Source of the DNA: Branchiostoma floridae
Taxonomy: Eukaryota; Chordata; Leptocardii; Amphioxiformes; Branchiostomatidae
DNA: 64,000 nt
Reading direction: 5' to 3'
NCBI RefSeq assembly: GCF_000003815.2
Contig: NC_049990.1
Location: forward strand, 4,403,803-4,467,802
In this document: in pieces, positions 1-64,000 of the stretch
How the letters are laid out: each line of letters begins with the position of its first letter
Numbering within the stretch: position 1 is the stretch's first letter
Notes under the pieces: model-generated
What the model saw: the letters and a program-made list of their open reading frames with translations, nothing else
The model's database searches: none
What the model was told of the DNA's origin: nothing
Position numbers and translations under genes: made by a program

Positions 1-273
1 AGCTCTAAAGGGTAGTCATGTGACTGGGTGTCAAAGGTTACAGGGGTCACGAAACAAAGGTGTTGTAGAACTTAGAAGGAGGGGAGTATAGCATGTCACA
101 TTTTACCTTTAAGTTTTCTGAAGGAATGTGGCTTTTCCATTCTCAGTCATAGCTTCATGCAAAGTACATGCCTTGGTAGGTGTACATGTAGTAGTAAAAA
201 TTACCTTTTATTTCCTGACCAGTGTTGTACTTGTTGACTCAGTTAACATGTTCTTGCTCCATCCCATTGACAG

Positions 274-3200
274 CTGCCCAACGGAAGGCATACGATATGT
301 GGGGTTTGGCTGCCAAATGCAGAGGAGTTACAAGGTAAGACATCATCTTGCTGTGAAATTCTACCTACACCACTAGAACCATGACTTGTAGTGGTAGTCC
401 ACTGTGTTCTGTTGCTACATGGGGTCTGGACACCCTGCAGCTGCAATCTGTCTTTCTTCAGATCTGTCCACTTTATTCTGTTCATTGCAAGCTTCCTTAT
501 CTTTTGTAGTTTTCTACAGTTCCCATGACTTGTATCTGTCATTCTTGCCTCAACTAATGGATGAAAAGCACTCCAAAATCCTAACAATTAAAGCTTCTCC
601 TGCAGTCTCCTATCCTCTACCATTAAAGTTACAATATTGTCTCTTGCTGCAGGTAAAGATGACAACATGGTAGAAGCAGGACTAGGCTATGCTGCACACC
701 TCCTGATGATGATTGCCCAGTTTCTCCAGCTGCCCCTGCAGTATCCCATCATCTACAGGGGCTCCAAGTCTAAGATCAGAGACCCCATCACGGCCAAACT
801 GGCAGACAGGGACAGAGAGTAAGACTTCATCTATTTGTTCTTCAATTAAAATGACTACTCCAGCTTCCTGGAGAATCTGAATGATTAATATACAGCTTAG
901 GGGTTTGGTACAACTCTTTGAATACTCGTACCAAATTTACAGATGAATGGCATCAGCTTGAATAAGACTAAAGGGTTTGTTGAAACTTTGACTGTGTTTT
1001 TTACTTCATATTCAATTTGAAGAATTAAGTAAAGTGTCTTTTTGTATCTCAGAAGTCAGATGTTTTACATATTAGAAATCAGATACAGAATAATTATTGA
1101 TAGTAAATCTTCCATTCTTGTAGGTTCCCCTTGTATTCCAAGGGAAAAGAAAGATTCCAGTTCAGCTATGCCGTGTTTCTTCTCAACAAGAACATTGCCC
1201 AGGTCAGTTGTTAGACTTCAGACTTCTCTAATTTCAGTTGCCTCATTCAATGAACAGTGTGTTGTTTTGATATCTGTGTTCATACTCATACATCATAGAC
1301 ATGATATTTAGTCTCTCCAAGTTCAAAGCAAACAGTATTTCTATATAACAATATAACAATCCTATATTCCACCACCACCACAGCTGTGGTACTATTGAAG
1401 TCTAGATGAACTACATGTAAGATTTAAACTTATTCCAAATTAAAAGTAAATGCAATCATTGTTTTCAAACAATGTAGTTTACACTATAGTTTTTCCACCA
1501 CCACAGTTGAGGTACTATTGCAGCCTACAGACATTCCAAAGTCAAAGTTCACACCAAGTTTTTCTATAGTTTACAGTTGGGTATATTGCAGCTTGTTAGA
1601 AAGCTATGGGACTAATGATTATGATGATGATACAAATGTATTCCCTCCCCCCAGCTGAGGTACTACTGTGGCCTGGGCACCAGTGACCTGAGGCTGACCC
1701 TGCCCAACCTGAAGAGTCTGCTGGAACAGAGGCTGGGGGTCAGGTTGTGAGTAGCCATGTTCTTCTCCTTGTAATTAGACTTAATAGTGTTTTTTTTTTA
1801 ATGTAGTTAAGGCCCTCTGCCAAGCAACCAACTGTCATACCCAAAAGCAACCACTTTTTCAGACCCAAAGGAGCAGTCACCCTCCACGCAACATTTTCAA
1901 TGAGGATTTCTGCTGGCACAGTTACCCTGAGTTTCTTTTGTTTGGGTTTATTATGTCTTGGTAACTTTGAAAAGTCACCCAAAAAATAAAAATGCCCCAA
2001 AACCTCCTGTTTATCTCTTGTCTAGTTTCCTATGGTCTTCTCCATCTAACCAGGATTACCATAACATCAATTAATCATCTGACTAACCAACAAACTTGTT
2101 GGGAGCAACCACCTGTCATCAGCAACCATTTTTGCTCAATCTTTTGAGTGGTTGCTTAGGACAGGTTTGACTGTATCATGATGGTTTTTCTTTGAGAAGT
2201 GCAACTTGTATTTTTCCTGTTACAGCGAGGCGACACCCCCAGGTGCGGTACCACAGAGACCCCTTCCTGCACCCCCGCCCCAGCCAGTGGCACAGCCCAC
2301 CACCCAACAGAACTCTGTACCCATTCCTGTCTCCAACAAGGACGCTACAGACGGGCCCACGTCTCTGCCAAACGTACCCAACACCAACGTAAACCCCAAA
2401 CCCTACCCTGTACAAGTGCAATCAGGACTCGGAAATCCAGGCGTTATCGTCAACACCAGCGTCACCAACGGAAGTTTTCCAGAAAAAGTCCAACAACCGA
2501 TTCCCACACATGCCAACTTTCCTGCCACATCAAACGGTGCTCTGCCAAAGGAAAAGCATGAACAATCCGTAGCAGAAGTTCCAAATGTTCCTACGTCGAT
2601 TAGAACACAAATGATTCCACAGACTGTTGCACAGACAAGTCAGGAAACGATACATGCGGATACGGGTAGAAGTGACGCAACAGTCTTGCCGCAAACTGCA
2701 ATGCAAAATGTCCAGGTGTTGACTTCGCAGTTACCCGTAGAGACAGACTCTAAGAAGGAAGATACGGGCAACTCAAGTCCAGGTGTACATAGAGACCTTC
2801 TTAATCTCCAAGGTCGCGGTTCCAGAAAGTCGAGCGTAGGGGACTCGGACGGAAACAATTCTCACGATAACGACTCAGACGTTAACCAGGACTATGTCGA
2901 GCAGTTTAAGCGTATCTCTCTCACCGAGGACGTTATAGACGCCATGCAAAGTCAAGAAGCCACAGAGGATAACGTGAATGTTGACAAACTGCAGCAAAAT
3001 TCCGACAGCGGGGTGTCGCTTACGACAACCAAACCATCGTCTAGCCTGAGCTCAAATCCTATCAGCTCAGATGAAGTGCGTATAACAGTCGACATTAAGC
3101 CAACTGCGAACGTTCCTAACTCCAATCCTACTGGGCACCAGTCTGGTCCTGGGCCAGAGCAACTAGGGGAGGCAGTTGAGGTTCCATTAAGTATAGAAGA

Positions 3201-3321
3201 TGCAATAAGGAACGCTCAGATAGGGGGACTTTCCGACGACATCACCTCAAGAGCTGCCGCCCTCTCGGCTCAGCCCAAAAGCTTTAAGAAAGTCAGTTCC
3301 TCCATGACTGGAAAGACATAG
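274..3321 (+). CDS. UVRAG: UVRAG, C-terminal part (5 exons, 5' end outside window)
   Basis: UVRAG is the Vps38-like subunit of the class III PI3-kinase (Vps34-Beclin 1) complex in autophagosome and endosome maturation. Exons: 274-334, 653-818, 1124-1202, 1655-1746 and 2226-3321. All have GT-AG junctions, and the phases give 498 uninterrupted codons including the stop. The order of motifs follows human UVRAG from memory of the family: LPNAEELQ, then [27 protein letters not shown], then [20 protein letters not shown], then NKNIAQLRY and [19 protein letters not shown]. This is the BARA-like lipid-contact region. The last exon is one 1.1-kb block coding a disordered tail rich in Pro, Ser, Thr, Asn and Gln, beginning [16 protein letters not shown]; it is poorly conserved, as expected for UVRAG. 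The N-terminal C2 and coiled-coil parts must lie upstream of base 1. I am very sure of the family and fairly sure of every junction. Confidence 0.93.
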
Positions 3322-5185
3322 CAAATCCAGACATTGTAGAAAAACTCTTTGAATCCAGTGCTTCCTTGTGTGTATATTTCATTGTATACTAGATATCCCA
3401 TTCGCAATGCTTGCTTATGGTTGCACCAATAGTTTTGTTTCCCTGGTCTGCAATGTCTTCAAGTACAAATCAACAAGAGGTCTTGATTAAAGTAGAGGGC
3501 TAGGAGGGCAACTTATAAAATATTTGACTCTTCACTGCCCCAAACTGTGTGCACCTAAGATGCTGTTTTTGTTAAGCTTCCTTCTGGCCAGTTCAGCATA
3601 ATTTTCTTTTTTGAATCCATAAACCAACAAATGCGATCCATGCAGCACTAGTGGTTTAATCTGAAGGATATTTCCTGATCTTCTTTCCCAGTAGAAAGGT
3701 TTTATTTAAATGAACTTTGCCAAAATTTCACTTTTTTGTCTACTTCACGAAGTCTACTTGTAATGAGAAAAGATGGTATTGTGTTCAAGAGCCCTCTTCA
3801 TGTTGTGTATTGTATATTTGATTGAAATTGATACACAATGCACTGATAATTCTTTAGAAAATGTAGCAGCAATATGATTTCTGCATTGCACTGTGTCTTC
3901 TGAATGCGGTATAACCAGCTGACCACAAATCAGCATAACACACCACATTTGCAAGCATGCAGCAGCAGCTGGCCAGATCTTATCATAAGACTTGTGGCAT
4001 TTTACACGTAACATCATATCTTATTCAATCTGCCTTTCCAAGCTTTCTAGTCTTGGGTCGTCCCTCAGTCTGTAAATAGTTGAATTGTAGTATGATGGGG
4101 CGTCACTTCCAGATACCGAATAGCTCAGAACCACATTTACAAGTGTTACAGCTGTTCTGATCTCTTCCTATGGAACTTACAATGTAGATTGACCAATATG
4201 TTGATATTACACAGCAAAGTCAGTTCTCAAATATTTTACCTCTATTTTCTGCTACATAATGCATATAGTACATAAGATTCATAATGCTATATTCTTTCAG
4301 CCTGACAAATTGCAAACTATCAATATTTTTTTCTGGAGGGGAAAAAGAATTGCCTGAAAACTAAACAACCTGGTTACAGATGGGTATTTGCATCCCTGAA
4401 AGTAGAAGTAAGCAAGACAATTGCAGGCTTGAATTTTTTATTGCCATATCTCTGTATTTCTTGATCATACTCCATACACATGTAACCTTCCCTTTAGTCT
4501 TACTTAGTGTGTGCTTCACTGAAGCTGTGGTAGGTTGGTGTCATCACTATGGTCAAACCATTTCACACAATGCTCAACAAATTTCATCGATAAAAAAACT
4601 TTTTGTGTTTTGTTGTCTTTTTCATTTTTGTTATACTTGTACTTTCTTCATGATATTCCCATGATAATGTCAAGGGTAACAGAAATTCAATTTAGAACAT
4701 AGCGATGTGCATACGTACCTCAGTCCAATGAGATACTACCCACTTTAGCCAGTACTCATTCAAACGAAACATACAAAAGTGTAGCAATGAAGAGAAAAAG
4801 TGTACAGAATTGCAGCCATATCATTTATTGTGATGCAAAATAAGATGTGTAGATACACCAATGAGGTGTACACTGCAGGTATGTATATTTTATAAGTAAG
4901 TATTTATATGCAAGACTTGTTGTGAACTCAGTTCTTGTGGATCAACCGAAAAAAGTGACTTGTGCAAAGTACAGAAATGTGTTAAAATGTGTACAAAGTT
5001 TGCAAAATATAATGTGAGTTCTAAGTTAAGGATGATGCTATGATGTGAAAGATTCTGTTTCAATCTATAATTTTATGGTGCACAGAAGACAACTGAGTTT
5101 ATGTATCAAAGATTGTTCTAAATATTGTAAATGATAAATCGCTTTGTTCCAGTGGAATAAACTATCAGATTGTGACAGTTGGGTT
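3322..5185 (+). other. UVRAG 3' UTR with poly(A) signal
   Basis: About 1.8 kb of AT-rich sequence after the UVRAG stop contains no convincing exon. A canonical AATAAA lies at 5156-5161 and is followed by a GT- and T-rich stretch, as expected around a cleavage site. The exact end is inferred. Confidence 0.5.
5156..5161 (+). terminator. poly(A) signal AATAAA, probably UVRAG
   Basis: Canonical hexamer about 1.8 kb past the UVRAG stop, with a downstream GTGACAGTTGGG/T-rich element. No other gene on this strand ends nearby. Confidence 0.5.
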
Positions 5186-5340
5186 TTCTTTTCATTTTTA
5201 GCCAGCTTTTCTCTTATTCTCTTTCATTTCTTTACGACTATAGCTAGTCGTCACCTAATTGTATAATAATATTGTAAAATAAGGGATCAGTAACAAGAGT
5301 GCGTATATGTATATTCAAGTCCGTATGAGATGCGTAGTGA

Positions 5341-5700
5341 CTAGGGGTGGGTACCGGTACAGAAAATTCAGGTCCAGAGGATCAGGTCAAGGTCCGTACC
5401 TTCAGTATGTGAAAACTTGCGAATAGACTGTACTCACAACAATGGTCCATTTCACTACAAAGAAATCTGTTTGGTAGAGTAATTCGACTTACACACTGGT
5501 GTTCTAAAATCTTACAAGGCAAACCTTGGTAGAAATGACTATCTACTTCGCTCCTGATATGTTTCTTCGACTGGTAAGCGTCAAAACGTGTGAATGCCTG
5601 ATCAAGTAACATCCGGTCTACTGAATTTTTCAGGTCCGGTTTCCTGATGTTTCCCTCATCTAGTTTACTGGAAAACAGAAACTCTCCATTGTTTTCTTCC
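5341..5700. repeat. dispersed repeat with TACCGGTAC core
   Basis: The block starts GGGTGGGTACCGGTACAG, passes through AGGTCCAGAGGA and later holds AACATCCGGTCTACTGA. The same order recurs at 48110-48440. The reverse complement of the first part recurs at 62195-62275, and a short related piece lies near 25618-25665. Class unknown. It lies in the putative UVRAG-TSSK intergenic space, upstream of the TSSK start. Confidence 0.6.
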
Positions 5701-5938
5701 GTCACAAAAACTCTTGGCAACCGCGTTCGACTTGTTCTAGAACGCCCGCCGTTCCTTATGATTTCACAATGTTCGGACCATTCTCGCTGCTCTTTCTGCA
5801 CTGGAACAATGGGGGACCCAACGTAAGCCAGTGCATTTCAGTCCCCGAGCGCTAAGATTTTTGACTTAAAGACCGAGTAGAATTAGAATCCCCCTTGAAC
5901 ACTTAACTTAAGACAAGGAAGAAACAGTTGCTAAGACA

Positions 5939-12380
<6,442 letters not shown>

Positions 12381-12600
12381 AAAGTAGACCGAGTTTTAAC
12401 TGTTATCAGTACAATTAACTTTTGTGCAGTATAGTCATTTTCAAAACCGAAAATATACAGATTTTTGTGCCTCAAACTAAACCAAACCATTGTTATTTTT
12501 AAAAGTTTCTTGGGGACATACTTGAAGAAAGGTGTACTCTTTTCCCTTACTTTCAGACAAGCCTCCCTTTACCATACGTTCCCGGTGTAATAATGAATGG

Positions 12601-12606
12601 AATAAA
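12601..12606 (+). terminator. poly(A) signal AATAAA after TSSK tail exon
   Basis: AATAAA followed by an A run lies about 220 bp after the TAA at 12378-12380. Its presence just beyond the last candidate exon mildly supports the long form of the kinase. Confidence 0.4.
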
Positions 12607-14677
12607 AAAAAAACATGCTTTGAGCTAAGACTCGATATCTTATTGAATGTTACATAAGGTCACACTGACTCGATTTTATGAATTTTACGTCCACTCGACA
12701 CTCCAATATTAATGCGACCATACGCAAATAAAAACGCCATGAGATGAAAATACATGTGTGCCTAACTCCTTTGAAGAAAGGGATCGGGAATGTTGTAGAA
12801 AGAAGTAAACACACACTGTATGGTACAATATTGTAGGGCTGGTGACTCACCGTGAGGTGTATGCGGTGCCATAAGGCATTATCGGTTCCTATAAACGAGT
12901 AAACCATTGAGTGAGCGAAGCGAACCAGGTGGTTAATGAGGTGGGTATAGCAGCCGACCATGTCTTGTGATACTGTATACAAGTATGGAAAGCGGCCCAT
13001 TGTCATACAGCCAAACTATAGTATGACAAACTGACAAATGAGTGAGACAACTCTTGTTTTAGGATCAAAATCTAAATCTTTTAATGTTACACACAGCATT
13101 TGTCAAATCACAGGTTGAGTGAAACGTACAGGCTCACTTCGAGCATATCAATATCTCTTCAAGGAAAGTGATAAAAAATAGAATACAATCAAAATCTCCT
13201 GAATAAATTCTCTAAATGAGCGCATTATTGAACCCACCCCCCTCTACACATGGTTCAGCCCTCAGAAAAAAGTGGTCAAATCACGTTTTTTATAGCACGA
13301 TTGAGCCTCTCATTGATTAACGTCATCTGGCAATATGATGATATCATAGAATCAGGCTGTGCGAACCAACCAAAAGCCTCTATTGCCATTGATTATACAG
13401 ACATCTTATACATGCACAGTGAAGAAGAAAGCTGTGCACTCATTTCTGCATATTATACTTAAACTGTAGGTAACACTTGAACACATATATTACTTTCAAA
13501 TCTATAGTATACACAACCAACAATGCTAAGTTACCAATTATTTACTTACAAGAAAAGAAAAGTATTTGTCATTTTGAAGTCGCCTGTTTAATCCCATCTT
13601 ATGATTTGTCGTCTGAATCTGACTTGGTCAACCAGTACACCCCTTGGTGTATACCCCAGCTTGATTATTGTTGCTGTATTGTTGCTATCCATCGTACCAA
13701 ACATATATTCCTTACGTAGACTTGAAACCGTGCATTAGATCCTCAAGCTGCGGTTCTGAGCAGTCACCAGTACCTCATCAAATTGCAAACTGCACACAAT
13801 AAGCTATTTTGCTCGTATGTCATGACATTGCTGTGTCTTTCTAAGAAGAAACATTGTTAACACAGCAGCTGATCGATCATGAAAGCTAAGTGATGTATGT
13901 ATACATGAACAAGTCTCTGCTGCACTTTGCAGTAACTTTACATTCCCATCTCCGATAATGTTCAAGCACACTGTGGAGTAGCACATTCTTCCTCTTCTTC
14001 TGGCGACGTTTATGTAATGAAGGAGTGATGGCTCTTACATCAACAGAGTTTTGGGTCCAGTACCGGTGAGCACGGTCATCTTCATTTGGTTGGATATTCA
14101 TCATCTGCTACCCCTTTATCTCGAAGAAATTCCTTTTCATGTCTTAGTCTGTTATCTACGTCAGCTATCACTCCATGGACCACGTAAGCACCGGTAACCC
14201 ACTTTCACATTTTCAGATTTTGCTAGGTAACTTGTGGCAGTTGTGTTTACCACAAAGCTGCTGTTGGGTCATGGTCTTTTGAATGCACTGGCACTTCCTG
14301 CTAACGTGTCAGGTTCCCGTTATAGTGGATAGCGGAAGCAGATTCAGGTCTCCCATTCAGCTTTAGTGTTTTTTTCTATCAAATACTTTGGGGAGCAATG
14401 GTCACTGGGTATTAGATAAACACAATGACTGAAGTACACTGCAAAGCTATAACGTTACAGTAATACAACGTCAGTGGCAGAATCATGGCTCATAGCTCCA
14501 GTGTTAGACCAAATGGCGTTTATACCGGTTGACCAATTCAGAATCAGGCAACGAAATTTTCCTTTTTTTTTTTACTTAAACATATTTTTGTCATGTATCT
14601 TATTCAAATGCTTGTATGTACAATGTAAAGATACAATGTCATCGAAACTTGTTCTCAGGGTTGGCAATGTTATGTGC
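12607..14677. other. intergenic stretch without recognised gene
   Basis: Short open frames only, none with a recognisable domain or supporting splice sites. I see no transposon ends here either. Confidence 0.5.
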
Positions 14678-14688
14678 ATGTGTGTGTG

Positions 14689-14720
<32 letters not shown>

Positions 14721-14733
14721 TGTGTGTATTTGT
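14678..14733. repeat. (TG)n/(TGCG)n microsatellite
   Basis: A run of TG dinucleotides turns into five TGCG units and then back to TG. Confidence 0.95.
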
Positions 14734-16438
14734 GTATGTGTAACCCAATAACCCAGAATGTAGAGTTAGCTTTTAGACTACATAGACTTTTAAGTGGTAA
14801 ATTTGAAATTGAACTCAATTCACCTTCCTGCTAAGTTAGTCTTTTGGGCACAAAATGTGACAGTGATTTGGCATTGACAGAAAGCTTCAAGTTACTGTGG
14901 TGAGTCTTTAATTTTAAAGAAGCTCAACCCTTGATTTGAAAACTATGTCTGACCCAGCCCTAACTCAACTTTTAATCAGGGGTTCACCCTCTTCATCAAA
15001 GGAAACAAATACCAATATTATGCAACTTACACAGTCATACATACTCCAGACCAAACGTTTCCAAATTGATTGAACATATTCCTTAAAAATCTTGTATGTA
15101 TATATATATACACTTGTTGGATCCGTCACCCCACTGCTGTACTTTATTTTATTTGATCTCACATGGTTTTGTCCTTTGTTTATTTTATTTTATTTTATTT
15201 TCAAATGTCCTAGTGGTAATGTTAATATTAGCTCGGCTAGAGTGCATTCACCACTATGTCATGTCTGATATGTAAATCAATAAAATAAGGGGAAAAAAGA
15301 AGAGTTCAAAGATGTCACGCTTCCGTGGAGTATCATATATTCCTAGCTTGTCGTTTGTTTTTGTTACGTTTCTTCTTCTTCTTTTTCATAAAAATAAGGT
15401 CAATGACCTGTACAAAACGACCGTTACCATGGTTACTGGCCGTCACCATGGGTATTTGTCAGCACCAAATGTGTCATTTGATCACTTTCTGTCACTCTAC
15501 GAAGAAATTGTCCATGACTAGCATATTGATAATATATAATGGCAAAGACATAGACCAAATGCCCATAGGCTGCGATGTTTTGCAAATAAATCATTCTCAT
15601 TCTGAAAAATAATACTTCAATTGAATTAGTAGTCTCCTCCTGGACTGTCTGTCATTTCTGATAAACAACTATAAACATAGTTCTGTAAACCTAAACTCTA
15701 CCTAGAGTCTGACTTTAACAGTGAAATCACCTTCGCACTCTCTTCCTGTCACTCAATTGTCTTCAAATATGTACGAACACACATCACCACAAACATCCAG
15801 ACACACCGAAAGCAAGACTTCGTACTTAAAGGCAATTGTGCTACAATTGTACGAGTTTATGCCTTTCCAAAAAAAACATTTCCAAAACTTTGCAAGCAAG
15901 TTCATAATTCATGTCTAATAGTATCAACTCAAACACGTCACACACTTCCATCTTTTAGACTTTGTCTTATTAATTGTGCAAGTGAGATCCTCCTCTTCAT
16001 AACTTTCATGATCTCCTCTACCCAAAATTCGTTTTTCGTAAGTATGATGACACAGTCGTTTTGCAGAAGTTTGTCATAGTAATCCTCGTTAGTTATGCAA
16101 TGCCACCATGTTTTGCAAAGTCTACGTTTGCCAATGTTCACTCTTGTCTGAATTTCTCACGTCGGGAGTATAAAAATCGACCTGCTGTTTGTGGACAAAA
16201 TGCATCTTTCTGCATCTGCAACAAAGTTTTCATGTCAGAAAACGACACTGCATGATTATCTAATATATATTGCACCCTGACATATTATTGCATGTATACT
16301 GCGATATTGGTCTGTAGTTTCTATTCATGAAAAGGTTTTGACTTGGATGTGACCTCTGGCTGTGGAAACAATCAGGACCTTCCTGACTGCCAGTCTAATA
16401 TCCATTGCCGTCGGCAATCTACAGCCCTACGAAAAGGG
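14734..16438. other. intergenic stretch up to assembly gap
   Basis: AT-rich DNA with small open frames. A 67-codon minus-strand frame (16141-15938, GTG start) has no recognisable domain. Nothing else supportable. Confidence 0.5.
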
Positions 16439-16538
16439 NNNNNNNNNNNNNNNNNNNNNNNNNNNNNNNNNNNNNNNNNNNNNNNNNNNNNNNNNNNNNN
16501 NNNNNNNNNNNNNNNNNNNNNNNNNNNNNNNNNNNNNN
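16439..16538. other. assembly gap (100 N)
   Basis: Exactly 100 N, the usual placeholder for unknown length. It lies beside the 3' end of a tandem array, which is probably why the assembly broke here. Confidence 0.99.
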
Positions 16539-16771
16539 GCCCTTGGCCCATAAGGTTTAAGCAGGTTGGGTTAGGGGAAAAACCCCCCAGGGTGGTTGGT
16601 TTAGGGGTTCCCTCGTTCTGGGGGCATCTTCCCAAGCCCAGTTAGTGTTTAGTCAATGTGGGGCCGGGGGGAGGGTCTCCCCCCCGTTGTTTGTTTAGGG
16701 GTTCCCTTCCCGGGCAGAGATTTCCCCAGGGCCAGTAGGTGTTTAGGCAGTTTTGAGAAGGGGGTTAGGTG
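16539..16771 (-). repeat. degraded continuation of 84-bp array at contig edge
   Basis: Recognisable pieces of the 84-bp unit (CCAGTAGGTGTTTAGGC, GGGTTCCCT, CCCAGGGCCAGTAGG) continue past the receptor's stop codon. They are peppered with extra G, C and T bases. The pattern looks like low-quality consensus at a contig edge, so the true end of the array and of the receptor reading frame may lie in or beyond the gap. Confidence 0.6.
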
Positions 16772-17389
16772 CTAAGTAAGCGTGGGTAGGGGGAGGGACG
16801 CACGCCTCGGTGTGTTATTATGGGTTCCCTCGCCTGGCATCACCCATGGCCAGTAGGTGTTAGGCAGTGTGGCGAGTGGGAGGGACGAACGCCGTGGAGT
16901 GGTATGGGTTCCCTGCACGGGTATCTCCCATGGCCAGTAGGTGTTAGGCAGTGTGGGTAGGGGGAGGGACGCACGTCGTGGGGTGCTACGGGTACCCTGC
17001 GCTGTGGTCTCACATGGCCAGTAGGTGTTGGACAGTGTGGGGACGGGGAGGGACGCATGCCGTGGTGTGTTACGGGTTCCCTGCTCTGTAATCTCCCATG
17101 GCCAGTAGGTGTTAGGCAGTGTGGGTAGGGGGAGGGACGCACGCCGTGGTGTGTTACGGGTTCCCTTCCCAGGGATCGCCCATGGCCAGTAGGTGTTAGG
17201 CAGTGTGGGTAGGGGGAGGGACGCACGCCGTGGTGTGTTACGGGTTCCCTTCCCAGGGATCGCCCATGGCCAGTAGGTGTTAGGCAGTGTGGGTAGGGGG
17301 AGGGAAGCACGCCGTGGTGTGTTACGGGGTCCCAACCCTGGGGTCTCCCATTGCCAGTAGGAGTTAGACGAGATGGGAAGAAATCGTCG
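16772..17389 (-). repeat. 84-bp coding tandem array (28-residue units)
   Basis: About seven units of 84 bp; each reads ASLPLPTLPNTYWPW, then a variable GxGT segment, then NTPRR. Two central units are identical in protein. The first unit (from residue 844) is the most divergent. Because 84 is a multiple of three, a second minus-strand frame (17310-16840) is also open; it is a by-product. Confidence 0.95.
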
Positions 17390-19918
17390 CCGTGTTATAC
17401 TTTGGGCTCCCTCCCCTGAGTTGGCATATAACAGAAACGTATGAGTACCATATGCTCTAACACAATAGTGCCTAACTATCATGGGCAGGCTATACATAAC
17501 AAGTCTACCAGAAGTAGGCTGAGGACTTTGCAAAGTAGTGCAGTTTCCCCGGTAGGTTTGAAAGTTCTGCCTAGTTTTTGTAACTGTAGGAAGCGAAGGC
17601 TCTGCAGCAGCACTGTAAAAGGGAATGGGTTCATCATCGGGACTCTCTAAGATGTTACGGTCTGAGACGTCTAAGGAATGACCGAGGTCAGGTAGGGACT
17701 CGCAAGACTCTGTGGCATCTTGGACCTCCTGCCGTGTACGTCTTACGACAGGAAGCGTGTTATTCCATGGCAAAAGTGGGAAGGCAGGCAGAGGCCGCTG
17801 AGCAAGAGCTAAATGATCTGGGATCTCTGCGTAGGTGTGCGGAAATGCCGATAGAGGCCGCCGAGCAAGAGTTAGATGATCTGGGATCTCTGCGTATGTG
17901 TGGGGAAAGGCAGGCAGAGGCCGCTGAGCAAGAGCTAAATGATCTGGGATCTCTGCGTATGTGTGGGGAAGGGCAGGCAGGGGCCTTTGAGCAGCAGCCA
18001 GATGATCTGGGATCTCAGCGTAGTCATGTTGGAGGGTAGGCACTATGTCATCCGAGCTCCTCCGGTACACGGACTGAACAGATTGGAGGGCCGAAGGCAT
18101 TGCGGTACAGGCGACAAGACCAGGAATTGTCGCTATTTGTCCATTGTTAGCATCCATGTGGTTCTGTGGCCTGTTCCCTTTTCTTAACTTCGGCAGGCAC
18201 ATCTTCAGCAGAAATCCCAAAGAGAGGAACAAGATCGTAATGCCTACGACTGAAACAACAACTGGGATGACAGGGAACTTTGGTGATGGGGTGAATTGGT
18301 TAAGATTGGTTTGGAGAGTGCCCAGCTGCAATGTGGATGTCATTGTGGCCAGATTTGGAAGTGTCAGAGATCTTAACTCTTCTGCTGTTTGGGACCTTGT
18401 GCTGGGCTTGGGTGTTTGAAAGTTTGTTTCGTCTTTGTCGCTTTTGTGCACAGGGCATGCTTTGTGGAGCCTTTTCGGGACTGAGGGAATGTCTATGGAT
18501 AATGGGGCTTGCTTGTGTTTCGATAGGACGATACAAGTTAGATTGACGCTATCTGTGTGGTCACTGTCTGAGTTGGGTCTTGCTTTGTTTTCGTTTGAAT
18601 GGCCGACTGACTCTGCGGTGCTGACTATTTTCGTGTCTGGTGTGTCGTCAACCAGAATGGCAACATCTGCCTCGGTTGCGTTCCCTACACCCAAGGAAAC
18701 CAGCTGTACCGTAGAGTTATCCTTCAAAGCCACTGTAACGCCCAGGTTGTGTTCCCACACCCGTCTGCACTTTTCTCGGTACGAATGGTTGCTGGGGCCC
18801 CCCATTTCTGGGTTATCATTGGTAGCAATGACGACAAAACGTGTCAGAATGATTTGGTTTGGTTGAGGTTCGGTTAACTCGTCACAAGACGTAGGAATTT
18901 TAATGTATTCTGATGTGCGAGGCGCAACATCTTTTGAGTTAAACCTCCACGAAAACGACTTCTTGTTCCCTCCTGGGTTAATCCTGATACAGAAGGTGAA
19001 GCTGGGCACCTCAACAGATGTGAATAGCTTGTATGGTTGGAATTTGTCTATTTGCTGATACTGCGTGATTTGGCTTTCGTGCATTGAAACGATCCATTTC
19101 AATTTATGTGGCGTTTCATCGTGCACTGTTGTCAAGCTGTTACCACTGGCATAGAAGACTGCCCGATTCAGTGCCTGTCCCCTCAATACCCCCCAGTCAA
19201 GGCAGGACAGAGCACTTCTCTCTAGGTATAGTTCAAACAGACTCATGTTCTTGAACGTGCTTGGAGGAATGGTCTTAATGTCATTTCCCCCCAAGTACAG
19301 TTGCATCAGTGTTGTTTGGCCAAGGAACCAGGCGGGGTCTACGACCTGTAACGCGTTGTTCTCCAGGCCAAGGAAAAGAAGCCACGGCATGTTTCTGAAG
19401 CACCCTGGGTCAATCTGCGCTATTCGGTTATTGGATAAGGTTAGAAAACTAAGGGTCTCTAAACCGGTGAACCAGCTCTGTTTGACATGTGTCAGCCTGT
19501 TGAAATCTAGACTCAGATATTTCAGGTCTGAAAACCCAATCATCGTATTGTCCTCCAAATCTGAGATTTCATCCTCAATCAGAACCAAGGCTTTTACTGA
19601 TGACCGTTCAAATGATGGCATTTTCTTTCCTGATAGTACACCGAGTGGAGTTCCCCTGATGGCAAATGCTGTTTGTATGCCTAGCAAGCAGGGTACAGTA
19701 GGGATGGGAGTATTGCTGACACTAACAGTGCTATGTTGTTTGCATAAGATGCATGTACCCGATTGGTACAGAAGCATTTCGAGCATCGAGTCATCTAAAC
19801 ATTGCGACCAGCTCGCTTTTGCACAGCGAGGGAAGCAGAAACCTGCCGAGGCTGCCCCAGCAGTCACAAGGAACAGAGCAAATAGCATGGGTATGTTCGC
19901 CCCTGTTCTAAGAGCCAT
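16772..19918 (-). CDS. intronless LRR transmembrane receptor with motif-array tail
   Basis: A single exon of 1048 codons from a true ATG. Residues 1-25 form a signal peptide, and a Cys-rich LRR N-cap follows (Cys 28, 32, 40, 57, 60, 77). About six leucine-rich repeats span 108-250 (for example LKYLSLDFNRLTHV, LSFLTLSNNRIAQI). A Cys-containing ectodomain with several N-glycosylation sequons runs to about 545, and one membrane helix covers about 548-574, followed by a basic stop-transfer KLRKGNR. The tail holds four 21-residue units (632-714) with YAEIPDHL and RPLPAFP cores. It ends in an array of 28-residue units (844-1048) with PRRASLPLPTLPNTYWPW cores. I infer a cell-surface recognition receptor signalling through adaptor binding. 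No ortholog is recognised; this could be a lineage-specific gene. The stop lies at a low-quality edge and may be artificial. Confidence 0.88.
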   Translation of the reverse strand: MALRTGANIPMLFALFLVTAGAASAGFCFPRCAKASWSQCLDDSMLEMLLYQSGTCILCKQHSTVSVSNTPIPTVPCLLGIQTAFAIRGTPLGVLSGKKMPSFERSSVKALVLIEDEISDLEDNTMIGFSDLKYLSLDFNRLTHVKQSWFTGLETLSFLTLSNNRIAQIDPGCFRNMPWLLFLGLENNALQVVDPAWFLGQTTLMQLYLGGNDIKTIPPSTFKNMSLFELYLERSALSCLDWGVLRGQALNRAVFYASGNSLTTVHDETPHKLKWIVSMHESQITQYQQIDKFQPYKLFTSVEVPSFTFCIRINPGGNKKSFSWRFNSKDVAPRTSEYIKIPTSCDELTEPQPNQIILTRFVVIATNDNPEMGGPSNHSYREKCRRVWEHNLGVTVALKDNSTVQLVSLGVGNATEADVAILVDDTPDTKIVSTAESVGHSNENKARPNSDSDHTDSVNLTCIVLSKHKQAPLSIDIPSVPKRLHKACPVHKSDKDETNFQTPKPSTRSQTAEELRSLTLPNLATMTSTLQLGTLQTNLNQFTPSPKFPVIPVVVSVVGITILFLSLGFLLKMCLPKLRKGNRPQNHMDANNGQIATIPGLVACTAMPSALQSVQSVYRRSSDDIVPTLQHDYAEIPDHLAAAQRPLPALPHTYAEIPDHLALAQRPLPAFPHTYAEIPDHLTLARRPLSAFPHTYAEIPDHLALAQRPLPAFPLLPWNNTLPVVRRTRQEVQDATESCESLPDLGHSLDVSDRNILESPDDEPIPFYSAAAEPSLPTVTKTRQNFQTYRGNCTTLQSPQPTSGRLVMYSLPMIVRHYCVRAYGTHTFLLYANSGEGAQSITRRRFLPISSNSYWQWETPGLGPRNTPRRASLPLPTLPNTYWPWAIPGKGTRNTPRRASLPLPTLPNTYWPWAIPGKGTRNTPRRASLPLPTLPNTYWPWEITEQGTRNTPRHASLPVPTLSNTYWPCETTAQGTRSTPRRASLPLPTLPNTYWPWEIPVQGTHTTPRRSSLPLATLPNTYWPWVMPGEGTHNNTPRRASLPLPTLT
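17777..18025 (-). repeat. 63-bp coding tandem array (YAEI + RPLPxxP units)
   Basis: Four units of about 63 bp code YAEIPDHLAAAQRPLPALP and close variants (one unit has ARRPLSAFP). The plus-strand frame over this stretch is its antisense shadow. Confidence 0.95.
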
Positions 19919-20097
19919 TACGTATGTCTCCTTGAAGCTGATAGAGGGGAACGTTGCGGCACTAACCTGGTTAGCTTTTTGGCAAAGGAGGAGGAGGAGG
20001 ACCAGCGAAATGTGGCCGCGGACAGAAGATGTGCTTGTCCGTCTGGCGGGGAAGTCGTGGCACCCTTAGACTGCAGTACTTCCTCTGCCTGTCCTGC

Positions 20098-21110
20098 CTG
20101 CAATGTCCAGATTTATAGATGTGTCCCGTTTAGTAATTAATATTGATGAGATATACGGAAGGATACTGTTGATGAAGACCTGCTGACAATGTTTGTGTCC
20201 CAAGGGCGTGCAAGTAATGTTTGGGGGTTCCTGTCTTGGGATTTAGAGCTTCCGCTATGTATGTTTGTGATGGAAAAGATGAGTCACGTTACTCCAAATC
20301 TTCATCATGTTAAATTTCGGACATTTGGCAATGCTTACAGTCCAGCCATCGTTCTGTTTGCAATGTCCAGAAGTATAGGTATATTTCGTGAAGTAATATT
20401 GACCAATTCGATGCAAATGGATGGTGTTGATGAAGAATTGCTGTGATGTATTTGTGCCCCCCCTGGGAAAATGCCCCTTCCTGATAGCCAGACAAATTTC
20501 CACTGGGTATAATAGCCCTGCAGTAAAAGGTCAGAAGATGAGATGGTCGCTTCTTGTTTATTGATGAATGACAGGAGTTTATGGTTATGTTTTCTTGATG
20601 AATGACAATAGCTAGTTTGTAAAGACAATTTGGCCGAATGACTTAATTTGGTTTGGTAAAGGTTGGCATGTTCTGCTTCACATTGGTCAGACCTGAAGGA
20701 AAACAAAGTTGCAAAGTCCAGATATAAAATGTATCCCGTTCAGTAATATTGATGAGATGTACGGAAGGATGGTGTTGATGAAGACCTGCTGACAAGGTTT
20801 ATGTCCCCAGGGCTTGCAATGTTTGGGGTTCCTGTCTTGGGATCTAGAACTTCCGTGGTGTGTTACGTGATGGAAAAGATGGGTCAAAATTACAAATTCT
20901 TCGATATGTTACACTTAGGAGGTTTGAAAATGCTTACACACGTTCTGTTTGCAACGCTCAAAGGTATACCAGATGTGAAGTGATATCGACAAAGCATGCA
21001 AACATATGCTACTTTTGAAGGCCTATTGAAAAAAGTTTTGCTCCCAGAGCAGCGGAAAATGCTCCTTCCTGGTAGTCAGACCAATTTCCATTGATCAGCC
21101 CCTGGTCAGA
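20098..21110 (-). repeat. decayed tandem copies of the receptor promoter region
   Basis: The segment around the TATA box (GTCCAG.TTTATAGATGTGTCCCG, AGTAATATTGATGAGAT, GTTGATGAAGACCTGCTGAC, GGGGTTCCTGTCTTGGGAT) recurs downstream. A weak copy is at 20346-20460, a strong one at 20710-20880, and a remnant lies near 20940-21000. Units also share a GAAAATGC(C/T)CCTTCCTG.TAG segment near 20468, 21055 and 21435. Confidence 0.65.
20111..20118 (-). promoter_or_regulatory. TATA box for the LRR receptor gene
   Basis: On the minus strand the sequence reads CTATAAAT, 193 bp upstream of the receptor ATG, followed by GC-rich DNA that would be the 5' UTR. No intron is needed between it and the ATG. Position and direction fit, but transcription start is unproven. 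Confidence 0.5.
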
Positions 21111-21176
21111 AAGTATGCGGAAGGGTATTGATGGAAATCTGCTATCACGATTGTGCCCCCAGGACAGGTAAAGTTT

Positions 21177-21345
21177 CGCCTGTGTACCATCCGGGCAGTA
21201 GTTCGCTCCTACTATATGTTCGCTTCTGAATAGCAGAGAAGCGACTGTATATAGTGTTTAATAAATATCAGAGCGAGAAGCGACTGTATATAGTGTATAA
21301 TAAACCAATAGCGAAGCGGACTACTTTCCGGGTGGTACCCAGGCT
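21177..21345. mobile_element. MITE family C (AGCCTGGGTACC ends), copy 1
   Basis: GTACCATCCGGGCAGTAGTTCGCTC at the left matches the inverted right end GGACTACTTTCCGGGTGGTACCCAGGCT. The interior holds two copies of GAAGCGACTGTATATAGTGT. Further family members are at 29646-30030 and 34956-35055. Confidence 0.7.
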
Positions 21346-21556
21346 AGGTAAATTTGTGATCTCCAGGCAGATCTACCGGTGGCATAAGGATCGTACGTAT
21401 GTTTACCAGGCTGGATGAAAACACTTGTCCCCCCGAGCAGCGGAAAACGCTCCTTCCCGATAGTCAGACAAATTTCCACTACAACATGTATTTAGCCCTG
21501 TGGCAAAAAGTTAGATGATGAGATGGTGACTTCTGGTCTATTGATGAAACGGCAAA

Positions 21557-21736
21557 GGACCGATCCTGATCGAACGCGACATCGAACAAATAGAACCAGG
21601 TAGAACCCCATGTTCTATTTCGAACACCTCCGTCAAAACCTGCCCCAGTGGGACCAGGGACAGAAATGGTTATTTTTGAAGGAGGTGTTCGAAATAGAAC
21701 ATGATCGAAAAGGGGGCGTGGCTTCAGGATCGGTCC
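21557..21736. mobile_element. foldback MITE with 13-bp TIRs and perfect 23-bp inner palindrome
   Basis: Terminal GGACCGATCCTGA (21557-21569) is inverted at 21724-21736. Inside, 21609-21631 and 21681-21703 are a perfect 23-bp inverted pair (core TGTTCTATTTCGAACACCTC) around a 49-bp loop. It is absent at the paralogous position near 23060-23085. Confidence 0.75.
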
Positions 21737-21750
21737 ATTGATCAAAAGGC

Positions 21751-22685
21751 TATAGGGCTTATTCACGTGACGTCATCACCCCTTCCCTCCGTGCGCCGCC
21801 ATTTTGGTGTACCACCAGTCCCGGCGAAGATTCTCGGTGTCTGAAGATCTCTAACTAAGTCCGAGGAAAGTGAAGTCATTTGCACGCTGTTTGACTATGC
21901 AAAGAGCTTCCAACCTCAAGTCATATTTTCGCTACAAAAATTGGATAGAAATTATCCATATTTCATCAGTGTGGGAAAGTTTTCGGAGATCCAGTCTACT
22001 TTACGAACACGGCAACAGTGACGGGGTGACAGCGGAGTCCATCGATCTTGTCTTTGTTATTTTGTTCTGTGAACGAATTTCTGCACACTCAGTTAAAAAC
22101 GTACCAGGCTTACAACAACTTGATGAAAAGTCCTTGCGACAACGTAGTATCTGGACAAATACTGGAGTGTAGGATGAGATTTAGTTGATAGAAGTAACGT
22201 TACGTAGTGATCGGGAAAGTTCGACATTCAGAAGTTGGACGACCACAGGATAGTATCCTGTGCCGCGGTTTTTGTTCACACACAGTCAGCATCTTGTACT
22301 CTTGTTTTTTTTTCATGAAAATTCATCAAAGAACTAGGGGACATGCTCCTGCTGTCGTTTATGGACTCCGCTGTTTGTTTTCGGAATTTCCCTTCGTATT
22401 TTCATTCCCGCACGGCTTTCCTAGAGAATCGCGAAGCAAATCTTACTGTTACCCAATCTGTGTGTGCTTTACCAGTGCAGAACCAACATCCCACGCCAAG
22501 ACAAAGCACCGTGATCGTGAAACTAAACGTTTTGAACGGATGATGGTGCATTGCTTGGGAAATATTTACAATTTCTACGGCGAGTTGCATAGGGCCCCAC
22601 TGTAGGCGGGCTGATTGTGGTACACCAAAATGGCCGACTTCGCTCGTTGCTAGGGGGAGGACCACGTGACTGAATAAGCCCTATA
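21751..22685. mobile_element. non-autonomous DNA transposon, about 0.93 kb
   Basis: The outer 15 bp TATAGGGCTTATTCA (21751-21765) are inverted at 22671-22685. A second inverted pair, CCATTTTGGTGTACCA (21799-21814) and its complement (22618-22633), lies inside. The related sequence at 23075-23100 is uninterrupted, so it is an empty site; the flanks suggest a TATA-type target duplication. Open frames inside (21870-22172, 22207-22605) match no transposase I recognise. Confidence 0.75.
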
Positions 22686-23432
22686 GGACTACCTCGGCCT
22701 TCTTTCCTTTGTATGTGGCACTGCTAGAATAAGTTACTAGCCTGAGTGCGTGCCACGTTGTCCTGGTCTGTCTTAGAGTAAATTATAAAAAGAAAACCAC
22801 ACACTCATCCCATAGTAAGTCAACGAACTAACTACTACACCAACACAAACTTATTCATGAGGAGCTTTTGCTTTACTGATGATTCAACAGAACCGTATTC
22901 AGCCATCCTTTCTCCTAATGCTTGGTAGCACACATTAACGGTCCGACGGTCATCATCGTCATTTGTCATACTCTATAAGGTGCAGCAAGTGAAGTTGGAC
23001 TTCCAGTACAGTCTGTCATACATCGCTGTGAGAAGGAGATGGTGGCTTCTGGTCTGCTGATGAAACGGCCTCAAAAGCCTATGGGACAACCTCGACTTTC
23101 TTTCCTTTGTATGTGGCACTGTTAGAATAAGTTACTGGCTTGAGTACGGACCACATTGTTCTCGTCTGTCTTAGAGCAAATCAAAAAGAAAACCGCACCC
23201 TCATCCCATAGTAAGTCACCGAACTACTACACCAACACAAACTTATTCATGACCTTATGCTTTACTGATGATTCAACAGAACCGTATTCAGCCATCCTTT
23301 CTCCTAATGCTTGGTAGTACACATTAACGGTCCGACGGTCATCATCGTCATTTGTCATACTCTATGGGGTGCAGCAAGTGAAGTTTGACTTCCAGTACAG
23401 TCTGTCATACATCGCTGTGAGAAGTTCCGGAC
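22686..23432. repeat. tandem duplication, about 396-bp period
   Basis: 22686-23036 and 23082-23432 share long near-identical stretches, such as CATACTCTAT.GGTGCAGCAAG and AACAGAACCGTATTCAGCC. The unit includes the 3' end of a LINE-like frame. Only the region before the first copy carries the two transposon insertions. Confidence 0.85.
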
Positions 23433-23585
23433 CGTCCAGTCCAGTTTCTAACTCAATAAGCTTTTTCAAAGTTAGCCTTGGGCGACCAACTCGTTTCTTA
23501 AAACAGGTGTCCAGAACAAGAGTTTTCCGGCTGGCTCTCTACCACGAGCCACATGGCCGGCAAGGAGTAGTCGGCGTTGTTTAAC
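23388..23585 (-). pseudogene. C-terminal remnant of a LINE reverse-transcriptase ORF
   Basis: Read on the minus strand with one frameshift, it gives GHVARGREPAGKLLFW, then KKRVGRPRLTLKKLIELE, then AMYDRLYWKSNF before a stop. The order GHV-x-R, LLFW, GRPxxT, then xxDRxxW is the usual tail of non-LTR retrotransposon polyproteins. It is a broken relic; the clade is not determined. Confidence 0.55.
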
Positions 23586-24219
23586 AACAGAGGTAACATT
23601 TGGTAACGATCCATATAGCTGATTATTTGTAATGTGTTTCTACCATGGTGTACCATATACTATTCCGATGGTACTACCATACAAACATGTTTGAAAACAT
23701 ACAACTTCAACTCAAAGGATCAAGTTTAGGAATAACATTTATTGCAACATCCACAAACACAATACTGATTGTAACCACTTCCTTATAGAAGCTATTTTTG
23801 GCACATGACTCGCACCAATACTGAGAAGATCCACACAAAAGTATCAGCTACCTTTTGCTGGACTGAAGATTATCCAATAAAAAAAGAATAACATGAAATA
23901 CATATGGAACTGGACAAAATCTTCCCATTTTGAAACGTTAGCCTTGAGCTAGTTGGGCAGCAAAACCAACTAAATAAAATGTCACGCAAACCAATAATAT
24001 AATCTGGTCACAGGTGAACATTCACAAAATACAAAGATCAAATGTAGTTGACTACTACACACCTGTAACCTGTCAAGTAGCCAAATGTCATGACATATTG
24101 AGAAATTCTACCACTATAGCCTGTTGCTATAAGGAATGCATAGTATAAGTAACAAAGAACAAGTAACTTTATCGTCAGCATGAAAGTTCATATACATGTA
24201 TGTGCTGGTAAATAACATT

Positions 24220-24664
24220 ATGACAGACTAAACTTTACTTGACCAACACTACAGAGAGTTGGGAAATTTTCTGCAAATTCTGTTAGCCTTCTTCATGGAA
24301 TGGACTAGTCTACTGCATCCTGGACGTGACATCATAATCACGTGACTGGTGTCAGATAACCTATGACCCCCCTCCCCCCCACCCGGCCACCCCCCCGTCT
24401 CTGTCGTGTTGGACAGTAAGCTCGAATGTTGTCTACATATGCATGTACTTCACTTCTCTTGCAAATAAATATGGAGGCTGTGAACATTTGAGCTCACTGT
24501 CCAACACTGAACAGAGACGGGGGGCGATATAGGTTATCTCCCACCTATGACCAGCTGCTTCAGTCACATGGTTCTTACGTCACACCCCAGAAGCTTCCAT
24601 ATATAGACATGTCCATTCCGTGAGCAAGGCTTAAGTGTTGGTTAAGTAAAGTTTAGTCTGTCAT
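24220..24664. mobile_element. long foldback element, 445 bp
   Basis: Outer 30-bp arms ATGACAGACTAAACTTTACT... (24220-24249) and their complement (24635-24664) differ by one base. Further inverted pairs lie inside: CATGGAATGGAC with GTCCATTCCGTG, GATAACCTAT with ATAGGTTATC, and CCCCCGTCTCTGT..GTTGGACAGT with its complement. Nearly the whole element can fold into one imperfect hairpin. Confidence 0.75.
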
Positions 24665-24739
24665 AAATTTTCACATGGTCATGGAATGACATGAGCAACA
24701 TAGAAATGATGCAACTGTTATGAGAATGCCTTACATGTC

Positions 24740-25080
24740 ACATTTGCTAGCCCTTATAAAATTAGGACTCACTATGTATAACTACAGAGCAATGTCTGTA
24801 AATAAAACATCTGACAATCAGTGACATCAAACACTTTTTTGCCGTAAGCATTACACAGCACAAGTCTGAAATCCAATGATGGTACTGCAATACATAGCAA
24901 CAGTTCACATTTGCTACATGTAGCCCTTATAAAACTAGGACTCACTGTGTAATAACTACAGAAACAATATCTGTAAATAAAATATCAAATATTTTTCTGA
25001 CATATCTTTGCCCAAAGCACATCACAGGACTGAAATCCACTGATGGTACTGCAATACTGTATATAGCAATAGTTTTCATA
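24740..25080. repeat. two-copy tandem duplication, about 170 bp
   Basis: TAGCCCTTATAAAA.TAGGACTCACT, CTGTAAATAAAA and GAAATCCA.TGATGGTACTGCAATA occur in the same order in 24740-24905 and 24906-25075. Confidence 0.8.
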
Positions 25081-25778
25081 TATAGCTCAGTGCCTAAAGT
25101 TAATATTTTGTTTTACTTGCATATACATTAGCATAGTACAGAATTCTTAAAAGGCATTATTAAAAGGAAATAGGAAAGTGACACTTTTGCCTTATCTTTG
25201 CTGCCAAACTCCATAATAAATACAACTTGCTGCCAAAAAAGTATCTTGGAAGGTTTGCAAAAACATTCCAATGTTGCATATACGTCTAAGTAACTTTTAG
25301 TTGACTCATTACTCTCATATCTTACACTAGAACACTGCAACACTTGGTGTAACCAATTCAACATTGTACCTGCAGTTAATTTGAAACTTACTATGATACA
25401 CATTGCACATACAAGAAGGAACTGTTATGCAATTTTCTGCACATAGGGAATGACAACTTCATTGATTCAACTGTCTTAATTACACATCAGTATGTGCACA
25501 TCACAAAACAATCTCTGGACAAATGACATAAGCATTAACGGTTTGCTATTTAACCTTATTTTGAGACAAATGTATGTTTATAATGTCACTAGGGTGGATA
25601 ATGGTTTGTCTTAATCAGGTACAACTCTAGGTTTAGGTCCAGAGGTCCAGGTTTAGGTCTGGACCTGAGCCTGTCTAGTTGAAATGTCTGGTTCTGTTAA
25701 ACCATAATAATGTTGATATTTGAATGTTGACATTTGCACTTATTTTTGACACTTTTTTATTAGTTGCCAACAAGCAAG

Positions 25779-25954
25779 TGTAACAGTGGTGTTCAAGGAC
25801 TGCTAAACCGAAGACGCCTAACGGCTTAAGCCTTTTGGCCGAACGGTTTGCACGTTCCATTTGTGATCCGGCTGCCCGGGTTTGGCGCGGGTTCGAATCC
25901 CGGGAGTCGGGGTGTTGTTTCTTTCTGTTCTTACTCGCCCCTCTGGTTGTTTCA
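25779..25954 (+). repeat. 5' LTR of miniature element, with A box and B box
   Basis: TGGCCGAACGG (25836-25846) matches the tRNA A-box consensus of Ser/Leu-type tRNAs, and GGTTCGAATCC (25890-25900) is a perfect B box; start-to-start spacing is 54 bp. The flanks do not form a tRNA acceptor stem, so this is a Pol III promoter-like module and not a tRNA gene. Confidence 0.8.
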
Positions 25955-26058
25955 ATGGTTCCCACGCCGGCCCTGTGATTAACAGGCTAGTATGTGCCAC
26001 ACAGGGATGTCGATCTCGGAGATTCGAGGACGAATCTTGAAAAGAAAAGGGGGAGTAG

Positions 26059-26234
26059 TGTAACAGTGGTGTTCAAGGACTGCTAAACCGAAGACGCCTA
26101 ACGGCTTAAGCCTTTTGGCCGAACGGTTTGCACGTTCCATTTGTGATCCGGCTGCCCGGGTTTGGCGCGGGTTCGAATCCCGGGAGTCGGGGTGTTGTTT
26201 CTTTCTGTTCTTACTCGCCCCTCTGGTTGTTTCA
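26059..26234 (+). repeat. 3' LTR of miniature element, with A box and B box
   Basis: Same sequence as the 5' LTR, shifted by 280 bp. A box at 26116-26126 and B box at 26170-26180. Followed by the CAAG target duplication. Confidence 0.85.
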
Positions 26235-26974
26235 CAAGCATAAGTAAAATTAAAAACCACTTTTATGTTCTTCAAACATAAGCTAGAAGAATGTTTATTC
26301 ATTTATCCCCTATAAGTTGTCTTGATAAAAACTTTCCGCTTTTTTGTCTCTCTTCACACCTTTCAGGATTTCTGGACTCAATTCTACGGTGTTGTACCAT
26401 GTCTGGACCAGATCCAGTGAACCGGTACCAACCCTTATAATTATCTGCAACACATTCCCTTCTCAAGAAAGCCCCAATTTGCTTTCATGAACGTATAAGA
26501 AGTCTCTGTCTTTTGGGCAGAAGGTATTATGTTCCTCTAACTGTTGAATTGCATACATGCACTACATAAATCTGTACAACTGTGTTGCATGCTTTTGTTC
26601 CTTCATTTTACATTAAGTAACGTTAGGTCATGAAAATCTCTGATTGCATCTGTCATATTACAGCTCAACAACACTCACTATTCCGTCATACTCTATCATC
26701 TGTTGCTACCCGAATTAGACATGCTTGCACATAGATGTAGAGGCTTGATGGCAGCCCGCCATCAGCTTCTGTTTCAAGTTGTAATGACCCAAAGCCTATG
26801 TCACATATCCAGACCCAAAGTGTGACATCAACAAAGGGTCAAAGGTGCTTGGTCCGAGACGGAGGCCGATACTGACTTCCAAGCATGACCCTTTGCTGAC
26901 ACGACACTTTCGGTTTTGGGTCATTACAACTTCAAAAGGATCAGAGGAGTGATCAAAAGCTTGTTGGTGAGCGC

Positions 26975-26980
26975 TTTATT
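26975..26980 (-). terminator. possible poly(A) signal for TRAPPC14
   Basis: Minus-strand AATAAA about 600 bp past the TRAPPC14 stop. If used, the 3' UTR would include the decayed terminal-exon copies at 27020-27560. Confidence 0.3.
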
Positions 26981-27019
26981 TTTGTGTACGGATATAAAGT
27001 TTAAAATTGTATCATAAAA

Positions 27020-27560
27020 TCTCAAGTGTTGGGTTCCATGACGTAGACCTTGCAGTTGTGCTTCATGATCTTGTCGAGAGACAGGAACAAAAATACATAG
27101 TCATGAGAATAATTTGTGTACGTTCAGTGATAAACACTTTTGATTACTTTGTGTTTCTGCAAATATCCCGGTTGGGACCTGGTTTGGAAACTGTATCTGT
27201 ATCTATATAGCCAGTATAACTGCCCTTTGGCGTAACACAGCAGCTTCACACGCGCCTGATGCGGCAGCAGCTGTTATGTTACACTGAACGACCCGTCACA
27301 CCTAACCTTTGCACATCTATCTGCAAACGTTCTGTAGCATTAGTTGACAACAATCTCCGATGCCCTCTAAGTGTTGGGTTCCATGACATGGCCTTGCAGT
27401 TGTGTTTCATGATTTTGACCAATGACAGGAACATAAATACATTTAGCCATGAGAATAATTTGTGTATGTTTGATGAGAATAGTTTGACACTTTTGGTTAT
27501 TTTCCGTTTCCACAAACATGCTGCTAGGCCCCCCGTTTGGAAAATGTGATGGCAGCATTA
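27020..27560 (-). pseudogene. two decayed copies of the TRAPPC14 terminal exon end
   Basis: The last about 50 coding bases of TRAPPC14 (27574-27630) recur at 27023-27075 and 27365-27415 with the same AAGTGTTGGGTTCCATGAC start. Both copies also share a following block (GACAGGAACA.AAATACAT, ATGAGAATAATTTGTGTA). On the minus strand they still read KIMKHNCK and MEPNT fragments. Neither has an upstream half-exon. Confidence 0.8.
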
Positions 27561-27573
27561 GTTGAAAACAATC

Positions 27574-30500
27574 TCAAGTGTTGGGTTCCATGACGTAGAC
27601 CTTGCAGTTGTGCTTCATGATCTTGTCCAGCGAGAGGACCGGTGCGGGCGGCTGGGCCAGGAAGGCCGGCGCAGAGCGGGAGGGGGAGCTGGTGCGCGAG
27701 TCCTGCGAGTGGGTCGGGCTGTTCGTTTGTCTGGGGATAGTGAAAATAATTAGTAATATCACAGATGTGACTGGAAACTTGCTTTGGCCATGGTGCTGAT
27801 AACATGATTGCTATCCATAATACCTGATAATCATTGGAATCTTATGCCAAAATCAAATGACTTGCACAGTCTAAGTGTGAAGTACATTCATCTCATTACA
27901 GCTGACCTGTTCTAATCTATATTTATCATATATTTAAGGTATAATAAGGTAGACACACCGGTAATCAAGTTATCATTTTTTATCAAAGTATTCCCGTTCC
28001 TTGTGCTTCCAAGTTGATAAGTGAAAGCAACACACACCAATGGTGCATTTAGACAAAGCAAGACAGTACTTTCATCAAAGCACATGTTCTACAAAGAGAA
28101 AATAAAGAATTTTTAAAATTAAGAATCTTCTGTGTATTGTACCTTGAAAAGCAAAGAATACTAATAGACAATAGCTATATATATCCTATTTTATCACCTG
28201 CTTCTTGTCTGGAGTGAAGATGGGGTTGTTGGTCATTTCAAAGCTTTGTAAATCTAGTTTATGAGACATTTTTAAGAGTTCTTACCTCACACCAGCAGGG
28301 TAATACTGTGTTTTCACTATAGCAGCCGAGGTTGAGTCCGTAAAAGAGTATGACTTGGCGGCCATGCCCTGTTTTTTGTCCGGGGTGAAGTTGGGGCTGT
28401 TGGTTCGGCTGAAGGAGGACCCGGGGGTGGACTTGCCGTCGGAGCTGCCGCTGTGGCTGTGGGGAAAGTTTGGGGTGATGGTGTTGAACTGGAGCTTCAG
28501 TTTCATGTGTTGGCCGACCTATATATAGGGAGGGTAACAAAACAATGGTTAGAGATACATTTGTCAACTTACTGTAAATGCAGAAATGTTCACGGTGGTT
28601 TTATGTTTGCGGTTTTTGCGGTGGCTGCTTCACCGCGAAGTTAAAACCACGCGAAATTTTTCCATTACAGTATGTGACTACAGTACCAGGCGCTACTGCA
28701 ACTTAAAACCACTGCGAACACACCATTTTCCCTCTACCGTGAAAGTAAATCCCTGCAAGCTTAAACGCATTTACAGTAATTAGCACTTGTTCACCTGTAT
28801 CTGTTCAGTTGGGTAACCTACATGTACATAACCGTTACCTCTAAAATCAGGGTATGTAGGGATACTAAATCGACAAACGGTTGTTTCAAATTGCAAATAT
28901 TTTCAAAATTGTTAAAACAGTGTTGTTGAGTACCAGAAAACCTGATAATTGAAAATAAACTTTTCACTTGAAAAGTGATTACGAGCTTTTAGTGGCAACG
29001 TAACATGTTGTAAGTCCTACATTTTTACTGGATGGCAAGTACCACTACACATTATATATTTATATATATAAACATGCTTCCTTCTATGTTATACAGAAAG
29101 ATAGTATCTATCACAATTACAAGGATGGTACTGGTGCATACCATTGTGCAGTGTAGACAGTTGGGCCACACAAAACTTGACCACACATATTACATGTACA
29201 ATGATTTGGTTTGCTTCCTTTAGAAAATGTTTTTGATTCGAATATTTGATAGACTGGAAGTCCTTGCAACTAAACATGCTCTAAAGGGAAAGGTTGCATT
29301 CTAGAGTTCCAAATAGCAATTACTCAAGCAAATGTATATGATTTTCGAAACGTGATTGGATATGATTTTCAGACATTTCAGAGAGCATCCGTTATCTTTC
29401 GTCAGTATTTTATTACCTGGATGTCTAACCTTCATTTATGTAAAATGAGAGAATGTGTTGTAAAATGTTTAACTTCAAAGCATACAATGTACATTTTTGT
29501 ACCTATCTTTCCTTTACTCTGGTATAAAACTTGGCCCAACAAGGGTTTCATGTGAAAAATTAAGTCTGTGCATCCAAAAGAAGAAACTTGGGCCATTCAA
29601 AGGGTTTTGTTTAAACAATTGGGTCTGAACGACCTAAAGAAGAATAGCCTGGGTATCATCTGGTACTAGTAGTTCGCTCCAACTTTTATCATACACTATA
29701 TGCAGTCGCTTTTCTGCTATTCCATCTGGGAACCTTGGCATCTCTAACGTCTGGAATTGTCCAAATTTCGGAAGAGGGCGCTGATTGGTCCTTACACATG
29801 AACGAATTATGGGATGGGTTCAAGCGCTCGTTTGGACAGGTGTTCCAACACCCGAAACGCCTCCATACACTTGTGGGAGGGCCTGTTGTCATCGAACAAG
29901 CACTCTAGAACCCATTCCCTAATTTGGCCTTTACCTGATGTTACGACCAAAAGATTTGAATATACAGTTCCCCAGATGAGTAGCAGAAGCGAACATAAGA
30001 GCGAACTACTACCTGGATGGTACCCAGGCTAAAGAAGAAACATGTGAACAGCTTCACCTCAAAGAGCCCTGGTCTCAGCACTTGGAAGGGGACAGTGAAG
30101 GAGACAGTCGACCCACACTTGCAGAAACTACAACAGTACAAAACACCAGTCACCATTAGGACTAACAACTACGGTGCAATACACCACAGTGCTTACAACT
30201 ACATGTATGTCACCATGCAGAAACACCAGTTGGGACACACACATGCAATTCCTACAATCATTAGACATGCCAGTTCTAGATTGTGCCATCTAAATGTGTA
30301 CCATACAAAAGAAGAGATTTGTGCCATATACCAACAGGAGAGAGAGAAAGAGACAGCTGCATAAAACATATACACTGTCAGCTAGAATTGTACTACCAGC
30401 ACTTATGAAAATGTTAGGCATTGTTTGAGATAATGTATATTTCCCCAATACTGTTTCACAGAGTTTTCTACTTAACCACATAAGCTGCCTTGGTGTAACA

Positions 30501-33500
30501 ATATTTGCACATATTGTGTTGTCATAATGAAAATTATACGTCTTATATGTGTATGATATGATATATGTATGATATGACTCACCCCAGGTTGTAGCTTGGA
30601 GTATGGCAGACTACAGAGTCCATCACACTTCTGGCAGACCTGATACTTGCCTCTGTCTTATCTGTAACACAATTATAAAGAAAAGATCTTACAGATTGTA
30701 AAACTCATAAACTGGATTACAGAAAAAAATTATTTTTAAGAAAGTCAGTGTTACCAGGGTTGGACAAGTCTACTAGCCCTACTGTCCAGGGCAAGTGAAA
30801 GTTCTGATTGGGCTTCACTTTCACTTTTGCAAGTGCATGACCTACTTCACTTGCCCGATCAGGCAAGTAAGGTTTTTACAATGAGTGAGATTTTGATACA
30901 CTTGTTGTAGAAGTGTGTTGTTTTTGTTGCATAGAAAAAAATACATGGATTTCCATGACTTCTTGTATATAAGCTGTAGATACTGTACGTGTCCAAAGAA
31001 CATATTAGGAAATATGCCCATAAGCAGTTACTCAAGCAACTGGATATGATTTTGGAATTGTATCTTAATACTTGGATGTCCAACCTTCGTCAACATGTGC
31101 AAGGGGATCTTAAGATAAAGGCTTGAGGGTCCTTAAGTTACCTTTCTGGTCCTGAAGTGCCTTCTCAGGACTCCACACCAGCTTGATGGTCAGAAAGTCC
31201 TGCAGGTTGTTCACTAGGGTGTACTTCACATCAAATCTGGGAGAACACAAGTTACAATGCAGTTACAATCAGTGGGATCTAACTGTGCACATTATTGGTA
31301 CCTCACATCAAATCTGGGATAAAACAAAATGGTAGAAATAACTGGGTTAACTACAGCACAAATCACCAGTGTGAACTAAATAGCATGGAAGGCAAAGAAG
31401 GCAGAAACACTTTCTGTGTCATATATCAATGAGAGTTGATAGAATCACCATTTTAAATCTGTTATGAGATAATCAAAGCACGACAGCAATGTGTAAAGGG
31501 AGTCCTGACCTTTGACCTACGTAGACGGGTGATGGACAGGTGGCATTCATAATGAACTGTGGTTCATCAAGCTTCATCACAGGCAGGCTGGAGAGGACAG
31601 AAAAGGGGGTTATACAAATGTAAAAGCTGATGTTGAAATAATTGAGTTGTAATCAGGGATGTCTCCAGCTTAAAATTTTTCCGTCCCACTCATTCTTTTG
31701 GAGCTAATGTTGTTGATTTTCCTGGTAGATATGTCATTTTAAACTTATGAAAGTACATTTTTAACAATTTCATGTCACTTTTGAGACAGATAGGGTAAAA
31801 TTATTTTCTGTCCCAACAGGCAAATTTCCATCACAGGATGAAAGGACGGGTCCTGGAGACTGTCCTGGTTATAATGTCAGTTGCATACTTGCCTGTAACT
31901 TGACAGTGGTACATACAAGTATATGTGAGGTAACCTTGTAAAATTCAAACCCAAACCTCAAGGCCTCTATATCTTCTCCCCTAATCTTTGAGATGATATA
32001 CACCATGATCTAGAAGCTGTACTTTTCCCTGCTCACCTGTAGTGTGTGTGGATGTGCTCTTCACTGCTGTTAGAGTTGACAGCTTTCCCAGGCTGCCACA
32101 GCATAAGGAGAAGTAGGGCTGACTCGTGTGACTGGGAATGGAAAGAACAATCGTTTTGAACTGGAAGGTGTATTTGTGTTAGGTCTAGATCTAAGCATTC
32201 AGACCAAGCATTCCCCTGCAGCCGCTGTGGCTGACGCTGTCTGTCACGTATTGGACTCATCAGCCACCAGTGCGCTTGCACCAGCCGCGGGCTACATCCT
32301 AGATGACCTTCGTTTGCAAAGCCAAGCCAAGAGAGAGAGAGATCTAAGCATATAAAAGCCAAAGCTAAAGTTGCCCATACATCAGGACAAGTATCTGCTA
32401 CAGTATTAGGCAGCAGGCAGAGATAAGAGTAATTAACTCACCTTTTAATTGTCGGCATTCCAGTAATCATTGACAACAAAAGCAGGCTGTTTACTGGTTA
32501 ATGATGGCCATGTTATGGCTTACCTTCCCTGCTGTGGTAACTTTTTTGGCACCAAATCTGTTTTAGTTACAGGATAGGGCAGCAGGGAGAATAACTCACC
32601 TCATACTTGCCCACATTCCAGTTGTCTTTGACAACAAAACCAGCTGGCTGTTTCCCTCTAGAGGCTGATGGTGGCCATGTTTTGGCTTACCTTCCCTCCT
32701 AACGTATCTCTTTTGCACAAAATCTCTATTGATATCAGAAGTAACTCACCTCATACTTGCCAGCGTTCCAGTTGTCGTTGACGACGATCTGGAAGACGAG
32801 ACAGAGTTCCTCCAGCGGCTGCAGGTGTGAGGGCAGCTGGGAAGGGTCGGTGTGCACTAGAGAGAACAGGCCGCCTTCTGCTGTTCTTCTGAGGGATGTT
32901 ATGAAGATTTTGTCATTTGTTTACGTGCTAAAAGCCTTCACATACAAGGCAATGTCTGTAAGAAAGATAAAACATACAGAAGGAGAGAGAAGCCTACATG
33001 TACATGTACATGTATAATCATAGAAATGAGAAATACAGAGGAGCACAGTATGTACTTGAACTAAAAAATGGGGTGGCCATTTCATGAAAGCTTTAAGTAC
33101 TAGGTAAAGTTATAGATGAAGCATGATCTGCTTTTGTACTTGGCTTGGGTATAGCAATATCATATTTTTTACATTTGTAGCAAGATCGGGTTACCCCTAC
33201 TCTTCTTAAATAAGTGTAATATGGGTTATTCAATGTGCAATGTGAGTTTTAGTGCCTAAAAGTAAAAGTAGACTATCCAATAGAAAAAAAGTGAAGGGTT
33301 ACGGTTGTCTCCAAAGTTGCACTTACTTGCTAGGTGTTTGAATATTTGGCTGAGGACTGGTCTTCTCTGCACTGTCGTGCTGGAAAGCAGCGTTGCAGTT
33401 TGGAATGATCTGTAGCTGATGAACAGTGACGTCTTCACAGGACGAGTTGTATACTGTAACAGTTGTAAAAGAAAATGACAATATCAGAAATGAATATCAT

Positions 33501-34029
33501 CTTCTTTAGGTACAAGCCGAGATCAAGAAATATGTACCCTATAAATTTCATATTGAAAAAATGCTCTTAAAGGTGTATGGGTCAGGATTAGGAGACAATA
33601 CTGGTACTCAACAAGACTTTCTATTAAACGTATCCTACACGCAACTGTCTGGAAAATACCAACGAAAATTTGCTATTTTTGAAATACAAAATACGCAATA
33701 ATATGTGAGCTAAAAATCCATCAAATCAGAGATATGTTAAAAAAACCCAACTATATTACCACGCAGCTAGTGTGGCACCAGACTGGGCCCGCCCCGGCAG
33801 AATTTCCTCTTTTCAACTGAAAACTAGACTTCACACACTACCCTGACAAGGATTTAATATATAATAAACCAGCACCCACCTTTGATAATGAGAAAGTGTT
33901 TCCTACCAACCGAAACCTTCCTGCACTTCACCAGTGGGGGAGGTAACAAGGGGAATGTCTCTGTAACTGGGAGGCAAACAATTGTCATTTTTTAATACAG
34001 TATATGATTCTATGTAGGAAAGGACCAGG

Positions 34030-34069
<40 letters not shown>

Positions 34070-36665
34070 GTTTGTGTGTGTGTGTATGTGTATGTGTGTG
34101 TGTGTGAGTGTGTGTTTGTACATATGTAAATTTATACGTATTCATGTATGTAACGTTATATGTACATTTATCAAATTTTACGCGTGCAAAAAAAGTTAAA
34201 CATAAGATATGCCGATGTATTCACTTATCACAGAGGGGTTCATTAAACTTCCGTTTGAAAACGATGATTTATTGAAAAAAGTGGCAAACTCGGGGTCCCT
34301 CCCGTTACATGTGTATGTGAGTGTCTGTGTAGGAATGTATGTGTCTGTGTCACCCTAAATATATAATGTTGATGTATGTATGTGTGTGTGTGTGTGTGTG
34401 TGAGTGAATGCTAATGTAGACAGCATATTTTCTTTTCCAAAACAGATCTATATATAATACACATTTCAGTGATATCATTACCTTTTCAAGAATAGCCATA
34501 AACATAGGTAAAACAGAAAAAAGTTACCCAATAACCAGAAATAACAGAAAAACAACTGGAGGTACCTCGATCTGAGTGGTACTGACAGAGGAGAATCAGG
34601 ACTACACACAGAAACACAGGGAAGAAAAATAGAAGATCAGACAAGAAATGGAAGATCTCATACCTCAATGAAATACATTCACAGTTTTTATGAATTTCTT
34701 GACAAAATGTTGTAATTGCAGACATTTTCGCGTTTGTTTTATATTCGCAGTTTTCGTGGTGGCCGCTGAACCGTCAACTTAAAAACACCTCAAATATCAT
34801 AACACAGTATGCGACTACAGTACAACAGTACTGTAAATAAGTTTGTGGTATGGCGCTACCGCGAAAAATAAAAACACCGCGAACACCCCATTTTCCCACC
34901 GGTGCAAACTTAAATCCCCGCAAAATTAAATGCATTTACAGTATTAAACAACCCTAGCCTGGGTACCAACTGATTTCTAAAGGGGGCTCCTTGTACTTTT
35001 TTTTAGGGCAGCGCATGCAAGGAGCCCAAGGTAGAAATCGGATGGTAATCAGGCTGGTTACAGGGGTAGATAAAAAAATTGGCAGATAAAAATAAGTACC
35101 ATGGCATTTGACATCTGAAGACTCCTTGACCTCCTTGGTGACCTGTTCCTCCACAGATTCAGCAGGAGTGTTCGAGTTTTCCTCTGCATCCTCCTCGCCA
35201 CTGTCGACCTCTGGGTTCCAGACCACGACGGAAACGCCGACCCTTTTTGTTCCGACGGGAAGCTTGTCCAGACTGACTCTCAGTGGGAAGACTACGGTGT
35301 CATCTGATACAGTCACTGGGTCCTCACCCTGGAATATGATATTTTTCTTATTTGTTTTGTAGAATGTTGGAAAAAATTGGACATAATGACAACACACATT
35401 GTCTTCTAAATGCTCTAAACATGAAAGAAGTTGGAAGTTTCATCATGTGTGGAAAAATGACAGTTGTATATGAATATATAAAAGAACAGTATATTATATA
35501 CATGTACAATGATAATATTGTACTATAATTTCTATGTAACACTAATTTAAGCATAAAAATATAACGTTATCTTTAATTCAATTTTGAAACAGAGTTCTTT
35601 TTTTATTGGTAATAACTAATGCCTTTAAGGTGGTTTATTTAGCCCTTTCGACCACGCTCTAACAGTACTTAAGGTGTGCAAACTTGATGTAATGTTGATG
35701 ATCTACATGACCTTAGCACTAATAAGTCATTTATAATGGGGCAACGTTTTTATGGCAAACAGAAAAAAATTAAAACAAGTTAACGTTACACCTGTCCAGC
35801 TTTATAGGGATTACTTGTCATCAGATAACATACATAATAGAGTAGAGTAGAGTGACAATGTAGACATTAAAACCATTCTTACAGTAATACTTATTAAAAA
35901 CACTGAATCTTCACTTCCATTCATAACAAGGCGTATTAAATCGATACAAAGATAAGAGGGCAAATAAAAAGGGTAAGAGGGCCACGCCCCCGTGCCCTTA
36001 GAGTGGGCGTGACTCCTCAATGTGTCCGCGGAATGTAAACAAACAATAGTCCACGTGGTAATGTTTTCCTTGTCGGTGGGAAACACGATTATGATCGGAT
36101 ATCCGGGAGAATCGTGTCACATTTGTCCCGCTGTGGGGTCGATTCGTAAGGCTAGGTCCGGGATTTGCGCCACGGTCGCCAGAAAAAATGGCGCGCTGTA
36201 ACAGCTGTGTCCGTTACAACAACACAGGAGGTCGCGAAACGTCAAAACATCTTACCCGGACGGTTATAAAAATGTATGTAACGGCCTACCTACCTTTTCT
36301 GCTTGATCTTTCGCAGAGCTGTTGTGCAGAAGGAGCGGTACACAGTCTCTGAAGTCTTGTTTTCCGTTGGAAACAGGAACAGTCCCCCTCTCCAGGCCCC
36401 CTTCGTGGTGACAAATGTCCTGTGACTGAAACAAACTCGTGGCGGTGGCGGCAGTGCTCAGCTCCAAAACACGGTCCCGCCAGGCACGTATTCTCTCCTC
36501 GTCTCGGTCTTCCTCGCAATACTTGGCGATCAGAAGCACGTCGATGGTCTCTCCCTGGTAGACAAAGTTTCTGCGAGGAGTCTGGGAGAGATTCAGCACG
36601 TCTCCGACCTTGCAGGACGGAAAATGCAGAGAAAATCCTGTTTCCGACCTGCCGTCAGGCGCCAT
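27574..36665 (-). CDS. TRAPPC14: TRAPPC14 / MAP11 (C7orf43 homolog), 12 exons
   Basis: TRAPPC14 is a TRAPP II complex subunit that binds microtubules and supports vesicle transport in ciliogenesis. Minus-strand exons: 36665-36294, 35328-35100, 33966-33880, 33453-33327, 32888-32750, 32131-32037, 31587-31510, 31236-31142, 30661-30583, 30127-30058, 28518-28286, 27730-27574. Every phase agrees, giving 586 aa against about 580 in human. Family landmarks in order: PRRNFVYQGETIDVLL, VVFPLRVSLDKLPVGT, FPLLPPPLVKCRKVSVGRKH, YTLVNNLQDFLTIKLVWSPE, SVVCHTPSYNLG, LRPGLFEVGQHMKLKLQF, a Ser/Pro-rich linker, and the C-terminal PVLSLDKIMKHNCKVYVMEP. I chose the exon 7 donor at 31509 because only it keeps the VGQRFDVKY reading frame. 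Complete and apparently intact. Confidence 0.94.
28570..28778. mobile_element. MITE family A, copy 2, in TRAPPC14 intron
   Basis: TACTGTAAATGC / GCATTTACAGTA inverted ends; interior AACTTAAAACCACTGCGAAC. Starts about 52 bp upstream of the exon 11 acceptor. Confidence 0.8.
28840..28925. mobile_element. fragment of MITE family B
   Basis: AGGGATACTAAATCGACAAACGG followed by GTTTCAAATTGCAAATATTTTCAAAAT matches the inner hairpin of the complete copies at 55706 and 58287. Ends missing. Confidence 0.5.
29318..29450. repeat. dispersed repeat fragment (ACTCAAGCAA..GATATGATTTT)
   Basis: AATTACTCAAGCAAATG.ATATGATTTT and TGGATGTC.AACCTTC recur in the same order at 31018-31100. Unclassified. Confidence 0.45.
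29646..30030. mobile_element. MITE family C, copy 2 (385 bp)
   Basis: AGCCTGGGTATCATCTGGTA with TAGTAGTTCGCTCC at the left is inverted against GAGCGAACTACTACCTGGATGGTACCCAGGCT-type sequence at the right. Interior unique, GC-richer (29720-29900), no recognised protein. The element ends 28 bp from the donor of TRAPPC14 exon 10. Confidence 0.75.
31654..31868. mobile_element. MITE-like element in TRAPPC14 intron 6
   Basis: CAGGGATGTCTCCAG at the left is imperfectly inverted against CTGGAGACTGTCCTG at the right; the interior also has paired CGTCCCACTC and AGGACGGG-type pieces. Confidence 0.5.
32199..32339. mobile_element. short retroposed fragment with 12-bp target duplication
   Basis: AGATCTAAGCAT occurs at 32187-32198 and again at 32340-32351, bracketing 141 bp that end in a GA-rich AAGCCAAGCCAAGAGAGAGAG tail. 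The interior CGTATTGGACTCATCAGCCAC resembles coding sequence for an IGLISH zinc-finger segment found in some LINE polyproteins. Probably a LINE or SINE copy inserted by target-primed reverse transcription. Confidence 0.6.
32420..32735 (-). pseudogene. two decayed copies of the TRAPPC14 exon 5 end plus donor
   Basis: The exon 5 end and splice donor (AACTCACCTCATACTTGCC.GCATTCCAGTTGTC.TTGAC on the plus strand, 32743-32790) recur at 32592-32640 and, weaker, at 32438-32475. The flanking GATGG.GGCCATGTT.TGGCTTACCTTCCCT is also repeated. The copies lie in the intron immediately downstream of the true exon. Confidence 0.8.
34031..34125. repeat. (TG)n microsatellite
   Basis: A long TG run with a few interruptions in TRAPPC14 intron 2. 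A second shorter run is at 34379-34402. Confidence 0.95.
34711..34943. mobile_element. MITE family A, copy 3
   Basis: TGTAATTGCAGACATTTTCGCG at the left and CAAAATTAAATGCATTTACAGTA at the right; interior ACCGCGAA motifs and TATGCGACTACAGTA as in copy 2. Directly followed by a family C element. Confidence 0.75.
34956..35055. mobile_element. MITE family C, short foldback copy 3
   Basis: AGCCTGGGTACCAACTGATTTCTA inverted against TAGAAATCGGATGGTAATCAGGCT, with a further GGGCTCCTTG/CAAGGAGCCC pair inside; 100 bp. It ends about 43 bp from the donor of TRAPPC14 exon 2. Confidence 0.75.
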
Positions 36666-37789
36666 GACTTCTCACTGGGGGCTCCGCAAATTTCGGTACG
36701 TCCCATGTGAACTTTCCTCCGCCTAGAAAACTCACTCAACCAATCTCACCAAAAACGTATTTCATAACCTTAAATCATGCAAAAAATGCTATCTAGTAAC
36801 TTTTATTTGGTATTTTGATGTATTAGTATTGTTTTTAATGCGAGAAATCGAGGTAATATCTATCAGGGATGGTTTGCGGCGGTCAGTCCGTTTGGGTCCT
36901 CGCGTATTGATCGCTCTCTGGTGGACAGGAAGGGGACAAGTAGGTGGTTTCGTACTTATTTCTACCATTTCTGATCCCTTCGCAAATCACTCCATCTGCT
37001 TTGTCTTGGTCGCAGTGGCTTGCCGAGGACTATAGCTAGCTCTACCGTTAATTTTCTTGGCGAGCGGCGTTGCAAACGGGTGAAAACCCCTCCCGAACAT
37101 TGCAGAGCGCTCGAATCTCACACCCGCCTAAAGGATGGCCCGATCAGATGGTCGGACTGAAGGGGGTGATATTTTCTCGCTCCTTGCTCTATCGCTATAA
37201 CTTCCAGCGATATCTTTGGATGCAAACGGCTTCTTTGCTTCACCTTTTCTTCTGTATAGTGTGTACAAGGGATAGTTTTAACGGTAGGCGATTGTGATCA
37301 CAATGCTAGGCTCACAAAGTGCTGTATAGTAGATATACACCCTCCCCCATCCTCATGCATACATGCATGTGCAATACGTTATACTGTCGGAGCAAAAATG
37401 GGTGGGGCATCGCTTTCTCCTACCCAGCGTCTTCATCTCTATGTCTACTTCCTTACGTCTTAGTCCCTCTGCGTTTGTTTCTTGGAATTTCTTGCTAAGG
37501 TTTGCCTTGTCTTGAGCTATTTAGTCACGCTTGGCCACATATTAAATGCATCAACGGGAGATATGTTATAATAATAATGATATCGCTGGCAATCTCGTAT
37601 CACGGCGTGCAAAGTGATGCATTTTTCATGGCTGGACTTAAAGGCCCAACAAGATCTGAAATGTCTTATTTCGATCTTATTGCATTTCTCAATTGGAATC
37701 GTGGCGAGAATGCCGAGCGGCCCGGTTCGCGGTCGTGGCCGCAGTTGGCATTGATTATTTAAGGGATCAGCGATTATCCGAGTACTTTG
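36666..37789. other. region upstream of TRAPPC14
   Basis: Promoter-side DNA of TRAPPC14. I see no TATA box or clear initiator. The 36100-36260 part inside intron 1 and the 37060-37300 part are somewhat GC-richer. No gene on the other strand is evident. Confidence 0.4.
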
Positions 37790-38960
37790 GCTTCATGCAG
37801 GAAGCATGAGTAGCATCGTCACACCGGTATCACTGATTGGCTAACCTCTGACACCCAATTCTGAACCTGGAACACCAGTCTGGATATGTAGCTAATGAGA
37901 AATGAAACTTTGAAAGATGTGTTTATAACATATTCAATATGTGATATCACATATTTTTCATCGTAGAAATATTCAACATTCTTGTCACACTGGTATCACT
38001 GATTGGCTGACCTTTGACACCCACTTCTGAACCTGGAACAACACTGGATACAGCTAGTACTATTAATCAGAACTGAAAGATTGAAAGATGTGTTTATAAC
38101 ATATTCAACATCATGTATTGTTGACTTTAAGTATTCTTTAACGTAGAACTATCATATTCATTTCACACCGGTATCACTGATTGGCTGACCTCTGACACCC
38201 AATTCTGAACCTGGAACAACACTGGATACAGCTAGTACTATTAATCAGAAATGAAACTTTGAAAGATGTGTTTATAACATATTCAATATCATATATTGTG
38301 AGTTTAAGTATTCTTTATCGTAGAAGTATCATATTCATTTCACACCGGTATCACTGATTGGCTAACCTCTGACACCCAATTCTGAACCTGGAACAACACT
38401 GGATGTACAGCTAACTTACTATTAATCAGAAATGAAACTTTGAAAGATGAAATTGTCAGTGTTTATAACATATTTAATATCACATATTGTTGAGTTTAAG
38501 TATTTTTTATCGTAGAAATATTCTTGTCACATAATGTAGTGTGTAATGTGTAGGTTTTTAACCTGAAACATAATCAGGCAATAAAGATATGCAGCTAATC
38601 TGAAATTGGAGCTTACTTCTAGTCCTATTCAGTATTTATAACATATGATATTAGATAATCAGTTCCATTATCTTACCAGTATCACTGCTTTGGTAACCTC
38701 TGGCACTAAGTGGTTTGTTTTTGAACCTGGAACAAGAAGGCAATAAGGATACAGCTATTTTGAAATTAAAGATAAATTAATTTGTATTTTTAGCATCATT
38801 TATTCAATATCATAGAAATGAGTAGCATTGTCATTTAACAATTGAGAAACCCCTCGCTCTGAGCAGATGTGTTTCTGAACCTGAAACAACCAGGCAATAA
38901 AGATCCAGCTAATCTGAAATTAGAAATTTGTCATTAAGAATTGTTGTTGATATCTTGTCA
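37790..38960. repeat. satellite-like tandem array, about 166-178 bp units
   Basis: Units start CACACCGGTATCACTGATTGGCT at about 37820, 37986, 38164 and 38341. Each continues GACCTCTGACACCCA.TTCTGAACCTGGAACA and AAAGATGTGTTTATAACATATTCAA. Three further, strongly diverged units follow (about 38527, 38675, 38850). Similarity falls from left to right. Confidence 0.9.
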
Positions 38961-39570
38961 CTGGGGTGATGTATGATAATTGTTTGTCATCGTAAGGTTG
39001 GATGGTTAGCTGTTTTCATACCAAATTTGGGCCAAAACTCCTATATTATGAAAGAAAAGAATAAAAGTTTAATCAGATCGCTACCATTGATAATTAGTTT
39101 TGTTTACCAAAGTGCAATAAAGAAAACTTTTTTTGTTGTTAACATGAGATATTTCTTCTTGAGTACAATATTGCTACATGGCATTGACAATTTTAATGTC
39201 TTTTGCCTTTCCAAGTTAGTAATTTGATATTAAGAAAATTACCATATTTGTTTCAAACTTTGATTCTACAGCAATTCTATTGTTCTTACATTGATATGCA
39301 TTACAGTAAAACCTGTACATAAAGACCACCTGGCCATTGGGATCTGAGTGGTCTTTTGGGGCAGTTTTGAGTGTATTTTAATGTCCTTTGTCTGGTCAAG
39401 CATATGGTAAAGCATATGGTGTCCCTGCCATCAGTGAATTATACTGTAATTATATCTGCTCTGTGTTACAAATGTACCACAAGGATGTCGAGCGGTGTCA
39501 AAGCCATATATTACAGATAGACGTAACAGTAATAACGGCGGCGGATCTCTCCCAGCACTGATTATAAGTC

Positions 39571-39863
39571 GTATATTTCTGCTGTGTCAGTCCGGTCGCT
39601 AGTTCAGGCTTATATAGGGCTCACCACGGGGGAACATCCGTCTTATTCTGATAGGACCTGCAATAAGGGGTGATTATGCCAATTTTTGTATGGCTTTTAT
39701 TTTATTTTTATGTATCTTTTTTTTCTAATATAAAAGGTTGTATATTTCTGCTGTGTCAGTCCGGTCGCTAGTTCAGGCTTATATAGGGCTCACCACGGGG
39801 GAACATCCGTCTTATTCTGATAGGACCGGCAATAAGGGGTGATTATGCCAATTTTTGTATGGC
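39571..39863. repeat. near-identical 124-bp direct repeat pair
   Basis: 39571-39694 and 39740-39863 differ at about one base; the unit contains GGCTCACCACGGGGGAACAT. The spacer is 45 bp of T-rich sequence. The lack of divergence implies a recent event. Confidence 0.9.
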
Positions 39864-41159
39864 CTTTACTTGCAACCTTTTGATATAGCATCAAGCATCG
39901 GTACTGCAATATCTGACAAGCTTTCGTGTGGTGAAATTTATCCCAGACTTGATTTAGAAAATCAAATCATATTACTGGATCTTCCTAAGATAAATCTTAC
40001 TTGTTACCATTTCAAGATTTTTTCCTTATTTTTAAGATAAGAACTTATATGGAAGTAAGCAACAAATACAATTGAACACCATAGAACCAGTAATAATATA
40101 ATATATATCTTATCAAAAGTCATGCTTTGTAAATACCTTTGTCTCCTTATCACTATGGCAACTGTTTTGCATATGGCGTATATCCTCGTCATCATCATCC
40201 CAATACTGTTATCTAGTATTTGGATTTTTTTAGCCTGCTAGAATGAAGGCATTAGACTATTAATTGAAAGCTGTTTAGCAGTGGAAGAAAAGTAGTTGTT
40301 TACACAATGTACATGTACTTAGTTGTAAAGTAAACCTAATCATTGTTTTTTTATTGATTTTTTTCAATCTCCCCCAAACAGGTGGTTCAATCAATATTTG
40401 AGATTTGTTTATCATTCTAAATATAGACTTGAACAATCTGTTTCTGTGGAATGAGAAACAAATTGTAGTAAAAAGTTATTCTTAACTGTTTTATTTTAAT
40501 TCTAAATAGCTGTCTAGAATGAATTCAAATGCAGTATCACTTAAGCAATCTGCATGTCAAAAATTGTGATGATCCATTTATCGGATCCCCTCTCGAGTTA
40601 TTCTGTTTCAAAGACTGAAACTAAACTAGCTCCTGTAGTTCCGAAAAAAGCTTCTAGGTGGCCGAAACCTACTTACTCTCTGCCTCAAGAGCTACATCAG
40701 TACATGTATCTACCATTCAAAAATCACAGCCGTAGCAATTGTCCAGAACTTGACATATCCCACTGCAGTACCATAAAAAGATGCTAGGGTGTCCAAAATC
40801 TAAATGTTTTCAGGTCTTGTCAAAACTTACCCACATAATAAATACCAATACAATCCATCCAGGTGATTTTGAGTCTTCTTCTGATGCTGGTCTTCTACAT
40901 ACAAATATACAAACAAATGCTACCAAAAACATAACCTTCTTGTTGAAGGTACTTAATAAGTGGAATGCATTGGTAGGGACGAAATGCTGTTCCCCATAGG
41001 AGACGTATGCAGGAAAGTTAATGTAAAGCTCTGATTGCAGTCAGAGTTCTGAATCACTGGTTTTTATGAGTGGAAGGGCCCCTCATCATCATACACTAAT
41101 CATAAGATCAACATCAGGACACGCTTTGGCACCTGATGGCTGCCCATAAAAACGGGAAA

Positions 41160-41410
41160 GAAATTACTTCACGAGGTAGTGTTAATTTCTGTCTAGAAAA
41201 TTCGAGGAAAAAACGCATTTTCTAAACAGAGGCTATGGGTTTAGGTTTTCAGCATCTTTATTGGGCTTTCTCTTCTGTCAGGTATTTTGTCTACTCAGCA
41301 GCCAAAAGTAAACCTGACAAATAAGTGGAAACCAATGGAAATGGAGAGAAATTACTTCACGAGGCAACGCTAATTTCTGTCTAGAAAAATCGAGGAAAAA
41401 CGGTATTCTT
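41160..41410. repeat. two-copy repeat GAAATTACTTCACGAGG
   Basis: GAAATTACTTCACGAGG followed by TAATTTCTGTCTAGAAAA and TCGAGGAAAAA occurs at 41160-41215 and 41346-41400. Confidence 0.8.
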
Positions 41411-41458
41411 TGTTACCTACTAGTATATGTAAAGACACTTTGTAAAGAACCTTGTGCA

Positions 41459-41785
41459 CTTCTGCTTCAGTCTATATTTAGCATATGATGAATATTAATA
41501 CAGTATTAGATATGTTATCAGTGGGGTTAAGCATCCTTTATCGTTTTGATATCATAAGATTCAGCATCTGACTGCAGCAAAGACACATGTAAATTACCTT
41601 TACTTTAAAGTAAAGCATTTCTACTTCTGCTTCTATATTTAGCATATGATAAATATTGATATTAGATATGTTATCAGTATAGGGTTAAGTATCATTTTTA
41701 TATCATAAGATTCAGCATCTGATTGCAGTAAAGACACATGTAAATTACTGTTACTTTAAAATTAAGCAGTTCTACTTCTCCTGCT
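41459..41785. repeat. two-copy tandem duplication, about 165 bp
   Basis: TATATTTAGCATATGAT.AATATT, GATATGTTATCAGT and ATAAGATTCAGCATCTGA.TGCAG recur in the same order in the two halves. Confidence 0.85.
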
Positions 41786-41789
41786 TTCT

Positions 41790-42120
41790 TGAAATCCTTG
41801 TTGACGACCGTCCCGCGGGGCCTGACTAATCAATCCACTTCCCCCCATCTCCTGCCTGGAAGGGTTGTTGGAAAGCCATCACTGCAGCTCAGATTTGATC
41901 ATATCTGGCCCTAATACAATCCGCGATCATTCACTGCACATAATAACACGGGACGGCCCCTACGGAATACGCCCTCATTTGCATAGATTTGGAAAAAGGG
42001 ATGAGGATGACTGGATGCCTTCCGGAGCACTGCCGTTGCCCGGGGTTACCGACTGTGGAATGCGCCCTTATTTGCATATTTAGAATTAAGCACACCGGAG
42101 AGCGTCCTCCCTACATTTTT
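41790..42120. promoter_or_regulatory. candidate regulatory stretch with two octamer motifs
   Basis: A unique, GC-richer block in otherwise AT-rich, repeat-rich DNA. ATTTGCAT, the POU/Oct octamer, occurs twice about 93 bp apart (near 41979 and 42072), each next to a similar GGAAT.CGCCCT.. context. No open frame is convincing. Function is inference only. Confidence 0.3.
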
Positions 42121-42518
42121 GTGTCCAATTCTCTTGCAAATAAAATCAGTAATTTCCATTTGTTCTCAAGCTACTTTTCCATTTATATTTTACATATTAT
42201 TGTACTATGGAAAACAATCATCATAATGTTTTTAGAAATTATCAATTAGATTATTTCTATTTTTAGAAAAGAGTACACATTTATGCCAATAAATATTTTA
42301 CTCACATAGTCTCATTTTGTTGTTCTCGCCTTTTGTTTTATAATATATGAAGAATATAAATCAGATGAAATCAATGCAGTTGCCCGGGGATATGGCCCCC
42401 GTGGTTAATGACTTTCCTCATGGGAATTGACGTGAGGATGAAAAATATTCCCTGGCCGACCACATGGAGTGTTCCAGAAATATCCCTGCTTTACATGCAT
42501 AGCTAACACGTAGCAATA

Positions 42519-42780
42519 GCAGCTTCCAAAAATTGCTGAAGGAATTCTTTTGGATTCCTTAACTGCAGCACCCGTTTGTGTCATAGAATTTGTTAGCGAA
42601 GCTTCGCGATCTCATTTTACTGTCGTCTGGCTTGAAAGATATAGTGGAGACTTGCCATTTGCTGGGGTGCAGCTTTCAAAAATTGCTGAAGGAATTTCTT
42701 GGATTCGTGAACTTCAACAGCCGCTTGTGTCATAGAATTGGTCTGCGCGATCCTGTGAACTGTCCTCTGGCTTGTAACAT
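42519..42780. repeat. two-copy tandem duplication, about 151 bp
   Basis: CAGCTT.CAAAAATTGCTGAAGGAATT and CTTGTGTCATAGAATT recur 151 bp apart. Confidence 0.8.
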
Positions 42781-43014
42781 CGCCACTTTGACCAGCCGTG
42801 GCTTGATGTTGTAACGGCTGTTGCCATTTGCCGGGGCGCGTGTGTATCGGGGAGGCAGCGGCGTTCACCTTCTGTATTGAACTCAGACAGTGCCAGGGAT
42901 GGTGCTGCAATTTTCTAGCTGAGTGGGAATAATAGAGGGAGAGATGGTGCCCGGTCTGTTGGAGCTGTCTGTCTGTCAGCAGGCTGATGGATTGCTGTCT
43001 GTAAGGTGGGTCTC

Positions 43015-43800
43015 ATCGTGTATTTCTGGGTGGAATTCTTTTATCATTATTTCTATGTAACAAAGGATTTTTATTTTACAGTCACTGTATTATTAGATAA
43101 AACCTTACATAGAAATACAACAGCAAAATCTGAAGTGCTCAGAAGTTAGTTATAGGTATCACACAGGACATCAAGCATTGTGGTGTTTTTTTGTCCTTAT
43201 GTATTTCTTTTTGGAATTTTTTAAAATCAGTATCTACCTGACAAAGGAGTAGACAATTTCATTGGGTAAAACCTTTCCCTGAAATATAACAGGGAAATCA
43301 CAGGGAAAGTACAATTGTAGGTATCATGCTCAAGAATTGTGGTGTTTTTTTTCCTGTCTTTTTATACTGCTGTTAGATTTTGATTCTTATTATAGGTGCC
43401 TATTTAACAAAGGAGTAGACAGTTTTATTAGATAAAACCTTACCCAGAAATATGACAGCAGAATCCTGAAGTGCTCAGTTGTAGCACACCAGTCCAAACC
43501 ATAACCATTAAGACAGGAAGGTGGGAATTCATTATTTTCTCCATGTGTAATTTGTTAATTGTGGAGACAGTACAAAAGAGAAATCTAATGCGTTATGTGA
43601 AGCTGTAGGAACCACAATGCTTTCATTTTCTACATTGGACTGCTTGTTCCATACCTTTTGTGCAACAATATGTATTTGAGACCAGTCCAGACTATGTTAT
43701 GGTAATTATTATGGCCACCGTACAAAGGAATTAGGTATAGGATGTAAAACGTCATAGACTGTTACCCCCAAATATAACAATGGAATCATCTAATATTCAC
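43015..43800. repeat. decayed tandem array, about 150-170 bp units
   Basis: AACAAAGGAGTAGACA.TTT.ATT and GATAAAACCTTAC..AGAAATA recur at about 43060, 43230, 43400 and weakly 43720. Confidence 0.7.
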
Positions 43801-46159
43801 ACTGCTTTAGCTTTTGATAGTGTTGTCTAATAATTGTTATGTCAAGCAGTGTTCTCTTTTTTAGACTTGTTCTTCTATTTTTGTAAATTTCTTGACCTTT
43901 TGTCCAACAACGTTTTATATAAAATAGTCCAAAACTATAACCATCAAACTGCACATTCATATATACAGAGAATTGTGTGTGTGTGTAGCAGCACTAGCCT
44001 AACAAAGGCTTTGTCCTCCCTGTCCTGAGGCCACCTACACACCTCTGTGTATTCCCAGAGTGCATCTATCTTCAGCTAGCAGATTTGCTCTTGCCGTAGT
44101 GCTGAAACTCTGACTGTTGTTACAGTCACTTAGCCCTGACCTCAACCTGGAATATAGCACTACTAATTCTATACCATGGCTGTTATTACCCCCATAATTG
44201 TTCCCTGCATGTGAGTTTATGTGTTTGGGGCTTTGTGTTTGCCCCCTTTTTGTTGGTTTACAAGTGGAAATCACACCCATGGTATTTGCCAGACCTACAG
44301 AGGTATAAAAATGGATTTTCGTTAACATAATGTGATGGTGATAAAAAGGAGACCAACCAATTCTACTGCAGATGAGAATGCACATAAAAATGCTATTATT
44401 ATTTACATTGTTGATGCATTTCTATTTTGATGCAGATCGTGTAATTTGGCCTGAGGCGCAATGTTCATGGCTTAATAATGGTTTTACTCTAAAGTTGTAT
44501 GAATAATGATATAAAAGGGAGACCAGTTCTGATTCATATGAAAAAAGCACACAATGCAATCATTTACACGGCTTAGATTTTTTCCTTTTCTGATGCAGAT
44601 GTTAAAGGTGTAAAATAGCCTTGTTTTACAGTAATTTCATGATTCAAATATTGACTGATTTTGGTGCATATGAGAGGCCTCATTTACAAAGAATTGTATA
44701 GAAAAAATACAAACTACTTATTTTTTCCTACTTAGATGATGATGTAATCTATCCTAATGTTCATCTCATATTCATTACACCGGAACAGAAAGCGGGATCT
44801 GTTGTTCTGCTTGCTTGCATGCTGGCCATAGAATTTATTCATAATCTCAGCTATTTGATAGTACGTTGTCATGCATGGCTTCCAGGCATACCATGTCTAT
44901 TCTTTATGGAGGGAAAATGGTGCTAAATTATTCAAAGGCACTTTTGGAAGGTGTGACTGCATTTTCTGGCCCCATGGTTATTGTCCCAGTTTTTGCTTGT
45001 AACTTTGTATATGTTGATATGAGTATATAGGTCAGTGGTTTAAGTTGGTATGTTGGGATTGAAATTCAAAGTGTAAAACTCATGTATTTGAGAGTCTAAG
45101 AGGGGAAAGTTGAGTTCTATGTACAGTTTTGTTTTCTGATTGTGTACAGTAGTGAAATCTGTCATATGCTATATATCATGTGACCTAGCTTATCTAGTAA
45201 AAATATTTTTGTTACAAATTCGAAACTCTGTGGTAATAGTAATAATAGTGCTTGATTTATACTTTTTGACACCTTTAATTTTGTACCATTAAAATTTGTT
45301 CAGAGGTTACAATACAAATTTGCCTAGCGTTTACTGCAAAATTATGTTCATTAAGTTTTTCAATACTGTAATAGAGCTTGATAAACAGATTTTGACAGTC
45401 TAGATTGTTACTTTATTGAGTAAACTTTTTTTTTTATGTAGGACTCTGAAGAAGGTATCTTGCATTGTGTGGACATGCACTTTTATGGTATCGAAAATTC
45501 CAGGCTTGAGACAAAGATACTATTATTATGAATCGGGTTCAAGTATTATGTATGTGTCATAAGATGGGTATAGGTATTTGTACATCTAGTATTTGCCAGT
45601 ACATACATGTACATGTGTGTGTCATTGGATGGGTATGTGTACATCTAGTATTTGCCAGCACATCGGGACCCCCCCTCCCCCTTTGGGACTATATCTACAT
45701 AGCATGACATGTAACACATTAGGCAAGATCTGTACATTTGTGTCAAATAATCGTACTGCATTACTATGCATTGCTTTTTTAGCATGGGAATAGACTTATC
45801 ATGCACTAGAAACAACTACTTAAAAGAACGGACGAAAGAAAATGTTACCTAAGGTCACACCAAATTCATTTGCTGCTTCTTGGACTTTTTCAGAAAAAAA
45901 TTGGACTAGCAGGTAAAAAAAAGTAAATTTTTTCAGAAGGTCTGGGGTGAAGATATATGGCTTAAATAACACAAAGATACAGCAGCCCAAGGAGTTTAAT
46001 GGTACGTTTTATGCAATTAATCCCTTCCTTTGATTTGGTATTTATGCTCCGAATAAAAGGCATTGTTTTTAGACTGAAATTATGTGTATGTGGCTCTGAT
46101 TGGCAATATTTACATGTTTGTGAACAAAAATCTTTTCTCGGGAATTCAATTTTTTTTTT
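43801..46159. other. AT-rich stretch without recognised feature
   Basis: Only short open frames and short T-rich or TG-rich runs. No exon, transposon end or RNA gene recognised. Confidence 0.4.
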
Positions 46160-46163
46160 TTAA

Positions 46164-47123
46164 CCCTCAAACCACCGTATGGGGTCAAAACTGACCCCAG
46201 GCGTATATCAATGTGTGCTATTATGGCATTTCTGGTCGAAAACAAATTTCCTTTTAGGAGTTTGTTTGTATATATGCCCTAAAACTGTTTATACATTTTT
46301 ACCGAGATTGGCTAATTTTTGATTAAGTTATCCTCGAAAGTTTATGCATGGTCCAGTGGGGTCAAAACTGACCCCAGAATTTTTTAAACAAACATTTGCG
46401 ACCCACACCAAAACTACTTATTGTAGGATCACGAAATTTTCAGAGAATGATGTACATGTAAGCCAACATTATTGTAACAACTTTTGTGCCATTATCATAT
46501 TATATGACGACATTATGACGTCATCTAGGTAATATCGGCCGCCATCTTGGATTTTGACTGATGACGTCATCAAATTAGCAAAATCATGAATATTGAGTCA
46601 TGAAATTTACGTTGAATTTCATAAGATGTGATAAACAACTGTTTTTTGCCAATAAAACCTTAAACTTAATTGTTTAATACAAAATTAGAAAATTTCGTAA
46701 TAAATATGTCTGTCAGAATTCCGTTGCCATGGCAACATGAAAAATGATGAACATACTTCGTTCACTGAAAATGTTTGGTATCAACATTTTCTAAAAACTT
46801 ACTAAGTTTAGTGGCCCTAGCATAAGCCATTCAGGCACTATACGGCATTGAAGTTGGTACAGGCATCAAAAACCTCCTTCCTGGTCTGAATAGAGTTGGT
46901 GCAAAATGTAGTCCATATGATCTTTTGCATAAATTATGATAATGAGCTAGAATTATTCTCACCTAATCATGTCAGACTGTCACACATAGATTAATGAAAC
47001 TATACGTATATACAAATCACTAAAAGAGTCACACAAAAAACTGTATTTGTACAAAACGTTTTGGGGTCAGTTTTGACCCCATACGGTAATCTACGTCACA
47101 AAAAAGCTACGGTGGTTTGAGGG
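46164..47123. mobile_element. piggyBac-type non-autonomous transposon, 960 bp
   Basis: Perfect 16-bp inverted ends CCCTCAAACCACCGTA (46164-46179) and TACGGTGGTTTGAGGG (47108-47123) are flanked on both sides by TTAA (46160-46163 and 47124-47127). TTAA plus CCC..GGG ends is the piggyBac hallmark. The palindrome-like GGGGTCAAAACTGACCCC occurs near both ends and once inside (about 46358). No transposase frame is present. Confidence 0.88.
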
Positions 47124-47572
47124 TTAAATAAAAAACAAATGGACGGGCAAATCTGAGAAGCAACAAATAACATTGGTGTGGTCTAAACTAACAGTTGTTA
47201 TTATTGATGTTCTGTTTGAACATTTCCCTGCTGTAAATTTACCGGCCTGGCTAAGAGCAAGATGAGGCACAAAGCAGCAGTTAAAATGCACAATTCCAGC
47301 CGTGCCAGATTGATAGGTTTTTCCTCACCCAGCTCTCTCGGTAAATGTACATGATATTGAGTGGAGCAGCGCAAGTGTTCACAGAAGTGTGGTATATAGA
47401 GGGGGAAGAGAAGTGATGGGCACTTAGTCAACTCAGGCGTACAAACTTCGCAGGAGAGGAGGTGTCCATCCATGACAGGCAATTTCGGGGGTAAGAATTA
47501 TGATAGGCCCTCTTTCCACTAGCTGGTGTTTGCTGAGTTACTGTACGGAGACCAAAATTTCCCTTTCAACAA

Positions 47573-47825
47573 CCGGTGCAATGGCCGAGTGGGTAGAGTG
47601 TTTGAGTTTGATCCCTGGCCGAGTTATACCAAAGACTTTAAAATTGGTACATGCTGCTTTCTCTGCTTAGCACTCAGCATTCGGAAAAGAGTATGGAAGT
47701 TGAACACACCCCACTACCAGTGGAATTGCCTCCTGCTGTAGTGATTGCACAAAGCTGTGTGGCCCCGGGCCACTGAGACAGTGATAGGCACCATCCTATG
47801 CACCATCAGGCATAGGTATTTGTTT
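47573..47825 (+). mobile_element. tRNA-derived SINE, copy 1
   Basis: The tRNA-like head GGTGCAATGGCCGAGTGGGTAGAGT (A box) and GAGTTTGATCCCT (B box-like) is followed by a body with ATGCTGCTTTCTC, AGAGTATGGAA.TTGAACACAC, GTAGTGATTGCACAAA.CTGTGTGGCCC and CCATCAGGC. The same order occurs at 57065-57353. Confidence 0.8.
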
Positions 47826-48109
47826 GGCATATGTATATCTTACATGTAGTAAGATGGAAAATATTGTTCATGAAACCTAGAAGTAGATATGTTGATGCCA
47901 ATCTTCTTGCATGTATTTATGGAACCATTGACAATACAAAAGAGTATAATGTTGCATCTTTGCTTGAGGGCATTTTATGATGCTATGTCCATTAATGGCA
48001 ATGTCTTGGAGTAAAGCACTGTAAAGAAGAAGTGGAGCATGAAGAAAATGTAATCATGGTTTGATCAATAGTTTCCCACTGTTTGTACTGCAAGTGATTT
48101 GCCTGGACT

Positions 48110-48440
48110 GTAGGGGTGGGTACCGGTACAGGAAAATTCAGATACAGGTACAGTCCCGGTCCAGAGGAATATCCAACGTCCACTTGCGTTGTAAAATCCC
48201 ATCCGAGTCATGTAAACAGCCTCAGATTAGACCAAGTTTGACTGTAGAAGCTCAGTAAAACTGCTTCACTCTTTTTATTTTGTTGGCCCCTTAAGCCCTA
48301 AAACATGTGAAAGCTTGCCAGTATGCCAGCTTGCTGTTCACTTTTGAATGGGTCCAACATCCGGTCTACTGATTTTTTAGGCCTGTTTTCTGGACCGGTC
48401 TAACAAGAAAATGCATTTTTGTACACCATACCGGTATGTA
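48110..48440. repeat. dispersed repeat with TACCGGTAC core, copy 2
   Basis: TAGGGGTGGGTACCGGTACAG, CCGGTCCAGAGGA and AACATCCGGTCTACTGA parallel 5341-5700. Confidence 0.6.
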
Positions 48441-49298
48441 TCCTTACTGGACTGTAATCTCAACTGTTCTCTGGTGGGACATGCTTTGCAGTCTCAGTCC
48501 AGGGGGAGGATGACTCACAAGATATTTGCATAGAAGATTTGTCAAGCGTAGAAAAGGAACGGAAATTTAAGTTTTTATGTGGCATTTGGGAGTTCCTAGG
48601 TTTGAATATTGATGATAGCAAAGTTTGTTATCATCAGGAAATTAATTCGCATGTATGCCATGGGTATATTCAATAAAAGTGATTCTATTCGATCTTTACA
48701 CTGTATTTTGGCACCAAATTTGAAATTCAATTGGCTATATGGGGCTATGCAGCTGGGAAAGGTTTAAGTTGTGTTTTGCATGCCTTTGTTGCAGTGTTTT
48801 TATCACAGCTTAACATATAACATGGTGCTTAGCTGCCGTATCCTCATGTTTTACTTTTAGTACTATCTCAGTGCTGTTTTGATGCCTGTACTCAAAGCTA
48901 GACATTGTGTCCCTCAGGAAGTCACTTTTGTTGTACTTTCCTCCCTCCACCCATGTGTGAAAAAACTTAAAAAGGGAACCTGAGTCCTGACTTCAGTTGG
49001 AAAGGTAAAAGACTGTGGAAGGAGAGGGATGGGCTCCGCCTTCCAATACTGTACCCTAGACACAGTGGATTAACAAACTGCTGCTCCTACGGCCACGAAA
49101 AGACTATAACTCATGAGACCTTTACCTTTCTAGTGTCCTTAAGATCAACTCTGTTTCTTTCGTTACAGCTATATTTGTACTTGTTAGAGAACTGTTATGA
49201 AATCGCTAGGCTGAGCATTTGAGCATTTGAATGGGAAAATTGGCAGGGTTTCTCAGGCCACTTCTTCTGCTTTGCTTCACAGTGATCCCTTTCTGGTG

Positions 49299-50560
49299 CC
49301 AGAAATAGCCAAACATGAACGGGTAGCTTTTTATACTGCCTCAAAATAGTCAGCCTTAACACGGTTGTTAGATTTACTTAGAAAGTAACCCCACGAAGAC
49401 CTCAAGCGGTCATGGACGTTTTAATGATCTCAATGGAACAAACCGTACAGTCAGTACTCTGAAGACCAGAAAAAAACACATGAACAGGCAACTTTTTATA
49501 CTGCCTCAAAATAGACATCCTTGACAAGTTTAATAGATTTTCTTGAAAAGTGACCCCACGAAGACCTCAAGCAGTCATGGACATTTTAATGATCTCAATG
49601 GAACAAACCGTACAGTTAGTACTTTGAAGACCAGAAAAAAACACATGAACAGGCAACTTTTTATACTGCCTCAAAATAGACAACCTTAACAAGGTTGATA
49701 GATTTTCTTCAAAAGTGACCCCACTAACTGACTGAGCCTCAAGCGGTCATGGACATTTTAATGATTCAAGTGGTACAAACAGTACATGTATTAGTCAGTG
49801 CTCTGAAGACCAGAAATAGCCAAATATGAACAGGCAATTTTTTATACTGCCTCAAAATAGTAGTCCTTAACAAGGTTGATAGATTTTCTTCAAAAGTGAC
49901 CCCACTAACTGACTAAGCCTCAAGCGGTCATGGACGTTTTAATGATTCAAGTGGTACAAACCATACATGTATGAGTCAGTGCTCTGAAGACCAGAAAAAG
50001 CAAACATGAACAGGCAACTTTTTATACCGACTCAAAATAGACATCCTTAACAAGGTTGTTAGACTTACTTAGAAAGTAACCCCACGAAGACCTCAAGAAG
50101 TCATGGGCGTTTTAATGATCTCAGTGGTACAAACCATACATGTACGAGTCAGTACTCTGAAGACCAGAAATAGCCAAACACTAACGGGCAACTTTTTGTA
50201 CTGCCTCAAAATAGTCTTGAAACCTTGACAAGTGACCCTACGAAGACCTCAAACGGTCATGGAAATTTTAATGAATTTGAAAGTTTATTTTCAAGTTCAT
50301 GCCCAATAAAGTCAAAGTCAACATAGGGAACATACATATGACAGTGGATAGTGATAAATATTATTGTAAAAAGAGACTACTCAAATACTAGTGTTGGCTA
50401 TATCTACACAGGTTGGGTTTGACTTCTTTTTGGGAAGCAGAGGAAGATGCTAATGATCCCAGTTATACAAATTATACATGTATGAGTCAGTGATCTGGAG
50501 GGCACTCAAACAACTTATATAACTCTGTCAAGCACCACTTCAGCCTGTTGAGGATGGTTC
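49299..50560. repeat. satellite-like array, about 165-180 bp units
   Basis: Units with CCAGAAA.A..CAAACATGAACAGGCA, CTTTTTATACTGCCTCAAAATAG, GACCTCAAGCGGTCATGGAC and TTTTAATGAT start at about 49299, 49466, 49631, 49810, 49991 and 50164. The last unit is split by a LINE fragment and resumes at 50451. Confidence 0.9.
50275..50450 (-). mobile_element. LINE fragment, family D, copy 3, with 6-bp target duplication
   Basis: The 3' end GGGCATGAACTTGAAAATAAA and the AAACCCAACCTG segment match copies at 9512 and 10625. It interrupts the sixth satellite unit: TAATGA ends the left half (50269-50274) and begins the right half (50451-50456). About 176 bp, strongly 5'-truncated. Confidence 0.75.
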
Positions 50561-52538
50561 TTTCAGCCTCTCAACCCCCAGGATTATGATATACAAAGCC
50601 ACTTAGAATGTGATATCGTAGCTTCCTGTTCTTCTTTGTGCCATCGTAAGCACATCCTGTTCTTTCAAATAGTAGGACACTGAACAAGCCACTAGAATGG
50701 AGTACTAGTAGTTAAAAATTGATAGCGGAGCCACTCTCAGTGGGATGGCACGTGTTTGTTTATATATTGTACTAGTACTTGACAATGTGTATATATTACT
50801 ACTAATTCATTGTCTAGCACTTTTGTAGGTATTGTCCAATACTTCTGTAGGTAATGTAAAGTCTGTAAATATTAAGATGCTTGACTTGACCTTGAGGTGG
50901 TTTTCTTTTCACAATGACCCTTCCACAACAAACTCCCTATACTGTAAATATATCTTTCCAACTGTACTACAGATTTGTTTCATGTCAAAAGATTAAAACA
51001 ACACAAAAACATCCTTCCTCCATCTGTGACAAAATTAAGGCCCCTTTAATTTTGCAATTATATTTTTCATACATCACAAAATTCTCTTACAAAAACCTGT
51101 CTGCTATTGTTATTGTATCAACAGCATGAAAACTTACAGATACCTTGACGAATGTGTATTCTTGCTCTACCTAATATTGGTAGGCAGCTCCTGAAGTTGA
51201 AGTTCAACGTCCTCCTGTTTCATTACATCCTGTCATTATTGCCAAGGCCACTCATCTGTAATAGCTACAAGCTAGTCAGGCTTGGCTTTATGTGATGGAG
51301 GCAGACCAATAAATAAAAAGAAGGACACTGGGATCCAGAAATTTATTTTCAGTTCCTAATCTTAGTTTCTTACCTTACCTTATCTGCTGCAATGATACTG
51401 CTGAGATATGGTCATGGGACTGAATTTCTCATTGGCAATAGATTGCTTTGTCTGGTTTAGAATCACCACCTGCATACATATTTTGTGTGTAGGAAAGCAT
51501 AGATGAAATTGGAGCTGTGCAGGTATTTTTGATATTTGCTTGCATCTTGTCTGCACTGGTCCATGTACTGGGTATATATAGGTTAGTGTAGGTAAAATTG
51601 CAGTTTTGCAGGTATTTTTAATGTTTACCTGCACCTTACCTGCACTATACTTCCCAATATTTCCAGTAAAGCGCTGATATGTAAGGAATAGAATAGTCTC
51701 TGTAGAGAAGACTAATATATTTCCATTTTAATCCAAACTTTCTGACATGAAGACTATTTCATGTCAGAATGGTACAGGTATAAATTTGTCTTGTGCAAAC
51801 AGTTATGTTATCATGGAAGCTTATCTGTGTTGGTAGTAATCATATTACAATGCTAACCTTTCTTCCAACACAAAAGTCTAGTACACACGGATCAAATTTT
51901 CAACGACCACTGTCGTCTTCTTCAGGATCAATACTGATGACCAATCTTCAGAACGTAAACTCACGAGAGTTAGTAAGTTTGAATGTTATTTTCACCGAAA
52001 AATAATCCCCAAAAGAGGAATTTTGAGCCGTGGCTTCGATTTCTCCATGTCATTGGTGTAATTTCCCCATTAGGCGACAGAGGTCAGTCCTGTGTTGGGA
52101 TCCTGCCATGCTGTTCGATCTCCGAACACCACCATAATCCAGTCTCTCATTCCCTTACTGGCCTCCGGAGAAATCACGTTAAGACGGCATGATTGGCGCA
52201 GGATTGGGCCGAGACGAGTGTAGTACACGGTTTACATGGGAATGGCGGCCGTAATTCTTGAATTAGACGTCAACGCAGACATTTTGTAAGCCCCAGAGGG
52301 TGACCCACTGTAGGTAAGCCATTTTGCTCTGGTACTGTCAGAAGCAGAGGGACAGAGTTATGCTGGTTTAGCTACGTTTTCTTGTCTTGTAAAGAAGATG
52401 ATGCAACTGTTATCCTTCTTGGGAGTGAGAAATTCTTGAGTGAGGAGTTGTTTAATGAAGGTGTGCTGCTGGTGTATAAGGTAAAGTCTATGAAGGTTGT
52501 ATGTGTATGAAAGTGTGTCTGTGTTTTTAGTTGTCTGT

Positions 52539-52539
<1 letters not shown>
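50561..52539. other. non-coding stretch, one GC-richer block
   Basis: No exon recognised. 51960-52310 is unique and GC-richer than its surroundings and may be regulatory or an unrecognised exon; I cannot decide from sequence alone. Confidence 0.35.

Positions 52540-52570
<31 letters not shown>
52540..52570. repeat. (GT)n microsatellite
   Basis: Pure GT run of about 30 bases. Confidence 0.95.
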
Positions 52571-52573
<3 letters not shown>

Positions 52574-53239
52574 TGTATTGTACACGTGTATGTTTGTATA
52601 TAATTATGATTGTAGGAGGAGGCTGTTATCAATCTTGATTTGATCGTTTTCTACCACACAAGTTTCTATGATTACATCTCTGGTGCTGAATTTCAATTGT
52701 ATCATTCTGCCTCTTTGATCAGTCAGCAGATTTTTGTGGGGAATACTTGCATTTGTCTAAGCCATGGCTTCTGATCAGGATATTATACATTTCTCCAGCT
52801 CTATGTTGGCTATCATTTGGTCAACTTTAACATCTGTTTTTCAGTGTTTAGTTGGTTGGTATATCTATATGTCTCTCCTTGGTGCTGATTGACTATCACT
52901 CTTCTGGGCTCAACATACTGTCTGCATATGCATTTTGTACACCAAAATTTGGAGCTGCACACAAAGTGAAATTCTTTGTTGGTTAAGTTCAACCCTGTCC
53001 TTGGTGCTGAAAGTAGGATTCTTGTGCTTGTGTGATATTTGGGGCAAAAGATGGCAGTATGTTTTTGTATACTATTTTTTTTTTAAATAGTTAATCCTAG
53101 AGCTAGCCAGAATCTAGACTTTCAATTTTTAGTTTTAGTGTCTTTATTAAGGTTCCTATTGTTTTGGAAAGACCAACGGTTTTTGTTGCAAAAGGTTTAG
53201 TATCAGACAACAAGATCAGCATGTTCGATAATAGTAAGT

Positions 53240-53705
53240 CCAACATCTGTTGTGTGTTTTCCACAACAGCAGTCCCCGTGCAAACATGATTAAGTATTGT
53301 TTTAATTGATCCTAATCAAAGTCTTCACCAGTGTTCATTGTGCACAATTTGTAAAAAAAGAAGTTTGGCATAGATTTTTGCTTTTCGTAGATTTGTCCTG
53401 ACATTACAAAGAAATGATTACATGATGGAGATATACATACCAGGTTGATATAAACAGACATAGCAATTTTGTGAAGAACTTCTAGACAGTATTACGCTTG
53501 ATTATGGTTGAGGATGTCTGCATTTCTGTTCAGGTAAATCTTAGAAATCAATTTCTTTATTATGCAGAACTCGAAATTCATTTTTGGAAGAAAAATTTTG
53601 GGTGTACCACACAACAGCTGTTGTTTGTTTTCCACAACATGCAGTTCCCGTGCATATGTGATTAAGTATTGTTTTAATTGATCCTAATCACCAGTGATCG
53701 GTTCC
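53240..53705. repeat. two-copy repeat, about 372-bp period
   Basis: TGTTTTCCACAACA.CAGT.CCCGTGCA and ATTAAGTATTGTTTTAATTG recur at 53255-53330 and 53627-53700. Confidence 0.8.
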
Positions 53706-55639
53706 AGGGTGTGTTGATCGATGAGGTCTGTCTGTTGTCACTTTTCTTCAAACATCTGACGATGTTCCTTTGTAGGGAATTGACATATCTTCTCTATATC
53801 CGAATACTTCTAGAAATTTCGATCAGTTAGTTTACAAAAATTACACACAGTTTGCTTGTTATATATCTGACTGGCATGATTTTTTTGTGAAGATATTTTG
53901 AGAACATTATTTGTTTTTATTTTTTGACTTCATTTTCAAATTATTAAATTAGAAAATTGAAAAAATTGTACCACCCCCTCAATCCCCCGCTTTGCCATAT
54001 TGACAAACTGATCTCAGAAAAAATTGAAAAAATTATGACTGAGATTACTGTGCACCCCCTCCCCTCTTAGTAGACAATAGTTGAATCTGCATTACTTAGT
54101 CCACTAAACCAGTACCAAGGATGATTAATTGATTTGGTCTAATAATAGACATTGTTTACCATAGAGAACCTACCATATAAAAACTGTATGACTGAGTCTT
54201 TAATGACCCTGAGAACAAAAGATGCTTACAGAGGAACTCTTCTTTGTGATTCATGAATAAATTTGCTTTGTCACCATTCAAGGAAATGTTAGAATGACCT
54301 TATTATGCTGCCTTGACCTTGAGTTTGACATTGTAAATGTTCCGTGCTCTTTAATACCATTATTTCATGTGTCACAAAACACATAAACGTAAGAAAAACT
54401 GTCCTTCTAGACTCGTATAACGCGGAGTGAGACATTTTTGATTAAGTTGGTTTATAGTACTGTAACGTTGCAGTGCGTTTGTAAGGATTTTCCTTTGGGT
54501 GTGGCTTTTTCCGGTTGCAGACTCGAGATTTTCCCATGCGAGGATAAATTATTCAATAAGCTGAGACCTGGTGATTTTACGTGAGACACTTCCAGTTGTT
54601 TGTGTACCGAGGCTGCAGAAGGCAGGGACGTTTTTTTCTTGACATTTGACTGGAAATGGCACTTCTTGAAATTGTAAGTAAACCCTTTCAATTGTTAGGA
54701 GTAGTGTAAGGGTTTTAAAAACTAGATTTTGAATGCTATTGTGAAAATAGCTGTAGCATTGAGCAAGAAATACCTTGCTAAGAAAAATGTTCATTCTGAA
54801 TTATTAAGAAAAATAAGGGCACGCAATTCCATTGAAACTACCTATATATACCTTTTAGCCTTATTGTATTGTTTTGGGATTTGTGAGTGTAACTGTGTAT
54901 CATGTAACAGTGGTGTTATGTTAGAAGTGTTTTTTTAAATGAATAAATAGGAATTAGGATAACAGGCTTGCTGCTACACATCAGAGGTCAAAAATCATAT
55001 TGTCAATAGCTGTGTTGCCTCAAATAGGCAGTTTGAATTTCTTTTACCTCATGGAAATCATATTGTTGTACACGTATCTATATGATCTTATGTGTTACAG
55101 TCATTGACACGTATTAAGTGGCCTAATATGTTGGGCAAGTTTTCACAGAATATCTGGATTAACACAGGATGAATAGGATTGCAGTGGATAAGTTATAATA
55201 TACTAATAAGTAAATATTGAAATAGCCGATTCTTGGGATATGCAATGCATTCTTCTACTTCCAAAATCATATCTTTTTTGGCGTTTCTACTTCAATGTTC
55301 CAGCAAGAATTTCTTTATGTCCTCATATCAACCAGGAATCCTACTAATAAATATACTTTTTTTTTTAAAATTCGAAAGCCTTGTTCAGACATTGAAATAC
55401 TATGCTGGAGAGAGTAGTGGTCTTTTTAGTACAACCTCAGTATTTCTAACTTACAAATTCTTGACAAATCTTTTGGTGTTTTTGCATAAACTGGTCATGA
55501 CAGACTTTGCTACTGTTCATTGGTAGAAATACTGAGGCCAATATTTTTTTTCTTGAATGTTGTTTTATAAATCCCTGTAATGTATGTATGGAGGTATTTC
55601 TAAAAAGAAGAGTGTAATCTGCTGGTAAAATGAAGAAAT

Positions 55640-56310
55640 GAAATGAAATGTTGGCTTGAAAGTTCATCTGTGTCTAGAAGTCATTCTGAATCATGGTCAA
55701 ACTGTAACGCTCGTTTACCTTTATCCGTGGGGTGACCTTTATCCGTTGTCTTTAAAAACAGCACATTTAGGAGTATTAAGTCTGTGGACTGTGGTTTCAA
55801 ATTTGCAATATTTTCAAAATGTTCTGATTTGAAACCACCGTCCGTCGACTTAATATCCCTAAAAGCGTTTTTTTTCTTACAGACAACGAATATAGGTTAC
55901 CCCCGGATAAAGGTGAACCAGCGTTAATGTCAAACACAAAAACTGTCCAAGTCAAATTTTTGTATCAGAGATTTTAGTTCAAAAATGCTGTAACAGTTGT
56001 AAAAGATGAAAACTACTGATATCCAAAATTGCAGTTTTCTAATATTTTTGCTTATGAGCCCTAACTTCAAATTGGCTTGAAAGTTCATATGTGTTGGTAG
56101 AACTACAAATCATTCTAAATCAACTGTAATTTCCAACACAAAATTTAGACTCACCCAGATTTGCGACTGCCCAATTTTTTATAAGAATTTACAGTTAAAC
56201 TTTGTCACATACATGTTGTTGTAAAAGATAAAAACTATTAATATCCAAAATTGCAGTTTTCTAATATTTTTGCCTCATCAGTATGAGCCCTAACTTCAAA
56301 TTGCAGCGTG
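55640..56310. repeat. local duplication carrying the family B insertion
   Basis: TTGGCTTGAAAGTTCAT.TGTGT, ATCCAAAATTGCAGTTTTCTA and GAGCCCTAACTTCAAATTG recur. The copies are offset by roughly 220-430 bp. Confidence 0.7.
55706..55924. mobile_element. MITE family B, copy 1, inserted in a local duplication
   Basis: ACGCTCGTTTACCTTTATCCG at the left is inverted against CCGGATAAAGGTGAACCAGCGT, with TA on both outer sides. An inner hairpin pairs AGGAGTATTAAGTC.GTGGAC with GTCGACTTAATATCCCT. The paralogous sequence near 56110-56150 lacks it. Confidence 0.85.
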
Positions 56311-56429
56311 CAAGATGGGCATCCCATCCCCCAGTGCAATCATTGGAACCCTGGACAAGATCCAAATTGCCTCCATGGCAAGCCTTACATCATTTGTTGA
56401 TTGAGACGACTATTACTTTCCCCACGGCT

Positions 56430-57840
56430 TAGAAATGATGCAGAAATGTCCCATTTGTAATTGTGTCTCAAACATTGAGGAATCACCTTGCCTCTCCAAT
56501 CATGCTGACAGGTCCAGTTTGGCAGGAAGGGAGGCCTACATGTCACTGGTTAAATAGCAATGGCCTTTTTACCTCAGCTGTACCCTGTCCAGTGCCAGGC
56601 CTGACTCTAGTGCGTGCGTAGTCCAAGGATTCCGGCCCTGCCTCCAAACCAAGAAGCTAACTCACACGAGCGGTGGTCCACTGTTCATTGTGCTTGTTGA
56701 AAAAAGCTAGCCAGGGGGGAATTTCACCAGTACAGTGAACTTGTAAATACTGTACATAGTGTCTCTGTTCTCTCTATCGCAACCAGTGGAAGAATAACTC
56801 TTCAGTGAGCTAAACTGGACAACCAAACCGAGGTACAAGCCCAAAACTTTTGTGAAGACTTCAGATAATTTCTAGACCAGGAACCTATTACTCTCCCCAT
56901 GGCTTAGAAATGATGCAGAAATGTCCCATTTGTAATTGTGTCTCGGACATTGAGGAATCACCCAGGCTCTCCAATCATGCTGACAGGTCCAATTTGGCAG
57001 GAAAGGAGGCCTACATGTCACTGGTTAAATGGCAATGTCCTTTTTACCTCAGCTGCACCCAGTCCGGTGCAATGGTCGAGTTGGTAGAGTATTGGCCTTG
57101 CATTAGGTAGGTTGTGAGTTTGATCCCTCGTCGAGTCATCCCAAAGACTGTAAAAATGGTGCATGCTGCTTTCTCAGGTTAGTGCTCAGCAATTAGGAAA
57201 GAGTATGGAAATTGAACACACAGTTACCAATACCAGTGGACTAGCCCTCTACTGTAGTGATTGCACAAATCTGTGTGGCCCAGGGCTACTGATATGGAGA
57301 TGGGCACCGCCCTATGCGTCATCAGGCGCGGGAAGGACTTTGACTTTTTTTTTCACCCTGGCTTGCCAGGCCTGACTCTTGTGTGTGTGTAGTCCAGCGG
57401 ATAGAGGCCCTGCCTCAGAAACAAGAAGCTCTCTAACACAGTGAGTCACTATCCGGTTTAGCGTCAGACTCTGTTATTCCCTGTCTTGCAAGGGTTGGAT
57501 GTTTCGGGCTGTCGTTTATGGGTCTGATTGCTGATCTCCAGCTGCATCTTTAAAGGGGGTGGCTTTTTGCAAGTTCAGTTTGAATCTCAAAGCTGTGAGT
57601 TTGAATCTTAAGCTGTTGTCACTCACCTGACATGGGTTGCAGCCCTTAGGATGGGACATTAAGCCGTGATCCACTGTTCATTGTGCTTGTCAAAAAGAAC
57701 TAGGGAAATTTTACCAGTACAGTGAACCTGTAAATACTGTACATAGTGTCTGTTTTCTCTATTGCAACCAGTGGAAGAATAGCTCTTCAGTGAGCTAAAC
57801 TGGACAGCCAAACGCAGGTACAATATCACAAAAATTTTGT
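56430..57840. repeat. segmental tandem duplication, second copy carrying a SINE
   Basis: GAAATGATGCAGAAATGTCCC, GGCAGGAA.GGAGGCCTACAT, GTAAATACTGTACATAGTGTCT and AACCAGTGGAAGAATA occur in both 56430-56850 and 56905-57840. The second copy additionally holds a SINE (57065-57353) and about 230 extra bases (57437-57665). Confidence 0.85.
57065..57353 (+). mobile_element. tRNA-derived SINE, copy 2, with empty-site control
   Basis: Head GGTGCAATGGTCGAGTTGG, B box-like GAGTTTGATCCC, the body as in copy 1, and a T-run tail. CACCCAG.. before and CACCCTGG.. after look like a target duplication. The first copy of the surrounding duplication (56567-56605) shows the uninterrupted site. Confidence 0.85.
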
Positions 57841-58286
57841 GACGACTTCAAACAAACAAACAAACAAACCATTTCTAGTCTGGAAACTTGGAAGAAATCC
57901 CCCTGACGTAACTAAAACCATGCGTCCTCCATAAACTTTGGTATTTATAACCTTTTGCCACAAAATTTTTATTGTCAAAGCGTCAGGCAGCTGTTAAAAA
58001 AAAGATTAGCATTCAGGGCAAGTGCGCGACTTCATTGATTGTACTTTATTGGGTCACTTGCAGCCATGTTTTTGACAAGGGGTTTTAACCACCGGTTCCT
58101 TTATTACACGCTCATACAACTTTTATGGCACCCGAGCAGGTTCTTGGGAAGGTAATAAAGGGACTGGGAAGTTTCCATGTGGCTGTGCTGAAAAGGTAGG
58201 AGAGTGGAGTTGTCAGGGCGGCCTTCATAAACTTGTGATCATGTGATCATAAGTCAAAGGGTAACCAGCTTTATCTGGACTCACTT

Positions 58287-58502
58287 ATGCTAGTTCACCT
58301 TTATCCGTGGGGTGACCTTTATCCGTTGTCTTTAAAAACAACACATTTAGGAGTATTAAGTCTGCGGACAGTGGTTTCAGATTTGCAATCTTTACAAAAT
58401 GTTCCCATTTGAAACCACCGTCCGTCGACTTTATATCCCTAAATACGTTTCTTTGTACAAACAAGGAATATAGGTTACCCCCGGATAAAGGTGAACCAGC
58501 GT
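58287..58502. mobile_element. MITE family B, copy 2
   Basis: Nearly the whole element matches copy 1: GTTCACCTTTATCCGTGGGGTGACC at the left and GGTTACCCCCGGATAAAGGTGAACC at the right, with the same inner hairpin. A right-end fragment also occurs near 8795-8840. Confidence 0.85.
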
Positions 58503-60061
58503 TACATGTACAATATGTTTATGCTGATTTATTTATTACATCCAAAGGCAAAGAAGATATTTTTGATTATAGAATATTTATTAATTCATAACTGCTACTT
58601 TTGAGTTAAGGCTGGAGTTAACTTGAAAAAAAATGTATTCCTACCAGTCATAAAGTGATAATTACTCAAAGTCAAGCCCCACTCACTGAAAGATCTGACT
58701 AAAATGTGTGCACCAATGTACATATGTTACTCTTATGTTGATCTTCATGTTTTGCATAACTCTTAAATTTAGAAATTGAGAATAAATAACTTAAAGTTAA
58801 ACTTAAGATCTGTTGTAATTCCCTTTTCAGACCACAGTATAATATTCTAAAAACCGAAACCCAACAATTCAAAACCTATCCATATCTAAATCTCCTTCTT
58901 TATTCACTCACAATGACCTCCCATTTTGCTGCTGCTTCTTATGGGCAAAACCATTCTTGCACATCTTTACCTATCATCATAAAAGAGCAAGATTCCTCAT
59001 TTTAATTTCAGAAAACCGATGGAAGTCAGCACTAGCGTATTTGACTGTCATCTATAAAAGCACTTTGTGGCCTTGCCGGACACTGTCATAGCTAGCACTT
59101 GCTATCAGAAATTCTTGAGCATTTCTACTTGTCATCTTAAACAAGAGATTTCTTGTTTCGATTTCATGGAACAGCTAAAAATCAATGTATTCATGACGGT
59201 CATGAATAAAATAAAGACTTTTGTGGCCTTATATGACACCATCATATGTTGCGCTCTTATAAGTTATTGACTTTTTGTAGGTCATTTTTCAAAGATTTTG
59301 TTCACTTTCAAGAAACAGAGAGATCAACAAATGCAGATGGCATCCATAAAATGTCAGGGACATTGCAATCAGGTTAAAACGAACGCTAAACCAGATAGTA
59401 AGTGTAAGTGAGTGAAAGACTCCAATTGCAATTTCTTTATACTGTCCATCTGAATCAGCAATTCTGCCATACTGCAATCTCTGACACCTGATATGACAAT
59501 CAAAAGGAAGCATTTGATTCACCCTCGGTCCCTGATGGACTATACAGGAATGTGACTTTCAGTACACGTGTCATCCGATGACTCTCCAGACGTCGCTTTT
59601 ATGGCAGCTGATACCGTGGTGCAGCCAAGTGTGAACAGAGACGTGGCAGGGCTAAGATTGGAACAGCCCCTCCTAAATTATGGATGAGTCGGAAACGCAC
59701 ATCCTCACATTACCTGAGTCGTCAAAATTATGACAATACCGACAATAAACAGTCATCAATACTGTGATAAAAAGACACAAGTTTACCCTTTTTCAAGAGG
59801 GGTCTGGCTGTTCAGCAAAAAACAATGGAATGCAATGGAATACACAAAAATTATACCAAAATACTTATGTTAAGAAATCATGTTTGGGCATAAAACAAAC
59901 TATGTACATGTATATATGGTCCAGGTGACAAGAAAGCACTAGAAACTGATGGACAATCCTGGCCCTTCGCAATATTTGTTATGATTTACTGACTACAATG
60001 ACGATTTGAGAGTATTGTTTATTTCTACATAACCTACAAAAAATATGTAAAATGACATTTA
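58503..60061. other. non-coding stretch up to second gap
   Basis: No exon recognised. 59530-59760 is a unique block of higher complexity (contains ACACGTGTCATC and ACGTGGCAG) that could be regulatory; weak inference. Confidence 0.35.
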
Positions 60062-60161
60062 NNNNNNNNNNNNNNNNNNNNNNNNNNNNNNNNNNNNNNN
60101 NNNNNNNNNNNNNNNNNNNNNNNNNNNNNNNNNNNNNNNNNNNNNNNNNNNNNNNNNNNNN
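60062..60161. other. assembly gap (100 N)
   Basis: Exactly 100 N, unknown true length. Confidence 0.99.
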
Positions 60162-60479
60162 ACTCCTTTTACGGGGCCGTCTCTTGCAGTAAAATCAGGA
60201 CTGATGCAAATGAATATTGCTAATAATACATGTAGCACAGGATCATATTTCACATTACGTCACAGAAATGAAAACGATACGCTCTATTAGACAACCATAA
60301 AACTTGACACGTTTACGACTTGCAGTGTCTTTTTGCTGGCTTGAAATACATAACATGTACTGGGTGCATTTTTGTGCTACAAAAATTGCAGTTGTGCACT
60401 TATTTTTTTACTCCTCTCCCCGCCCTAATTCTAGGAGCGAACTGGTAAAATTCCTGGCCACTATACATATAATTCCAGT

Positions 60480-60770
60480 GACCAGACCTCTGCTTGGAGA
60501 ATACCCACCCCACAATGGTACAGACAAAAATTCAAATGGAAATAGCCCAGATTTAAATCAATTTTTATGAAGTGGCTTCATTTTGAGATAGAAGAACTGA
60601 TGGCCCAGATTTTTACTAGTTCACTCCTGAAACCTCTGCTTGGAGAATATCCACCCCCACACTACCCCACAATGATAGAAAAATTCAACGCTGAAAATAG
60701 CCCTGATTCAAATCCCTTTTTATCAAGGTGCTTCATTCTGAGAAAATAGAATTGATGGCCTAGAAGCACA
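60480..60770. repeat. two-copy tandem duplication, about 150 bp
   Basis: CCTCTGCTTGGAGAATA.CCACCCC, GAAAATAGCCC.GATT.AAATC and GCTTCATT.TGAGA recur. Confidence 0.85.
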
Positions 60771-61375
60771 AAGGTTTCCGGCTACTGCCAATCAGAGCTA
60801 ACTCAGGTGACCTCAATATGACAATGCCTGCCCCAGTTGAGACAATATGATTGTGATGTATTCACTCTCGGGCATACCGTGGCTGCTCTTCTTCATAAGT
60901 GTGCTGGTTTTAGTGCATTCTCAAGGTGCTATGCTGCCCCTTAAGGATCTTAGAGCATGAGATGGATATCTCTGAAGTTTCATCAGGTTGGTAGATATAC
61001 TTGTAGCATGTACGTAGTATAACAATCGGTGCTCAAAATATTTTTTCAGCCAGGTTGCTCAGGCGGCAATCTGAGTCAAAAGCCAGGTTGCGCCATCAAC
61101 ATTTCAGGTTGCCCCACTTCCAAGTTATTACATTCTTCAAACCAGCAATTTATCCATTATCTTTTCTTCCAGTTACAAGTAACTACTTAAAATATGTTTT
61201 ATCTTATCAAGAAATAAATACAAATTTAAAACTTATGATATTGTATGCACGTCCAACTGCAGAATTTTGGGTTGGGCACTGCGCTACCTGAATTAAAAAT
61301 CAACTTAAGCCAAGCAAAATGTGGTACCGTTGGATTTGCAAGACTTAGTGTGTAAGTGGGTATTTTAAAAAACAC

Positions 61376-61895
61376 ATGAGCAATAGTCCAAACCCAAATG
61401 CTCAGTTCAATTTTAATCTGCTCGCTGTTAGATACTTCAACATTCTAGAGAAAAGGAAAATCCACACATCAGTATTCAACATGTGCATGTAATGGTCTCC
61501 TATTTGTTATCCATCTCTCCCACCATAGTAGGTACAGGAAAATCTTGAAATTTTTCTAGTAGGTACAAGCTACGAGATTTTTCAAAAGAATATCAAAAAT
61601 TAAAAAAATCTCAAAATTTATTTAAATTTTTTTTTTTTTTCAAAGAATAAAGGCTCTCACTTTGGGGGGTATTATGATGCGGTATTCAACATAGAACCTT
61701 TGCACAAAATATCAGACATGTATGTAAAGTCAAGAAGCATGAATCCAAACCCAAATGCTTAGATTAATTTCAATCTGCTCGCTGTTTAATATTTCAGCAT
61801 TCTGGAAAAAGGGACTCTGCAGACATCAGTATTCAACATGTGCATCTTCTGGTCTCCTATTTGTTATCCATCTCTTCCTCGATATATCTGCCCAT
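61376..61895. repeat. two-copy repeat, about 355-bp period
   Basis: TCCAAACCCAAATGCT, AATCTGCTCGCTGTT and ATCAGTATTCAACATGTGCAT followed by TCTCCTATTTGTTATCCATC recur. Confidence 0.85.
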
Positions 61896-62194
61896 CAGGG
61901 TCAGAGGGTCCATATCATGTCATCACCGGAAATTGCCACAATTCAATCGCTACAGCGAGATTGCTTTGCACAAGTAGGGAGGGGGGGGGGGGCAGAAATA
62001 TGAGTGCTCGTCACAAATGTGCTATTGCGAGGCCAAGGCATGTTATATTTGTGTACTTTCTTGTTACTCAGACACTTGAAGTGCAGGACCTCCAGTGATA
62101 TCAGAATGTAGAATGGAATTTGGACTTTTTTTTCGCCAAACAGAATCTGAAAAGGATCATTGTTTTGAGTATCGCCCGTTCAAAATTTTTTACA

Positions 62195-62275
62195 CAGAAT
62201 TAGGTCCAGGTTCAGGTCCGTACCTGGACATACGTGTACCTGGACCTGAATTTTCTGTACCGATACCCGCCCCTC
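62195..62275. repeat. dispersed TACCGGTAC repeat, inverted fragment
   Basis: GGACCTGAATTTTCTGTACCGATACCCGCCCCT is the reverse complement of the start of the copies at 5341 and 48110; short palindromic ACCTGGAC pieces precede it. Confidence 0.6.
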
Positions 62276-63169
62276 CCATGTATGCTTTCTTCCCCACAAA
62301 TAAGGACACTCTCCAGTGCAAGATAAATGTAACAGTTTGCGTACTTCACCCCCAGTATCGTGCGATCAATACCCTTTTTCATTTGTGATACATTGACATT
62401 GAATTACAGTTGCAGGACGTATCGAGCTCCTTTACAGCCCCGGCGGCATAATCCATACGCTGCACCCAGGGACAAAAGAGTCAACTGCTTATCGTATCGA
62501 AAAATTCAGGGACACAAAAATTGAGGCTCATTTTGGTGCCCTTAGATTCTTGTACCTACATGTGGGACATTTATTCCATTGTCCTTATTATATTGAGATA
62601 ACTTGATCAGAGGTTTTCAATCTTGTCATACATTTAGATTGCCATCTTTGATAAGTCCCTTGCCTGTTAGTTATTTTCTATTCTGTCTGTCATTTTTATA
62701 GATGATAACCACATGTGCATTGATTTTGATCTGAGTGTAGTTCGAGAAGAAATATTGCCGCTTTTGACAAACGGGCATTAACCCCACAAATCAATACTAG
62801 GCAAACGTGAGTCACTTATAGCAATGGGCTTCTGTACATGTACATGTATGTATTAGTAGTCCACTGTGTTCTGCTGGTGCAGTGGTCTGTATGTGAATCC
62901 TTGGAAATGACTAAAAAATGAATATGAAGTGAGTGTCATGAAATTATCCGAAAAATCTTAATCAGTACATATTTTATGCTCGCAATGCATCATTATCAAG
63001 TTCTTTGAACACAAATATTTGTTTCCTTTGTACATATGATTTATATGGTCTGGATGGTTCCATTTTTGTTTATGTATTATAATGTTACATGTGAATAAAA
63101 AAAAAAGTGTTTCCTCAGTGTGATACTGACTGGTTCTACTTACAACTGCAGCCAGGTGTCGCTGCCATC

Positions 63170-63545
63170 TTGACTTCATTGACTCATCAATAGGCGAAGC
63201 AGGGGTTATGGAGGATGGTCGGGAAATTCTCCGAAATGGTTTGGGCCACACACTCCAAGGAGGTCCCCTACTCTTTTGGAAAAGTGTGGTGGGTTCTTTT
63301 ACGGGCTTGACTCCCAAACCCCCACTCCTACCTCACCCGTAGCACAGGACCCCCACATTCTATCCCAGGGATGGTCCTAACCGGGGCTAGGTACTGGTTT
63401 TCACCTGAGTGAAGTGAGGAAAGCCAAGTAAAGGGCCTTTCTCAAGGGCACATGATCGGTGATATGGCAGGATTCCAACTCATGACTTCTACATGTAGCT
63501 TCTGAGCCAGACATGCTGACCTTATTCCACACAACCTCACACTTG
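63170..63545 (-). mobile_element. tRNA-derived SINE-like element, second family
   Basis: Read on the minus strand from the right, a tRNA-like head is visible: GGTCAGCATG.CTGGCTCAGAAG, then GTTGGAATCCTGCC as a degenerate B box. A body follows with CCTTTACTTGGCTTTCCTCA and AGGACCATCCCTGGGATAGA. It differs from the 47573/57065 family. Boundaries are approximate. Confidence 0.5.
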
Positions 63546-64000
63546 CTTATTACAGCTTGCCTATCACCATCAGTTCTGCAGTATTTCTTAGGCCTGTCCA
63601 GAGATGATAAAGACCATAAAAGTTAATCCAAGTCTTCTTCTGCTTCTCTTATGGCCATTTAGACTCTGTATCAAGCTGGAAGATCTGCACTAAGGCATTA
63701 AGGCAGTATATGCCGCTGTGTTTGAGTTGTGTTAGGTAACATGGGGTAATGGTTCAACTGTCTTAAGGAAATTGCCCCGATTTGCTGTTAAAAGAAATCC
63801 AGGTCTTGCCTTTACCCATAAAAGATGAAGAAAATGGAATGAAGAAGTCCTTGTACTTCTGGTACTGATTTCTTATCTAAGGAAATGGTTTGCAAAAAAG
63901 TCCTAATTCTGGTCTGGGTCAAATGGTGCATTGGGCAATGCCCATCTGCATTTCTGTAGCCCTGGGCCGCACAGCAAATTGAAGCACCATAAAGCAGTGG

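Follow-up and report, generated by a model that had tools for sequence, protein, structure and literature searches.

A complete miniature LTR element of 456 bp lies at 25779..26234 on the plus strand of the window, which is the whole stretch of 64,000 nt analysed here, inside the 513,431,437-bp Branchiostoma floridae assembly of 431 contigs. Two identical 176-bp LTRs of type I (25779..25954 and 26059..26234, both +) run from TGTAACAG to GTTTCA, that is, with TG..CA ends, and enclose an interior of 104 bp (25955..26058, +). The target site duplication (TSD) is CAAG on both sides (25775..25778 and 26235..26238, both +). The direct repeat itself measures 178 nt (25777-25954 and 26057-26234, 100% identical), and its extra AG belongs to the end of the left TSD on one side and to the polypurine tract (PPT) stretch on the other. 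One base (A, 25955) separates the 5′ LTR from the primer-binding site (PBS) TGGTTCCCACGCCGG at 25956..25970 (+), which can pair with the 3′ terminus of tRNA-Glu(CUC)-CCA, one of the pairs being G.U. The PPT AAAAGAAAAGGGGGAGTAG, with GTAG ahead of the 3′ LTR, occupies 26040..26058 (+). An inverted repeat, AGATTC-GAGGAC-GAATCT, is found at 26020..26037 (+), and its loop is common to the 3′ end region of a Gypsy family described below (family A). Elsewhere in the window, a frame of 1096 aa runs without interruption at 16772-20062 (-) and has leucine-rich repeats as well as repeated motifs at its C terminus, and 34957-36671 (-) holds two frames that match the N-terminal domain of TRAPP14.

Each LTR contains a box A, TGGCCGAACGG, at LTR position 58 (25836..25846 and 26116..26126, both +) and a box B, GGTTCGAATCC, at LTR position 112 (25890..25900 and 26170..26180, both +), with a spacing of 54 bp. 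Box B GGTTCGANTCC occurs twice in the window, both times in these LTRs, with a shuffle mean of 0.05. A palindrome that may form a hairpin, GGCTTAAGCC (25823..25832 in the 5′ LTR, +), adjoins a TTTT at LTR position 55 (25833..25836, +). Its counterpart in the 3′ LTR, hairpin plus TTTT at 26103..26116 (+), is a candidate Pol III terminator and the predicted 3′ end of the RNA. The identical TG..CA LTRs, interior, CAAG duplication, primer site one base past the LTR, PPT and boxes 54 bp apart, all described in the original prediction, were confirmed in the window sequence. Its 'Ser/Leu-type' label for box A was not supported: ARAGORN found no tRNA in the whole window and Rfam found none within the LTRs of five copies covering the LTR types. 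For want of a model hit, a Ser/Leu tRNA origin of the promoter was rejected. The same Rfam scan gave a 14-bit tmRNA-arm match, far under the cut-off, on the box B arm of one copy (L098).

The 456-bp query had at least 46 matches in the genome (40 of 1095 candidates scored). The U5-PBS junction with the U5 end of the window occurred 192 times in the genome (control 6), and the PPT-LTR junction, GTAG followed by the LTR start with at most 2 mismatches, occurred 847 times (control 35). The family sample consisted of 60 regions, representing the first 62 of 100 listed U5-PBS places, together with 30 loci that a search with the interior retrieved. The interior, with PBS and PPT, recurred between LTRs in most of the 60 regions, and an exact 4-bp TSD bounded 52 of 67 LTR pairs. 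Of the 15 pairs that lacked an exact TSD, ten are internal to five arrays of three LTRs with matching outer flanks; the others comprise one pair in array L054 and four with differing flanks (L028, L035, L083, L085). The three-LTR tandem arrays within one matching 4-bp TSD are L033, L046, L067, L081 and L084. The expected multi-copy family with a conserved primer site, PPT and 4-bp TSD was thereby recovered. Lone SINEs without the interior, a lack of PBS or PPT and a lack of a family, the outcomes named as speaking against the prediction, were looked for, and no such refutation was found.

A set of 47 elements was defined by an exact TSD and an interior of 95-112 nt. The two LTRs were identical in 13 of them and differed by at most 2 mismatches in 29. 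This indicates that some of the family's activity was recent, as had been proposed. The first ~25 nt and most of U5 are common to all LTR types, and the LTR halves comprise three box A kinds and two box B kinds. The main U5 ends are of two types, GGTTGTTTCA and AATTTCTACA, and older kin of the family carry additional LTR versions. Altogether, 120 distinct LTR sequences were gathered from 164 copies. Because the copies were collected by similarity and are kin to one another, the shuffle tests overstate independence. In 6 of the 47 elements (L011, L014, L071, L074, L076 and L093), the LTR pair was of unlike type or U5 end, which is unexpected under ordinary reverse transcription; the 5′ LTR of L014 additionally carries a deletion.

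The TTTT at LTR position 55 was present in four of four reference LTR types and was the first TTTT, at that place, in 68 of the 120 distinct LTRs. A stem adjoined the T-run in 12 of 17 LTR representatives, compared with a shuffled mean of 1.9, and none of 5000 shuffles gave as many; the stem sequence varies between LTR types. This test was anchored and used 17 of 20 LTRs; L105 and L119 were left out as rearranged or cut, and L126 because it lacks a T-run next to box A. With L126 counted as a miss, the result was 12/18. The anchored test replaced a MAFFT alignment of the hairpin region, which mis-registered T-runs. The path from the T-run of the 5′ LTR to that of the 3′ LTR was free of TTTT in 43 of 47 elements versus 19% of dinucleotide shuffles; an AAAA control for this test was uninformative because the PPT contains AAAA.

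The RNA might instead be made from the LTR by Pol II, as in ordinary TRIMs, with the A and B boxes being a relic or having another role and reverse transcription being unchanged. We consider this unlikely. In its favor, 41 of the 120 distinct LTRs lacked TTTT at the proposed stop (LTR 46-66), where TTTAT, ATTTG, CTTTG and others were found, and the type I version with TTTAT, present in more than 20 distinct LTRs, must have multiplied without TTTT. The failure of the tRNA models to recognize the tRNA-like part points the same way. Against it, AATAAA and ATTAAA were absent from all 120 distinct LTRs, and one of them contained a TATA-like motif; by contrast, a poly(A) signal and a TATA-like motif both occur in L100's family A LTR, which lacks a box B core. 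Box B was intact in 106 of the 120, the path was free of TTTT as described, and most of the older or divergent LTRs inspected had a T-run next to box A (L126 has none and L144 has TTTC). We considered transcription by Pol III, as predicted, the more probable.

The primer tRNA, which the original prediction had left to be sought, was found in read-through copies that include CCA. In 7 of the 60 fetched U5-PBS regions, antisense tRNA-Glu(CUC) replaced the interior beside U5. Its first letters, one base past the LTR, are TGG, which is complementary to CCA; in L067 it was matched by the Rfam tRNA model at 56 bits. The LTR-antisense tRNA junction pattern, which itself demands TGG, occurred at 82 places genome-wide (control 0). 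Forty-six of these places were read, and 28 had a delimited upstream LTR of the TRIM family or its older kin. By BLAST, the tRNA was at least 60 nt long in 22 of the 28 chimeras and all 75 nt were present in 5; an ungapped script gave 18/28 for the former, and the BLAST figure was used. The other 18 places are Gypsy family A (L100, L136, L139), a family B in which the tRNA match is limited to a primer site of 18-20 nt (L133, L140), unassigned or other LTRs (L116, L143), and cut, rearranged or diverged LTRs of the TRIM kind.

Because the junction pattern demands TGG, a genome-wide search with tRNA plus CCA (at most 3 mismatches) is the fair test. It returned 25 near-full-length tRNA-Glu matches. 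Ten ended in CCA, and all 10 were joined to an LTR (nine from the TRIM family or its older kin, one from Gypsy A; all already among the junction places). The CCA tail is absent from tRNA genes, and the 15 matches without CCA are probably genes; several of these lie on the window's own contig (G000:C12:3602392-7334218). These genomic read-through copies, in which an LTR runs into an antisense tRNA that includes the CCA tail, show that the primer is tRNA-Glu(CUC). An exact 4-bp TSD right after a U5 end was found in 11 of the 28 chimeras (control 4/750), and under the same test 17 had none. The 11 cases indicate that integrase put LTR-tRNA-LTR chimeras into the genome in one piece.

Since tRNA genes are known targets of Ty3-like elements, the junctions could in principle reflect integration beside tRNA-Glu genes instead of primer copying. 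This is very improbable. The junction falls at the PBS position and is antisense, CCA is present in 10/10 LTR-joined near-full-length copies and in 0/15 others, the tRNA is often shortened and gives way to LTR, U5 or interior, and in 11/28 the chimera as a whole is flanked by TSDs. The targeting of tRNA genes was rejected, as the TSD and CCA results contradict it. There is virtually no chance that two independent tRNA-derived SINEs inserted around unique DNA: each LTR alone does have SINE-like A and B boxes, but a SINE is a single unit without LTRs, PBS or PPT and the element has all three, the ends are TG..CA, and this reading is refuted by the recurrence of the interior, along with PBS and PPT, across most of the 60 regions and by the single TSD that encloses the whole in 52/67 pairs.

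Past the tRNA, the chimeras continue at the LTR start, in the region preceding box A, at the B box, in U5, in the interior or in other DNA. Three read-through landing sites lie at LTR 32-34, and two truncated LTRs begin at 40-42; the other landing sites are LTR 1, 18, 46, 87, 108-112 and U5. The sites at 32-34 and 40-42 fit a nearby RNA start, which is only suggestive. In L112, AG is kept before TGTAACAG after a complete tRNA. We interpret this as what is expected of unprocessed cDNA ends joined via the primer. Mules reportedly described in 1998 Ty1 cDNA with untidy ends and tRNA sequence left on them. Ty1 concerns Copia-type cDNA in yeast, whereas the lancelet chimeras are integrated genomic copies with TSDs. 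No primer-tRNA inclusion in genomic LTR elements was recognized in the literature searched, which was poor in subscription papers.

The suggested search for a Ty3-type partner led to Gypsy-type families A and B, which share LTR ends, primer and PPT with the TRIM. The family A LTR is 512 bp long and reads TGTAACGG..GTTTCA. In L100, the order is ACAA, LTR, A, complete antisense tRNA, CACGTTTCA and ACAA, the last being the TSD repeated. The 3′ end of family A in L147 and L148, and nearly so in L149, is ATTTGAGGACAAATGTT..GAGGGGGAGGTAG joined to TGTAACGG, and the TRIM counterpart is ATTCGAGGACGAATCTT..AAGGGGGAGTAG joined to TGTAACAG. Between the two inverted repeats, the loop GAGGAC is the same, and the arms are changed yet complementary. 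In L136, the family A LTR and tRNA are followed by an integrase-like frame (rve, E 3e-5, below the Pfam cut-off), and the coding match is a 46-aa stretch. Family A LTR matches stood ~7.8 kb apart at three places (40 of 91 candidates scored), and other spacings were also seen. Two family A LTR matches flank the TRIM copy at G000:C10:6247395-6248566, possibly a nested insertion. Family B had 29 matches. It starts TGTAACAGTG after ..GGGGGGTAG, and it has a tRNA-Glu primer site and a 521-bp LTR. The LTR ends in AAATTCTACA, which resembles the second TRIM U5 type, AATTTCTACA. Family B had one LTR pair at ~4.9 kb, and no pol frame was found in the inner piece of it that was read, part of which was N (L146). 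With these LTR ends, each TRIM U5 type resembles one Gypsy family. The shared features, with read-through in family A, suggest that the Gypsy families may supply the TRIM's enzymes.

In this study, we believe that the element is quite probably a young, non-autonomous TRIM of the Helenus kind, with the following mechanism, in which the Pol III part is predicted. The A and B boxes of the 5′ LTR would direct Pol III to start ~10-25 nt upstream of box A, read once round the element and stop at the hairpin and T-run of the 3′ LTR. The resulting RNA would bear a short terminal repeat (R), a short stretch as in Cassandra. Genomic fossils of the family show the next two steps: mature tRNA-Glu(CUC) serves at the PBS as primer for reverse transcription, and the cDNA is inserted by an integrase that cuts with a 4-bp stagger. 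The enzymes would come from Gypsy families with like LTR termini, primer and PPT, of which family A also has tRNA read-through. A difficulty is that the T-run of the 5′ LTR, early in the predicted transcript, must not stop Pol III. The genome retains reverse-transcription intermediates, namely integrated LTRs fused to the mature primer tRNA, in the TRIM and a Gypsy family alike. For an LTR element of the Pol III type, the primer, the helper and the strand transfers thereby become testable from sequence, and the hairpin with T-run gives a precise transcript prediction. The Pol III promoter might also be renewed from the primer, if reverse transcriptase switched templates, using element cDNA and packaged tRNA-Glu in turn, at the B-box/T-arm that both have in common. 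We give this idea little credence; if true, LTRs would acquire fresh tRNA halves, which would explain why A and B halves are interchangeable among the LTR types.

TRIMs whose LTRs hold a tRNA-like Pol III promoter were already known, contrary to what the original prediction had supposed. According to the available text of Kojima (2024, PMC10886601), Helenus comprises such TRIMs in fungi, animals and one plant. They are 311-1263 bp long, with box A and B in the LTRs, PBS and PPT; in animals the TSD is 4 bp, the PBS is Gypsy-like, several families occur per genome, and LTR-11_DR has tandem arrays. Members were chosen by similarity to tRNA or SINE2 and by structure, and tRNAscan-SE was also applied. 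On these descriptions, our element is like Helenus as a 456-bp, non-coding TRIM with two LTRs and a 104-bp interior. Helenus box A TRGCY..YGG and box B GGTTC are here TGGCC..CGG and GGTTC, and the PBS, PPT, 4-bp TSD in 52/67 LTR pairs and tandem arrays also agree. It differs in that its LTRs are unrecognized by the tRNA models, a criterion that we treated as non-defining.

The architecture is thus already known, being covered by Helenus as that text describes it. The genomic primer fossils, the matches to putative Gypsy helpers in B. floridae and the terminator-like hairpin are new as far as our searches tell. Kojima did not settle what moves animal Helenus, beyond PBS similarity to Gypsy (PMC10886601); here, read-through copies identify tRNA-Glu as the primer, and Gypsy families match at both LTR ends and the PPT. 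Lancelets are unmentioned in its main text, and the supplementary tables may hold a lancelet family; a text search found no discussion of a terminator-like hairpin and T-run for Helenus (PMC10886601), a feature that here stands beside box A. No amphioxus TRIMs were among the literature matches listed, and the later Helenus work found was one meeting report. Cassandra, in the portions of the sources available, is a plant TRIM with a 5S rRNA promoter in the LTR (PMC7215508, PMC10886601), whose transcript starts in one LTR and stops in the other with an 18-bp terminal repeat (PMC10886601). So described, it is like our element in the Pol III promoter in the LTR (predicted here), the tandem arrays and the start and stop in opposite LTRs (putative here), and unlike it in the 5S rRNA promoter and plant host; the scan of five copies gave no 5S rRNA match with an E value of 1 or less.

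Several rearranged copies were also observed. In L119, L123, L142 and L143, an inverted LTR follows the antisense tRNA, and these may be fold-back products. L143 represents a further LTR family with antisense tRNA-Glu; its U5 end CTGTTTCTACTCCTTTCTTACA is shared with the older TRIM copy L110 and, less exactly, with another older copy, L132. In L105, the stretch 1408-1860 is rearranged. A full sense tRNA-Glu (Rfam, 34.9 bits) is joined to U5, followed by an antisense tRNA and then by direct and inverted LTR pieces, and the B half of the inverted LTR reads like the 3′ half of tRNA-Glu.
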